DNA from: Leptospirales bacterium
Lineage (GTDB): Bacteria; Spirochaetota; Leptospiria; Leptospirales; Leptonemataceae
Reading direction: 5' to 3'
Assembly (NCBI GenBank): GCA_019694655.1
Contig: JAIBBN010000018.1
Coordinates: forward strand, 1-51,802
Length of the DNA: 51,802 nucleotides
Shown here one piece after another: positions 1 through 51,802 of this stretch (position 1 is its first letter; each line of letters starts with the position of its first letter). The notes under the pieces were generated by a model. It was not told the DNA's origin. It saw only the letters and a list, made by a program, of their open reading frames with translations, and did not search any database. The translations under genes were made by a program, and so were the position numbers.

Positions 1-144
1 ATAACTCATTCTATACGTCTTCGTCTTTCTGGTCAATCTCGTTGCCTATCCGCCTTCGTCTTGTCCGCACCGCGTCGCAAATAGACGAATTCGTATTGTC
101 GCACTCCCTTGTTGGTTTTACGAACTTCGGCCGCCTCGACGGCT

Positions 145-1206
145 TCAGTCGTCCAGCGGGCTCTTCAGCCGCAGAACATCGTTGCGCGCTACGTGAGTGT
201 AGATCTCGGTTGTCCGCGTGCTGGCATGTCCAAGGAGCTTCTGGATGTAGCGAATATCGATGCCACGCTCGTGCAGGTGCGTGGCGAAAGAGTGTCGCAA
301 TCCGTGAATCGACACGTCCTTTGTGATTCCGGCTGCCGCACGGGCCCGTTCAAAGACCTTTTCAGCGCTGCGCTCTGTCAGGTGTCGCGATGGATCCTGT
401 CCCGAAAAGAGCCACGGTCCAGCGCGATAGTTTCTCAAATAATCGCCGAGCGGCGCCCGGACAGCCTTCGCCAACAGAGTGTAACGATCTTTCTTTCCTT
501 TTCCCTGGCGGACCCGAATGACGCCGCGGTCGAGATCCAGATCCGATAAGCGCAATGCCACCAGCTCACTGACGCGCAATCCGGCGGAATAGCAAAGGGT
601 GAGCAGCAGTCGGTGCTTTTCATTTTTCGGCTGCTGAAGCAGACGGTCGACTTCTTCGCGGGAAAGCACGACCGGCAAATGCCGATCGCGCCGGACAGGG
701 GGTATTTCGGCGCCAATCGAGACCCGGCGCACTTTCCCAAAGTAGAATTTCAGCGCTCCGGCGGCGATGCGCAACGAAGTAGCTCCATGACGCTCCGCGA
801 TGCCGTGCAGGAATTCGCGCACATCCGCCGGCTGGATTTGCGCGGCTGGTTTCCAGCATTCGAGCAGAAGCTCCCGCGCCCAGTAGTAATAGGCGCGGAT
901 TGTTTTGCGACTGTAGTTGCGGATTCGTAGCTCACGTACCAGATCGCCAAGCTCAAAGCATTGGCGCAGGTCCAGCATTCGACCAAGCAATTTACGCATT
1001 TGTCGGTGCTGAGCGCTGCCCATTGGCAGCTCGTAAAGATGCTCAGCAACGCGCCGGGCATCCGGCAGGGCGAAACTGAGCCGCTCATGGACGTCGCTAG
1101 CGGCGTTTTGTCCGAGCTGCAGGCAAGCCAGCGTTGGACCGCAGTAAATCAGAACAACGCTTCGCGTCGAAATGCGGCCAGGGGTGCTCGGTCGATGCAG
1201 AACCAT
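145..1206 (-). CDS. tyrosine recombinase / integrase (Xer-like)
   Basis: Site-specific DNA strand-exchange enzyme. The core-binding SAM-like domain lies at about residues 83-160 and the catalytic domain at about 175-345. The catalytic set is complete (numbering from the ATG at 1206): R211 in GLRVSEL, a Lys in the GKGKKDR hairpin, H301 and R304 in HGLRH, H327 in LLGHAS and nucleophile Y336 in EIYTHV. The C-terminus ends in KSPLDD, a tail shared with integron integrases and mobile-element integrases, but the extra integron-integrase domain between the hairpin and HxxR is absent. The start is uncertain: a GTG lies at 1221, and the frame stays open, without a canonical start, back to about 1365. 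Its 3' end faces the window edge. A mobile-element integrase is more likely than chromosomal XerC/D. Confidence 0.88.
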   Translation of the reverse strand: MVLHRPSTPGRISTRSVVLIYCGPTLACLQLGQNAASDVHERLSFALPDARRVAEHLYELPMGSAQHRQMRKLLGRMLDLRQCFELGDLVRELRIRNYSRKTIRAYYYWARELLLECWKPAAQIQPADVREFLHGIAERHGATSLRIAAGALKFYFGKVRRVSIGAEIPPVRRDRHLPVVLSREEVDRLLQQPKNEKHRLLLTLCYSAGLRVSELVALRLSDLDLDRGVIRVRQGKGKKDRYTLLAKAVRAPLGDYLRNYRAGPWLFSGQDPSRHLTERSAEKVFERARAAAGITKDVSIHGLRHSFATHLHERGIDIRYIQKLLGHASTRTTEIYTHVARNDVLRLKSPLDD

Positions 1207-1221
1207 GTCCTGCCAGCGCAC

Positions 1222-1484
1222 GTAGACGCGGCGCGACTCGTTCCGTCCCCTTTTTTCTGCCAGCCCCAGGCACGGCTTCGCCCAGTGAGTCCCAGGCGCT
1301 TTTTTCGCCGTCCCCTCACCGAGCTTCAGCAGACCATGTTTTCCAGACCGGCTTGTATGCTTTCAACAATTTTATCATTCATGGTCCCTGGCAATTTGCG
1401 GCGCAGTCGCCTCCGGCATCGCTGCGCTGCAGGGCGGCCGGCTGGTTGACGTCGAGGGCGGCGGTCTGGCGGCTGTAGTTGCAC
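1222..1484. other. intergenic region between divergent recombinase and gluQ
   Basis: No convincing gene. The recombinase frame remains open on the minus strand to about 1365 but offers no ATG, GTG or TTG beyond 1221. In a neighbouring minus frame an ATG at 1382 starts an 18-codon peptide that reads plausibly (begins MNDKIVESIQ) and stops near 1326. One frameshift would join it to the recombinase frame. This may be a decayed or miscalled 5' end, or chance. Confidence 0.35.
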
Positions 1485-2333
1485 ATGTCCTCAGTCTATC
1501 GCGGACGCCTCGCCCCTTCGCCCACCGGCGATCTGCATCTGGGCCACGCGCGCACCTTCTGGAGCGCATACAGTCGGGCGCGGGAGCGCAAGGGGCTGCT
1601 GGTTTATCGGGAGGAGGATCTCGATGTAGCGCGCTGTCGCCCGCAATACGCACAATCGGCGCTGGATGATCTGCGCGCGCTGGGCATCGTCTGGCAGGAA
1701 GGGCCGGACATTGGCGGAATGCTTGGTCCGTACAAACAAAGTGAAAGACAGCATTTCTACCAGGCGGCGTGGCGCGCGCTCAAGGCCACAGGCTTGATCT
1801 ATCCCAGCGCCCATTCGCGCCGCGATGTGCAACGCGCCCTTTCGGCGCCGCAGGGCGAGGAAGAGAGCGAAGCGATCTTTCCCCCGACGCTGCGTCCGCC
1901 GCCAGGCGAGGGACAGGATGCGGCCTCGCCCGGCGATTGCAACTGGCGCTTTCGCGTTCCCGACGGCGAAAGCATTGCCTTTCTCGATCGACGACTTGGC
2001 CTGCAACGCTTCACCGCTGGCGTCGATTTTGGCGACTTTGTGGTCTGGCGCAAGGACGGCTTTCCCTCCTACGAACTGGCCGTGGTGGTCGACGATGCGG
2101 CGATGAAGATCAGCGAGGTGGTGCGCGGCGAGGATCTCTTGCTTTCTACGGCGCGGCAGCTCTTACTCTACCGTGCGCTGCAACATGCGCCGCCGGAATT
2201 CTACCACTGTGCGCTGGTGCTCGATGAAAACGGACAGCGTCTGGCCAAGCGCAGCGCGGCTTACAGTCTGCGCGCCTTGCTTGCTGAATGTGGCGGCGGC
2301 GAAGCGCTGCGCCGCCGCTACAGTTTTCCCTGA
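1485..2333 (+). CDS. gluQ: glutamyl-Q tRNA(Asp) synthetase
   Basis: Truncated glutamyl-tRNA synthetase paralogue that activates glutamate and attaches it to queuosine in tRNA(Asp). The 282 residues match the family length (about 300); the anticodon-binding half of GltX is absent. The HIGH signature is HLGH at 18-21 after RLAPSPTG, and a KMSKS-like LAKRSA lies near the C-terminus. The usual Cys zinc site (CxC...C) is replaced by YPSAHSRRD, so zinc is probably not bound there. The ATG at 1485 is preferred over a TTG two codons upstream; a stop precedes both. It converges on leuA with an 11-bp gap and no terminator. Confidence 0.9.
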   Translation: MSSVYRGRLAPSPTGDLHLGHARTFWSAYSRARERKGLLVYREEDLDVARCRPQYAQSALDDLRALGIVWQEGPDIGGMLGPYKQSERQHFYQAAWRALKATGLIYPSAHSRRDVQRALSAPQGEEESEAIFPPTLRPPPGEGQDAASPGDCNWRFRVPDGESIAFLDRRLGLQRFTAGVDFGDFVVWRKDGFPSYELAVVVDDAAMKISEVVRGEDLLLSTARQLLLYRALQHAPPEFYHCALVLDENGQRLAKRSAAYSLRALLAECGGGEALRRRYSFP

Positions 2334-2344
2334 GCGCCTCGGCC

Positions 2345-3886
2345 TCAGCGCGCTGCAGCGGCGCCGGCGATCTTCAGCGCAAGCATGCGATTCAGTGCGT
2401 TGATGTAGGCGCGCGCGCTGGCCACCAGGATATCCGTATCGCTGGCATGACCGGTGAAGCTGCGGCCCTCCTGTTCGATGCGGATAGTCACCTCGCCCTG
2501 TGCGTCAATGCCCTCGGTGACGCTGCGCACGCTGAATTCCGTCAACTTGGGCTGCAAACCGGTGATGCGGTTCACGGCGCGATAAATCGCGTCCACCGGT
2601 CCCGTGCCAATCGATGCGTCGCTTCTGAGCTGACCCTCGGGATCGGACATGCGCAACGTCGCTGTAGGAATGGCGCGATCGCCGGCAGAGACCTGCACCT
2701 GATCCAGCTGCCAGGCCGGGCTGTCGCCTTCGCGCAGACTGTCGTTGACGATGGCCTGTAGATCGCGATCGTCCAGCGCCATCTTCTTGTCGGCCAGATC
2801 CTTGAAGGCCGCAAAGGCGCGGTTCAGTTCGTCTTCGCCCAGATCATAGCCCAGCTCTTTCATGTGTACTTTGAAGGCGTGGCGACCGGAGAGTTTGCCC
2901 AGCACCAGCTGCGTGCCCTGCGGAATGCCAATCTCCGTGGGGTCCATGATCTCCCAGGTTTCGCGCAGCTTGAGGATGCCGTCCTGGTGGATGCCGGAGC
3001 TGTGGCGGAAGGCGTTCTTGCCGACAATGGCCTTGTTCCACTGCACGGGCATGCCGGAGTAGGTCTCCACCATTTTCGAGGCGCGATAGAGTTCGCGGGT
3101 TCGTATGTTCGTATGGAAATTCAAGAAATCCTTACGAGTGGCAATAGCCATCACCACCTCTTCCAGCGAGGTGTTGCCGGCGCGTTCGCCAATGCCGTTG
3201 ATTGTGGCCTCGATCTGCCGCGCGCCGTTCTGAATGGCGGAGAGCGAATTGGCCGTGCACAATCCCAGGTCGTTCTGGCCATGAAAGGAAAGCACGGCCT
3301 TGTCGATGTTCGGCACCTTTTCGCGCACCGAGCGAAACAGGTCGCCCAGTTCCTCGGGGATTGCATAGCCCACGGAGTCCGGCAGGTTGATGACGGTGGC
3401 GCCGGCGGCGATACAACGTTCCACCATCTGGTAGATGAAATCGCGATCGGAACGCGTGGCGTCCATTGCCGAAAATTCGACGTTCGGCGTAAAGCTGGCG
3501 GCCAGCTTGACCATCGCGGCGGCCTGCTCCAGCACCTCTTCCTTGTCCTTTTGCAACTGATGCGCCATCTGGATGGCGCTGGAGTTGATGAACACATGGA
3601 TGCGCGGATCGACGGCTTCCTTGACGCCCTCCCAGGCGGTCTGGACGTCGCGCGGTATGGCGCGCGCCAGGGCGCAGATCGTACAATCTTTGATGACGCG
3701 CGCAATCTGCTGCACTGCCGCCAGGTCGCCGGGACTGGTGCAGGGGAAGCCGGCCTCGATGACGTCGACGCCCAGTCGCTGCAACTGCAGCGCGATCTCC
3801 AGCTTTTCATCCGGCGTGAAGGCGACGCCGGCCGATTGCTCGCCGTCGCGCAACGTGGTGTCAAAAATATAGATTCGTTCGCTCAT
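2345..3886 (-). CDS. leuA: 2-isopropylmalate synthase
   Basis: Condenses acetyl-CoA with 2-oxoisovalerate, the first committed step of leucine synthesis. The 513-residue length and two-part layout are typical: a DRE-TIM barrel (DTTLRDGEQ near the N-terminus, INGIGERAGN near 240) and a C-terminal LeuA allosteric domain for leucine feedback. The metal motif, usually HxH, reads HGQNDLG here; I recall an H-x-Q form from plant-type enzymes, so I do not read it as inactivating. The start is well supported: AAGGAT lies about 9 nt before the ATG. I saw no T-box or leader peptide upstream. LeuA rather than citramalate synthase is favoured by overall similarity, but substrate cannot be proven by eye. 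Confidence 0.93.
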   Translation of the reverse strand: MSERIYIFDTTLRDGEQSAGVAFTPDEKLEIALQLQRLGVDVIEAGFPCTSPGDLAAVQQIARVIKDCTICALARAIPRDVQTAWEGVKEAVDPRIHVFINSSAIQMAHQLQKDKEEVLEQAAAMVKLAASFTPNVEFSAMDATRSDRDFIYQMVERCIAAGATVINLPDSVGYAIPEELGDLFRSVREKVPNIDKAVLSFHGQNDLGLCTANSLSAIQNGARQIEATINGIGERAGNTSLEEVVMAIATRKDFLNFHTNIRTRELYRASKMVETYSGMPVQWNKAIVGKNAFRHSSGIHQDGILKLRETWEIMDPTEIGIPQGTQLVLGKLSGRHAFKVHMKELGYDLGEDELNRAFAAFKDLADKKMALDDRDLQAIVNDSLREGDSPAWQLDQVQVSAGDRAIPTATLRMSDPEGQLRSDASIGTGPVDAIYRAVNRITGLQPKLTEFSVRSVTEGIDAQGEVTIRIEQEGRSFTGHASDTDILVASARAYINALNRMLALKIAGAAAAR

Positions 3887-4110
3887 TTTGCTACATCCTT
3901 ATCGAAGATTTCAGCGAGGGGCAGGGCCCGAAGGGAGGAGGCGCGGTCGCACGCGACAGGAGCGTCGCCGCGCCATCATAGTGCGAGATTCAGCAGCAGC
4001 AGTTGCGCGGCGGCCGCAAGGCCAATGTGAAAGCGGGAAATCATGCGCGCGTCTGGCTCTGTTTTGAGCATCGGCGCCGGGGCCCCTGGCGTCAACAAAA
4101 TCCTGAGGCC

Positions 4111-4995
4111 TTAGTGCTCAGCGGGCGACGGCGCAGCGGGCGGCGCGGGCGCCTCGCTCTCGAAGAGTTCCACCTGCTTGCGGATGCCGATGCGAAAGAC
4201 CGCCGAATTGACATAGAGCGCATCAGGCGGCGAGCCGTCGCTGCGTTTGAGCTGCGTCTGCACCGCGTGTCGACTGCTGAGCTCCGTTACCGACTCCAGG
4301 AAGATGTGCGTGTTGCTGAACAGCCCGCTGTCGAAGTGCTTTCCCAGACGATAGGCCAGGATGAAGCTCTGTGAGAAGACCGGTCGCCAGTGAGATCGCG
4401 TATCGGTTACAACGACTCGATTTTCGGCAATCAACAGACTGTAGTAAGCCTGGCCCCAGTTCAGGCCCAGTGCAATCTGAAAGTCGTCGCCAAAGTAGCC
4501 GAGATAGAGCGTGCCATAGGCTTGCGCCTCTTCGTAGAGATAATCCATGCGCCTGGCAAACACGCCCTGGCGCGGCAGCAGCAAGATCGACAGGGCCTCT
4601 TGCGGATCCTGCGAGACGCGTCCGTCGTCGGGATAGTTATCCAGCACGCCGCGGTAGGTGCGCGGCGAGTTGAGCGTCAACTGCAGCGCCACCAGCGGAT
4701 AGATCCACGTATCCTTTAGAAATTCCAGGCGCTGCGGCTGGGAACTGACATTGTAGAATCCGCGCGAACGTTGCTTGTGGCGCGAATGCGCCAGCACGCC
4801 CTCTTCATCGCCGCCCTTCTTGTAGCCAAAGTCTTCCACCAGCTGCGGCTTGTTGGTATAGAAGCGCACGCTGGCGCTTTCCAGACCGACAGCAATGTGC
4901 ACCGTTTGAAAATAACTTTCGACGGTCTGGCAGGCGCCGGCTGCCGGCAAGAGCGCAGTCAGCGCAAATACTCTGGCAAGTGAACGAAGCTTCAT
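4111..4995 (-). CDS. predicted lipoprotein of unknown function
   Basis: 294 residues. A basic N-terminus, a hydrophobic core and a possible lipobox (PAAGAC, Cys22) suggest export and lipid attachment. The mature part is rich in aromatic residues and alternating hydrophobic stretches (for example LYLGYFGDDF), compatible with a beta-rich envelope protein. It ends in a Pro/Ala-rich tail. I do not recognise a family. It is the last gene of a leftward cluster behind the FliG-C-like gene (14-bp gap) and the beta-barrel gene, so the three are probably cotranscribed. Confidence 0.72.
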   Translation of the reverse strand: MKLRSLARVFALTALLPAAGACQTVESYFQTVHIAVGLESASVRFYTNKPQLVEDFGYKKGGDEEGVLAHSRHKQRSRGFYNVSSQPQRLEFLKDTWIYPLVALQLTLNSPRTYRGVLDNYPDDGRVSQDPQEALSILLLPRQGVFARRMDYLYEEAQAYGTLYLGYFGDDFQIALGLNWGQAYYSLLIAENRVVVTDTRSHWRPVFSQSFILAYRLGKHFDSGLFSNTHIFLESVTELSSRHAVQTQLKRSDGSPPDALYVNSAVFRIGIRKQVELFESEAPAPPAAPSPAEH

Positions 4996-5009
4996 GGCTG
5001 CAGCGCCCT

Positions 5010-5522
5010 TCAGGGATGATAGGCGCCGGCGCCCGGCTGCAATTGTTCCTCGCGCGGCACGCCGTAGAAGCGACGTCCATCGCGCCGCAAAAATCCGCGC
5101 AGCAGCAGATCGCCAGCCAGAATGACCAGAGCCTGCGAGGCCTGCTCGTTTCGGGAGCGATCGCCATCGTTGTTGGCGGCCATCAATTGATGAACAATTT
5201 CGCGTTGTTTGGGAGTCAGGATGCCCAGCATCGCGCCGGCCAGCCTGGAATCGCCGCTTTGAAAAACGCGCGCCAGCACTTCCGGGGGCGTGCGTTCCAC
5301 CACGTAGTAGAGCGCCAGATTGTCGAAGAACAATAGATCGCTAGCCTTTTGAATGGGCGAGGCGGAAGAGGAGGCGCTCACCGGGAACAGGCGGCGAAAG
5401 ATCGACGGACAGTCAAGGACGAATGACTGCATTGCAATGGCGATTGTCGGGACGATCGGTATTTCGTAGGAGCAGGTCGTAGTCTTGAGTCGCCCGAATA
5501 TGACCGAGTAGGGCGCAGGCAT
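5010..5522 (-). CDS. FliG C-terminal-domain-like protein
   Basis: 170 residues, unrecognised as a whole. Residues about 55-155 resemble the C-terminal domain of the flagellar switch protein FliG: FFDNLALYYVVERTPPEVLA fits the FEDLVLLDDRSLQ-type helix, LAGAMLGILTPKQREIVHQL fits the LALALKGAPEEVRE helix, and the ending LLLRGFLRRDG fits the closing RRLEEEGE helix. The FliG N and middle domains are missing, so it is not a full rotor protein. No signal peptide is evident. The start is uncertain: ATG 5522 is used; a TTG at 5534 and an ATG at 5432 are alternatives. It sits between a beta-barrel gene and a lipoprotein gene. The assignment rests on alignment from memory. Confidence 0.6.
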   Translation of the reverse strand: MPAPYSVIFGRLKTTTCSYEIPIVPTIAIAMQSFVLDCPSIFRRLFPVSASSSASPIQKASDLLFFDNLALYYVVERTPPEVLARVFQSGDSRLAGAMLGILTPKQREIVHQLMAANNDGDRSRNEQASQALVILAGDLLLRGFLRRDGRRFYGVPREEQLQPGAGAYHP

Positions 5523-5553
5523 GGGCGCCCGCAACCGGCAAACAACGCCGCGC

Positions 5554-6225
5554 TTAGAGTCGCAGCATCACGTTCAGTCCAAAAAGCAGGATCGGTCCTT
5601 GGCCCACGCCCTCGCCGCGCGTGCGCACATTGATTTCGCCGCCGGCGCTGAGCGAGGGCCCGATCAAAAGCGTATCGCTTGCCGCAAACAGATAGCGCAG
5701 CTCCAGCGTCGGCTGCAACACGTCGATTGTTGTGCGGCCCTGACGTTTGCCCTGCAACGTATGAAGGTTGCGCCACTCGGCCGGTGCAAAGAGCGCCACA
5801 AACAGCCAGTCTTCATCGCCGACAACGCGATCCAGTCGATTGCGACGCTGGTCGCTCCAGGCAATGTTCAACCGCCAGTAGTCCGCGCGCAGTCCCAGAC
5901 CCCAGCCCTCGGCATTGGCGGAGTTCGAATAGAGCATTCCAAGCGAGGCGCCGGCGCCGCCGCCGCGTTCATCATCGTGAGCGCCAAAGTCCTGGCGAAA
6001 GGCGCCGTTGTAACCGGCGCGCAGCGTAAGTCCAAGATGATCGCCAAGCGGCAGATCCAATCGCAGCGTGCCAATGCCGCCGGCCGGATAGGCTTGCGCC
6101 TCGAGGCCCAGAAGCCAGGGCCGACCGTCAGCCTCGCCGTCGCCTTCGGCGGCTAGAGCGCTCAGCGGCAGGAGCAGGAATGCGACCAGGAATGCTACAT
6201 TGAATAGAAGAATTACCCTGACCAT
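5554..6225 (-). CDS. predicted outer-membrane beta-barrel protein
   Basis: 223 residues with a clear signal peptide (MVRVILLF, a long hydrophobic core, then ALAAEG as a likely signal peptidase I site). The mature protein alternates short amphipathic strands rich in Gly, Leu and aromatics (LGLTLRAGYNGAF, WGLGLRADYWRL, PTLELRYLFAA) and ends in a strand closing in LRL, as expected for a small barrel. No specific family is recognised. ATG 6225 is preferred to the TTG at 6246 because it places the signal peptide at the very start. It is first in the leftward cluster and divergent from the gene at 6308. Confidence 0.68.
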   Translation of the reverse strand: MVRVILLFNVAFLVAFLLLPLSALAAEGDGEADGRPWLLGLEAQAYPAGGIGTLRLDLPLGDHLGLTLRAGYNGAFRQDFGAHDDERGGGAGASLGMLYSNSANAEGWGLGLRADYWRLNIAWSDQRRNRLDRVVGDEDWLFVALFAPAEWRNLHTLQGKRQGRTTIDVLQPTLELRYLFAASDTLLIGPSLSAGGEINVRTRGEGVGQGPILLFGLNVMLRL

Positions 6226-6260
6226 ATTGCAAAGTGGCAGCGGCAACTGCGCTCAAGGAC

Positions 6261-6288
6261 TGGACACAACGGCCGATCCTGATATCAT
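6261..6288 (+). promoter_or_regulatory. possible sigma70-type promoter
   Basis: TGGACA (6261-6266) and TATCAT (6283-6288) each match the sigma70 consensus at 5 of 6 positions with a 16-bp spacer, in the divergent gap before the gene at 6308. The transcript would begin near 6295, on top of the GAGGAA ribosome site at 6291-6296, which weakens the call. Confidence 0.28.
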
Positions 6289-6307
6289 TAGAGGAAGTGT
6301 GACGCCC

Positions 6308-6715
6308 ATGGTCTCTTACAAAGTACGCCTTTTTCTGCTGCTGTTGCTTCTTGCCGGCAGTCCGCTCTATGCCGATCGCCGCACCTATGAGGCCGAGCAG
6401 CCGCTGGGCGTCCTGATTGCAAAGCTGGTGGAAGAGCTCAGCGAAAGCAATGCTCCTTTCACCGTCATGCGCGTTTACAATCCGGATCGCGATGGCAAGC
6501 AGGGCATGATGCTGGTGCATGGCTCGGCGCGCACCATGTGCGAGCTGGTATTTCTGGAACATCCCGGCGGCCGTCGTTCTGGCATCCGCGTCCTGGCCCA
6601 GGACCCTGCCGTCGACAAGCTGATCCACGACTTGTTGACCGGTCCACTGGGCATGCGCGAAGCTGGCGTCAATGATGCGCCGCTGCCGCCCAATAACTGG
6701 CCGGTGCAGCCTTAG
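6308..6715 (+). CDS. small exported protein of unknown function
   Basis: 135 residues. The signal peptide is strong (MVSYKVRL, seven Leu in a row region, then SPLYADR as a likely cleavage site). The mature part has no motif I recognise: a short helical segment (LIAKLVEELSES), then a compact mixed region with one Cys. An in-frame upstream extension is rejected because GAGGAA at 6291-6296 lies 11 nt before this ATG and the signal peptide starts here. Its last 44 bases overlap the cytochrome gene, so the two are probably translated from one transcript. Confidence 0.68.
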   Translation: MVSYKVRLFLLLLLLAGSPLYADRRTYEAEQPLGVLIAKLVEELSESNAPFTVMRVYNPDRDGKQGMMLVHGSARTMCELVFLEHPGGRRSGIRVLAQDPAVDKLIHDLLTGPLGMREAGVNDAPLPPNNWPVQP

Positions 6716-7910
6716 TCTGTACTTTCTCTTCGCCCTCGGCGCGCTGGGCGCCTTTTCTGCGCTCTGCCGGCCGACGCCGGGCTTCGAGCACGATGCGCGC
6801 TTTGATTCTGCGTCGCTGAAGGTTCTTGGCTTTTCGCGTGCATTGCGCCCGGTGTCCTTCGATGCGCAGCGGCACGCGGCGCGCTCGGGCGACAAGCTTT
6901 TGGCCAGCTCCGCCGGCTGCCGTTCCTGCCACCAGCAGGTCTACGATAACTGGCGCCAGAGTCGCCATCGCGTGGCCTTCAGTAACCCGCTCTACCAGGA
7001 AGCGCACGAGCGCGAACCCTCGGTATGGTGCTTGAATTGTCACGCGCCCTTTGTGCGTCCCGGCGGCGAGCCGCAGCGAATCGCCGATCGAGTGCAGGCC
7101 GAGGACGGTATTTCCTGCATCACCTGTCATGTACGCGATGGTCGCGTCTTGACGGCGCACAGCCCGCAACAGCAGGCGCAAAGTCCGGCGCATGACTATC
7201 TGATCGCCGCCGATTTTGGAACCGAAAAATTGTGCGCCAGCTGTCACCAGTTTAACTTTCCAACGGCGCTCAGTTCGCGACCGGGCCAGAACGTCGTCTA
7301 CTCGGCATTGCCAATGCAAAACGTAGCCGCCGAATGGAGCGAAGCCAACCCCGGCGGGCGACTGAACTGTGTGCACTGCCATGTGAGTCCCAATAGCCCG
7401 GAGAGCCATCGCTTCCCTGGCGGCCACGCCCTGAGCGACCTGGCCTCCGCCCTGCAGGTCGAGGCCGAGGCCATGACGCCCGATACGATCAAGCTGAATG
7501 TGCTGATGCTGGGCGTCGGTCATTCCTTTCCAACCGGCGATCTGTTTCGGACGCTGCGCATCGAACTGCGCGACGCACGCGGACTGCCCTTCAGCGAGCT
7601 GCTTTTAAAAAAGACCTACACGCACAGCGCAGGCCCGCTGGGGCCGGAGACGCCAGCGCGTCGACTGGTTTCGGACACCCGTCTGCCGCCGCCGCAACTG
7701 GGCGCCTACTATGCCGAGCGCAGCTTTCTGGTAGCAGTGCGGCCTGTGCCTGATTTCATTACTGTAGAACTCTCTATGGATTATCTGGAGCCCAGCGCTC
7801 ATATCCTGACGCGGTTGCCTTTGAGCGATACGCGGCCCCTGATCAAGACGCTGCGCCTGCCAGTGGTCAATGCCGCTGCGGCGCGCAGCGAAATGGCTCT
7901 GCGGCCCTGA
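6672..7910 (+). CDS. pentaheme c-type cytochrome (cytochrome c554-like)
   Basis: 412 residues with an N-terminal hydrophobic segment (15-31) for export or anchoring. Five CxxCH heme sites are visible: CRSCH at 83, CLNCH at 120, CITCH at 149, CASCH at 188 and CVHCH at 233. A later GVGHSFPTGD motif recurs in multiheme cytochromes of the c554 type and could supply a heme ligand. The C-terminal third has no heme sites and may be beta-rich. It would act in periplasmic electron transfer; no partner reductase or oxidase gene is adjacent. The start overlaps the preceding gene by 44 nt; no other start precedes the signal sequence. The electron acceptor is unknown. Confidence 0.85.
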   Translation: MMRRCRPITGRCSLSLYFLFALGALGAFSALCRPTPGFEHDARFDSASLKVLGFSRALRPVSFDAQRHAARSGDKLLASSAGCRSCHQQVYDNWRQSRHRVAFSNPLYQEAHEREPSVWCLNCHAPFVRPGGEPQRIADRVQAEDGISCITCHVRDGRVLTAHSPQQQAQSPAHDYLIAADFGTEKLCASCHQFNFPTALSSRPGQNVVYSALPMQNVAAEWSEANPGGRLNCVHCHVSPNSPESHRFPGGHALSDLASALQVEAEAMTPDTIKLNVLMLGVGHSFPTGDLFRTLRIELRDARGLPFSELLLKKTYTHSAGPLGPETPARRLVSDTRLPPPQLGAYYAERSFLVAVRPVPDFITVELSMDYLEPSAHILTRLPLSDTRPLIKTLRLPVVNAAAARSEMALRP

Positions 7911-7933
7911 GCGCTGCAGTCGGACAAAAAATA

Positions 7934-9379
7934 ATGACGACAATCTGTGCGGGCCATTCCATTACCGGCCCTGTGAAGTCGACCATTCAAATTCTTTTTG
8001 TATCTTTGCTGATCGCGGCGGCTGGCGGCGTGGCCGGCGCCTGCAAGAAAAGCGAACCAATTGGCCTGCTTTTCGTCGTTGGCGATCGCGCTCCGGTTTT
8101 CTCTGCTCCGGAGGTAGTGCGCAACCCGCAGCAGCTTTTGCAGCGCGGTCAAAGCGCCGTGGTGCTTGCCCAGCGCGTCGAGGATGATCGCGCCGGCGAT
8201 CGTCGTCTCTGGTATCGGGTGCGTGTGGGCGATCGCGAGGGATACGTTGCCTATGATGAAACCCTGATCCGGAACAATGTGATGGCCCTGATCAACGTAA
8301 GCGAAGCGCAGGTGGCGCTGGTTACAGGCGACAGCCTCCGTTTGCGCAGCGGGCCGACGTTGCGCTCCGGCGTGGCCGCTACGCTGCGTCGCGGCGATGT
8401 GGTCGATGTGCTGATGGAGGGTTCGCTGCCACAAACCATCGAGAACCGGCGCAGCATCTGGCTGAAGGTGCGCAGTAAGAACGGCATCGAAGGCTTTGCC
8501 TTTGCCGGATTTCTGGAACGAGCGCCGGCGGCAAATGCCGCCGAACTGGCCAGCTTTGGCGGCATGCAGGGCTTTCAGATCACACGCGGCTTTGTCTGTA
8601 TTACCGGCGTCAGTCCGCGCTACTTTGGCAATCCAGCCCTGGGCACGCCGCCCGACGCTACGCTGCAGACTGGCTGCGGACTCAATCAGGTCAGTTCCCT
8701 GCCTGCGCCTGGGGAATGCGCGCAGGTCAGCGCGGTGGCCGCGCACCAGAATATTAAGTACTACAGAATAGATGAGGCGATAGGCAATGAGTATGGTTGC
8801 GAGGGCGGACGTCTGGCCTGGGTTTCACAGGAAGACGCTGAGTTCACCGACAACCTTACCGCTTATGACCAGCAGCATAACGGCAATCCGGAACTCTCGC
8901 CGCAAATGCAGGCTGTAGTCGCTTACCTGAATGGCAGCGGCGCTCAGCTAATTCCTTCCACGGCAAAACTGGCGGCGCTGGATGTTCCAGAGGGACAGCC
9001 GGTACAGCTCTACAACCTGAGCGTCGATGTCCAAGGCGAACAGTACCGCGGAACACAGTCCTTTCTGGTCAGCTGTGAGAATCAGCAGTGCAAAACCATT
9101 GGCTACTTTGAGGGCGGCAGGACCTTTGCCTATGACGGCGTGTTGTATCTGGTGACCAGCTACAGCGAGCGCGCCGAGATGAGCATCGCAGTTCGCCGCT
9201 ACCACAACGGGGAATTCCAGCAGATCGGAGAGCTGTACAGTTCGGAGGAGCCGGAAATCGAGGCGCCCCTGATCCACATTAGCGGCTGGGACGAAAGCAG
9301 CAATCAGGTCAGTCGAATCAGCTACCGTGTCGAAGGCGACCATCTGACGCGAGTTGCCGCCGAAGGCGGCGCGCAATAG
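7934..9379 (+). CDS. SH3b-domain lipoprotein
   Basis: 481 residues. A hydrophobic segment and lipobox VAGAC (Cys37) predict a lipoprotein. At least two bacterial SH3-like repeats follow: about residues 45-115 (WYRVRVGDREGYVAYDE) and 120-195 (DSLRLRSGPTLRSG followed by IWLKVRSKNGIEGFAFA). The second half has no recognised domain but contains several Cys. SH3b domains usually bind cell-wall or protein ligands, so an envelope location is likely. The gene follows the cytochrome by 23 bp, and another SH3b gene follows directly. A GTG at 7973 is an alternative start giving a shorter leader. Confidence 0.78.
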   Translation: MTTICAGHSITGPVKSTIQILFVSLLIAAAGGVAGACKKSEPIGLLFVVGDRAPVFSAPEVVRNPQQLLQRGQSAVVLAQRVEDDRAGDRRLWYRVRVGDREGYVAYDETLIRNNVMALINVSEAQVALVTGDSLRLRSGPTLRSGVAATLRRGDVVDVLMEGSLPQTIENRRSIWLKVRSKNGIEGFAFAGFLERAPAANAAELASFGGMQGFQITRGFVCITGVSPRYFGNPALGTPPDATLQTGCGLNQVSSLPAPGECAQVSAVAAHQNIKYYRIDEAIGNEYGCEGGRLAWVSQEDAEFTDNLTAYDQQHNGNPELSPQMQAVVAYLNGSGAQLIPSTAKLAALDVPEGQPVQLYNLSVDVQGEQYRGTQSFLVSCENQQCKTIGYFEGGRTFAYDGVLYLVTSYSERAEMSIAVRRYHNGEFQQIGELYSSEEPEIEAPLIHISGWDESSNQVSRISYRVEGDHLTRVAAEGGAQ

Positions 9380-9401
9380 CAGGCGCAAAGCTTTCATCGC
9401 C

Positions 9402-10949
9402 ATGGAGGGACTGCACTTCATCCTGCGCTATCCGGAGCGCCTGCCGCGGCTGCCTGCTCTGCTGCGCTTGCTTGGCCTGGTTGGTCTGATTGCGTTGCCC
9501 TTCAGCTCCGGCTGGCGCAGCGAGAGCGGCCAACAGCAGCTGCGTCTTGGCGGCGGTCTGCGCATCGTCGGCAACATCGAAGAGCGACAGTCCTACGGGG
9601 AAGCCTGGGGCTACGAGGCGCTGGACGTTGAACTGCAGGGCGCCGCGCCCGATCTGGTGCAGATTCTGGATGATGAGCTTCCGCTGCGCAAGGCGCCTTC
9701 GGCAAATGCGGAGCTGGCGCGCGAGGATGCAGTTCTGCGCTACCAGTTTGCGCTACTGCACGAAGGCCGCGGCGCCTGGAAACAGATAGAACTGCTCAAC
9801 GGCGACGAAGGCTGGATCTATGGCCGCTGTAGCAACGACCTCAGTCAGCTGCGCGGCGGGCGGCTGCTGGTGCGCAGCGTCGATGTGCAATCTTTTGGTC
9901 CGCACTACCAGTACTCCTGGCGAGGCGTGGCGGCGCTGCCCTTTGCCCTGCTGAGCCTGTGCAACGTGGTCTGGATTCCGCTCCTGCCGGCGCTCTTGCT
10001 CTGGCCCTGCTTTCGACTGGCCTGGTTGGGCGGCGTCTTGCTCAACTGGCTGCACGCGCTCATCTTGCAAAAGCACAACAGCGATCTCTTACATTTTCTT
10101 GCGCGCTGCGACCTGTTCGGCTCCAAGCTATTGCTTTCGATCAGCGGCCTCTGCGGACTGACGCCGCACCTGGACCTGCACAGTGCGGAACGCGCCCGCT
10201 ATCCCTTTCGGCTCTACTACGATGTTCCAGGCGATGCCTCGCGCCTCTCGAGCTTCCTGCGATTGGTCTTGCCCCTGGCTTTACTGGCGCTGGCCTACCT
10301 GTGCACTCGACTCTCTTCGATGTTGTGGCCGGCGCACGGCGAGCTGCTGGGCAAAGTCATTCTGATCGCCCTGCCGGCCCTGGCCCTGGTTGTAGCGGCG
10401 CTGTGCATCCTGGCGCTCTGGATCTCCGTGGCTATTGGCGGACGCGCCTGGCGACCGGCCGGCGACGCATTGTTCACGCTGGCGCAGATTGGACTGGCGC
10501 TCGCGGCGCTGATTGCCGGTCTGAGCAAGGCGCCTGGCTCTCTGCGCGCCTGGTTCTCTGCGCCGACAAAGGCCAGCGGCGGCGAGGCGCAGGCCGAAGA
10601 TATCGATCCACAGAACGCAACGCGTATGGAAATCAGCCTGCCAGCGCTCTGGCTTTTGCTCCTGTCCACCGGCGGTCTGTATTTCTTCTTATGGCTGGGA
10701 CGCACGCTGAAGATCCTTGGCGAAGACGTCTTTGGCAGCATCACGATTGCCCTGCTTGGTCTGGGCCTGCCGCTCAGCTTTCTTTTGCCGCGTTGCTATC
10801 GGCGCAGCGAGCTCTTGCTCAAGTCCGCGCCCGGCTGGCTTTTCGAGGCCTTGCTTGCGCTGCCTGGCTTGAATGTACTGCTGGGACCGCTCATCGTTCA
10901 ACATCAAATCAACTACTATGCGCGTCTGCGCGCTCGCAGCGGCGGCTGA
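9402..10949 (+). CDS. multi-pass membrane protein with SH3b-like domain
   Basis: 515 residues. A first membrane segment (about 20-38) precedes a periplasmic SH3b-like domain (ELPLRKAPSANAEL, then WKQIELLNGDEGWIYGRC). After it come roughly eight further hydrophobic segments between about 165 and 495, such as LVLPLALLALAYL and IALLGLGLPLSFLL. No transporter or enzyme motif is recognised. ATG 9402 is preferred over a TTG at 9354 that would overlap the preceding gene. Sharing SH3b architecture with its upstream neighbour, it probably belongs to the same envelope function. Confidence 0.75.
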   Translation: MEGLHFILRYPERLPRLPALLRLLGLVGLIALPFSSGWRSESGQQQLRLGGGLRIVGNIEERQSYGEAWGYEALDVELQGAAPDLVQILDDELPLRKAPSANAELAREDAVLRYQFALLHEGRGAWKQIELLNGDEGWIYGRCSNDLSQLRGGRLLVRSVDVQSFGPHYQYSWRGVAALPFALLSLCNVVWIPLLPALLLWPCFRLAWLGGVLLNWLHALILQKHNSDLLHFLARCDLFGSKLLLSISGLCGLTPHLDLHSAERARYPFRLYYDVPGDASRLSSFLRLVLPLALLALAYLCTRLSSMLWPAHGELLGKVILIALPALALVVAALCILALWISVAIGGRAWRPAGDALFTLAQIGLALAALIAGLSKAPGSLRAWFSAPTKASGGEAQAEDIDPQNATRMEISLPALWLLLLSTGGLYFFLWLGRTLKILGEDVFGSITIALLGLGLPLSFLLPRCYRRSELLLKSAPGWLFEALLALPGLNVLLGPLIVQHQINYYARLRARSGG

Positions 10950-10960
10950 CCGTTCCAGTT

Positions 10961-11026
10961 TTTTGCCAGGCGCCGCCCGTACTTTTGCCAGGCGCGCTGA
11001 CAATTTTTGCCGCCGTAACTCGCCAG
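10961..11026 (+). repeat. three TTTTGCC motifs at exact 22-bp spacing
   Basis: TTTTGCC occurs at 10961-10967, 10983-10989 and 11005-11011. The first two copies extend to a 13-bp identity, TTTTGCCAGGCGC. The 22-bp period is about two helical turns, so the copies face the same side of the DNA. They lie between the membrane-protein gene and hsp20, where an operator or upstream element would be expected. No CIRCE element (TTAGCACTC-N9-GAGTGCTAA) is present. Confidence 0.5.
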
Positions 11027-11126
11027 CAGCGGGATTTATTGTTGATTTCAATGCCTGAGGAGAGGCAGTCCGGAAGGGAATCGCGCCCGTTGCTGGATTT
11101 CGGGCGGCTGATTCAGGAGCCGGTTA

Positions 11127-11606
11127 ATGGACATGAAAGAGCTTTTTCCCTGGAAGCGGGAGAAGGGTTGGCCCTTCGATGAATCGTTTTCATCCCTGCA
11201 GAAGGAGATCGGACGGGTTTTCGACGACTTCACGCGCGGCCTTGATGTACGCGGGCGCAGTATGCTGCGGCATTTCGATCCCAAGGTCAATGTCAGCGAA
11301 AACGACAAATGCATTCGCGTCACTGCCGAGCTGCCAGGTCTCGACGAAAAAGACGTTGAGGTGCACGTAAACGATTACTCGCTGAGCCTGCGCGGCGAGA
11401 AGAAGTTTGAGAAGGAAGAAAAGGATGAGGAGCATCATGTAATTGAACGCTCCTACGGCTCCTTTCGCCGGGTAATCCCCTTGCCGGAGGGCGTGGAGCG
11501 CGAAAAGATCAAAGCAAGCTTCAAGAAGGGCGTGCTGACAGTGGAAATTCCCAAGTCGGCCAAAGTTCAGGAATCGGCGCGCAAGATTGATGTGAAATCA
11601 GAGTAA
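11127..11606 (+). CDS. small heat-shock protein, Hsp20 family
   Basis: ATP-independent holdase chaperone of the cytoplasm. The 159 residues contain a full alpha-crystallin domain (about 50-145): FDPKVNVSENDKCIRVTAEL, the LPGLDEKDVEVHV strand, YGSFRRVIPLPEGV and the conserved FKKGVLTVEIPK near the end. The N-terminal arm is aromatic-rich (FPWKREKGWPF), as usual for oligomer assembly. CAGGAG about 7 nt upstream supports the ATG. The gene stands alone on its strand behind the 22-bp repeat, which may regulate it. The C-terminal IXI motif is not clear. Confidence 0.93.
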   Translation: MDMKELFPWKREKGWPFDESFSSLQKEIGRVFDDFTRGLDVRGRSMLRHFDPKVNVSENDKCIRVTAELPGLDEKDVEVHVNDYSLSLRGEKKFEKEEKDEEHHVIERSYGSFRRVIPLPEGVEREKIKASFKKGVLTVEIPKSAKVQESARKIDVKSE

Positions 11607-11645
11607 GCCGGCGCCGCCGCGCCTTTCGGTTCTGGGCCGCGTCGC

Positions 11646-12095
11646 TCAGGGCGCCTGCAGGGCATTGCTGGCATTGCTCTGAGCGATGGCTGCCAGATCA
11701 AAAACGGTAGCGCGCATAACCACATAGTCGCCGGCATTGATGGTGAGCGGCGCAGCACAGATGCGATCCGTTGTGCCGGCGGTTACGCTGCTCTGTCCGG
11801 GCTTGGCTTCGATGTAGCGAATGCCGGCGGTCGTGGTCAGCAGATTGAGCGCTCCGCAATCAACGCCGCTGCTTGCGGCCTGCGCCGCCGTAGCGCTGGC
11901 TCCGGTAAACAGCCGATAGCCAATGAATCCCAGCTCCGCGTTTTGCGCCTGGACCTGGATCAGATGTCCGCTGCCCTCGCGCGTAATGGACATCAGGATC
12001 GGCGTGTTGATAATGTTGTCTTCTGCGGAAAAATTGGTGCAGGCGGCAAGCCAGACGAAGACGGCGGCGGCCGCAGCGCGAAGCCAAAGGTTCAA
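11646..12095 (-). CDS. small predicted lipoprotein
   Basis: 149 residues with a short, typical lipoprotein signal: NLWLR, an Ala-rich hydrophobic core, and lipobox LAAC. The mature part has a short beta-rich region (ELGFIGYRLFTGAS) and two Cys; no family is recognised. The start is uncertain: TTG 12095 overlaps the upstream stop as TTGA and gives a textbook signal length, while GTG 12107 or GTG 12128 would lengthen the leader. It is the last gene of the leftward four-gene operon and is probably coupled to the HAD gene. Downstream it converges on hsp20. Confidence 0.66.
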   Translation of the reverse strand: MNLWLRAAAAAVFVWLAACTNFSAEDNIINTPILMSITREGSGHLIQVQAQNAELGFIGYRLFTGASATAAQAASSGVDCGALNLLTTTAGIRYIEAKPGQSSVTAGTTDRICAAPLTINAGDYVVMRATVFDLAAIAQSNASNALQAP

Positions 12096-12856
12096 TAGAT
12101 ACCGCACATCTGTCGCAAGAACATCCACAGCTTGCCTGCAGTACTGGAGTAGGGCGTTGGCAGCCGCCAGATTGTCCAGCCTGATTTGGCGCCAAGCTCG
12201 GCGAAGCCAGGCGAGGGATTGACCAGCGTTGCTTCGCTGGCCAGTTGCAGCATCGGCAGGTCCGCTGAACTGTCCGAATAGGCGCGCGCCGCCAGCGGCG
12301 TCGAAGGCGACCGCGCAGCGTGTTGTGCGATCTGCGGGAATTGTGCGGCCATGGCCAACAGCTTTTGCTCACGCTTGTTGTTCGGGCCCGTTACCAGCGG
12401 CAGTCGCGGCAGCGGATCAACAAGTTCGACGGCCGTGGCGTAGTAGTAGTCAAAGCCAAGCGCTTCGGCGATTGACTCGACGTAGATATCCGGACTTGCT
12501 GTGTTCAAGACCAGGGCGTAGCCAGATTGTTTCAGCTCTTGCAGTTCTTGTGCGGCGCGCGGATACAGTCGCATCACGACCTCATCGCGAACAAAGTCGC
12601 GCGCCAGTTGTTGCAACTCGGTCGGATGCAGGCCATGCAGATGTGAAAGAAAAGCGCTCTTCAGTTGCAGCAGGGAGCGCAGTCGTAGCAGATGTAGAGC
12701 GCTGTAGAGCAGCGCCAGAAACAAAAATACGATACGCCCGCCGCGCTTCTTCAACGAATAGTTGGCAAACAGAAAGATCGTATCGTGTGGCAGCAGGGTG
12801 AAGTCGAGATCAAAGAGGGCCAGCGGCCGTCGCTCCGCTTTTGCACTTGCGGCCAT
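12092..12856 (-). CDS. HAD-IB family phosphatase (SerB-like)
   Basis: 254 residues. Motif I is FDLDFTL with the nucleophile and acid Asp pair; motif II Thr lies in LVLNTAS; motif III Lys is in the NNKREQKLL segment; motif IV is YSDSSADLPML. A helical cap with a hydrophobic stretch (IVFLFLALLYSALHL) separates motifs I and II, as in the HAD-IB subclass that includes phosphoserine phosphatase and CicA-like proteins. The substrate is not predictable. The ATG at 12856 overlaps the upstream stop by one base (TGATG), indicating translational coupling; the TTG one codon earlier is rejected. Confidence 0.87.
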   Translation of the reverse strand: MAASAKAERRPLALFDLDFTLLPHDTIFLFANYSLKKRGGRIVFLFLALLYSALHLLRLRSLLQLKSAFLSHLHGLHPTELQQLARDFVRDEVVMRLYPRAAQELQELKQSGYALVLNTASPDIYVESIAEALGFDYYYATAVELVDPLPRLPLVTGPNNKREQKLLAMAAQFPQIAQHAARSPSTPLAARAYSDSSADLPMLQLASEATLVNPSPGFAELGAKSGWTIWRLPTPYSSTAGKLWMFLRQMCGIY

Positions 12857-13830
12857 CAATGCGACTCCTGACGCATGAATTCCCAGGTATCGCGCAGCGT
12901 TTGATCCAGACTCAATTGCGGCTTCCAGCCCAGGGCTTCCAGGCGCGCCGCTGATCCAATGCGCGAGTTTACGGCTTCCGGCCGCAACAATGCCGTATCG
13001 GTTTCGGCGCGCAGCATCGCTCCGGCGGCGTTCAGACAGGATTGCAGGAGTTGTTCGATGCTCACGCCTCTTCCGGAGCAGATGTTGTAGACCTGGCCGT
13101 CGGCGCCTTTTTCCAGCAGCGTTACGTAGGCGCGAGCAACGTCGCGCACATCGGTAAAATCGCGCACTGCACGCAGCTCGCCGGTGCGAATGACGCTTTC
13201 ACCGGCCGCAGCAGCGGCCGCGATGCGACGGAAAAAAGCCGGCGCCGCAAATTCATCGCGCTGTCCCGGGCCCAGATGGTTGAAGGGTCGCGCCGACAGC
13301 GTCTGCAGTCCAGGCGCGCGATAGAAGGAAACCAGTTGCTCGGCGCTCCATTTGCTGAGCGCGTAAGGACTTTCCAGACGGATCGGCGAATCTTCGCGCA
13401 GCGGCAGCTCCTCGGCCGAGGGCGTGCCATAGACATCGCTGCTGCTTACATAGAGGAATCTGCCCTGCCAGCCCAGATCGCGCGCCGCTTCCAACAAGGT
13501 CGCCGCCGAGAGCGCGTTGTTGCGAATGGCCGAGGCCGGGCTCTTCCAGCTATCGGGCACAAAGGCGTTGCCGGCCAGATGGATGATGTGCTGTGGCTGC
13601 TGGCGCTGCAGGATTTCGCGCGCCGATTGCTGATCGCTGAGACTGTCTTGATCAATGGCCACGCTGGCCAGCGCCGCACCATCGTAACCGGGCAGCGCCT
13701 GGCGCGAGCTGCTATCGAAGCGTCCGCGCCGATCGATGCCACAGACGCTGTAGCCCTGGCGTAAGAGTTCCACAGTCAGAAAGTAACCGACGAAGCCATT
13801 GATGCCGGTGATCAGCGCCCGTCCTTTCAT
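12856..13830 (-). CDS. NAD-dependent epimerase/dehydratase, GDP-6-deoxymannose reductase-like
   Basis: Extended SDR of 324 residues. The Rossmann signature is ITGINGFVG (8-16), the active-site SSSDVYG is followed by YALSKWSAE (YxxxK), and RPFNHLGPGQ resembles the substrate loop of GDP-4-dehydro-6-deoxy-D-mannose reductase (Rmd). VRDFTDVRDVARAY and VYNICSGRGVSI are also typical of that branch. It would act on a nucleotide sugar for surface polysaccharide. The ATG overlaps the stop of the TIGR01777 gene by 4 nt. No GDP-mannose dehydratase is in the window, so the exact substrate is open. Confidence 0.84.
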   Translation of the reverse strand: MKGRALITGINGFVGYFLTVELLRQGYSVCGIDRRGRFDSSSRQALPGYDGAALASVAIDQDSLSDQQSAREILQRQQPQHIIHLAGNAFVPDSWKSPASAIRNNALSAATLLEAARDLGWQGRFLYVSSSDVYGTPSAEELPLREDSPIRLESPYALSKWSAEQLVSFYRAPGLQTLSARPFNHLGPGQRDEFAAPAFFRRIAAAAAAGESVIRTGELRAVRDFTDVRDVARAYVTLLEKGADGQVYNICSGRGVSIEQLLQSCLNAAGAMLRAETDTALLRPEAVNSRIGSAARLEALGWKPQLSLDQTLRDTWEFMRQESH

Positions 13831-14753
13831 TGGCGGCCGCCAAGGATCGATTGCAGCGCCCCGTCCAGTTCCGGATAACGAAAGTTGAAACCGGCGTCCA
13901 GGGCGCGTTGCGGAGAGACGCGCGCACTGTCCAGAAGCAGCGAAGACATCTCGCCCAATGCCAGGCGCAATGCGCCCTCTGGAATCGACGGCAGCAACAG
14001 GGGACGGCCCAATCGCGCTGCAAGAGCGCTGGTCAGTTCGCGGTTGCTGCAGCTCATCGGCGCAGTACAGTTGTAGACGCCGCGCCAGCTTTCGTCCTGC
14101 AAGGCGCGAAGGATCATCGCCGCGACATCTGCGCTGTGTACCCAGCTGATCTGCTGGCTTCCCGAACCAAGCGGCGCGCCGACAAAGTAGCGAATCGGTT
14201 GCATCATCTTCTTTAAGGCGCCGCCGCCAGCGTCGAGTACGACGCCGATTCTTAGAATCACCGTACGAATGCCCAATTGCTCAAAGCGAAGCGCAGCCTT
14301 TTCCCAGCGCTGGCAGACCTCTGCCACAAAGCCCTTGCCCGCCGGACTCTCTTCGGTGAGCAGCGTTTCGCCGCCGTTGCCGTAGTAGCCGATAGCCGAA
14401 GCAGCCACCAGCGTGCGCGGCAAATCACGGGACTCTTCGAGCTTTTGTAGAATGAGCTCATGGCTTTGCACGCGGCTTTCCAGAATCTCCTGTTTGCGTC
14501 GCGGCGACCACTTGCGATCCGCAATGCCCGCGCCTGCCAGATTTACGATGGCATCGACCTGATTCAGCGCATCCGGGTTTAGAAAGCCGCGCTCCGGGTC
14601 CCAGTAGTAACGTTCCTCGTCCGTATTTTGAGGCTGGCGGCTGAGCAGCCGCGGATGGAGTCCATTTTGCTGCAGCAGCGGCCACAGGGCGCGGCCAATC
14701 AAACCGCTTCCGCCGGCGATCAGGATTGCTCGCTGCTTCTTGGTTACGGCCAT
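13827..14753 (-). CDS. TIGR01777 family SDR (YfcH/SDR39U1-like)
   Basis: 308 residues. N-terminal nucleotide-binding motif GGSGLIGRAL (14-23), then the family hallmarks IVNLAGAGIADRKWSPRRKQ, SAIGYYGNGG and the ISWVHSADVAAMI segment; the C-terminal 50 residues match the DUF1731 tail with LLDSARVSPQRALDAGF. The function of the family is poorly known; an NADP-dependent oxidoreductase is expected. It is the first gene of the leftward operon whose next member overlaps it by 4 nt. Confidence 0.9.
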   Translation of the reverse strand: MAVTKKQRAILIAGGSGLIGRALWPLLQQNGLHPRLLSRQPQNTDEERYYWDPERGFLNPDALNQVDAIVNLAGAGIADRKWSPRRKQEILESRVQSHELILQKLEESRDLPRTLVAASAIGYYGNGGETLLTEESPAGKGFVAEVCQRWEKAALRFEQLGIRTVILRIGVVLDAGGGALKKMMQPIRYFVGAPLGSGSQQISWVHSADVAAMILRALQDESWRGVYNCTAPMSCSNRELTSALAARLGRPLLLPSIPEGALRLALGEMSSLLLDSARVSPQRALDAGFNFRYPELDGALQSILGGRQ

Positions 14754-15224
14754 AGTCCGGGGCCAGCCAGTCTGGACGGCGCAAAGTCCAGCGTCAGCCC
14801 AAAAAAGCTGGCAGCAGCCCGGCGACCTCGACGCTCGAGGCCGCCGCGGCTGGCGCCAGTTTCAGCGTTTGTATAGTGCGGTTGCCAGGGGACTCGTACG
14901 TTGCGACCAGCGGCAGGGCTTGCTGCAAATTCGAAGCAGTTGTTTGAGGTCGCCATCCCGCGTTTTGCGCCGGGAACCATTGCAACTGCAAGGATCGAGC
15001 ATTCCTGGTCAAACAGTCGCCAAGCCCTCGCCGCGTATTGCCATGCCAAAATCCATTTGAATCTAAACCACCTCCTGTCCGCCAACGCGCTAAGCTGACG
15101 AAAACGATGCTGCGACGATGGAGATGATCCTATCATTGTGAAAAATCAGTTAGCGGGCAAAAATAAGTTACGATTTCAAGGGTCTTTGCTCGTCCCATGC
15201 TAGTAGAGATTTAGAGGCGATAAA
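14754..15224. other. 470-bp gap with no confident gene
   Basis: On the minus strand a perfect ribosome-binding sequence AGGAGGT (15076-15070) precedes, by 13 nt, an ATG at 15056 that opens only a 15-codon peptide ending at 15009. A different minus frame is open from about 15133 to 14794 without a canonical start before 15012, and its second half has plausible codons. A broken small gene is possible. The right end presumably holds the marR promoter, but I cannot name boxes. Confidence 0.35.
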
Positions 15225-15686
15225 ATGGCTGCAAAATTCAAAGGAAGCGCGCGCGATCGAGTTGTTCTGGATAGTTATGTAAAGCTGATTCGCGCCAGTG
15301 GATCGGTGGAGCGCGACATGGCGCGGGCAGTTGCCTCCGCCGGCTTGACCCACGGGCAGTTTGCCGTGCTGGAAGCGCTCTACCACGTCGGGCCAATGAG
15401 CCAGACCGACCTGGGACAGAAGCTGCTCAGCACCGATGGCAATATCACGCATATCGTTACCAATCTGGAAAAGCGGTCCCTGGTGAAGCGTATTCGCAAT
15501 ACGCGCGATCGGCGTTTCCTGACCGTCGAGCTCAGTGCGCGCGGTAAGAGCCTGGTGGCGCGACTTTTCCCGGCCTATGTGAAGCGCTTACGCCAGCGGC
15601 TGGAGCACCTGAGCGAGGGCGAATTGAAAAGCCTGTCCAAACTGTTGAAGAAGCTTGGCCTGGGCGGTTTGCGGCTCGCAGCTTGA
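15225..15686 (+). CDS. MarR family transcriptional regulator
   Basis: 153 residues with the standard MarR fold: dimerisation helices at both ends and a winged helix-turn-helix (about 45-110) with LTHGQFAVLEAL, MSQTDLGQKLLSTDGNIT as recognition region, and wing IRNTRDRRFLTVELSARGK, whose DxR motif is conserved. It probably binds a palindromic operator and responds to a small ligand or oxidation, which cannot be told from sequence. AGAGG lies 9 nt before the ATG. Downstream, a hairpin separates it from the next gene. Confidence 0.92.
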   Translation: MAAKFKGSARDRVVLDSYVKLIRASGSVERDMARAVASAGLTHGQFAVLEALYHVGPMSQTDLGQKLLSTDGNITHIVTNLEKRSLVKRIRNTRDRRFLTVELSARGKSLVARLFPAYVKRLRQRLEHLSEGELKSLSKLLKKLGLGGLRLAA

Positions 15687-15710
15687 CCCTGCCGACTTGA
15701 CGGTAGTGCG

Positions 15711-15736
15711 GACTGCCGGCTCACTGGCCGGCAGTC
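15711..15736 (+). terminator. 10-bp-stem hairpin after marR
   Basis: GACTGCCGGC (15711-15720), loop TCACTG, GCCGGCAGTC (15727-15736): a perfect 10-bp stem. No T-run follows, so it is either a weak terminator or an RNA structure; it ends 3 nt before the ATG of the next gene and could occlude its ribosome entry. Confidence 0.45.
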
Positions 15737-15739
15737 GTC

Positions 15740-16216
15740 ATGAAGTCCCTGCACAGCAGCGCTACCTATTTCATGAAGTGGATACTGGGTCCGGCGCTGG
15801 CGCTTGCTGGCGGCTGGGCCGCCGCGCAGTACTACCTTTGGGCTCAAGCCGGCGGCGCAATTGCGCCCATTTTTGGGGCGGTGCTGGCGATGCTGGCCGG
15901 CCTCTGGCTGCTCTTGCGACCGGCCTTCTTCTGGTTTGGCGATCGTGAAATCGAATTCGCCGCTTTCTGGCGAAGACAGCGCCAGCCGGCTACTCGACTG
16001 CGGCGCGTATCCAGCGCTGGCATTCCGATGCGCAATCAACCGCTGCGCTTGCTGCTCGATGATGGCGCCGGCGACTTCTTGCGCTTGCTGATTATTCCGC
16101 ACAGTCCCGGACCGCGCAGCGGTAGACACCCTGATGTGGAATCTTTTCTGCAATGGGCGGAAGCGCAGGGCGCCGTCGTCGACTCTGATCTCAAGCGTGC
16201 ATCGCGGCCGGGCTAG
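15740..16216 (+). CDS. membrane protein of unknown function
   Basis: 158 residues with two close membrane segments (about 12-32 and 38-60) followed by a roughly 95-residue soluble part that begins WFGDREIEF and contains basic and beta-prone stretches, reminiscent of a PH-like domain but not diagnostic. No family is recognised. The first ATG sits directly behind the hairpin with no ribosome site; an ATG at 15773 is an alternative. The gene converges on the exported methyltransferase gene and overlaps its 3' end by 4 bp. Confidence 0.6.
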   Translation: MKSLHSSATYFMKWILGPALALAGGWAAAQYYLWAQAGGAIAPIFGAVLAMLAGLWLLLRPAFFWFGDREIEFAAFWRRQRQPATRLRRVSSAGIPMRNQPLRLLLDDGAGDFLRLLIIPHSPGPRSGRHPDVESFLQWAEAQGAVVDSDLKRASRPG

Positions 16217-16854
16217 CGACCGCCGGGCGTCGCCGTCTGTGGTCCCTGCGGTCGGCCGGCTGGATCGGTCCGCCACGGCACGCGCCACAAGAAGACATAG
16301 TGCTCGCGATCCGTTTCCGGATCGTAGAGTCGAATGCTGTCATCGGGAATAGCGGCGCCCATTGGAAAATCATGGGATACGATACGGCTGCCAGGCCGCA
16401 ATCGCGCCAGTTGCGGCATCAGACGCTTGTTCAGCGATGGCAAGAGGTATAGCGTAACCACAGTCGCCTGGCTGAAGTCCAGAGCAAAGATATCGGCCAC
16501 TTCAAACTGGACGCGCTGCTCCACATCAAAACGTCGTGCATTCTCCTGCGCCTCTTGCACGCGAATTGGATCAATGTCGTAGCCGCGTCCCTGTACGCCA
16601 TACTGGCGGGCGGCTGTAACTACGATGCGGCCGTCGCCGCAACCCAGATCGTAAAGCAGATCATCAGGCTTCAGCGCCGCCATGCGTAGCATCTGTTCAA
16701 TTACAGTTTGCGGGGTGGGAACATAGATGACGTCGGGTCGACGCGGACCCCACTCCCGTCTTTCATGAAAGGGCTGAATCCATTCAGGCGCGCCACAACT
16801 GAAAAAACTGCCAGCGATCAGCAAGCCAAGGCACAATACACAGGCTCGGGACAT
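16213..16854 (-). CDS. SAM-dependent methyltransferase with export signal
   Basis: 213 residues. Class I methyltransferase core: LYDLGCGDGRIVVTAA (motif I), GRGYDIDPIRV (motif II acid), VADIFALDF and VVTLYLLPSLNKRLMPQLA. It resembles proteins often labelled ribosomal L11 methyltransferase-like, also known for a VPTPQ-x-VIEQML lead-in, seen here at about 40-50. Unusually, residues 1-20 form a hydrophobic leader with a lipobox-like FFSC, predicting export or lipid anchoring. ATG 16854 is chosen because the leader begins there; the upstream open frame overlaps the SDR gene. Substrate unknown. Confidence 0.8.
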   Translation of the reverse strand: MSRACVLCLGLLIAGSFFSCGAPEWIQPFHERREWGPRRPDVIYVPTPQTVIEQMLRMAALKPDDLLYDLGCGDGRIVVTAARQYGVQGRGYDIDPIRVQEAQENARRFDVEQRVQFEVADIFALDFSQATVVTLYLLPSLNKRLMPQLARLRPGSRIVSHDFPMGAAIPDDSIRLYDPETDREHYVFLWRVPWRTDPAGRPQGPQTATPGGR

Positions 16855-16952
16855 GCGGTCATTGCAGCCTGTAGCGCTGCGCCGGCAATCTAAGAGCGCG
16901 TCCCAAAACTCCATCCGTGGAATTTTTGGACCGGCTCTAAACCAGGCGACTT

Positions 16953-17789
16953 TCAGGCCTGGCGGCGATGAACCAGCGTCGCCTGTCGGCGGTAGTGGCG
17001 ATGCAGCAGACCCGGCACAAAGCGTTCGGCAAGCCACGCCAATCGAGTCATCGCGCCGGGCAGGGTCATCCAGCGTCCCTTTTCGATGGACCGCAACATG
17101 TCGGCGGCGACACGCTCGGCGCTCAGCGGCTGGATTCCTGCGGAGATGGCCATAGTTTCAGCGGGCTTGCTGCGGTTTTCTTGCTGCAGTCCCGGCGTGT
17201 CCACATCCGGCGGACAGACCAGTCCCAGCTGGATGCCAAGCGGCGCCAGCTCCTGACGCAGAGAATGCATCATGCCCACCACGCCAAATTTTGCCGCACT
17301 GTAAGCGCTGTAGCCATAGATCGCCGTCAGCCCGGCCAGCGAGGAGACGACCAGAATCCAGCCGGCGCCGAAATCGGCCATAGCCGATGCCGCGGCGCGC
17401 ACCGCGTAGGCGCTGCCCAGCAGATTGACATCGATCTGACGACGAAACTCACGTACAGGCATGTCCAGAAAGCGTCGCGGACCGGCAAAGCCTGCACAAT
17501 GAATCAGCCCGTCGAGTCGTCCGTTTTCCTTGAGGATGGCGCGCACGCAGCGCTTCATGTCGTCGTAAGAGCGTACGTCCGCGCGGTAGATACGCGAGCG
17601 CGGCGCAAGTGAGAGTTCCCTTTCAATCTGCTGCAACTGTCGGAGCGTCCGCTGCAAGCGCGAACCATTGCGCGCCAGAACGTGACAGACGGCGCCGCGC
17701 CGCTGCAACTGCAGGGCGCATTGCAGCCCGATGCCGCTGCTGCCGCCAGTGATCAGGATGTGTCGATCTTTGAAATGATCCGCGGCCAC
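16953..17789 (-). CDS. SDR family oxidoreductase, 3-ketodihydrosphingosine reductase-like
   Basis: 278 residues. Classical SDR: GGSSGIG (15-21), catalytic Ser at 149-150, Y163 and K167 in YSAAK. The segment PPDVDTPG (193-200) followed by EN and KPAETMAIS is the pattern I associate with 3-ketodihydrosphingosine reductases, which reduce the keto group formed by serine palmitoyltransferase. No palmitoyltransferase gene is in the window, so another 3-keto lipid is possible. It starts with GTG at 17789. It lies 10 bp behind the methyltransferase gene at 17800, probably in one transcript. Confidence 0.82.
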   Translation of the reverse strand: MAADHFKDRHILITGGSSGIGLQCALQLQRRGAVCHVLARNGSRLQRTLRQLQQIERELSLAPRSRIYRADVRSYDDMKRCVRAILKENGRLDGLIHCAGFAGPRRFLDMPVREFRRQIDVNLLGSAYAVRAAASAMADFGAGWILVVSSLAGLTAIYGYSAYSAAKFGVVGMMHSLRQELAPLGIQLGLVCPPDVDTPGLQQENRSKPAETMAISAGIQPLSAERVAADMLRSIEKGRWMTLPGAMTRLAWLAERFVPGLLHRHYRRQATLVHRRQA

Positions 17790-17799
17790 GGACCGGTTC

Positions 17800-18822
17800 T
17801 CAGGCCTTGATCAGGTGAAAGGCCATCATGTCGCCTTGATTCAGCAGCTTTACGCCGCCATCGGCAATCTTCTTTGCCGTTCGGTAGATAGTTCCGGCAC
17901 CCTTGCGCGCAGTCATACCAGAACCGTAGCTCAGCTCCGAGAGTACGTCAAAGCCGCAGCTCTGCGCCAGATCGCGAAAACCCTTACGACTGAAATAGAA
18001 GAGATGCTCGGGGACATTGAGGAAACGCCAGCGTTTGCCCAGGGCGCGCGCCAGAAGTCCATAGCGGCAGGTGCTCAGCAGCATCCGCCCGCCAGGCTTC
18101 AACAGCTCCGCCGCGCGCAACATGGCGGCGCGCGGTTGCGCCAGGTGCTCGATGGAGGCCCACAGCGTAAGCAGATCATAGCCGCCGCTTTGCAGCGCCG
18201 CACTTTTCATGAAGTCGTCCACGTGAATGGTCAAGCCCAGCTGTTCGCGACCAAAGGCCGCCGCCGCCGCACTGATTTCTACGCCTTCGGCCCGCCAGCC
18301 GCGGGCGCGCAGATAGTCGACAAAGTAGCCCGCGGCGCAGCCAATGTCCAGGGCGCGCGGCGCAACTTGACAGGCGGCTTCCAGCTCGCCGATGGCCTGC
18401 AGCAGCCACGCTTCGCTTTTCAGTTCGGCTTCATATTCAAAGAAGCCAAGTTCATGGAGATTGCGTTCGGTAGTGGCGTGGATGCTGGCGCGGACGCTTT
18501 CGGAGAAATAGTTGTCGTAACCGCGGTCGGTACGCCGCTCAAAATAGGATTCTCCATAGTAGTCGCCCAGATGATCTGCAGGCGGTCGCGGATTGACCTG
18601 CACCAGGTTGCAAAATTGGCAGCGCAGCACATGGAACATTTCGCCGCGCGCCGAGGCCTTGCTCAACACATGACGGAATTCCTGGCGGCCGCACTGATCG
18701 CAGGAACATTCGCGCGCCGCAGCGGGCGGCGCGCTGAGCGGCAGAACTACAAAGCGAGCGCCATGCGCTGGATTCTCGACCCGTTGCTCTGGTTCTGTCA
18801 ATACGGCGGCCGGCGGCGTCAT
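17800..18822 (-). CDS. class I SAM-dependent methyltransferase with zinc-ribbon N-terminus
   Basis: 340 residues. The N-terminus has a CDQCG...CQFC ribbon (about 39-80), common in methyltransferases of sugar and surface-glycan clusters. The catalytic core has LDIGCAAGYFVDYL, an EVEISA-type acid in AEGVEIS, YDLLTLWASIEHL and LLKPGGRMLLST. It ends in a region typical of the Methyltransf_23 family (FYFSRKGFRDLAQSCGF). Substrate not identifiable. The ATG has a strong GGGGGAG ribosome site about 8 nt upstream. It is first in the leftward pair with the SDR and divergent from the polyferredoxin gene. Confidence 0.85.
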   Translation of the reverse strand: MTPPAAVLTEPEQRVENPAHGARFVVLPLSAPPAAARECSCDQCGRQEFRHVLSKASARGEMFHVLRCQFCNLVQVNPRPPADHLGDYYGESYFERRTDRGYDNYFSESVRASIHATTERNLHELGFFEYEAELKSEAWLLQAIGELEAACQVAPRALDIGCAAGYFVDYLRARGWRAEGVEISAAAAAFGREQLGLTIHVDDFMKSAALQSGGYDLLTLWASIEHLAQPRAAMLRAAELLKPGGRMLLSTCRYGLLARALGKRWRFLNVPEHLFYFSRKGFRDLAQSCGFDVLSELSYGSGMTARKGAGTIYRTAKKIADGGVKLLNQGDMMAFHLIKA

Positions 18823-18913
18823 GGCATAGCTCCCCCGCCTTCATCTTCGCCAGAAAATGGCCCGGGATTAGCATTATTATTGGCGCAGCAGCGGCGCTCA
18901 GGCAAAGGACGAC

Positions 18914-19555
18914 ATGCGCCGCGATGAATTCTTTACCCGCGGCTGGAAGGTGGCGCTGGGCGATTGGATGCGCACGCCGCTGGGCGGCATCCTGGACCGT
19001 CGCCTGAGCGGCCTGGCAAATTTCCTTTCGCCGCGCGGTCTGCAGCAGATTGCAGAGGAGGCTGGCGTCGCCGGACAGCCGGCCTACGAAAGCGATCGTA
19101 ACTTCTCGCGGCCGCCTGGCGCAGATGCGCAGCGCTTCCATGAGCTCTGCACGGCCTGCGGCGATTGCATTCGGGCCTGCCCCTATGGCGTACTGTTCAG
19201 CCAGGGGCCAAAGAGTGGTCCCTTGCTGGAGCCCAATCTGCTGGCCTGTCGGCTCTGTCAGGACTATCCCTGCATTGAGGCCTGTGCGACCGGCGCTCTG
19301 GTCGAGCTTCCGGCCGATGTTCTGCCACGCTTTGGTCAGGCCACGGCGGAGGCAGAGGCTTGCGTAAATGCACGGCCTCCGGAAAAAGGCCGCCGACGGC
19401 GCCTGTGTCGGGAGTGCATAGAGAGCTGTCCGGTGGAGGGCGCCGTTTCCTTGCGGCGCAGCGGCGTGGCGCAAATCTCCGAACACTGTACGGGCTGCGG
19501 CATCTGTGTAGCGCACTGCCCCGGCGGCGCAATTCATGTAACGGTGGGCGAGTAG
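18914..19555 (+). CDS. NapF-like 4Fe-4S polyferredoxin
   Basis: 213 residues with Cys patterns for about four [4Fe-4S] clusters: CTACGDCIRACP, CRLCQDYPCIEAC, CRECIESCP with an upstream Cys, and CTGCGICVAHCPGGA. The order and spacing resemble NapF/NapG-type ferredoxins of nitrate and related anaerobic reductases. No signal peptide is seen, so it is cytoplasmic, like NapF. No reductase gene is adjacent, so the partner is unknown. AAAGGACG before the ATG supports the start. Confidence 0.85.
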   Translation: MRRDEFFTRGWKVALGDWMRTPLGGILDRRLSGLANFLSPRGLQQIAEEAGVAGQPAYESDRNFSRPPGADAQRFHELCTACGDCIRACPYGVLFSQGPKSGPLLEPNLLACRLCQDYPCIEACATGALVELPADVLPRFGQATAEAEACVNARPPEKGRRRRLCRECIESCPVEGAVSLRRSGVAQISEHCTGCGICVAHCPGGAIHVTVGE

Positions 19556-19655
19556 TGCGGCGTCTGCGCCGACCCGAGCTGCCCGGATCGGAGTTGCCCT
19601 CTCCAGCTCAGCGCTGAAATCTGCGATCTTGCGCCCCGCAGCGGGCGAGGCACCT

Positions 19656-20432
19656 ATGGCGGTTCGCAGTCAAAATTCCATCTACGTATTGCTGCGTTCG
19701 CTGCTGGTCTGGGCGCTGATGGTGCTCTGGACACTGATCATTGGCATCCTGCTTTTGCCCTTCATGATCCTGCGCATCGGCGCGGTGATCCACTTTACCG
19801 GCCACTACTGGGCCCGTCTTGGACTCTGGATGGCGGGGATGCGCGTGCATGTGGAAAATCCAGAGAAGCTCTGGCGCGGCGGTCCAACCATCTTCATTTC
19901 CAATCACCAGAGCATGCTTGATATCCTGGTATTTTTTCGCGAATTGCGTCTGCCCTTTGCCTGGATGGCCAAGGCCTCGCTGTTCAAGATTCCGATCATT
20001 GGCTGGGGGATGAGCGCTGCCGGATACATTCCCGTGGAGCGAGGCAATCGCGAAAAGTCGCTGGGATCGCTGTACAAGGCGGCGGACAAGGTGCGCGAAG
20101 GTCAGTCGGTGATTGTTTTTCCGGAGGGTACGCGCGGCCATCCAGACGGAACGATGCATGCTTTCAAAAAGGGCGGCTTTATACTGGCCAAGCGAGCGGG
20201 CGTCGTGATCCAGCCGCTGACCATCTCCGGCGCCGCCGCTCTGATGCCTCCCAAGCAGAAGGTCAGCCTGCAGCGTGTCTATGCTGGCGACATCTACCTG
20301 GTCATTCATGATCCCATACTTCCCGAGGAATATGCCGACGCCTCGGTAGAGGACCTGATGCAGCAGATTCGCGCTATTGTCGAGCGGCCGCTGGATCGAC
20401 TGCGCCAGATCGCCGCGGCGCTGGCGCGATGA
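19656..20432 (+). CDS. plsC: 1-acyl-sn-glycerol-3-phosphate acyltransferase
   Basis: Adds the second acyl chain to lysophosphatidate, giving phosphatidate for phospholipid synthesis at the inner membrane. 258 residues with an N-terminal membrane segment (about 12-45), the catalytic HX4D motif NHQSMLD (H84, D89), the substrate motif FPEGTR (155-160), and the GYIPVERG block between them. ATG 19656 is preferred over the TTG at 19629. The gene stands downstream of the polyferredoxin with a 100-bp gap. Confidence 0.9.
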   Translation: MAVRSQNSIYVLLRSLLVWALMVLWTLIIGILLLPFMILRIGAVIHFTGHYWARLGLWMAGMRVHVENPEKLWRGGPTIFISNHQSMLDILVFFRELRLPFAWMAKASLFKIPIIGWGMSAAGYIPVERGNREKSLGSLYKAADKVREGQSVIVFPEGTRGHPDGTMHAFKKGGFILAKRAGVVIQPLTISGAAALMPPKQKVSLQRVYAGDIYLVIHDPILPEEYADASVEDLMQQIRAIVERPLDRLRQIAAALAR

Positions 20433-20555
20433 GCCGCGCCTAAGGGACCGGCGCCAATCTTCGTCGAATAGATGGCTGAATTGCGACTTGCCTGCGTTTG
20501 ACGGCAGTGCAGAAAAATCGAAAGTTCAGCTATTTGCTGCAACTGGCGTTGATCG

Positions 20556-21806
20556 ATGAGTTCATCCGAATCGACAAACGGTATTGAAGATCTTCAATAT
20601 CCATCGGCCTGGAGCGAGAGGGTTCGTCCTTTCTTCCAACCGATTGTAGATCTGGATACTCTATCAATATTTGGCTTTGAACAACTGGGGCGACTGCGCG
20701 ATGGGGCGGGCTTCAGTTCCATGGGCCCGATTTTTCAGAGCATCCATGGCGGCGGGGCTGAAGCCATGGCCCGCGCGCTGGCAGCCGATCTCGAGTTGCA
20801 GAAGCAGGGCTTGCAGAGTTTTCGTCAGCAGGGCGCCGGCCTGCTTTTCATCAACGTGAATCCGCGTTTGCTGGAGTACCAGTTTGCGGAGCAGGAGTTT
20901 CATCCTGATACATTTCCGCTTTCGCAAATGGCCCGCGCCATGGATGTGCCAGCATCGCGCATTGTACTGGAAATTACGGAGGAGGATTTTGCCGCCGAAC
21001 GTTTGACGCTGACGGCCATGGTCAACGGACTCAAGGAGTACGGCTTTCTGATCGCGGTGGACGACCTCGGCGCCAAGATGAGCGGACTTTCCCGTCTGGC
21101 TCTGCTGGAGCCGGATATCATCAAGGTCGACCTGGAGTTCATGCGCAATTCGCGCAGCCACAGCGGCTATCGCAAGTTGCTGACAGCAATCGCGTTCGTC
21201 GCCGATCGTCTGGGCTCGACCTTGCTCTTTGAGGGCATCGAGGAAGAGGAAGAGCTGATGGGCGCTCTGCAGATGGGCGGCCGCCTGGTGCAGGGCTATT
21301 TTTTGGGAAGGCCAGGCGCCGAATTCGGCAAGGACGGCGGCTACGGAGAAATGCTGCGCCCGATCATGGAGAACTATACCCGGTATCGTATTGCGGAGCT
21401 GGTCCATGCCGAGCTGCAGCTCGATCAGAATCTACAGGACCTCGTGGACTTCATCGACAGCCTGCAGCGCAGCAGCGCCGAGGACCTCAACGAGCAGCTG
21501 CGTCAGGCCATTGGTCACGCGCCCGCTTCGGCCCGCGAGCTGACGATCTTTGACGCCTCCGGCAATCAGGCCTCCAGTTGCTTTGTACGCGAGGATGAGC
21601 AATGGCGGATTGCCCATGCCCCGCCGCGCAATATCAGCTGGCGCACTTTTTTTCAGCGCACACTTGCCCAGTATCGCAGTCGCGGCCGTCGCTACAACAT
21701 CAGCGAAGCCTATCAGGAGAAGCGCTCTGGCGATCTGCGCGCTTCGGTAGCGGTTGTTCTTGGCGACGAGCGCGTATTGCTGGTAGAACTGGACTGGAAC
21801 GAGTAG
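20556..21806 (+). CDS. EAL-domain protein (c-di-GMP phosphodiesterase or sensor)
   Basis: 416 residues. EAL domain at about 20-265: FFQP (26-29), FEQLGR in place of EALLR with Glu42 kept, NVNP, LEITEED, VDDLG in place of DDFG, IIKVD, FEGIE and QGYFLG. The Glu, Asn, Asp-Asp, Lys, Glu and Gln positions used for metal and catalysis seem retained, so activity is plausible though the motif spelling is divergent. The C-terminal 150 residues may be a sensory or PAS-like domain. No membrane segment. It ends 2 bp before the convergent HAD gene. Confidence 0.86.
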   Translation: MSSSESTNGIEDLQYPSAWSERVRPFFQPIVDLDTLSIFGFEQLGRLRDGAGFSSMGPIFQSIHGGGAEAMARALAADLELQKQGLQSFRQQGAGLLFINVNPRLLEYQFAEQEFHPDTFPLSQMARAMDVPASRIVLEITEEDFAAERLTLTAMVNGLKEYGFLIAVDDLGAKMSGLSRLALLEPDIIKVDLEFMRNSRSHSGYRKLLTAIAFVADRLGSTLLFEGIEEEEELMGALQMGGRLVQGYFLGRPGAEFGKDGGYGEMLRPIMENYTRYRIAELVHAELQLDQNLQDLVDFIDSLQRSSAEDLNEQLRQAIGHAPASARELTIFDASGNQASSCFVREDEQWRIAHAPPRNISWRTFFQRTLAQYRSRGRRYNISEAYQEKRSGDLRASVAVVLGDERVLLVELDWNE

Positions 21807-21808
21807 CT

Positions 21809-22459
21809 CTAAGGACGCGGCAGAAGTTGCGACTGTCGCCTGGCGGCAGGCCAATCGGAGAAAAATTCATCGCAGGCTCCAAAGGCCTGACGCGGAAACG
21901 TGGTCCCCAGCGCCAGCACGCGCATCCCGGCTTTCCGGGCGCCCGCTGCGGCCAGCGGCGCATCTTCAATGACCAGACACTCGCGCGCCTTAAGACTCAA
22001 ACAGCGCGCCACGTACAGAAACAGCGCTCCACTGGCCTTCTCCAGGCGGAGGCTGGCGGCCAAAAAAACCGGTCCGGCCAGCAGCGGCCGCAAGCCCAGG
22101 CGCAAATCGACGCCTGCAAAAAGCTGCGCCGCCATGGCAGTAGTCAGCGCGCGCGGACATTGCGGCGGAAGATGGAGTAGCGCATCTTGCGCCCCGGGCA
22201 GCCAGCGCGCACCTTCCAGGAGCATGGCGTTCATTGTTCGCATACGCCATGCTGCAATCGCGTCCGGCGACATCGGCAGAGCCTCGCCCAGCGCTGCGCT
22301 GGCTTTGGCATTGCTCAGACCGGCCAGGCGCGGTTTCCACAGCTGGCGCTCGTACTGCAAGCCGGCGCTGGCAAAGAGCGCCTGATGCAGCCGATCCCAG
22401 ATCGCTTCGCTATCCAGCAAGACGCCTTCCAGATCGAAGAGCACGCTGCGGCATTGCAC
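21809..22459 (-). CDS. HAD superfamily hydrolase with altered motif I
   Basis: 216 residues, beta-phosphoglucomutase-like class (cap between motifs I and II). Motif I reads FDLEGVLLDSE: nucleophile D9 is present but the acid/base Asp two residues later is Glu11. Motif II Thr lies in ALTTAM, a Lys in RLEKASGALFL, and motif IV is CLVIEDAPLAA. Activity may be reduced or altered. GTG 22459 is used because a TTG at 22495 lies inside the T-run of the sodB terminator. No ATG exists in the first 80 codons. It converges on the EAL gene. Confidence 0.78.
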   Translation of the reverse strand: MQCRSVLFDLEGVLLDSEAIWDRLHQALFASAGLQYERQLWKPRLAGLSNAKASAALGEALPMSPDAIAAWRMRTMNAMLLEGARWLPGAQDALLHLPPQCPRALTTAMAAQLFAGVDLRLGLRPLLAGPVFLAASLRLEKASGALFLYVARCLSLKARECLVIEDAPLAAAGARKAGMRVLALGTTFPRQAFGACDEFFSDWPAARRQSQLLPRP

Positions 22460-22493
22460 GCCCGCCAGCCAAAGTTTGAGCGGGATGCGCTTC

Positions 22494-22527
22494 AATAAAA
22501 AAGCCCGCGGCGCGCCGCGGGCTTTTG
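22494..22527 (-). terminator. strong terminator after sodB
   Basis: A 20-bp perfect palindrome (22503-22522, arms GCCCGCGG, centre CGCG) is flanked by A-rich and T-rich tracts. On the minus strand it ends sodB transcription with a run of six T. It is also nearly symmetrical for the plus strand. It lies between sodB and the HAD gene, so the latter likely needs its own promoter or read-through. Confidence 0.88.
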
Positions 22528-22549
22528 CATGAGCCTTGCCGATTGCAGA

Positions 22550-23140
22550 TTACTTGAGGTTTAGATTCACAAAGTCCCAGTTGATCAGCTTATCGATAAA
22601 GGTCTGCACAAAATCCGGCCGACGGTTTTGATAGTCCAGGTAATAGGCATGCTCCCAGACATCAACGGTGAGCAGCGCTTTCTTGCCATGGACCATAGGA
22701 TTTTCGGCATTGGGCGTTTTCATTACGCTCAGCTTGCCGCCGTCTTCAATCAGCCACGCCCAGCCGCTGCCAAATTGAGTGACTGCGGCATTCTTAAACT
22801 CTTCGGCAAACTTCTCGACGCTGCCAAAGTCGGCCTTGATGCGCTCGCCAATAGCGCCGCTGGGCGCGCCGCCGCCGTTCGGCTTCATGCTGTTCCAGAA
22901 GAAGGTGTGATTCCAGACCTGTGCAGCATTGTTGAATAGGCCCTGATTTTTCTTTTCCCAGGCTGCTTTTACAATGAACTCCACGTCACGGCCTGCCAGA
23001 TCGGTTCCTTCCAGCAGTTTATTGCCATTGACCACGTAAGCGTTGTGATGTTTGCCGTGATGAAAATCCAGGGTGTTGGCTGAGATGTGCGGTTCCAGTG
23101 CGTTCTTAGCGTAGGGTAATTCAGGTAGCGCGAGCGCCAT
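22550..23140 (-). CDS. sodB: iron superoxide dismutase
   Basis: Dismutates superoxide in the cytoplasm. 196 residues, standard length. Metal ligands are visible: H27, H78 in AAQVWNHTFFW, and Asp and His in TVDVWEHAYYLDY. Y35 and Gln74 fit the active site; Gln at that position and FGSGWAWL favour the iron type over manganese. An in-frame extension upstream of 23140 is rejected, since GGAGGA sits 6-7 nt before this ATG and the protein begins as expected (MALALPELPYAKNALEPHIS). A strong terminator follows. Confidence 0.95.
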   Translation of the reverse strand: MALALPELPYAKNALEPHISANTLDFHHGKHHNAYVVNGNKLLEGTDLAGRDVEFIVKAAWEKKNQGLFNNAAQVWNHTFFWNSMKPNGGGAPSGAIGERIKADFGSVEKFAEEFKNAAVTQFGSGWAWLIEDGGKLSVMKTPNAENPMVHGKKALLTVDVWEHAYYLDYQNRRPDFVQTFIDKLINWDFVNLNLK

Positions 23141-23236
23141 CAAGTTCCTCCAGGTGTGCGCTTGGCAGCGATGATCGCGCCAATGCCGTGTTGTATAAGG
23201 TAGCGCCGGCGCCGGCTGATGTCCAGCCAATCTTGA

Positions 23237-24088
23237 TCAATTTAGTTCCGTCAATTCCGGCGACTGGGGAGCTTCCATTGACTCGGGCCGACCGGCAATG
23301 CGCTCCACATCCAGTTCGCGCAGTCTCCCGCGCATCGCTTGCAGAATGCCGGCGGTGATATCCCTCATGATATCCCCCAGCACGCGGGTCTCCATGATTT
23401 CGGCGACCACATCGCCAATGTCCTCGCCCAGGCGATCGGCAAAGCCGCCGAGCATTGGAACGCGACGCAACTCGCCAACCATTGACTTCTGCTGGATGGC
23501 ATCAAAGACGATCTGTTTCAATTCTGGACGATGTCGCTCCATGGCGGCGTTGGCCAGCGGAACATAGTCCAGACTGTTCATGACCTCCTCCACGCGATCC
23601 AGCGAACGCTTGAAGACCGCGTCGGAGATGGTGTCGACGATTACGTCGCGAAAGCGGAAGGTCAACTCGCGGGTCAGGATCTGTCCGACCGGCTGCTCGG
23701 CGCGGCCGAACTTATAGAAGGCAATAGCCAGCTTTGCGGCGCGCAGCAATAGAAACCAACGCAGAGTTTGCAGAGGTATCAGGCCCATCGCCTCGTACCA
23801 GTGTCGCTTCAGATAATCGACGCGATTGTCAGCATGACGCACGCGGCCGATGAAGGTCAGACCCCAGACGGTCAGAGTAAAAATATCAAACACCAGCGAG
23901 GCGACGCCAAGGCGCGTTTCACGCGGCAAGAGCGCGCTGAGCGTGGTAGTCAGCATGATCAAAACCAGATCAACGGCCACCAGCGCCAGCAGCAGATAGT
24001 CGCGACGCGATCCTGGCAGCGAAGCCTGCCAGTTGCGCCAGCGCTTGCGCCAGCTGCGGTCCTGTTGCCTGGCCTGGGCCTCAGCCAT
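23237..24088 (-). CDS. membrane protein of unknown function
   Basis: 283 residues. Three to four hydrophobic segments lie in the first 120 residues (LLLALVAVDLVLIML, VFDIFTLTVWGLTFI, LRWFLLLRAAKLAI), an arrangement reminiscent of voltage-sensor-type S1-S4 bundles, but no pore motif follows. The remaining 150 residues are charged and helical and probably cytoplasmic. No family is recognised. It overlaps the upstream small membrane-protein gene by 8 nt, suggesting coupling. Confidence 0.72.
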   Translation of the reverse strand: MAEAQARQQDRSWRKRWRNWQASLPGSRRDYLLLALVAVDLVLIMLTTTLSALLPRETRLGVASLVFDIFTLTVWGLTFIGRVRHADNRVDYLKRHWYEAMGLIPLQTLRWFLLLRAAKLAIAFYKFGRAEQPVGQILTRELTFRFRDVIVDTISDAVFKRSLDRVEEVMNSLDYVPLANAAMERHRPELKQIVFDAIQQKSMVGELRRVPMLGGFADRLGEDIGDVVAEIMETRVLGDIMRDITAGILQAMRGRLRELDVERIAGRPESMEAPQSPELTELN

Positions 24089-24386
24089 TCTCGTCGTCAG
24101 AATCCGATTTCTTCGCCAGGCGATTGTAGAGCAGGGCTATGGACAGTGAAAAGATCAGACCATCAATGGCCGCATAGAAAAGATCAAAGGTCGCGCCTGC
24201 TGCTTGTTCGCCAACGGAGAGCGATTCCAGTGTAGCCCGGAAGGGATGCGGATGTATAGAGTTGTAGGCATCCATAAAAGCGTCGCCAAAGTCCGCGGAG
24301 ACTCGGGTCCAGATGCTGATGATCAAAATCGCCGCGGCGGAGATAGACGAAAAAGCGATCGCAAAAGCGCGAAGATGAATCTTCAT
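24081..24386 (-). CDS. small two-helix membrane protein
   Basis: 101 residues with two membrane segments (about 6-25 and 70-92) separated by a short polar loop containing YNSIHPHPF. The layout, including the second helix signature AAIDGLIFSLSIALLYN, resembles small proteins often labelled bacteriophage holin-like in chromosomes, though no phage genes are near. ATG 24386 is preferred to a TTG at 24425. Last charged residues (KKSDSDDENG) overlap the next gene. Confidence 0.68.
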   Translation of the reverse strand: MKIHLRAFAIAFSSISAAAILIISIWTRVSADFGDAFMDAYNSIHPHPFRATLESLSVGEQAAGATFDLFYAAIDGLIFSLSIALLYNRLAKKSDSDDENG

Positions 24387-24421
24387 GGAGTCCAGAGATT
24401 CTCTGCGTCGTAGCGTTGAGG

Positions 24422-25225
24422 TCAACCCGAAATCGGCAGTCCGGCCGCCGGCGCAGTCTGCCCTTGCTGCATACGGCTTGCGATCACGCGGGCCCGCTCG
24501 CCGTGGCGTTTTTGCCTGGGCGAGGGCATACTGGCAAGGTATTGATACAATTTGACTTCGAATTCGAGATTGCGCTCAACGCCTTCATTGACGCGGCCCA
24601 GCAGCGCACGGCAAGGCATGACCATGTGGCGGGTATTGACCGTTTCCGGTCGGACGCGCTCAATGATGCGCTCTACGGCCGGCGTGTGGATTCCGCCGCC
24701 GACGGAAGTGCGCAGGTCATTTTCACGCGCGTGGGCCACAATGATCGAGCAGAGTTCGAGGACGCGGTCATCGTCGGCAGAAAGGCCCATCGAACCGGAA
24801 AGATCGGAGCGCGCCGCCGTCAACTGGTCCAGCTCGCGGGCTTCGGCCGATTTCAGTATTTCATTCAAATTGCGAAAGCCGACGATGGTCTCCAGATTTA
24901 CGCCCTTCTGCATGCGCTCATAGCCGGAGGCGCCCAGCACATCGTGCAAAGTTTCAATGAATTTTGCAAGAGCGTAGTGTGATTCAATCATCGGCGCTAT
25001 GATGGCATCCACGCCAATGCGCGCCATTTCACGTATATCGTTGCGCGCCTCTGGCCCGCCAACCTTGACGTAGAGCGGGATGATTTGGTCGCTGATGGCG
25101 CGCAGCAGCCTGATTTCATCGAAGGACATATCCTCGACTTCAGTGCCTGTTTTTAGCGCACAGAGGAATCCGGCGGAATGAAGCTCGCGGAGCTGCTCGC
25201 GAAGACTGGCAAAGCTGGGCGTCAT
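24422..25225 (-). CDS. HpcH/HpaI aldolase / citrate lyase-like protein
   Basis: 267 residues, TIM-barrel type. Recognisable elements are FLCALKTGTEVEDMS near the start, YVKVGGPEARNDIREM, IIAPMIESHYAL (metal-site Glu strand), NLETIVGFRN and RSDLSGSMGL, followed by SVGGGIHTPAV. The family cleaves or forms C-C bonds using CoA esters or 2-keto acids with a divalent metal; the substrate is not clear, and the last 30 residues are low-complexity. GGGGGAAT about 8 nt before ATG 25225 supports the start over the upstream M. Divergent from the crotonase gene. Confidence 0.78.
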   Translation of the reverse strand: MTPSFASLREQLRELHSAGFLCALKTGTEVEDMSFDEIRLLRAISDQIIPLYVKVGGPEARNDIREMARIGVDAIIAPMIESHYALAKFIETLHDVLGASGYERMQKGVNLETIVGFRNLNEILKSAEARELDQLTAARSDLSGSMGLSADDDRVLELCSIIVAHARENDLRTSVGGGIHTPAVERIIERVRPETVNTRHMVMPCRALLGRVNEGVERNLEFEVKLYQYLASMPSPRQKRHGERARVIASRMQQGQTAPAAGLPISG

Positions 25226-25392
25226 AGCGGAATTCCCCCTGAACATTCTATCGGCTTTTGCTCCAGGAAAATTATGAAAAAGTAGAGCGTGCGCCGAACC
25301 GCCGGCGGCCCGGAATTCAGTGGCAGCAGAAGCGGCGCCCTGCGGTCATGACGCGGCCAGAATGGCGGCCTCGCGGTCGCCGGGAGAAAGCG

Positions 25393-26163
25393 ATGTCGAC
25401 CGTTCAAATTGAGAAGAAAGAGCGCTACAGTATCCTGACTATCGATCGGCCGCAGGCGCTCAATGCACTCAATGCCACAGTACTCAGCGAATTGAAGCAT
25501 GCCGTGCAGGCCGTCGCCGGACAGCCGGATCAGCGCGCCATCATTGTTACCGGCGCAGGCGCCAAAGCCTTTGTTGCCGGCGCGGACATCGCTGCCATGC
25601 AGGAGATGAGTTCCGGCGATGCTCATCAATTTGCGCAACTGGGTCACGCCTGCATGAACGCCATTGCCCACTCAAGGCTGATCTCCGTGGCCGCCGTCAA
25701 CGGCTTTGCGCTGGGCGGCGGCATGGAGTTGGCTCTGGCCTGCGATATGCGCTTTGGCGCAGATAGCGCGCGCGTGGGACTGCCGGAGGTAACGCTGGGT
25801 TTGATACCGGGCTTCGGCGGCACGCAACGCCTGGCGCGCCTGGTGGGCGCGGGGCTCGCCATGGAAATCATTCTCAGCGGCGAGATGATTCTTGCCCCGC
25901 GTGCGGCGGAGATTGGGCTCTTGAACCGCATCTATCCGGCGGCGCAACTGCTCGAGGAAACAGAAAAGTTTGTACAAACGATGCTCAGCGGAAAGTCCTT
26001 CGTAGCGCAAGCATCCGCGCGGCGCGTCATTGCTGAAGGACTCGACCAAAGTCTGGCGCGCGGACTGGAGACAGAGATTGAGTTTTTTGCGGAGCTCTTC
26101 AAGGGCGAACATCCGCGTCTGGGAATGAGCGCCTTCCTCTCCAAACAAAAGCCGGATTTCTAA
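25393..26163 (+). CDS. enoyl-CoA hydratase / 3-hydroxybutyryl-CoA dehydratase
   Basis: Crotonase-fold enzyme of 256 residues that hydrates enoyl-CoA or dehydrates 3-hydroxyacyl-CoA. Both catalytic glutamates are present: E112 in LGGGMELALACD and E132 in GLPEVTLGLIPGFGGTQRL. The oxyanion-hole segments AFVAGADIAAM and NGFALGGG are intact. GGAGAA lies 6 nt before ATG 25393; an in-frame extension of 45 codons upstream is composed of unlikely sequence and is rejected. No other beta-oxidation genes are adjacent, so short-chain (crt-like) use is a guess. Confidence 0.92.
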   Translation: MSTVQIEKKERYSILTIDRPQALNALNATVLSELKHAVQAVAGQPDQRAIIVTGAGAKAFVAGADIAAMQEMSSGDAHQFAQLGHACMNAIAHSRLISVAAVNGFALGGGMELALACDMRFGADSARVGLPEVTLGLIPGFGGTQRLARLVGAGLAMEIILSGEMILAPRAAEIGLLNRIYPAAQLLEETEKFVQTMLSGKSFVAQASARRVIAEGLDQSLARGLETEIEFFAELFKGEHPRLGMSAFLSKQKPDF

Positions 26164-26197
26164 CTCTGCCGATTGGACGCCAATTTTGACGTTTGCG

Positions 26198-28075
26198 ATG
26201 CTCAAACATTGGATGCAAAGGCGCTGGCGGGCGCTGCATGGACCCGGCGAGCAAGAGCGGATTCTGGCATCGCTCAGCGAACTGATTGCAGACCCCGATG
26301 ATGCCAGCGAAGCATCGCTTCAACGCCGCCTGGTGCGCGGACTGGCGGCAGCGCTCAATGCAGAGTTTGCTTGCCTGGCGGTCGTGGAAGAGGGCGAGTC
26401 GCTTGCACTTCGTCCGGTCGCCCGCCAGCTGCCGGCCGATGCCGACGACGCCCAGGTGAAGCTTGCATCCGATGCAGTCTTTTCCGGGATCTTTCAGGAA
26501 GAATTGCGCCTGGTTTCGGACCATGCAGCGCGGAAAGTAGGCGGCGCCGAGGGCGCCGCAGCGCTTGCGTCGCTAGGCCTGCGCAGTTGTGCAGCGCTGG
26601 CGCTCTTTGACCATCGCCGCCAGCCGCTGGGCGCGCTGGCCGTCGCCTCGCGTCGCGCCTTCCAGGACCCGGACGCGACGCTGTCCATCGCCCGTTTGTT
26701 TGCCGGTCGCGCCGCTGCCGAGCTGCAGCGCGAACGCACACAGCGTCGGCTGGAAGCCACCGAGCACGATTTCCGTCAGTTGATGGAGCATGCGGCGGAT
26801 GGAATCGTAGTAACAGATGTTGGCGGCCGCATTCAATTTGTGAATGAACGCATCTGCGAGATGGTTGGCGCCAGCGCCGCGGAATTGCGCGGCCGTTTCT
26901 TCCGCGATTTCTTGCAAGAGGATGAGGCGCGCCTGCTGGCCTTTGATCACAAACGTCTCAGTCGCGATCACAGCGTCTCGCTGCTGCGCAGCTTGCGTCG
27001 CGCCGACGGCAGCGAACGGCCGATTGAAGTTAGCGCCAATCGCTTGAGCGATGGCCGGATCATGGCGATCATCCGCGACGTCAGCGAACGGTTGCGCGCC
27101 GAGCAGGAGCGCAAGTCCTATCTGGAAACGCTGGCGCTGCTGGAAGAAGCGGTCGTTGAACTCGATGCCCAATGTCGGATTGTTCGCGTGAGCGATTCCT
27201 GGCGGCGCCTGTTCAAGAATCAGAGCGAGGAAGGACCTGTTGGCCGTCCTCTGGAAGAGAGCATTCACCCCGATTACCAGTACTACCTGTCGCAGAATCT
27301 GCAGCGAGCGCTGAAGGGCGAGCGGCAGCAGGCGACAATTCAGGCGCCGGCGCCGCTGTCAAACGGCAGTAACATGTGGTTGGAGGGGAAGTTCGTGCCC
27401 CTCCAGCGCGAGGGGAAGGTGGTCGGTTTGCGCGGGGTATTGCGCGATGTTACCCTGGACCACCTGAATGATCGACAGATCTCCTTTTACGCCTACTATG
27501 ATAATCTCACCGGATTGCCCAATCGAATTCGAATGGAAGAGAATCTGACGCGCGGTCTGATTCGCGCCGAACATGGCGGCCAGAGATTGGCTCTTGGCAT
27601 CATTGACCTCGACAAGCTGGACGAAATCAACAGCTCCTTCGGTCATCGCATTGGCGATAAGGCGCTGCTGCACGTCTGCGATCAGATTCGCGCCGCGCCA
27701 GGCGGCGGCGAGAACCTTTATCGCTGGAGCGGCGATAAGTTCGTTGTTATTCTTTCGGAACTCTCAGACCTGGATACGTTAAAGGCGATTGGGGCAAGAT
27801 TGGTTGATGCCTGCCAACAATCCCTGGACGTCGAAGGCGAGCAGATTCGCATCTCCTGCAGCATTGGCTTTGCAGTGTATCCAGACGACGGCTTGACCGC
27901 CGAGATTTTGATGGGCCAGGCCGATCGGGCGCTGAGCCACGCCAAGGCGCAGGGCGGATCAAACTACCAGCTGGCCAGATCAGCGCCACAGAAGGGGCTG
28001 CAGCGAGAGCAACTGGCGATGCGCAACCGTCTGGCAACGGCCATTGCCAATCGCGAGATCACCGCATTTTTTTAA
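26198..28075 (+). CDS. GAF-PAS-PAS-GGDEF protein, 5' part of an interrupted GGDEF-EAL gene
   Basis: 625 residues before a TAA. Domains in order: GAF-like (about 15-175), PAS (about 190-300; HAADGIVVTDVGGRIQFVNE), second PAS (about 310-425), and GGDEF (about 435-595; YDNLTGLPNRI and IIDLDKLDEINSSFGH are intact). The signature GGDEF reads SGDKF (RWSGDKFVVIL), so cyclase activity is unlikely. The protein then enters an EAL domain and stops at ITAFF, where other members continue FFQAKV. Downstream codons in the same frame encode the rest of the EAL domain. ATG 26198 is preferred over TTG 26186. Confidence 0.85.
   Translation: MLKHWMQRRWRALHGPGEQERILASLSELIADPDDASEASLQRRLVRGLAAALNAEFACLAVVEEGESLALRPVARQLPADADDAQVKLASDAVFSGIFQEELRLVSDHAARKVGGAEGAAALASLGLRSCAALALFDHRRQPLGALAVASRRAFQDPDATLSIARLFAGRAAAELQRERTQRRLEATEHDFRQLMEHAADGIVVTDVGGRIQFVNERICEMVGASAAELRGRFFRDFLQEDEARLLAFDHKRLSRDHSVSLLRSLRRADGSERPIEVSANRLSDGRIMAIIRDVSERLRAEQERKSYLETLALLEEAVVELDAQCRIVRVSDSWRRLFKNQSEEGPVGRPLEESIHPDYQYYLSQNLQRALKGERQQATIQAPAPLSNGSNMWLEGKFVPLQREGKVVGLRGVLRDVTLDHLNDRQISFYAYYDNLTGLPNRIRMEENLTRGLIRAEHGGQRLALGIIDLDKLDEINSSFGHRIGDKALLHVCDQIRAAPGGGENLYRWSGDKFVVILSELSDLDTLKAIGARLVDACQQSLDVEGEQIRISCSIGFAVYPDDGLTAEILMGQADRALSHAKAQGGSNYQLARSAPQKGLQREQLAMRNRLATAIANREITAFF
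28073..28075 (+). other. in-frame nonsense codon at conserved EAL glutamine
   Basis: The sequence ttt ttt TAA gcc aag gtg reads F F stop A K V, where EAL proteins have the FYQP/FFQAKV-type Gln. One C-to-T change (CAA to TAA at 28073) explains it. Because reading frame is unchanged on both sides, an indel in the T7 run is not needed and would not restore it. Confidence 0.85.
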
Positions 28076-28081
28076 GCCAAG

Positions 28082-28777
28082 GTGCGGGCGCGATCGCACG
28101 AGCTGGTTGGATTTGAGGCGCTGGCTCGCTGGCTCGACCCCTCGGGCAAGCCGCGCGTGAGTCCGGCGATGTTTATCCCGGTTGCCGAAAATATGGGTCT
28201 GATTGCCGATCTGGGCGAGCAGATCCTGGAGCGCGGTCTGGAAATGCTGCAGAAGCTGCAACGACAGGGCGTGCTGTTGCAGATGTCGGTCAACGTATCG
28301 CGCCGTCAATTGAGCGATCCGTTTTTCATCGATCGCATCAAACGAGCAGCCGATCGCTTCGGCATCGACGCCGAGCGGATTACACTGGAAGTTACCGAAA
28401 GCGTCGCTATGCTGGAGGTGGACTTTGCCATCGAACGTTTACGCGCTTTGCATCACGAGGGCTTCGCGCTCTCCATCGATGATTTCGGCACCGGCTATTC
28501 CACTCTGGCGCAGCTGCATGAAATGCCCGTCAACGAACTGAAGATCGATATGTCCTTTGTGCGTCGGATCGAAACCTATGAGGGGCTTCAAGTAGTGCAG
28601 GCAATCTCCAATATGGGTCGTGCGTTGAATATGGATGTCGTCGCTGAAGGCGTCGAGTCGCTGAATACCATTCGGCGATTGGAAGAGATCGGGATCAATA
28701 TCCTGCAGGGCGACTATTTCAGTAAGCCGCTGCCGCCGAATGAGTTCCTGGATTACGCGCTGGCTCAGCGGCGCTGA
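28082..28777 (+). CDS. EAL domain, 3' part of the interrupted gene
   Basis: 231 codons in the same frame as the upstream part. All canonical EAL motifs survive: VGFEALARWLDP, SVNVSRRQL, LEVTESVAM, IDDFGTGYS, ELKIDMSFV, VVAEGVES and LQGDYFSKPL. So the phosphodiesterase core is intact except for its first strand. The only early start is GTG 28082, six bases past the stop and without a ribosome site; reinitiation is possible but unproven. If translated alone it would lack the Gln-bearing strand. It overlaps the convergent MdoB-like gene by 13 bp. Confidence 0.75.
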   Translation: MRARSHELVGFEALARWLDPSGKPRVSPAMFIPVAENMGLIADLGEQILERGLEMLQKLQRQGVLLQMSVNVSRRQLSDPFFIDRIKRAADRFGIDAERITLEVTESVAMLEVDFAIERLRALHHEGFALSIDDFGTGYSTLAQLHEMPVNELKIDMSFVRRIETYEGLQVVQAISNMGRALNMDVVAEGVESLNTIRRLEEIGINILQGDYFSKPLPPNEFLDYALAQRR

Positions 28778-30744
28778 GCTTCCAGCTCCTGCAGGGTCGC
28801 TGCATCGGGCCAGAGGCGATTGGTTTGCTGCAGTGTGCGGGCAAACTGGTAGTAGCGCTGCGCATTTTCCAGATAGCGCGCCAATATTTCCGGCTGCTGT
28901 GCGCTGAAATCGCGGTCCGAGGCCGGGTAGCGAGCGGTGAGTAGCGTCTGCTTCTTCACGGAGGGCCAGCGAATCAAAAGATAGTCGCCTTCGATCCAAC
29001 CGATGACATTGGCGCCGCTGTAGAATGCATAGCTTTGCTGCGTCGGCGGCGCAAACAGGTCGCGACCCATACTGGAGTAATAGACGCCGCCGCCCGCCAG
29101 ATGCAGGACCGAGGGCAAAAGATCAATTTGTGAAGCGACCTCCTCGATGCGCGCCGGCGCGATCCGTCCTGGCGCATAGATCAGCAGCGGGATATGACGG
29201 TCATCCAGATAACTTAGGTCCGTATGATGCGCATGATCGGCGACCAGGATAAAGATTGTATTGCGAAAATAAGGTCGCTTGCGCGCCTCTTCGAAGAACT
29301 GGCCGATCAAACGATCGCTGTAGTGATAGCTGTTCAAATAAAGGTGCTGCGGCGTGGACTCGTCGTAGATCGCTTCGCCCGGCCCAGGTTGCAAGTAGGG
29401 ATGGTGCGTATTCAGGGTAAAAAGCGCCGCCAGAAATGGCTGTGGCGTGCGATCCATGTTCTGCAGCAGGGTTTGCAGCGTATCGCGGTCATCGAAGCCC
29501 CACGCCGTTCCTTCGGCATTCAGCCCGGCAGCATGCAACTCACGATCGCTAATCGTTCGCTGGAATCCGGCGCGCGGCACAAAGCGATCCAGATTATCAA
29601 AAGTCAGATCGCCGCCGTAAATGAAAAGGCTGCTGTAGCCCAGCTTGCCAAGCAGGCCGCCCATCCCGCCCAGACGATCCTGGATTTCCGTTGAACGTAA
29701 AATCGTTCTGCTGCTGCGATCAGGGAATCCGCCAAAGATAGCATAAATGCCGTTGGCGCTGCGTCCGCCGGTAGAAAAAAAACGACGGTAGTATCGGCCG
29801 CCCTCAATCAGCTTTTGTAGATTTGGCGCAGTGCGCGGATCGCCGCCATGCTCCTGCAAGTAGCGCGCCGTGTAGCTTTCCAGAATCAGGAATACGAAGT
29901 TTGGTCGATTTTGCGCAGCGGCATTGGCTGGCATGTAACGCAGCGCCGGAAAGCGGGCGCTGACAAAGGCCTGAGGACGATCGATCAATGATTGCACGCG
30001 TTCGATGTTTTGCTGTTCGTCGAAATTGCGAAATTCCTCTTCACGGTCGCGGGAATCGCGCGAAACAGTGAAGGCGCCGTTGAGCGGCAGATTGTTCAGG
30101 TAGACATTTTCTTTGCGCATGGCATCCGGCGGGCGCAAAGGGCTTTCCTGCCATCCGCCGCGCAAGGCAACCAGGAGCAGCGGCAGCGTCGCCGCCAGGT
30201 GCAGGGCGAAGGCAGCCGCCGGTCGCATTGTTCCGACGGGCTGCGCCGCGCGATGCGCCGGCAGCCAGCCGCCGCGCCGCAGGACCAGCCAGACGCCGAG
30301 CGCCAGCCACAAGGGAATTTGCAAAAGAAAAGTTGAGAAGAGCCAGGGATTGCTTTCTTCGACGCTGGCCAGTAGCGTGGGCAGATCAGTGAAGTAGGCG
30401 TAAAATTCCCAGCCAAGGTGCTTGTCGTTCACCGAAAAATTGAAGGCGCTGCCAATCAGGATCAGATGGACAAAGCCAAGCAGAATCCATTGCCCGAATT
30501 CGAGCAGACGCAACAGTGGCGCCAGTCGCGGTTCGGCGCGCGCCAGATGGTAGAGCGGCAGGATCAACAGGATTGGCGCAATGACCGGAATTGTAGCCAG
30601 ATCAAAGCGCAGACCGAAGAGCCATTGTTCGACGATCTGCTGCCAGGGATTTGGCTGGTAGTAGATTACCAGGAATAAGAGGCGGTGGAAAATCAATAGC
30701 AGCCACGCCGCAGCGATCCAGAAGGCCGTTTTTTTTATCGCCAT
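28765..30744 (-). CDS. LTA synthase / MdoB family phosphoglycerol transferase-like enzyme
   Basis: 659 residues. Five membrane segments in the first 190 residues are followed by an extracytoplasmic sulfatase/alkaline-phosphatase-fold domain: NFVFLILESYTARYL gives the metal Glu, TGGRSANGIYAIFGGFPD contains the likely nucleophile (Ser where LtaS has Thr), then IYGGDLTFDN, FDDRDTL, LNTHHPY and ILVADHAHHTD. In related enzymes this moves phosphoglycerol or phosphoethanolamine head groups onto envelope glycans or lipids; the substrate here is open. ATG 30744 begins the first membrane helix; 30 upstream codons are rejected. Divergent from the exported protein at 30834. Confidence 0.86.
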   Translation of the reverse strand: MAIKKTAFWIAAAWLLLIFHRLLFLVIYYQPNPWQQIVEQWLFGLRFDLATIPVIAPILLILPLYHLARAEPRLAPLLRLLEFGQWILLGFVHLILIGSAFNFSVNDKHLGWEFYAYFTDLPTLLASVEESNPWLFSTFLLQIPLWLALGVWLVLRRGGWLPAHRAAQPVGTMRPAAAFALHLAATLPLLLVALRGGWQESPLRPPDAMRKENVYLNNLPLNGAFTVSRDSRDREEEFRNFDEQQNIERVQSLIDRPQAFVSARFPALRYMPANAAAQNRPNFVFLILESYTARYLQEHGGDPRTAPNLQKLIEGGRYYRRFFSTGGRSANGIYAIFGGFPDRSSRTILRSTEIQDRLGGMGGLLGKLGYSSLFIYGGDLTFDNLDRFVPRAGFQRTISDRELHAAGLNAEGTAWGFDDRDTLQTLLQNMDRTPQPFLAALFTLNTHHPYLQPGPGEAIYDESTPQHLYLNSYHYSDRLIGQFFEEARKRPYFRNTIFILVADHAHHTDLSYLDDRHIPLLIYAPGRIAPARIEEVASQIDLLPSVLHLAGGGVYYSSMGRDLFAPPTQQSYAFYSGANVIGWIEGDYLLIRWPSVKKQTLLTARYPASDRDFSAQQPEILARYLENAQRYYQFARTLQQTNRLWPDAATLQELEAQRR

Positions 30745-30833
30745 GGCGGGGGAGTGTACCAAATTGGATGAGGTTGAGCGCGGTTGCTGGTCGCAAGAAA
30801 AATTTGACCGGCTTTCCGGCCCCAGGAGTGGCA

Positions 30834-31415
30834 ATGTATTTGCTGCGTAGTTTGAAGGGCTTCCATTGCCTTTTTTCTCTGCTGTGCATTTTCGCTGCAG
30901 GTCCGCTCCTTGCTGGAGAAACCCGGCTGGAGGGCGCAGGCGTCAGCGTATGGATCCCGGAAGGCTGGACGGTGCGCGAGGAAAGCGGCCGCAGCTCCAT
31001 TGCCGATCCGGAGGAGAAGGTCTTCCTGCTGATTACGCCTCTGGGCGATAGCGGCGTTGATCCGCTCAGCGACTACCAGAGCGTAATCGATCATATGATC
31101 GCGCAGGCCAGCTGGAAGACCGCCCCGCATCGAACGCTGATCCACGGCCAATCGGCCTTCTCGGTAGATGGCGAAGGGCAGACCGGCGACGGCGAGGAAG
31201 TTGAGTTTTCTTTAGTAATGCTCAGAGCCGCGGACGGACGAACCGTACTGGCGTTGGGAGTCGCCCGCGAAGGCGCCATGCCACAATTCCGGCAGACGTT
31301 GATGCGCATTGTTCGCAGCATTCGCCCGGCCCCGGCGGCCCCGCAGAGCCCGGCGCAACCGGAGCAAGCGCCGCCAGGCAATGGCGACAAGGCCAGCGAG
31401 CAAGCGCAGGTCTAG
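30834..31415 (+). CDS. exported protein of unknown function
   Basis: 193 residues with a signal peptide (MYLLRSLKG, hydrophobic core, GPLLAGETRL). The mature region begins VSVWIPEGWTVREESGR and has an alternating strand pattern like the PsbP/LpqN-type folds, though no family is certain. The tail is Pro/Ala/Gln-rich and low-complexity. CAGGAG six nt before ATG 30834 fixes the start; the longer open frame upstream overlaps the divergent MdoB-like gene. It ends 6 bp before the convergent MORN-FecR gene. Confidence 0.72.
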   Translation: MYLLRSLKGFHCLFSLLCIFAAGPLLAGETRLEGAGVSVWIPEGWTVREESGRSSIADPEEKVFLLITPLGDSGVDPLSDYQSVIDHMIAQASWKTAPHRTLIHGQSAFSVDGEGQTGDGEEVEFSLVMLRAADGRTVLALGVAREGAMPQFRQTLMRIVRSIRPAPAAPQSPAQPEQAPPGNGDKASEQAQV

Positions 31416-31421
31416 GATCGA

Positions 31422-33059
31422 CTACGGCGCCGGCTGAGGCGCCGGTTGCGGACGCTGCGCCGGCAAGGGATCGTCTTCCGAATAGTAGTCGATGTGATCG
31501 ATTTGATTCACCTCAATACGGAAGACGCCATCGGTCGCATGCATGATCAAAATTTCGCCAGCCTGGGCTACTACCGAACCGGCCTTTTGCGATCCGCTAC
31601 GAAAGGTTACAATTTCAAGAATCTGATAGCGAGAGCGCAACTGATCATGCGTCAGCTGACCTGTTTCACGCTGCAGATTTTGCTGTAGATCGGAAGCGGC
31701 TGCGTCGAGCCGCCTGTTGTAGCTTGAGCCAACGGCCTCGCGCACGCTGCTGGACGGACGCCCCTGAGTCTGTCCTGGATCTTCGATCGCCGATTGCAGT
31801 TCCGTGTCAGGCAGGCGAACGATCAGCGCGCGCTCGGCCTGCTCCTGGGCGCTGAAGGTTGCAGGCGCGCTTTCTGGCGCGGCGCTGCGCTCCAGCAATT
31901 GCAGCGCCGACTGGCTCTCCCGGTTCTGCAATGCCGCCTGTGCAGCCGCCGCGCTGCCCTGCGCTTCGATGATGACGCGGTCGAGCTGCTGCGCGCGCTC
32001 AAGCATGGCTGGATCAAGCGCGCCTTGTTGGCCGGCGCCAATGGTTACGCTCTGATGTTCGATGGCAGCCACGATGCGACGCAATTCGGAACTGGCCTGC
32101 AATTCTTCGGGAGCAATCCGGTCCACTCCGGGCAAATCCGGCGAAACGCCCACCTCGCCCTCGAAAACGCGCAAGGTTGCCAGACGACCGCCCTCATCCA
32201 GTTCGACAACAAAGGTCGTACCATGAACTTGAAAACGCGCCCCGGCGCTGCGAATCTGCAACGGCGGCGCACCCTCCTCGCGTTTGTAGTCGACCAGTAC
32301 GCTGCCACGTTCCAGCACCAGCACTCGAGCGCGATGGAGATCGGCGGGAATCAACAGCACGCTGTAGGGTCGCAAGCGAATGGAAAGTCCGCCGATCGCC
32401 TGAATGTCCGCCGGCCGTTCGCCTGCCAGAATCCGATCGCCAGGCAGTAGCGCCATCCCGGATCGCCCGGCCAGGCTCTGGCCCCCGCGCTCTACTGTAG
32501 CATCCTGACCGGCATAGAGGACAAGCAGCGCCGCCTGGAGACCATCGCTGCAATGCAGCCCCTGCCGATCGAGCAGGCAGGGGCGCCCCGGCCGGCCGCC
32601 AAGCGCGCCTTGCGCCTGCCACATGCCGCGAAATTGACCCTCAAAACTGCGACCGTCCTCGAAGCGATAAATGCCTGCGCCGCGGGGCGCGCCATCGGCA
32701 AATTGACCGCGAAAACTGGCGCCGTTGGCAAAGCGGTATTCGCCCTGGCCATGGCGCTGGCCGTCGACGAAGCCGCCGCTGTAGGTATCGCCATTGGCAT
32801 AGCGATAGGTCCCCGATCCATGGCGTCGCCCATTTTGAAACTGACCTTCGTAGACGCTGCAGTCGGCGTAGAGGACGCGACCGGAACCTGTCTGGCAATT
32901 GCCGTGCTGGCAAAGCGAGCTACAGCCTGACGCAGCGCCGTGTTCGGCCGCCTGATTACGAGCCGGCAAATCAGGCGCCGGAGCGCCTTGCGCTGCAAGC
33001 GAGGCAGCGGCAATCAGCACAGTTAGCGCAAGTAGCACAGCAGGGATGCGGAACGCCAT
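31422..33059 (-). CDS. secreted MORN-repeat and FecR-domain protein
   Basis: 545 residues. A signal peptide (1-24) is followed by a Cys-rich strip (SGCSSLCQHGNC) and about three to four MORN repeats (70-143), such as YEGQFQNGRRHGSGTYRYAN and FRGQFADGAPRGAGIYRF. A FecR-type domain follows (about 195-310): ILAGERPADIQ, LRPYSVLLI and VLERGSVLVDYK, with FQVHGTTFVVELDEGG and LRVFEGEVGV. Then comes a helical, Gln-rich region and a Pro-rich end. MORN repeats often bind lipids or scaffold cell-wall machinery; FecR domains often sense or carry polymers. The exact role is unknown. Confidence 0.82.
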   Translation of the reverse strand: MAFRIPAVLLALTVLIAAASLAAQGAPAPDLPARNQAAEHGAASGCSSLCQHGNCQTGSGRVLYADCSVYEGQFQNGRRHGSGTYRYANGDTYSGGFVDGQRHGQGEYRFANGASFRGQFADGAPRGAGIYRFEDGRSFEGQFRGMWQAQGALGGRPGRPCLLDRQGLHCSDGLQAALLVLYAGQDATVERGGQSLAGRSGMALLPGDRILAGERPADIQAIGGLSIRLRPYSVLLIPADLHRARVLVLERGSVLVDYKREEGAPPLQIRSAGARFQVHGTTFVVELDEGGRLATLRVFEGEVGVSPDLPGVDRIAPEELQASSELRRIVAAIEHQSVTIGAGQQGALDPAMLERAQQLDRVIIEAQGSAAAAQAALQNRESQSALQLLERSAAPESAPATFSAQEQAERALIVRLPDTELQSAIEDPGQTQGRPSSSVREAVGSSYNRRLDAAASDLQQNLQRETGQLTHDQLRSRYQILEIVTFRSGSQKAGSVVAQAGEILIMHATDGVFRIEVNQIDHIDYYSEDDPLPAQRPQPAPQPAP

Positions 33060-33159
33060 AGATCAAACTGACCACGCTTGAGGGATGCGTGCGTCGCGAC
33101 CTTTTTTGTTCAGAATGGAATTTTTCGAGGCCAGCCAGAGGCAGGCGTCGGCGCTTTGT

Positions 33160-33975
33160 TCAATCTGATGTATACAACAGTGAGCGCATTGATATGGATG
33201 CGTTCTGAAAACCCTGCACCGGAAAGCTCAGTCGATCGCTGCTATCGCTGGCGCCGGCAACATAGAGCAACGGCCGAAAATGTTCGTCGCTGGGATGAGC
33301 CAGTCGTCCTTCCGCTCGACTGCTTGTCGCGCCGGCCAATGCGGCGATATCGCCGGCCGCCGCTCGTTCGCTGATGTAGGCGTCAAAGCTCAGGTTCCAT
33401 GCAAGCGGTCCCTGCGTATCGCTGAAGTCTGCGGCGCGCAAATTGTGCACCACATTGCCGCTGCCCAGTATCAATACGCCAAGATCGCGAAAAGGACGCA
33501 ATAGGGCGCCAAGCTCCAGGCAACGATCATGGCTCAAGTTTCGATCGAGGGCCAATTGGAAGACCGGCAGCGAGGCGTCGGGAAAAAGCCAGCGCAACAC
33601 GGACCAGGCGCCATGGTCCAATCCCCATGAATCGCTCAGTCCGGCAGCAAAGTTCTGATTGGCCAGATGCTGGGCGACGCGACGCGCCAGCTGCGGCTCG
33701 CCGGGGGCCGGATACTTCAGGGCGTAGAGTTCCTCAGGAAATCCATAGAAATCATAGATCGTCTCCGGCTGCGCCACATTGCAGAGCACCGAGGCCGGCA
33801 TCATCCAGTGAGCGCTGATGCACAGGACCGCTTGAATGCGGCCGCTGGAGCGCAGCTCTTCGCCCAGGGCGCTCCAGCAGCGGGTTATCTCGTTATCAGC
33901 GATGGCGTTGATGGGCGAGCCGTGACCGACAAATAGCGCCGGCGCACGCGGGATGAATTCGCTTTCCTCTGTCAT
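33160..33975 (-). CDS. extradiol ring-cleavage dioxygenase (DODA/YgiD-like)
   Basis: 271 residues, LigB superfamily. Metal and catalytic His positions fit 4,5-DOPA dioxygenase-like enzymes: VGHGSP near the start, ISAHW, LDHGAWSVL, and HPSDEHFRPLL near the end. GSGNVVHNL is also typical. Such enzymes open catechol rings; the physiological substrate in bacteria is usually unknown. It stands alone on the minus strand, 45 bp downstream of the FadL-type gene, whose transcript may include it. Confidence 0.9.
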   Translation of the reverse strand: MTEESEFIPRAPALFVGHGSPINAIADNEITRCWSALGEELRSSGRIQAVLCISAHWMMPASVLCNVAQPETIYDFYGFPEELYALKYPAPGEPQLARRVAQHLANQNFAAGLSDSWGLDHGAWSVLRWLFPDASLPVFQLALDRNLSHDRCLELGALLRPFRDLGVLILGSGNVVHNLRAADFSDTQGPLAWNLSFDAYISERAAAGDIAALAGATSSRAEGRLAHPSDEHFRPLLYVAGASDSSDRLSFPVQGFQNASISMRSLLYTSD

Positions 33976-34019
33976 CGGTTCGTTAGCACGCCAGGACTAT
34001 GCCTATGTTCTCACGGCAA

Positions 34020-35465
34020 TCAACGGCGAAGACTGGCAACCAGATAGATGGACAGGTTCTTCTGCTCGGCGCGCCCGCTGCCAGGTCCAATTGTCGCACG
34101 GGCGCCGCCTGACCCGAACTCGTAGACGGCATTGACGCTGATCGAGGAGTTGGCGTCGGCCAGGCCAAAGCCCAGGGTATAGGCCTGCAGGTCAATATGC
34201 TCCGATCGTTCCGCAGGGTCCTCGAGCAGCACGGGCTGGTAGAGCAGTCCCGGTCCCAGCACCACTATTCCCGAGGAGTAGATGCTTCGCAAAACCTCGG
34301 ATAACACGACTTCGTTGAATTTGATATCTTTACTATTCGCTTTGTTTGTGAAGTAGCCAAATCGAACCGAAAACTGGTCGTTCAAGAAAAACTCAGCGCC
34401 CGCTGCAATATTGGCGGTGTTGTCGCGATACTGATCGGTCTCTTCGCGATCGCGCAGTACCAGCGCGTTGGCGCCGCTGACGCTGGCGGCGGCAGTCCGA
34501 TCCCGTTGCAGGCTGAAGCCGTCGGTATAAATTACATCCATGCTGCACAAGACGCGGCTGTTGGGAAACCAAGCCACGCCGCCGCGGATCTCCGGCGGAT
34601 TGGGAATGGTCGCTACCAGATTGGGGGCGGCCAGGATTGTGCTGCCGCCGTAGGCCCAGGAAATATCGTCTTCGTCGCTTTCCAGAAAGGTGGCGCTGTA
34701 GCCCTGTCCCTGAACCGCAGTAATCGATTGTCCGGATTGCGAGCGCTCAGCGCTGGTAATGAAAAGTTTGCGGACGCTGAGCCCGAAAGAAAAAGAATCG
34801 GCCGGCATCCATTGCACGCCCAGGATCGGCAGGGCGCCGCGGACGCTGCTGCGCAACAGTCGACCGCGCGTAAAAATCCCGCCGTTCCGGCCCTCGGCAG
34901 TTACCGATTCAGCGATCCGCGAACGCTCATCGTGTAAGAGAGCGCTGATGCCAATCGCCAGTCGATCATTGATGCGCCATGACATGGCCGGCCCCAATTG
35001 CAGTGCTGTGTTGGTTTCGCTGTATTCCAGGTTGATCTGACCCAGGCTGAGCAGGACCAACGGCGATTGAATTCGATCGGACTGATCGTAGGCTTCGCCG
35101 CGCGGATTGGCCAGCACGAAGGCCAGTTGTACTTCGCCGAAATCGCGCACGGCGCCAAAGAAATTGGGAAAGTAGTTTTCGTAGTTGCGATGATAGTTCT
35201 GCCCGGGTCCAAGGGCGTTGAGGTAGCTCTTCTTGGACGAGCGATAGTTGCTCGCTGAAATGGAAAGGTAGTCGTTGTAGATAAAGGCGAGGCCGGCCGG
35301 ATTGTAGAGAGCGCCGGAGGGATCATCGCTTATGGCTACAAACGCGCCGCCCATGCCCGGCGCTCGTTCGCCGAAGAGATTCTCCACATTGTGCAGCGGA
35401 TCAGCGCTCAATTCAACCAGAGCAAGCGGCAGCAGCGCAATCGTCAGCCATCTGATAGCTTTCAT
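34020..35465 (-). CDS. OmpP1/FadL/TodX family outer-membrane transporter
   Basis: 481 residues. The signal peptide runs to about residue 21 (LVELSADPL). The plug and early strands show the family pattern: LFGERAPGMGGAFVAISDDP followed by SGALYNPAGLAFIY, which are the hallmark blocks, then repeated aromatic beta strands (for example LAIGISALLHDE and FGLSVRKLF) to a C-terminal strand. Members admit long-chain fatty acids or other hydrophobics through the outer membrane; the exact ligand is unknown. Its ATG overlaps the stop of the M48 gene as ATGA, so the two are coupled. Confidence 0.85.
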   Translation of the reverse strand: MKAIRWLTIALLPLALVELSADPLHNVENLFGERAPGMGGAFVAISDDPSGALYNPAGLAFIYNDYLSISASNYRSSKKSYLNALGPGQNYHRNYENYFPNFFGAVRDFGEVQLAFVLANPRGEAYDQSDRIQSPLVLLSLGQINLEYSETNTALQLGPAMSWRINDRLAIGISALLHDERSRIAESVTAEGRNGGIFTRGRLLRSSVRGALPILGVQWMPADSFSFGLSVRKLFITSAERSQSGQSITAVQGQGYSATFLESDEDDISWAYGGSTILAAPNLVATIPNPPEIRGGVAWFPNSRVLCSMDVIYTDGFSLQRDRTAAASVSGANALVLRDREETDQYRDNTANIAAGAEFFLNDQFSVRFGYFTNKANSKDIKFNEVVLSEVLRSIYSSGIVVLGPGLLYQPVLLEDPAERSEHIDLQAYTLGFGLADANSSISVNAVYEFGSGGARATIGPGSGRAEQKNLSIYLVASLRR

Positions 35466-36268
35466 CGTCTCTCCAATCTTCGTTTCAATTCCATGAATTC
35501 GGGGCTTCGCGTTGCGGCGCCGTGCAGCTTGTTTTCTTCCACGAAGATGGCGATCGCGGCCAGACGATCAGCAAGTCGCGGATGCGTGCGGTTCAAGCCG
35601 GCCGCGCTGCTCTGCGCGGAAACGCGTTGTAGATAACGGCCGGCGGCCTGCGGGTCATAACCGAGAGTGGCGGCATAGAGAGCGCCGGCGCGGTCTGCAT
35701 CCAGCTCCAGATCTTTCTGGCGTCCATTTTCCAACAGCGTGCGATGCAGCGCCTCCGCCGAATTGGCGACAGCCGCGCTCAAAAAGCCAGCGCCGCCCAG
35801 CAGACCGGATACAAGTTCCATCCAGCTGCCCTCGCTTTGAAAATTGCCGGCATGCTTCAAAACCACATGCGCCATCTCATGCGCCAGCACTCCAGCCAGC
35901 TCCGCCTCCGACTCCATTGCTTCAATTGCGCCGCGTGTGATGCAGAGGTAGCCGCCAGGCAGAGCAAAGGCGTTGGTATCCTCGACATCGAGAATGGCCA
36001 CATGGTACTGCAATTCCGGTCGCGCTGAAACCTGAGCCAGGGCGGCGGCCAGCAGGTTCAGGTAGCGAATCGATTGAGGGTCGCGAATGATTCCAAAGTC
36101 GCGCGCCAGTCTCGCTGTTGCCGCGCGACCGACAGTGCGTTCGCGCTGAAATTCTCGCTCACGTTCCCGATCGCGAAGCGATGCGCTGCTGCATACCGCC
36201 TGACTGAGGGCGAGGCCAACGACCAGCGCCGTCAGGCAGATTCGCCAAACTCTTGCACGACGGGTCAT
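35462..36268 (-). CDS. M48 family metallopeptidase
   Basis: 268 residues. A hydrophobic leader (8-27, LTALVVGLALSQAVC) predicts export, with a doubtful lipobox. The zinc site HEMAH (H130, E131, H134) lies in LAGVLAHEMAHVVLKH, and the third ligand Glu is in KDLELDADRAG. It resembles BepA/LoiP-type periplasmic proteases that tend the outer membrane, which fits its coupling with a porin gene. ATG 36268 is used; 117 upstream codons in the frame overlap the SH3 gene and are rejected. No TPR domain is seen. Confidence 0.88.
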   Translation of the reverse strand: MTRRARVWRICLTALVVGLALSQAVCSSASLRDREREREFQRERTVGRAATARLARDFGIIRDPQSIRYLNLLAAALAQVSARPELQYHVAILDVEDTNAFALPGGYLCITRGAIEAMESEAELAGVLAHEMAHVVLKHAGNFQSEGSWMELVSGLLGGAGFLSAAVANSAEALHRTLLENGRQKDLELDADRAGALYAATLGYDPQAAGRYLQRVSAQSSAAGLNRTHPRLADRLAAIAIFVEENKLHGAATRSPEFMELKRRLERR

Positions 36269-36272
36269 CCGA

Positions 36273-36773
36273 TCACTGCTCCTGCGGCAGACGTGCGCCA
36301 AGAAAGCGAGCCAGCGCCGCCGAATCGTACTGTTGCTCTTCGATCCATTGCACGGCCGAGAAATCATACTCCGCCGGCGCTCCGCGCAGGCGCAATCCGA
36401 CTGCGCTGCGTTGCAGCCCGCGCGCCGCCACTGTCTCGACAACATCCGATGCCCGTCGACGCGGCGAGCGCCGCGAATCTTCGCTGCCCTGCAGTTCAAG
36501 GCGCACGCGGCTGGGCGGGTACTCGGACAGGAAGAGGCGCGAAACATAGCCGCTCCGTCCTTCATAGCGAACGCGCAAGAAAAGGCCGCTTTCGCCAATC
36601 TGCTCCAGCTGTGCGCCAAGGGGCAGGCGGCTTCCGGCGTTGGCTGGCGCCTCCGGATTCAGTCGCGCGGCAGGGCTGGCCACAAACCATTGCCGGGCAT
36701 TCAAGCCGGCTGCTACGCAAATCAGCAGCAACAGGGAAGCAAGCCAGAACAGGCGCAGAGAATGGCCGGACAT
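36273..36773 (-). CDS. membrane-anchored SH3b-like protein
   Basis: 166 residues. One membrane segment (about 7-25) and then an SH3b-like region with GAQLEQIGESGLFLRVRYEG and RSGYVSRLFLSEYP. The rest is basic and has no motif. Third SH3b protein in the window. Start uncertain: ATG 36773 puts the membrane segment first; GTG 36833 would overlap the transketolase gene by 17 nt. Four bases separate it from the M48 gene, so they are probably cotranscribed. Confidence 0.66.
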   Translation of the reverse strand: MSGHSLRLFWLASLLLLICVAAGLNARQWFVASPAARLNPEAPANAGSRLPLGAQLEQIGESGLFLRVRYEGRSGYVSRLFLSEYPPSRVRLELQGSEDSRRSPRRRASDVVETVAARGLQRSAVGLRLRGAPAEYDFSAVQWIEEQQYDSAALARFLGARLPQEQ

Positions 36774-36816
36774 TGCAGAAGAACGGCGCCCTTTCCTGTG
36801 CAGTTCAAGGAAAAAA

Positions 36817-37749
36817 TCAAGCAAGCGCTTCACGAACGGCGGCGGCGATGTTAGCGGCGCGCAGGCCGTAGTGGTCCATCAGCGCGTCCGCCGACCCGCT
36901 CTGACCGAAGGTATCGCGCATGCCAATGCGAATGACGCGAACCGGCGCTTGCTCGGAAAGCAGTTCGGCAACGGCGCCGCCCAGGCCGCCCAGGATATTG
37001 TGCTCCTCGGCAGTGATGATCAGGCCAGTCAGCTTTGCATAGCGAATCAAGAGCTCGGAATCCAGGGGCTTGATCGAGGCCATGTTGATCACTGCAGCCT
37101 CGATGCCGCCGGCCGCCAGTTCCGCGGCCGCCTGCAGCGCCTCGTGGACCATAACGCCACAGGCGACAATTGTCGCCTGCTTGCCCTCGCGCAGCACTTC
37201 GCCCTTGCCTTCGCGAAATTTGTATTCGCCGGCATGCTCAATCAGCGGCACTGCTGCGCGACCGGTGCGTACATAGCAGGGGCCTTTGATTTCAGAGAGT
37301 CGCTGTACAACCTGGATCGTCTCGTTGAAGTCCGCCGGACAGATTACGGTCATGCCTGGAATGGCGCGCATCAGTGCAAAGTCTTCGATGCACTGATGGC
37401 TGGCGCCATCCTCGCCCACTGTGATGCCGCCGTGGGAGGCGACCAGTTTTACGTTGAGGCCCGGATAAGCCACGGAATTGCGCACAATTTCCCAGGCGCG
37501 ACCGGATAGGAACATGGCAAAGCTTGAGGCAAAAGGCGTAAGACCGGAGAGCGCCAGGCCGGCAGCAACGCCAACCAGATTCTGCTCGGCCACGCCGACA
37601 TTGAAAAAGCGTTCCGGGAATTCTCTGGCAAACTTGTGCGTGCGCGTGGATTCAGAGAGGTCGGCGTCCAGAACGACGACATCCTTCCGCTCACGGCCCA
37701 GCTGGAGCAGCGCTTCTCCGTAGCCGTCGCGCGTCGCTTTTCTTTCCAG
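36817..37749 (-). CDS. transketolase C-terminal subunit, CTG start
   Basis: C-terminal half of a split transketolase (pyrimidine-binding plus C-terminal domain), about 310 residues. The catalytic Glu is E55 in GVAEQNLVG, followed by [22 protein letters not shown] and [18 protein letters not shown]. The first canonical start (GTG 37593) begins within the catalytic GVAEQ motif, which is impossible. The frame stays open upstream and reads [14 protein letters not shown], then [12 protein letters not shown], the expected N-terminus. The only start in phase with a ribosome site is CTG 37749 behind GGAGGA. No N-terminal transketolase subunit gene is in the window. metK lies 27 bp upstream. Confidence 0.85.
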
Positions 37750-37756
37750 AGTTCGG

Positions 37757-37762
37757 TCCTCC
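37757..37762 (-). promoter_or_regulatory. ribosome-binding site that places the CTG start
   Basis: GGAGGA on the minus strand ends 7 nt before CTG 37749. No ATG, GTG or TTG follows it in the transketolase frame before GTG 37593. This supports non-canonical CTG initiation. Confidence 0.6.
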
Positions 37763-37776
37763 CCGGCCCCAGTCGC

Positions 37777-38937
37777 TCAGCCCTTGAGAGCTGCGGCTTT
37801 GTCGGTGCGCTCCCAGGTGAAGGTCTCGCCGCTGCGGCCAAAATGGCCGTAGGCTGCCGTGTCCTGGTAGCGACGTCCCTTCTCGGTGAGTTGCAGGGTG
37901 CGATTGATTCCGGACGGACGAAAATCGAACACACTGCGCACGCGCTTTGCAATTTCGTCGTCAGCGATTTTTCCGCTGCCGAAGGAATCGACCATAATGG
38001 AAACGGGCTCCGGAAACCCGATCGCGTAAGAAACTTGTACTTCGCAACGATCGGCCAGTCCTGCCGCCACCACGTTCTTGGCGGCGTAGCGGCACATGTA
38101 AGCGGCGCTGCGGTCGACCTTGGAGGGGTCTTTGCCGGAGAAGGCGCCGCCGCCGTGACGACCCCAGCCGCCGTAGGTATCGACAATGATCTTGCGCCCG
38201 GTGAGGCCACAGTCGCCATGCGGGCCGCCGACCACGAACTTGCCAGTCGGATTGATCAAGTAGCGGGTGTTCTGCAGCAACTCTGCCGGCAGCACCTTCT
38301 TGATGATCTGCTCAATCATCATTTCTTCCAGCTGCTTGTGCTGCAGATTTTCGCGGTGTTGTGTTGAGACGACTACAGTGTCGATACGCGCCGGCTTGCC
38401 ATCGCGGTACTCAACAGTTACCTGGCTTTTCGCGTCCGGGAGAATGTCTTTCATCGCGCCGCTATGGCGCTGATCGGCCAGAAGGTGGAGGATGCGATGC
38501 GAAAGCGTGATCGGCATCGGCATCAATTCTTCTGTCTCGTTGATGGCAAAACCAAACATCATACCCTGGTCGCCGGCGCCCTGTTCTTTGAAGAGACCCT
38601 CGCCCTCGGTTACGCCCTGCGAAATATCCGGGGATTGTTCATGGACGCGAACCATGACCTCGGCGGTATCCGCATTGAAACCAATATCATTGTGCGTATA
38701 ACCAATCTGGCGAATCACCTGACGCGCAATCTTCTCAACATCGACGCTGCTTTTGGAGGTAATCTCGCCAGCCACGCAGCAAAAGTCGGTGGTCACCAGG
38801 GTCTCGCAGGCTACCCGGCTCTTATTATCGCCGGCCAGATAGGCATCCAGCACCGCGTCGGAGATCTGGTCGCAGACCTTGTCAGGATGGCCCTCGGACA
38901 CGGATTCGGAAGTGAATAGAAAGTTTTTCAAAGACAT
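37777..38937 (-). CDS. metK: S-adenosylmethionine synthetase
   Basis: Makes SAM from methionine and ATP. 386 residues, the family length. Signature segments are [19 protein letters not shown] near the N-terminus, [12 protein letters not shown] (ATP loop), [20 protein letters not shown], and [25 protein letters not shown] about 9 nt before ATG 38937 supports the start; the longer frame upstream is rejected. Only 68 bp separate it from the divergent lipoprotein gene, leaving no space for a typical SAM riboswitch. It heads the metK - transketolase operon. Confidence 0.96.
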
Positions 38938-39005
38938 GCTCAGGTTTCCTGATTGCCGCCAACTATGGCGAATCTGATACGATTTTTCCAGCGACTCGAA
39001 CGTCA

Positions 39006-40115
39006 ATGAAAATGTCCCACTCAAACTGGCGGAACCGGAGCGGCTGGCTGGCAGCGCGCAACATGATGCTTGCGGCGGCGGCGCTGCTTTCTTCGGCTTG
39101 CAGCTGGGCTGGCTACCTGGGACAGGCAGGTTGCGGCCAGGCCAGTATTCTCTGGCGTCGGACGCCGATTGACCGCGTTCTGCAATCGACCGACTTATCT
39201 CAGACGGATCGCGAGGCCCTGCTCTTCGTGCAAGAGGTGCGTCGCTTTGCCATTGAGCGCCTTGGGCTGCGCGCCGGTCAAACCTACACCCAGATCTCGC
39301 GCATCGATCGCGAAGCGCTGGCCTGGAACGTAAGTGCGGCCCCGGAGCTGCAACTGCAGCCAGTTACGTGGTGGTTTCCAATCGTGGGTCGGATACCCTA
39401 TCTTGGCTACTTCAGTCGCGAGGAGGCCGAGGCGCGAGCCCGGCAGTTGAGTGAGGAAGGATATGATGTGCAGCTGTCAGAGGTGGCTGGATATTCGACC
39501 CTCGGCTGGTTCGACGACCCGCTTACCTCTCCGCAGTTGCGCTATTCCCGCTACTATCTGGCGTCGTTATTGATCCATGAATCAACGCACGCGACGCTGT
39601 GGTTTCCGGGTGATGTCAATTTCAACGAATCTTTTGCCTCCTTTGTGGAGCGTGAAGGCGCCAGGCAGTTTTTTGCCGAACGCGAAGGACCCGGCGGCGA
39701 TACGGCGAGGCGGATGGAGCGCGCCGCGCCGGAGAAGGCGCAGTGGCGAGCCCTTCATTTTGATTTTGCCGAGAGGTTGCGGCGCCTTTACGCCGACACG
39801 GAATTGGCCGAAGAAGTCAAGCGGACTAAAAAACGAGAGGTGTTGCTGGAATTTGTTCAGCAATCACAGAAATTGCGCGCCGGTTTCAGGGCCTTTTTGC
39901 CCGCTCCGCCGCAAATTGCAGATGTGAATAATGCTTACTTTCTTGGCTATTTGCGATATAGTTCTGGCAGCAGCTATTTTGAACGCCAATTTAACGCTGC
40001 CAACCGTTCCTGGCGCGCGTTTTTTGAGCGAATGGAAGGCTTGCAGGCGCTCAGCGCAGAGCAAAGACGCGCTCTACTGCATGACGAGCCGGCCGGCGAA
40101 CCATCCGGAATGTAG
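39006..40115 (+). CDS. predicted aminopeptidase, COG4324-type lipoprotein
   Basis: 369 residues. Signal with lipobox LSSAC (Cys32), so a lipoprotein. The zinc-like motif HESTH (H191-H195) with a distal E208 in [10 protein letters not shown] matches the COG4324 predicted aminopeptidase family. The [15 protein letters not shown] and [15 protein letters not shown] blocks are also typical. Activity and substrate are unproven in this family. It starts at ATG 39006 (another ATG is two codons later) and is divergent from metK with a 68-bp shared control region. Confidence 0.84.
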
Positions 40116-40205
40116 CGATCTGTTAGCGTCTATTTCAACAATTTACCTCTCTAAACCGTTCCGCAATGAAAAAGAAGGGTTAAATGAGTTGACGTCAGAG
40201 GATTG

Positions 40206-40221
40206 TTGATTTCCCGATCAA
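40206..40221 (+). promoter_or_regulatory. possible MarR operator overlapping its own start
   Basis: TTGAT (40206-40210), six bases, ATCAA (40217-40221): an inverted repeat with the arm length typical of MarR sites, ending at the first possible ATG (40221) and 3 bp before the ATG at 40225. A TGACGTCA palindrome sits just upstream. Auto-repression is inferred from position only. Confidence 0.3.
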
Positions 40222-40224
40222 TGT

Positions 40225-40665
40225 ATGGCAGCATCATCCAGTCTTCTTCTTTCCATTGGCGCCGCATATCGCGGCTCCCTGGAGATTATCAGAAAGTCGG
40301 CGGTTCTTAAAGATAAGCATTCAACCCTTGCCGTCTCCATTCTGCAGTACGTAGATCGTAATAGCGGCGTGGCGCAGGGCGAACTCGGGCGCATTTTGCG
40401 TCGCGATCCAATGACGATGAGTCAGGCGATCCGCGCCATGCAGGAGGCCGGCTGGCTGGTCAGCAAGGCCGACGCGGAAGATCGTCGTGTGAAGCGCCTG
40501 GCCGTCACCGCCAAAGGGAAAAAAGTCAGCAAAGCGATTCGCAGCAGCGAAGAAAAGCTGGCCCGGCATCTGGCCAAAGCGTGGGGTAAATCGCGCTATG
40601 AGCGCTTTCTCAAAGACCTCAATGATTACGATGGCGTGCTCAACGCAATTTCCGGCAACGGCTGA
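40225..40665 (+). CDS. MarR family transcriptional regulator
   Basis: 146 residues. Winged helix-turn-helix with LAVSILQYVDRNSGVAQGEL, RDPMTMSQAIRAMQEAGWL (recognition helix) and the wing AEDRRVKRLAVTAKGKK, whose DRRVKRL is the family wing motif. N- and C-terminal helices would dimerise. It is smaller than the 15.2-kb MarR and not a close copy. An ATG 4 nt upstream (40221) is in another frame. Regulated gene unknown; the nearest upstream gene ends 109 bp before it. Confidence 0.86.
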   Translation: MAASSSLLLSIGAAYRGSLEIIRKSAVLKDKHSTLAVSILQYVDRNSGVAQGELGRILRRDPMTMSQAIRAMQEAGWLVSKADAEDRRVKRLAVTAKGKKVSKAIRSSEEKLARHLAKAWGKSRYERFLKDLNDYDGVLNAISGNG

Positions 40666-40671
40666 GGCCGC

Positions 40672-41409
40672 TTAGCTTTTGACGTAAAGCCATTCATCCC
40701 GGCCGCTGCGATAGCGGCCGGCAATTGCATCATGCGGCGCCGCTAGCGGTCGCAGCGGCTGCGGCGGGCTTGCCAGCCGTTGCACTCGTATGATTTTCTC
40801 ATATAATAGGCCGCGCCGGCTTCCTGGCTCAGAACCATCAAACACCATCATCCCGTAGCGGCGCGCCGAGTCGGGCCTTATTCCAAGCGATCGCAAATCA
40901 GGAAACATAGCCAGATCTTGACCGCGCTCAATAGCATAGCGGCCGAAGCCGTCGGCCTCGCGGACATTGTAGCGAAGTCGGCCCCAGCTGCAGAGCTTCA
41001 AACCGGCGCATTCGTAGAAGACCAGCGCAGCTGCGGGGCCTGGCTGTAACAATTGCAGACCCTTCTGCTCTCTGCGCCGTGCGTGGCGAATCCGTTCGGT
41101 CCAGAGCGGACTCTCGCGCAGCGATTGTAGTTCTGATTGCAGTCGTTCGTGCCGCTGCTCGCTGCCCGAGGGACTGCGCAACAGGGTTTGCAGCAGGACC
41201 ATGGCTCGTTTTGCTCGCTCCTGTAAAACCGGATGGGCCTCCTGGACCGCTTGCTGCAGGGCCAGGCAGTGCTCTGCCGCCTCTTCATATCGCTGACGAG
41301 TTTGCAGATTGCTGTCGTGCAGGGATCGTGCGGCATCGGCCGTGCGCCGCGCGGCCTCGCAGGCCTCGGATATGCGTTGTTCCAGCTGGTCCAGATCCAG
41401 ACTTGCCAT
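40672..41409 (-). CDS. coiled-coil protein of unknown function
   Basis: 245 residues. The first 110 residues are charged, Glu/Gln/Arg-rich and heptad-like (LEQRISEACEAARRTADAAR), predicting a coiled coil. The second half has mixed strands (ALVFYECAGLKLCSWGRLRY, RRYGMMVFDGSEPG) without a known motif. No signal or membrane segment is seen. It lies between marR (6-bp convergent gap) and rodA, on the rodA strand, and could be read from the rodA transcript across 128 bp. Confidence 0.68.
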   Translation of the reverse strand: MASLDLDQLEQRISEACEAARRTADAARSLHDSNLQTRQRYEEAAEHCLALQQAVQEAHPVLQERAKRAMVLLQTLLRSPSGSEQRHERLQSELQSLRESPLWTERIRHARRREQKGLQLLQPGPAAALVFYECAGLKLCSWGRLRYNVREADGFGRYAIERGQDLAMFPDLRSLGIRPDSARRYGMMVFDGSEPGSRRGLLYEKIIRVQRLASPPQPLRPLAAPHDAIAGRYRSGRDEWLYVKS

Positions 41410-41537
41410 GGCGTACTTCGGCCCTCTCAGTCCTTTCTATATCGTCGGCCTCGAGACTGATCCGACTCGCGGCCCGGCTTGAGAAGGGCGGCAGCGGCGG
41501 GACACCTGTCTGCACTCTGTCCGCAGTGCAGCAAAAA

Positions 41538-43064
41538 TCAATTGGCAAAGCGCCGGCGAAAAATGCTCAGCAACATTCCGGCGCCGGCATAACTTACCAG
41601 CAGATGCGATCCGCCGTAACTCATAAAGGAAAGGGGCAATCCTGTCACCGGCAGAAGGCCCAGGGCAATGCCGGCATTGAAAGCCATATGATGAAAGTAC
41701 ATAGCTGCCAGACCGCCGGCCAGCAAGGCGCCAAAGCGGTCGCGCGATTCAAAACTGACCTGCAGGGCGCGCAGCGGAATCAAAAAGAGCAAGGCCAGCA
41801 TCAGTACGCTGCCCAGAAAACCAGTACGCTCCGCCCAGGCGGTGAAAATAAAATCGGTGAACGCTTCAGGCACCAGCGGCCGCGCGCCAACGGTCATATC
41901 GCCTTGAAAAAATCCGCGACCCGTTAGCTCGCCGGAGCCGATGGCCGCCTTTGAGGCGCGAATCTGGTAGGCCAGATCGCGCGGAAATTGATCCGGATTC
42001 ACAAAGGCCGTGATGCGCGCAATCTGGTGGTACTTAAATGAAAGGGTTGTCTGAAAGGTGGCTGCCGCCAGCAGGGCGACGCCGAGGACGCCCAGCGGAA
42101 TGTAAGCCTTGCGCAGTCGCGCCATGCTCTGTCCCTGCGTCATTCGAACAACGAAGAGAGCCAGCGCAATGACGGCGAAAATCGCCCCGAGGATGACGAG
42201 CAAGGTTGTGTTCTCGAGAGCAAGCAGCAAGACGCCGCCAGATTCAAAACGCACAGTATCCGCAGCGTCGCGCAGCGACTGCATCAGTGCGCCGTTGCCC
42301 AGTAGATTTGTTAAGTAGCTTCGATCCTGTTCGGCGATGCCTGCCGGGATGGCGCCGTCGCTCACGAATCGCCAGATGTCCGTTTTCAGGATACGAACCG
42401 CAGGCAAAAGCGACTCTGCGCCCAGAGAGGACAGGCGATCGAGCAGCGGGCTGACCAGCGTGATCTTGTGATACTCAACATAGAGCGGGATCAGCGTCGC
42501 CACGGCCCCCAGCACAACGACTGAGCCAATGTGGTAAATATCTGCGCCTGCCAGAAACAGCATCAGGAAAAGAATGGGAGCAATGGAGACGGCGCCGCCA
42601 AGGTCAGGCTGCACCACGATTAACAACATCGGCAAGAGGGCTATGCCGGCGGGAATGACCAGCGATTGTAGCTTATTTAGTTCTCGTTCCTTCAACTCCA
42701 GGTACTTTGCCAATAACAGAACAGTTGCCAGCTTGGCAATTTCTGAAGATTGGAAGCCAAACCAACCAAATCGAATCCACGAACGCGCGCCCTTGCTTTC
42801 GTCGCCGATGATCATCGTCAACAGCAGCAAAAAGATGCCGATGCCGTAGAGCGGAAGGGCCAATCCGCCAAGAACCTGGTAGTTTACGCGCCTTATAGCA
42901 AAGCAAACAATCAAAGCTAATCCGAAAAATATCAGCTGCCGGTACCAGCGGCCCGGCGGCTCTTCCAGGATCGACTCCTGCGCATAGAGCGTGAAGATCC
43001 CGGCAATGGTAATTGCCGCAGCTGCGCCAAAGAAGATCCAGTCGATTCGCCTGAGTTGGTCCAC
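41538..43064 (-). CDS. rodA: rod-shape SEDS glycosyltransferase RodA
   Basis: Polymerises lipid II glycan for side-wall growth with PBP2. 508 residues, against about 370 in E. coli. The SEDS core is clear: KGARSWIRFGWFGFQSSEIAK, LIVVQPDLGGAV (152-159) and PEAFTDFIFTAWAERTGFLG with the catalytic-position Asp404, ending MSYGGSHLL. An additional segment of about 140 residues (200-345) holds a hydrophilic stretch and two extra membrane helices. It starts with GTG at 43064 with no clear ribosome site. It ends the rod-shape operon 24 bp after mrdA. Confidence 0.93.
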   Translation of the reverse strand: MDQLRRIDWIFFGAAAAITIAGIFTLYAQESILEEPPGRWYRQLIFFGLALIVCFAIRRVNYQVLGGLALPLYGIGIFLLLLTMIIGDESKGARSWIRFGWFGFQSSEIAKLATVLLLAKYLELKERELNKLQSLVIPAGIALLPMLLIVVQPDLGGAVSIAPILFLMLFLAGADIYHIGSVVVLGAVATLIPLYVEYHKITLVSPLLDRLSSLGAESLLPAVRILKTDIWRFVSDGAIPAGIAEQDRSYLTNLLGNGALMQSLRDAADTVRFESGGVLLLALENTTLLVILGAIFAVIALALFVVRMTQGQSMARLRKAYIPLGVLGVALLAAATFQTTLSFKYHQIARITAFVNPDQFPRDLAYQIRASKAAIGSGELTGRGFFQGDMTVGARPLVPEAFTDFIFTAWAERTGFLGSVLMLALLFLIPLRALQVSFESRDRFGALLAGGLAAMYFHHMAFNAGIALGLLPVTGLPLSFMSYGGSHLLVSYAGAGMLLSIFRRRFAN

Positions 43065-43088
43065 TGCTATGCCGCCGGACTGCCTTGC

Positions 43089-45044
43089 CTATTGTTCAAC
43101 CTGCGGCGCTGGCAGCGGCGCCGTCGGACCAGCGCCAGATGGCGCGCTTGCGGCCGCGCCGGCTGGCGGCGAGCCAAGCTCCAGTGCAGCGCTGCCAGCG
43201 CGCGGCGGGATGTAGTCGCGAAATGCGGCGCGAAACATCTCGCCGGCTACAGGCGCCGCCATTGCGCCGCCGCCCATGCCGTACTCAACGAAGACAACGA
43301 TGACCAGTTGCTCTTCGGGCGGAGCGCCGTAAGGCGCAAAGCCGGCAAACCAGGCGTGGTTGCGGCCGCGCGTACGGCTGCGGGTCTGCGCAGTGCCGGT
43401 CTTGCCCGCGATCGGCACCGGAATGGCCATCATATGGCGTGCACTGCCGCGGGAAACTACAGCGCGCAAGCCCTCCTGCACGGTGGCCAGCGAATCCAGC
43501 GATACGGGAGTTTCCGCCAGCAATTGCGGCTGAAAGCGACGCAAAACGCCGTCGTCCACTGGATCGCGCACCTCGCGCACCAGATGCGGACGATACATCT
43601 TGCCGCGATTGGCCAGCGCCGAATAGAACAAGGCCAGCTCCATCGGCGTCGTTTCCAGATATCCCTGTCCGATGGCAAGATTCACCGTGTCGCCGTCATA
43701 CCAGCGACTGGACATGTGCAATTGTTTCCAGCGCGCATCGGGGACGCGTCCTTCCACCTCGCCGGGCAGATCAATTTCCGTCTTGCGATCAAAGCCAAAG
43801 GCGCGTGCGTACTGTATGATCGGGCGCGCGCCGATATGGTAGCCCAGATTGTAGAAGTAGACGTTGCAGCTCTGGGCAATGGCGCCAACCAGGTCATTGG
43901 TTCCATGGCCGGCCTGCCAGCAGTTGAAGTTTGTATCAGGGATGCCGGGCATGCTGGAGTGCAGGGTGAAATGACCGTAGCAGCTGTAGCTGGTGCTGCG
44001 CGTTACATCGTGGCGCGGCGAGGCCTCCAGCGCCGCCAGCGCCACCAGCGGCTTGAATGTTGAGGCAGGCGGAAATTTTGCCTGGGTCACAAGGTTCAAG
44101 AATCCTTCGTGATCGCGCACTTCTTCCAGATGGCGGGCCCGTTGCTCGCTATTGCCGCTGGAGAGAATATTGGGATCGTAACTGGGCTGTGAAATCAAGG
44201 CTACGATCTCGCCCGTCGCCGGACGAATGGCCACTGCGGCGCCGCGCAAACCGCCGTTGATCAAAGCGCGATAGCCGGCGGCCTGAACATTACGATCAAT
44301 CGTCAGAATCAGCGTATTGCCCTGTTCGGTGTAGGCGACCTGCTCTTCAGCATCAATGATGCGGTGGCGCAGCCGAACGCCGTCGGTGCCGCGCAGCTCG
44401 GAATCATAACGCGCCTCGATCCCATCTTTGCCAAGGGTCTGATAGGAAAGGGCCAGGCCCTGGTCCAGTTGAGTGGCCGAGGGCAGGCCGATGTAGCCCG
44501 ACACATGCGCCAGCGCCGGTCCCATGGTATAGTAGCGCATATGTTTGACCAGGAATTCGCCCTGATTGCCAAGATGCAGATCGGCCAGGCGCTCCTCTTC
44601 GCGACGCGTCATGCGCGTCAGCAGAATAATTGATTCGTTCTTGCGCACCAGAGAACGCCACGCGGCCGGCTGCAGGTAGCGGGCAAATTCCGCATAGTCC
44701 CGACCCATCACGCTGCAGAAGCTTTTAAGGAATCGCTCGCCTTCCTCGCGGCTGGCAAAGCGCGCCGGATAGACCACAAAGTCTTTGAATCGAATGTTCT
44801 GCACCAGCGGTTCGTCGCCTGGCTTGTAATTGCGATCAAACATAAGGCCGCGCGGGGCTACGGTGAACTCCTGCCGCGATACAAACTGTCGCGCCCGCCG
44901 GCGATTTTCAGCGCCCTGGACCAGTTGCAAATTGCCAAGCTGAATCAGCAAAGAAAGGATAACCGCGAAAACAACGGCAGTAAGTATGTACAATCGAATC
45001 TGAAACTTTCTCTCCAGGCGCCATTCGTACAGGGAGCGACTCAT
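43089..45044 (-). CDS. mrdA: penicillin-binding protein 2 (class B transpeptidase)
   Basis: Cross-links peptidoglycan in side-wall growth as RodA's partner. 651 residues: N-terminal membrane anchor (about 18-36), dimerisation domain (RQEFTVAPRGLMFDRN), then the transpeptidase. Catalytic triad motifs: STFK with S328, SCN at 392-394 and KTGT with K548. The YETTPMELALFYSALAN-type segment appears as LETTPMELA. The C-terminus is Pro/Ala-rich. It lies 4 bp after mreD and 24 bp before rodA, as in the canonical order. Confidence 0.95.
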   Translation of the reverse strand: MSRSLYEWRLERKFQIRLYILTAVVFAVILSLLIQLGNLQLVQGAENRRRARQFVSRQEFTVAPRGLMFDRNYKPGDEPLVQNIRFKDFVVYPARFASREEGERFLKSFCSVMGRDYAEFARYLQPAAWRSLVRKNESIILLTRMTRREEERLADLHLGNQGEFLVKHMRYYTMGPALAHVSGYIGLPSATQLDQGLALSYQTLGKDGIEARYDSELRGTDGVRLRHRIIDAEEQVAYTEQGNTLILTIDRNVQAAGYRALINGGLRGAAVAIRPATGEIVALISQPSYDPNILSSGNSEQRARHLEEVRDHEGFLNLVTQAKFPPASTFKPLVALAALEASPRHDVTRSTSYSCYGHFTLHSSMPGIPDTNFNCWQAGHGTNDLVGAIAQSCNVYFYNLGYHIGARPIIQYARAFGFDRKTEIDLPGEVEGRVPDARWKQLHMSSRWYDGDTVNLAIGQGYLETTPMELALFYSALANRGKMYRPHLVREVRDPVDDGVLRRFQPQLLAETPVSLDSLATVQEGLRAVVSRGSARHMMAIPVPIAGKTGTAQTRSRTRGRNHAWFAGFAPYGAPPEEQLVIVVFVEYGMGGGAMAAPVAGEMFRAAFRDYIPPRAGSAALELGSPPAGAAASAPSGAGPTAPLPAPQVEQ

Positions 45045-45048
45045 GGTA

Positions 45049-45579
45049 TCATTCCTCCCCCGTTTCGCGGATACGGTAGATCCAACCCATCAGGGTGAAC
45101 CAGAGCGGCGCAATGAATGCGGTGTAAAGGGCTGGACCAAAAAGTGAATAGTTCTTGTTGAAATCGTCAACGATTCCTTGCAAGAGCCAGGTGAGTATTC
45201 GGACGACAAAAGTAGAAATCAATACGAGGACTATAATTGGCAGCGTCCGGCGGCGATCGATTACCCGATTGATTTTACCCAGAAAGAAGCCGCTCAGGGC
45301 ATAAATCAGCGAATGGATCCCGATCAGCGGGGTGAATTCCGCCGAGGACTGGCCAACGACCCAATTGGCGCTGTCCTCAAGCAGGCCCGCAAAGAAGCCG
45401 ACCCACAAGCCGGTTAGCTCTCCTCGAAACAATGCAAAGAAGATTACAAACATCAACAGGAAGTCCGGATTGATGATGCCGGTGTTCATGAAGCTGAAGT
45501 TCAGACTCAAGAACTGGATGTCCTTGAGAAAATAGCAGATCGCCATGCCGAGGGCGATGACTCCGCTTTCGATCAACAT
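45049..45579 (-). CDS. mreD: rod-shape-determining membrane protein MreD
   Basis: Integral-membrane component of the elongasome. 176 residues with about five hydrophobic segments, among them FLLMFVIFFALFRG, LTGLWVGFFAGLLEDS and TLPIIVLVLISTFVV. The family motif GxxxGxxAGLLED is recognisable as GLWVGFFAGLLED. The start (ATG 45579) directly follows the mreC stop, suggesting coupling, and mrdA begins 4 bp after its end. Confidence 0.9.
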   Translation of the reverse strand: MLIESGVIALGMAICYFLKDIQFLSLNFSFMNTGIINPDFLLMFVIFFALFRGELTGLWVGFFAGLLEDSANWVVGQSSAEFTPLIGIHSLIYALSGFFLGKINRVIDRRRTLPIIVLVLISTFVVRILTWLLQGIVDDFNKNYSLFGPALYTAFIAPLWFTLMGWIYRIRETGEE

Positions 45580-46752
45580 CTATGGATTTCCTGCGCCCGG
45601 CGAGGGCAAATTGAAGTTCTGGATGCGCCTTCGGGGCGGTTGCTGGGTTTCGCCCGGTTTTTCCGCTGCGGCGCCCGGGTTCGGGACGGGATTCGCTTCC
45701 GGCAATGGTTGCGGAGCGCTCTGGGCGGCATTGGTCGGAGCAGCGCCGCTGTCGTTGTCGCGACGTCGCCGCGCAGTCTCGCGCAACGTGGAATCCGTAT
45801 AAACCGGAGGTCCGAATTCTGTTTCCAGATGCTCTTCCCATCGTTCCCGCTGATCCCAGCCGCTGGACCAGGGCGTTGGCCGCTTCAGCAAGACCGAGAC
45901 GATGTCCAGATTCTCGATCGGGGCGATGGGTTGGATGTAGGCGGTACGAAAATCATTCTCGCGCGGCCCTTCGCCCCGGACAAAGCCGATGGGAATACCC
46001 GCAGGAAAGACGCCGCCTTCGCCGCTGCTGTATACGATTTGATCCTTCGGAATGGCTGAATCGGTGTGCGAAAGGATGGCCCGGTTCGGATCGCTATCTG
46101 CAGTAATGAAGGTGATGATTGGCTCCAGTGAACGGCCGCTGTTGCCGTTGAGTATTGCCCATTGACCTGAGTCGCCAATGCGTACGCCCATCTGAAAGCC
46201 AGGGTGAACCAGCGGTTGAACTACAGCCGTGCTGGAGTCGACAGAAACAATGACGCCGACCAGACAGCGGATCAGATTCTGATTGGCGTCATGGGCCCGG
46301 GCGATTACCGGCATCAAGGGCGTTACGCCCTGGTCGGCGCCGCGATTGATGATGATGCGCGGCGACAGAGTGTTCAGACGCGCGCCGATGACCTGAGCGC
46401 GTACTTCCGGATAGTCTGCAGAGGGCAGAAAGCCCAGCGCTTCGCGCAGTTTCTCGTTTTCGCGGCGCAGCAAGTCGAACTTGTCCTTTTCCAGGCGGTG
46501 CTCTTCCAGCGCTTTCTGCGCCTGCTCATAGCGTTGTTCCAGTTCGCGGTACTTATCCAGTTCTACCCAGATGGCGCCGCCAAAGCTCAAACCGGAATTC
46601 AGAGTGGAAGTGAAGCGATCGGCCAGTCGGCCAAAATAGCCCATGCCCTGTGAGAACGGATTCCGTTGCCAGAGGAGGCTGATCAGCGAAAAGCCGATGC
46701 AAAACGTCAGGCTGAAGCTGTTGCGGTTCCGCCAGAGTATGTCCCAGAGCAT
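45580..46752 (-). CDS. mreC: rod-shape-determining protein MreC
   Basis: Periplasmic scaffold linking MreB to PBP2. 390 residues: membrane anchor (about 13-33), coiled coil (about 60-105; RYEQAQKALEEHRLEKDKF with RRENEKLREALGF), then the MreC beta domains with VIGARLNTLSPRIIINRGAD and KDQIVYSSGEGGVFPAGIPI. The last 80 residues are Pro/Gln-rich and probably flexible. The order mreB-mreC-mreD is conserved; a 157-bp gap without an evident hairpin separates it from mreB. Confidence 0.94.
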   Translation of the reverse strand: MLWDILWRNRNSFSLTFCIGFSLISLLWQRNPFSQGMGYFGRLADRFTSTLNSGLSFGGAIWVELDKYRELEQRYEQAQKALEEHRLEKDKFDLLRRENEKLREALGFLPSADYPEVRAQVIGARLNTLSPRIIINRGADQGVTPLMPVIARAHDANQNLIRCLVGVIVSVDSSTAVVQPLVHPGFQMGVRIGDSGQWAILNGNSGRSLEPIITFITADSDPNRAILSHTDSAIPKDQIVYSSGEGGVFPAGIPIGFVRGEGPRENDFRTAYIQPIAPIENLDIVSVLLKRPTPWSSGWDQRERWEEHLETEFGPPVYTDSTLRETARRRRDNDSGAAPTNAAQSAPQPLPEANPVPNPGAAAEKPGETQQPPRRRIQNFNLPSPGAGNP

Positions 46753-46909
46753 GGCCCGATTTCTCCCGCCTATTCAGGAAGCCGATCGCGGAGCAAACAT
46801 CGCTGGCGTCGCTCCACAGGTCCCGGTAATTTTGACAGCGCACTCATGGGCGCAGGCAGCATCGACCGATTTGTCTCTCATTCAACGGTCCGGCGGTCTG
46901 CGATCGGCC

Positions 46910-47932
46910 TTATTTCATTCCTGACCGAACGTACTTCAATTCGTCCAGGTATTTCCCGGTGCCCATCACCACGCAGGTCAACGGATTCTCGGCCCGAAAG
47001 ACGGGGACGCCAGTTTCCTTACTCAGGAACTTGTCCAGACCCTTGAGCAGGCAGCCCCCGCCGGTCATTACAATGCCGCGTTCGACGATATCGGCGGCCA
47101 GCTCCGGAGGGGTGCGCTCCAGGGTCGACTTAACGGCTTCGAGAATGGCGTCGATAGGCTCCTTCAACGCCTTGCGGATCTCGTTGGAATCAATTTCCAG
47201 GGTGCGCGGCAGGCCGCTGATCGCATCGCGGCCGCGCAGCTCCATCACCTCGGTTTTCTTCTCGGGGTAGGCATTGCCGATGGTCAGCTTCACATCTTCG
47301 GCCATGCGCTCGCCAATGACCAGGTTGTACTGCGTTCTGAGATAGCGAATGATTGCTTCGTCAAACTCGTCGCCGCCGATGCGAATCGAATCGGCGATGA
47401 CCATGCCGCCCAGGGAAATAACGGCGATCTCCGTAGTTCCGCCGCCAATATCGACAATCATAGTGCCGGCGGGCTCGTTGATTGGAACGTTGGCGCCAAT
47501 GGCGGCAGCCAGGGCTTCCTCAATCAGCAGGATTTCGCGCGCCCCGGCTTGCTCCGCCGATTCACGCACGGCGCGTTTTTCCACCTCAGTGATTCCCGAT
47601 GGAACGCCAATGACCATACGCGGCTTGACCAGCGTGGTGCGCTTGTGCACCTTCTGGATGAAGTAGCGGATCATCTTTTCTACGGTTTCGAAGTCGGCAA
47701 TAACGCCGTCTTTCATCGGTCGGATGGCAACGATGTCGCCGGGCGTGCGTCCAAGCATACGCTTCGCTTCGTGACCTACGGCCAGAACCTTGCCGGTGGA
47801 AGACTGAACGGCAACGACCGACGGCTCGGACAGGACAATGCCCATTCCTTTGACATGCACCAGGGTATTGGCAGTACCCAGATCGATGCCCATGTCGTTG
47901 GAGAACATGCCGTAGATTCTATCCAGGAACAT
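46910..47932 (-). CDS. mreB: actin-like rod-shape protein MreB
   Basis: Cytoplasmic actin homologue that forms membrane filaments guiding wall synthesis. 340 residues. Nucleotide-binding blocks are intact: [13 protein letters not shown] (phosphate 1), [18 protein letters not shown] (phosphate 2 region) and [15 protein letters not shown] (adenosine). [10 protein letters not shown] and [13 protein letters not shown] are also typical of MreB. It is the first gene of the rod-shape operon. A small hairpin lies in the gap to the upstream TPR-like gene. Confidence 0.97.
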
Positions 47933-47962
47933 GGATTCGATTTCCCTGCTGCGTTTTGGGCG

Positions 47963-47979
47963 ACCATCCAGCGGATGGT
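47963..47979 (-). terminator. short perfect hairpin before mreB
   Basis: ACCATCC (47963-47969), AGC, GGATGGT (47973-47979): a perfect 7-bp stem with a 3-nt loop. On the minus strand it lies between the TPR-like gene end and the mreB start. No T-run follows, so a terminator is doubtful; a protein site or RNA structure is possible. Confidence 0.3.
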
Positions 47980-48046
47980 TACCAGCCCGCCCATGGCGTC
48001 GCAGGGGGGCCTGCCGTCAAGCAAAGGATGTTGCAGCGCCCCACGC

Positions 48047-49060
48047 TCAAGGCGTTGCGGGCTTCACAGCCTCAATGCGCTCTTCGAGGAAGGGGTCGGC
48101 GCCGCCGGCCAGCTGTAAGGCCTGCTCAAAGTAGGGCAGCGCCGCCAGCTTGCCGCGCTGGACCAGAAACACCTCGCCTTCCAGTCGCGCCGCTTCGCTG
48201 GCATAGAGCGGAGATTCAGTCGATTGCTGTTTGACCTGACGCGCCAGATAAAGGGCCTGCAAATAGTCGCGCGAATGCAAGGCGCCGTGCGCGAGGATCA
48301 GGATGCGCGCCCGCTCGCTCAGCGCAAGGCGAGGAACCGCGCCTGCTGCCGCAGGCGCTGCCACCTGTGCGGCAAGCGCTGTGAGCTCGCCATTCTTGCC
48401 GAGAATTGAGTAGAGCGCCATACCGATCCAATCGCGCAACGCCAGTTGCGGGCCGCTGAGTTCTTCCGCTTTGGCGCGCGCCAGCAGCTCCAGCAGCTGT
48501 GGATCTGTCCGGCCAGTGTAGAAAAGGTCTCCGTAGACCAGGGCCAGATGCGCCGCCGAGGAGTGCTTCAACTCGGGCTCGAGCGCCAGCGCCTTGCGCA
48601 TTTCTCGAGAGATGCGCAAGGCCAGCGCGGCAATGCCCATGCGACCTTCTTCCGCGGCCGCCGGCTGTGGAAGGTAGCCCCGTCCGCTGAGCTGCACCAG
48701 CGAGTCGCCATCCAGCGGGGCGCGCAAGGCCAGCTCATAGAAGTCAAGGAGTCCCTGATAGTAGAAGAATTCAGGGTCCCCTGGCTTGTTCCGGCCATGA
48801 ATCTCCAGTAGCTTGCGTATATCCTTCAGACTCTCCAGCAGATCAGCGCTGTCGCCGGTGCGCTTCTGCCACCGCTCTTCGAGATCATCCAGTTTGCGCT
48901 CAATGCGCAAGATTGCATCGCCAGTGATGCGATAGTAAATGCGCGTACCGAACCAGTAGCTCAAAAACGCGACCGCAACCGCCAATCCGGCGAGTAACGC
49001 CCAGAGCCACCGGCGTCCCGGTTTGCGACGCGAAGTAACGCGGTAGTCTCGGGTGAGCAT
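48047..49060 (-). CDS. membrane-anchored TPR-like protein
   Basis: 337 residues. A basic stretch (RRKPGRR) and one membrane helix (about 17-37) precede a soluble helical domain with degenerate TPR-like hairpins, for example YYQGLLDFYELALRA, AHLALVYGDLFY and ALPYFEQALQLAGG at the end. It probably assembles proteins on the periplasmic side. ATG 49060 is used; the 32-codon upstream extension contains no membrane start logic and is rejected. It is upstream of mreB on the same strand, 114 bp away. Confidence 0.74.
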   Translation of the reverse strand: MLTRDYRVTSRRKPGRRWLWALLAGLAVAVAFLSYWFGTRIYYRITGDAILRIERKLDDLEERWQKRTGDSADLLESLKDIRKLLEIHGRNKPGDPEFFYYQGLLDFYELALRAPLDGDSLVQLSGRGYLPQPAAAEEGRMGIAALALRISREMRKALALEPELKHSSAAHLALVYGDLFYTGRTDPQLLELLARAKAEELSGPQLALRDWIGMALYSILGKNGELTALAAQVAAPAAAGAVPRLALSERARILILAHGALHSRDYLQALYLARQVKQQSTESPLYASEAARLEGEVFLVQRGKLAALPYFEQALQLAGGADPFLEERIEAVKPATP

Positions 49061-49142
49061 GCAATGAGGACCGGGCAACGCCGGCAAGGGCGCTGACGTT
49101 TGAAACCTTATTTCTTGAGCGCAAGGGAAGGGCCAGAGATTT

Positions 49143-49772
49143 TCAGGCGGCGCCAACCTGCGCGCGCCGTTTCAGGTACTGCCGGACCTGTTCGAATTGA
49201 TCTGTCAAAAACAGCGGCGCTGGAACCGCAGGGCTGGAGGGCAGCAGAGCCAGACCGCCCGACTGAAAGAGAATTTGCTCCAGTTCGCTGGCAGTGTAAC
49301 TGTAGATAGCCGGTCCGCACAGAATGCGAAAGGCGGCAGCATCGATCGACATTGTGCCAGCGCCAATGCGCTTCAATTCTGGAAAGAGTTTGAGCATTTG
49401 GTCGCCGTCGCCGCTTTGCAGCCGAAAGATGCGGCGGCCATAGTCCAGATAGAGCGTTCCCTGCACCGTGATGCCGCTGTCCGGGTTTTGCCGATGGGGG
49501 CGGGCGGCCGACAACACGCGCAGCGTCTCGGCCAGACCTTCCAGCTCTACGCGACGAAAGGCCGAGGGCGAAGCTGGCACACTGGCGCCGGACTCTACGC
49601 TGTAAGGCGGGGGAACAAGCGGCGATGCGGGCCCTTCCGCTGTCTGCCGCAGGCCTTCGCTGGCGGCGGCCGGGCGCTGCAGCGCAGGTCGGCCAGTATG
49701 AAACAGCGCATAGGCAACGTAAGCTATGCACGCTGCGCCGCCGGCAATTAACAAGAAAGCCGCCCAGACCAT
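49143..49772 (-). CDS. membrane-anchored protein of unknown function
   Basis: 209 residues. A single N-terminal membrane helix (1-23, ending ALFHTG) is followed by a Pro/Ala-rich linker (30-75) and a compact domain with GTLYLDYGRRIFRLQSGDGD and AAFRILCGPAIYSY. Unknown family. The layout (anchor, linker, small domain) fits an envelope accessory. It is 82 bp upstream of the TPR-like gene on the same strand and divergent from the PpiD-like gene at 49858. Confidence 0.66.
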   Translation of the reverse strand: MVWAAFLLIAGGAACIAYVAYALFHTGRPALQRPAAASEGLRQTAEGPASPLVPPPYSVESGASVPASPSAFRRVELEGLAETLRVLSAARPHRQNPDSGITVQGTLYLDYGRRIFRLQSGDGDQMLKLFPELKRIGAGTMSIDAAAFRILCGPAIYSYTASELEQILFQSGGLALLPSSPAVPAPLFLTDQFEQVRQYLKRRAQVGAA

Positions 49773-49857
49773 ACTATGCCTACATCATCGGCCGCCGGGA
49801 GTCTCCTGCCGTCGATTTTCCGCTGGCGGCGGAGGCCATAGAACAAAAGCTGCGCCG

Positions 49858-51096
49858 GTGAATGATGCACTCGAGTTACTGAAGAAAGGCGCCGCCTGGT
49901 TGATCATCGCAATGCTGGCGATTATCATGGGCATCGGACTGGTATTCAATCGCGGCGCCTCGCGGGAATACATGGATCAGCTGGCGCAGAGCGGCAGACT
50001 GGGCGAATTCGATGGCCAGGAACTGGACAGGGCGCTGCTAGCCGCCGCCGATTCGCGCTGCGAGGCGCAGTACAACCTGTTTGCGGCGCAACTGTCCGCC
50101 CAATTTGGCGGCCAATCCAACCAGGATTTTTCGCGCTTCTTCAACCGGGCCCAATGCCGGCGCGGCCAGCTCACGGAAACCTACGGCCTGGCCAAGCTTG
50201 GCGAGAGACTTGGACTCGATGTAACGGAAGAGAAGATCATAGCCGATGTGGCCGAAGAAGCGCGCAATCTGCATGGCAATCAGAACTCGGTCCTGCCTGA
50301 AGACCGTATGCCGGTGGAAGAAATTTACCGGCGACGACTGCTGGCATTGCCGCTACGGACGCGTCGGCTGTTGCGCCGCGCCGAGCTGGCCTCCACTCAG
50401 CTTTACAATTCAGGTCATCTGGTCAGCCAATCGATGGTTCGCGCCAGCATGCTGGCCCAGACTACCAGCTTCGACGCTCGTATCATTCGTTTCACCAATC
50501 CGCAATTGCAGGATTTGATCCGGCAGAAAATGACCATTACTGAAGATCAAATTCGCAGAGAATATGATGCGGAACAGGCCAGGCTGGAGGAGTCGCAACG
50601 CAAGCCCTACGAGAGTGAGAAACTCTTCACCGAGAATCGACTGCGCACCCGTCTGGCTCAAGAAGAAATGAACCGGCGTCGCAAAACGTTGACCGAACTG
50701 CCGCGCGGCTTTTCGATCCAGCAGGCGGAGCAGCTGTTGGGAATGACGGCCGAGCGTGCAGTCAATGTATCGCTCAGTTCCGTAGGCAGCGTCAAGCTGA
50801 GCAGCGGACAGCTCGTTTCACTGGCCATTCCAGCCTTCATGACGGAACTGGCCACCCGGGGTGCAGGCGCTGGCGCCGGCGTCTACGTCGACGGCGAATA
50901 CACAATGGTGGCTGCGATTGATGCCGTGCATACCCCCAACCAGCCGGCTGCGGCCGCATCGCTGGACCGCAAGCGCGAAGAAATCAACGGTCAGCTTGGC
51001 AATCAGGCGCGGGGCTATTTGCAAAACGAAGAAATATTGCGTGGTCGCTTCCATATTCCCGGGGAAGAGCAATCGCCTGTGGACCAGGAACAGTGA
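49858..51096 (+). CDS. SurA/PpiD-like membrane-anchored protein
   Basis: 412 residues. A membrane anchor (about 13-30, LIIAMLAIIMGIGLVF) and a large helical domain resembling the SurA/PpiD N-terminal chaperone region: LTETYGLAKLGERLGLDV, VEEIYRRRLLALPLRTRRLL and a TITEDQIRREYDAEQARLEE segment. No parvulin isomerase motif is evident, so chaperone function without isomerase activity is likely. GTG 49858 is chosen because the anchor begins there; 44 codons of upstream frame are rejected. Its stop overlaps the cheX start as GTGA. Confidence 0.76.
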   Translation: MNDALELLKKGAAWLIIAMLAIIMGIGLVFNRGASREYMDQLAQSGRLGEFDGQELDRALLAAADSRCEAQYNLFAAQLSAQFGGQSNQDFSRFFNRAQCRRGQLTETYGLAKLGERLGLDVTEEKIIADVAEEARNLHGNQNSVLPEDRMPVEEIYRRRLLALPLRTRRLLRRAELASTQLYNSGHLVSQSMVRASMLAQTTSFDARIIRFTNPQLQDLIRQKMTITEDQIRREYDAEQARLEESQRKPYESEKLFTENRLRTRLAQEEMNRRRKTLTELPRGFSIQQAEQLLGMTAERAVNVSLSSVGSVKLSSGQLVSLAIPAFMTELATRGAGAGAGVYVDGEYTMVAAIDAVHTPNQPAAAASLDRKREEINGQLGNQARGYLQNEEILRGRFHIPGEEQSPVDQEQ

Positions 51097-51554
51097 AGGC
51101 AGAGCTGATCAATCCGATCCTGGCGGCGACCGCCGGCGTGCTGCGGCAACTGGCAAAGCTGGAAGTGGTTCGGGGTCGATCGCTGCTGCTGAACAATCCG
51201 CGGCCCTCGCACGAAGTAGCCATTTTTGTTGGAATCACGGGGGCGCAAAGCGGTCACGCCATCTATTCGATGAACTATGAATCCGCATTGAAGCTTGCCG
51301 CGCGCCTGATGCCCGGGTCCGACGAGGCCCTTGTTCGCAGCGAGTACCGCGATGCGCTGGGCGAAGTGGCCAATATGATTACCGGCGTCGCCATCCAGCA
51401 ATTCATGCGCGGCGCCGCCGGCGTCGATCTGACCACGCCGATGGTCGCCGATTTGCGCCACAACGCAGCGCCGGACATGCCAGACATGCCGACCCTTGCT
51501 CTGAATCTCTATACTGTCGCCGGCTTGATAGAAATCCATTTCGCAATGAAATAG
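51093..51554 (+). CDS. cheX: CheX-type chemotaxis phosphatase
   Basis: Dephosphorylates CheY-P, ending the chemotactic signal. 153 residues, the usual CheX size. The catalytic pair ExxN is present as E91 and N94 in GEVANMITG, and the beta strands VAIFVGITGAQSGHAIYSM fit the fold. Spirochetes use CheX as their main CheY-P phosphatase, which agrees with the suggested organism. It begins with GTG 51093, overlapping the upstream stop by 4 nt (GTGA), so translation is coupled. A strong terminator follows about 115 bp later. Confidence 0.9.
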   Translation: MKAELINPILAATAGVLRQLAKLEVVRGRSLLLNNPRPSHEVAIFVGITGAQSGHAIYSMNYESALKLAARLMPGSDEALVRSEYRDALGEVANMITGVAIQQFMRGAAGVDLTTPMVADLRHNAAPDMPDMPTLALNLYTVAGLIEIHFAMK

Positions 51555-51595
51555 CCAGCGGCGCGCCGCGGTTTCCCGCCGCCCCGAGATCCTGC

Positions 51596-51655
51596 TCAGC
51601 TCTTGAAAAATTCTTCTACGGCCGGCGCCAGCCGCTCCGACATAGGAAGAGTCAT
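51596..51655 (-). CDS. possible 19-residue small ORF
   Basis: Minus-strand ATG 51655 opens a 19-codon peptide that begins MTLPMSERLA and ends EEFFKS. AGGAG lies 8 nt upstream (51668-51664), an ideal ribosome site. Codon use resembles coding sequence. It starts just behind the minus-strand reading of the cheX terminator hairpin. It could be a leader peptide, a relic or chance. Confidence 0.28.
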   Translation of the reverse strand: MTLPMSERLAPAVEEFFKS

Positions 51656-51670
51656 TCGTGTAACTCCTGA

Positions 51671-51697
51671 GGGCCCTGGCAACGGGGCCCTTTTTTT
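51671..51697 (+). terminator. intrinsic terminator after cheX
   Basis: GGGCCC (51671-51676), loop TGGCAACG, GGGCCC (51685-51690), then TTTTTTT (51691-51697). A textbook stem plus T-run ending the PpiD-like/cheX transcript. Confidence 0.88.
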
Positions 51698-51769
51698 GTT
51701 TCATTTTTACGTGCTCCTCGCCGCGCGTCGTGCGCGTCTCGTCGCACGTTTTCAATCAGCAGTTGGGAC

Positions 51770-51793
51770 GCAAAATGCATCCCTGCATTTTGC
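51770..51793. repeat. perfect 10-bp inverted repeat near the window edge
   Basis: GCAAAATGCA (51770-51779), TCCC, TGCATTTTGC (51784-51793). It is a perfect inverted repeat in a gene-free stretch. No T-run follows within the window. It could be an operator, an RNA hairpin or a mobile-element end. Confidence 0.5.
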
Positions 51794-51802
51794 TGGCTTC
51801 AG

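Follow-up and report, generated by a model that had tools for sequence, protein, structure and literature searches.

The gene for the C-terminal half of a split transketolase (tktC) follows metK in the window, i.e., the whole stretch of 51,802 nucleotides analysed here, which corresponds to contig C18 in an assembly of 3.9 Mb and 33 contigs, the sole one representing its genus. Leptospiraceae metagenome assemblies (L031, L032) are the closest matches that carry a name, which makes Leptospirales the most likely order of the genome. The locus comprises the following features, with the kind of support for each in brackets.

36817..37749, minus strand: tktC, coding sequence of the transketolase C-subunit, 310 aa when read from CTG (Pfam domains and alignment with relatives)
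37747..37749, minus strand: proposed CTG start codon (aligned with TTG, GTG and ATG starts of relatives)
37757..37762, minus strand: Shine-Dalgarno (SD) sequence GGAGGA with a 7-nt spacer to the CTG (sequence)
37777..37779, minus strand: metK stop codon TGA, in the tktC frame and 27 nt upstream of the CTG (sequence)
37777..38937, minus strand: metK (S-adenosylmethionine synthetase), the gene upstream of tktC (Pfam S-AdoMet_synt N, M and C)
37591..37593, minus strand: GTG, first standard start in the tktC frame, within GVAEQ and implausible as a start (sequence, alignment)
37582..37596, minus strand: GVAEQ motif, residues 52-56 (A54, E55 and Q56 invariant in the nine-protein alignment)

The tktC product matches the domain pair PF02779/PF02780, Transket_pyr with 155.5 bits and Transketolase_C with 114.7 bits (Pfam cut-offs 27 and 25.9). 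Its frame, ending at 36817 on the minus strand, is open back to the metK TGA at 37779-37777, which lies in the same frame and is separated from the CTG by ten codons, all open. Neither ATG nor GTG nor TTG occurs in this frame between the metK stop and GTG 37593, the codon for the valine of GVAEQ, 52 codons past CTG 37749; the motif has a catalytic role in transketolases. The first-pass annotation had proposed that the first in-frame ATG, GTG or TTG is this GTG and that starting there costs about 52 residues, and the frame scan agrees. The GGAGGA that it placed 7 nt from CTG 37749 is present at 37762-37757 with exactly that spacing, while no SD match was found ahead of GTG 37593. Folding of the mRNA at the tktC start is not unusual (z = +1.08).

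Truncation by standard gene calling, likewise anticipated, was reproduced with an ORF lister restricted to standard starts (not a gene caller), which yields 36817-37593. Annotation hardly ever detects CUG starts, as gene callers usually permit only ATG, GTG and TTG. In the case of TktC, automatic annotation would drop 52 residues, which span about a third of the profile of the thiamine-pyrimidine-binding domain.

Start column and N-terminus of TktC among relatives

At the position corresponding to CTG 37749, all four genomes of the nearest genus, g2, in which tktC was found (L002, L003, L005, L006) have TTG, L012 from another genus has GTG, and L013 from a third has ATG. In each of these six relatives the start codon is followed by GAA and a lysine codon, and the first base of the column thus reads T, T, T, T, G, A as against C in the window. 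In L003, L006, and L012, the codon at this column is the sole standard start to be found from the upstream stop down to the conserved KATRDGYG motif. The first-pass annotation had also suggested aligning the 310-residue product with the C-subunits of relatives. In the resulting alignment of nine C-halves, Leu-1 of the window protein (CTG) falls on Met-1 of L003, L006, L012, and L013, and the family-type N-terminus claimed to lie upstream of GTG 37593 is common to all nine. Together with the missing standard start and the SD sequence, this correspondence bears out the claim that the C-half begins at CTG 37749. TktC of other Leptospirales genera is extended at the N-terminus, in some cases briefly and in others at length, from an upstream start of its own. 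L011, considered as a further tktC without a start, was rejected on the grounds that it carries a Lys-rich N-terminal extension, as do L004, L007, and L008.

Compared with 28 relatives, codons 5-52 of tktC show proportions of differences of 0.52-0.83 at third positions (d3), 0.06-0.35 at first positions (d1), and 0.04-0.25 at second positions (d2), with an amino-acid identity of 62-90%, a pattern much like that of the rest of the gene. Since variation in this stretch is mostly confined to third positions, the part lost by a standard start is selected as protein. Many positions within the first 52 residues are invariant, among them A5-T6-R7, Y10-G11, and D28-A29-D30.

The Transketolase_N partner is encoded separately (PF00456, 191 bits, G000:C2:521019-521777; ORF L112:1483-2310, starting from ATG) and is unlinked to tktC. 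It is the one strong Transketolase_N match in the genome. As judged from their sequences, two related E1-type ORFs read as 1-deoxy-xylulose-5-phosphate synthase (DXS; L111) and homodimeric pyruvate dehydrogenase E1 (aceE; L113). With one N-half only, and the other E1-type ORFs being DXS and aceE, the split enzyme is the only transketolase detected; a second one was not found in the genome. The possibility that tktC is a pseudogene or a truncated gene was rejected on account of its codon-position constraint and the lack of another transketolase. As tktC sits directly behind metK and the N-half lies alone on another contig, the two subunits would come from different transcripts.

Probable initiation of tktC at CTG and competing explanations

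The absence of a standard start, the homology of the start column, the SD sequence, the conserved N-terminus, and a single split transketolase are all read directly from the DNA, and they argue strongly for tktC as an intact, translated gene that very probably initiates at CUG, derived from an ancestral NUG start by a change of its first base. It would represent a rare start of an already known kind, and the case for it appears well supported. Speaking against this reading, tktC is a gene of central metabolism, in which a rare and weak start codon is unexpected. CUG accounts for 0.024% of bacterial initiation codons and supports about 0.86% of the expression obtained with AUG (PMC11497404). 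In favour of the reading, switches to CUG have been reconstructed elsewhere, for 2 among 61,358 ancestral AUG starts and 1 among 2,468 ancestral UUG starts (PMC5622118).

Among the competing explanations, the one that survives best, although improbable, is an error of consensus sequencing or of assembly, with T, A, or G as the actual base at 37749 and an ordinary TTG, ATG, or GTG as the start. A single transition separates CTG from the TTG of the four nearest relatives, and the assembly is fragmented, with 33 contigs and no other assembly for the genus. However, the remainder of the tktC frame is clean, the same genome holds further CTG-start candidates, and errors, for which a rate of 1e-5 to 1e-4 per base was assumed, are expected less often than CUG starts occur in databases. 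At this assumed rate, a true CUG, taken at its database frequency, would therefore be several-fold to many-fold more probable than the specific change to C. A missed indel hiding a standard start was rejected: between TTG 37841 and GTG 37694, i.e., over the 146 nt from 37840 to 37695, all three frames are free of ATG, GTG, and TTG, and a missing or extra base could therefore not reveal a standard start.

Initiation elsewhere is less probable still. It might take place at the internal GTG 37593 or at internal CTGs such as 37710 or 37671, with a shortened product in each case, or else at a different near-cognate codon near 37749. GTG 37593 comes first among the standard starts of the frame, and weak SD-like matches precede both of these internal CTGs, but the residues that would be lost are under coding constraint and some of them are invariant (A5-T6-R7, Y10-G11); GTG 37593, moreover, lacks an SD sequence and no relative begins there. 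Readthrough of the metK TGA into a MetK-TktC fusion, which the shared frame and the ten open intervening codons would allow and which would make a separate start unneeded, can be given hardly any credence, given that relatives have an in-frame stop other than that of metK, or several, between the two genes, that they have their own standard start at the start column of tktC, and that a strong SD sequence precedes the CTG.

Initiation at CUG could be accounted for as follows. In the lineage of the window, the first base of an ancestral NUG start (TTG, GTG, or ATG in relatives) would have changed to C. The GGAGGA located 7 nt upstream would position the 30S subunit on the CUG, and ribosomes terminating at the end of metK 27 nt earlier may assist initiation, in which case translation of the two genes would be coupled. 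The initiator tRNA would pair with U and G of the CUG and insert fMet. Expression of tktC may be lowered by this codon, which would have been kept since the strong SD sequence, and possibly the metK ribosomes too, provide enough initiation. The resulting 310-residue TktC would then join the unlinked N-half to form the only transketolase of the cell. An altered, M1-like initiator tRNA was considered and rejected, as the one exact match to the initiator anticodon stem-loop, GGGCTCATAACCC, keeps the three G-C pairs.

TktC resembles the split transketolase C-subunits (PF02779 + PF02780) of Leptospirales and Clostridia in length, domains, N-terminus, and the presence of a separate gene for the N-half. 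It differs from them in starting with CTG rather than ATG, GTG, or TTG, in the unlinked position of the N-half on C2, and in the location of tktC directly behind metK. No report of a transketolase initiated at CTG turned up in a literature search. As in the CUG-initiated bacterial genes described previously (PMC5622118), an ancestral NUG appears to have turned into CUG in a single lineage, with the protein preserved. In contrast to those genes, tktC is the only transketolase gene of its genome, has a strong SD sequence, and is probably not the sole gene of this kind. Starts outside ATG, GTG, and TTG that are missed by annotation are also a feature of infC (AUU/AUC) and Streptomyces sigR (GTC), and IF3 represses such noncanonical starts in the cases studied (PMC5472188). 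Whereas AUH or GUC codons are employed and control by IF3 has been shown in these systems, the start column of tktC varies among NUG codons. A conserved unusual codon of the infC/sigR type is not found for tktC, the start being TTG, GTG, ATG, or CTG among relatives. With the start column of relatives behind it, tktC offers a clean CUG case, and one that involves the only transketolase gene in its genome.

Further putative unusual starts in the genome and in Leptospirales

A survey of 723 genes in 852 kb, about a fifth of the genome, scored the coding potential ahead of each gene's first standard start; the test registers start-free stretches only when they are long. The highest score was obtained for tktC (12.4), followed by hflX (11.4) and a third gene (7.8), and hflX was the only gene among the 723 with an upstream coding signal comparable to that of tktC. 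The same test applied to 350 kb of E. coli K-12 as a control ranked infC first (8.7), a gene with a known AUU start. The top scores in 400 kb each of the relatives G011 and G005 were 6.4 and 6.5, respectively. A reciprocal ortholog comparison with 400 kb each of G011 and G005 gave clear cases in the window genome only for tktC and hflX; many of its pairs turned out to be shadow ORFs on the antisense strand and genuine ones were scarce, so that it sets no tight bound on the use of CTG. An SD sequence precedes 13 of 256 upstream in-frame CTGs, as compared to 0-6.5% for other non-start codons, an enrichment that is only suggestive.

Further CTG-start candidates were encountered. The gene gspC (G000:C2:394829-395683, minus strand; L202), whose product carries a T2SSC domain, has CTG behind AGGAG, aligned with an ATG in most relatives, making it a well-supported second CTG start of this genome. 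In a PLD-family gene (G000:C2:12938-14137, minus strand; L184), no standard start precedes the conserved N-terminus, and the CTG overlaps the stop of the preceding gene as CTGA, which suggests a coupled CTG start. In genus g6, a hydrolase-like gene (G005:C1:357040-357870, plus strand; L291) reads AGGGGGCAGAATCTG, with AGGGGG, a spacing of 6 nt, and CTG, where several relatives have ATG. Three CTG candidates among the 723 genes and the one in g6 form the basis for a broader and rather unlikely reading, according to which start choice would be loose in the Leptospirales family, with CUG working as a fourth start in ~1% or more of genes and AUH starts, that of hflX for example, being retained, maybe by way of altered IF3 discrimination or an IF3-controlled gene set. 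It is a lead rather than a result, the ortholog comparison being too small to confirm a raised rate. With several candidates added, a lineage-wide count of CUG starts becomes feasible.

In the window genome, infC starts at ATG (L222), and an unusual infC start was accordingly rejected there. ATG or TTG is found in most of the 20 Leptospirales genomes examined for this gene (L222, L265-L283), and the classical AUU autoregulation of IF3 appears to be absent in Leptospirales. A search for an AUU start codon of hflX yielded no paper in the literature collection covered. The hflX frame of the window genome (G000:C1:13965-15734, minus strand; L154, start near 15692) contains no ATG, GTG, or TTG for 67 codons. 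Among the 27 Leptospirales loci compared (L154 and the homologs L155-L179 and L182), the start column is ATC, ATT, or ATA in 14, none of which has a standard start back to the upstream stop, 2-23 codons away. Several loci have an SD sequence before the ATH codon, e.g., TAAGGAGTTACT-ATC in L164. Judged by these alignments, hflX, which encodes a ribosome-associated GTPase, looks like a gene with a conserved infC-type AUH start, and control of this start by IF3 is possible. In five genomes, three of g4 and two of g3, the start column of hflX is ATG.
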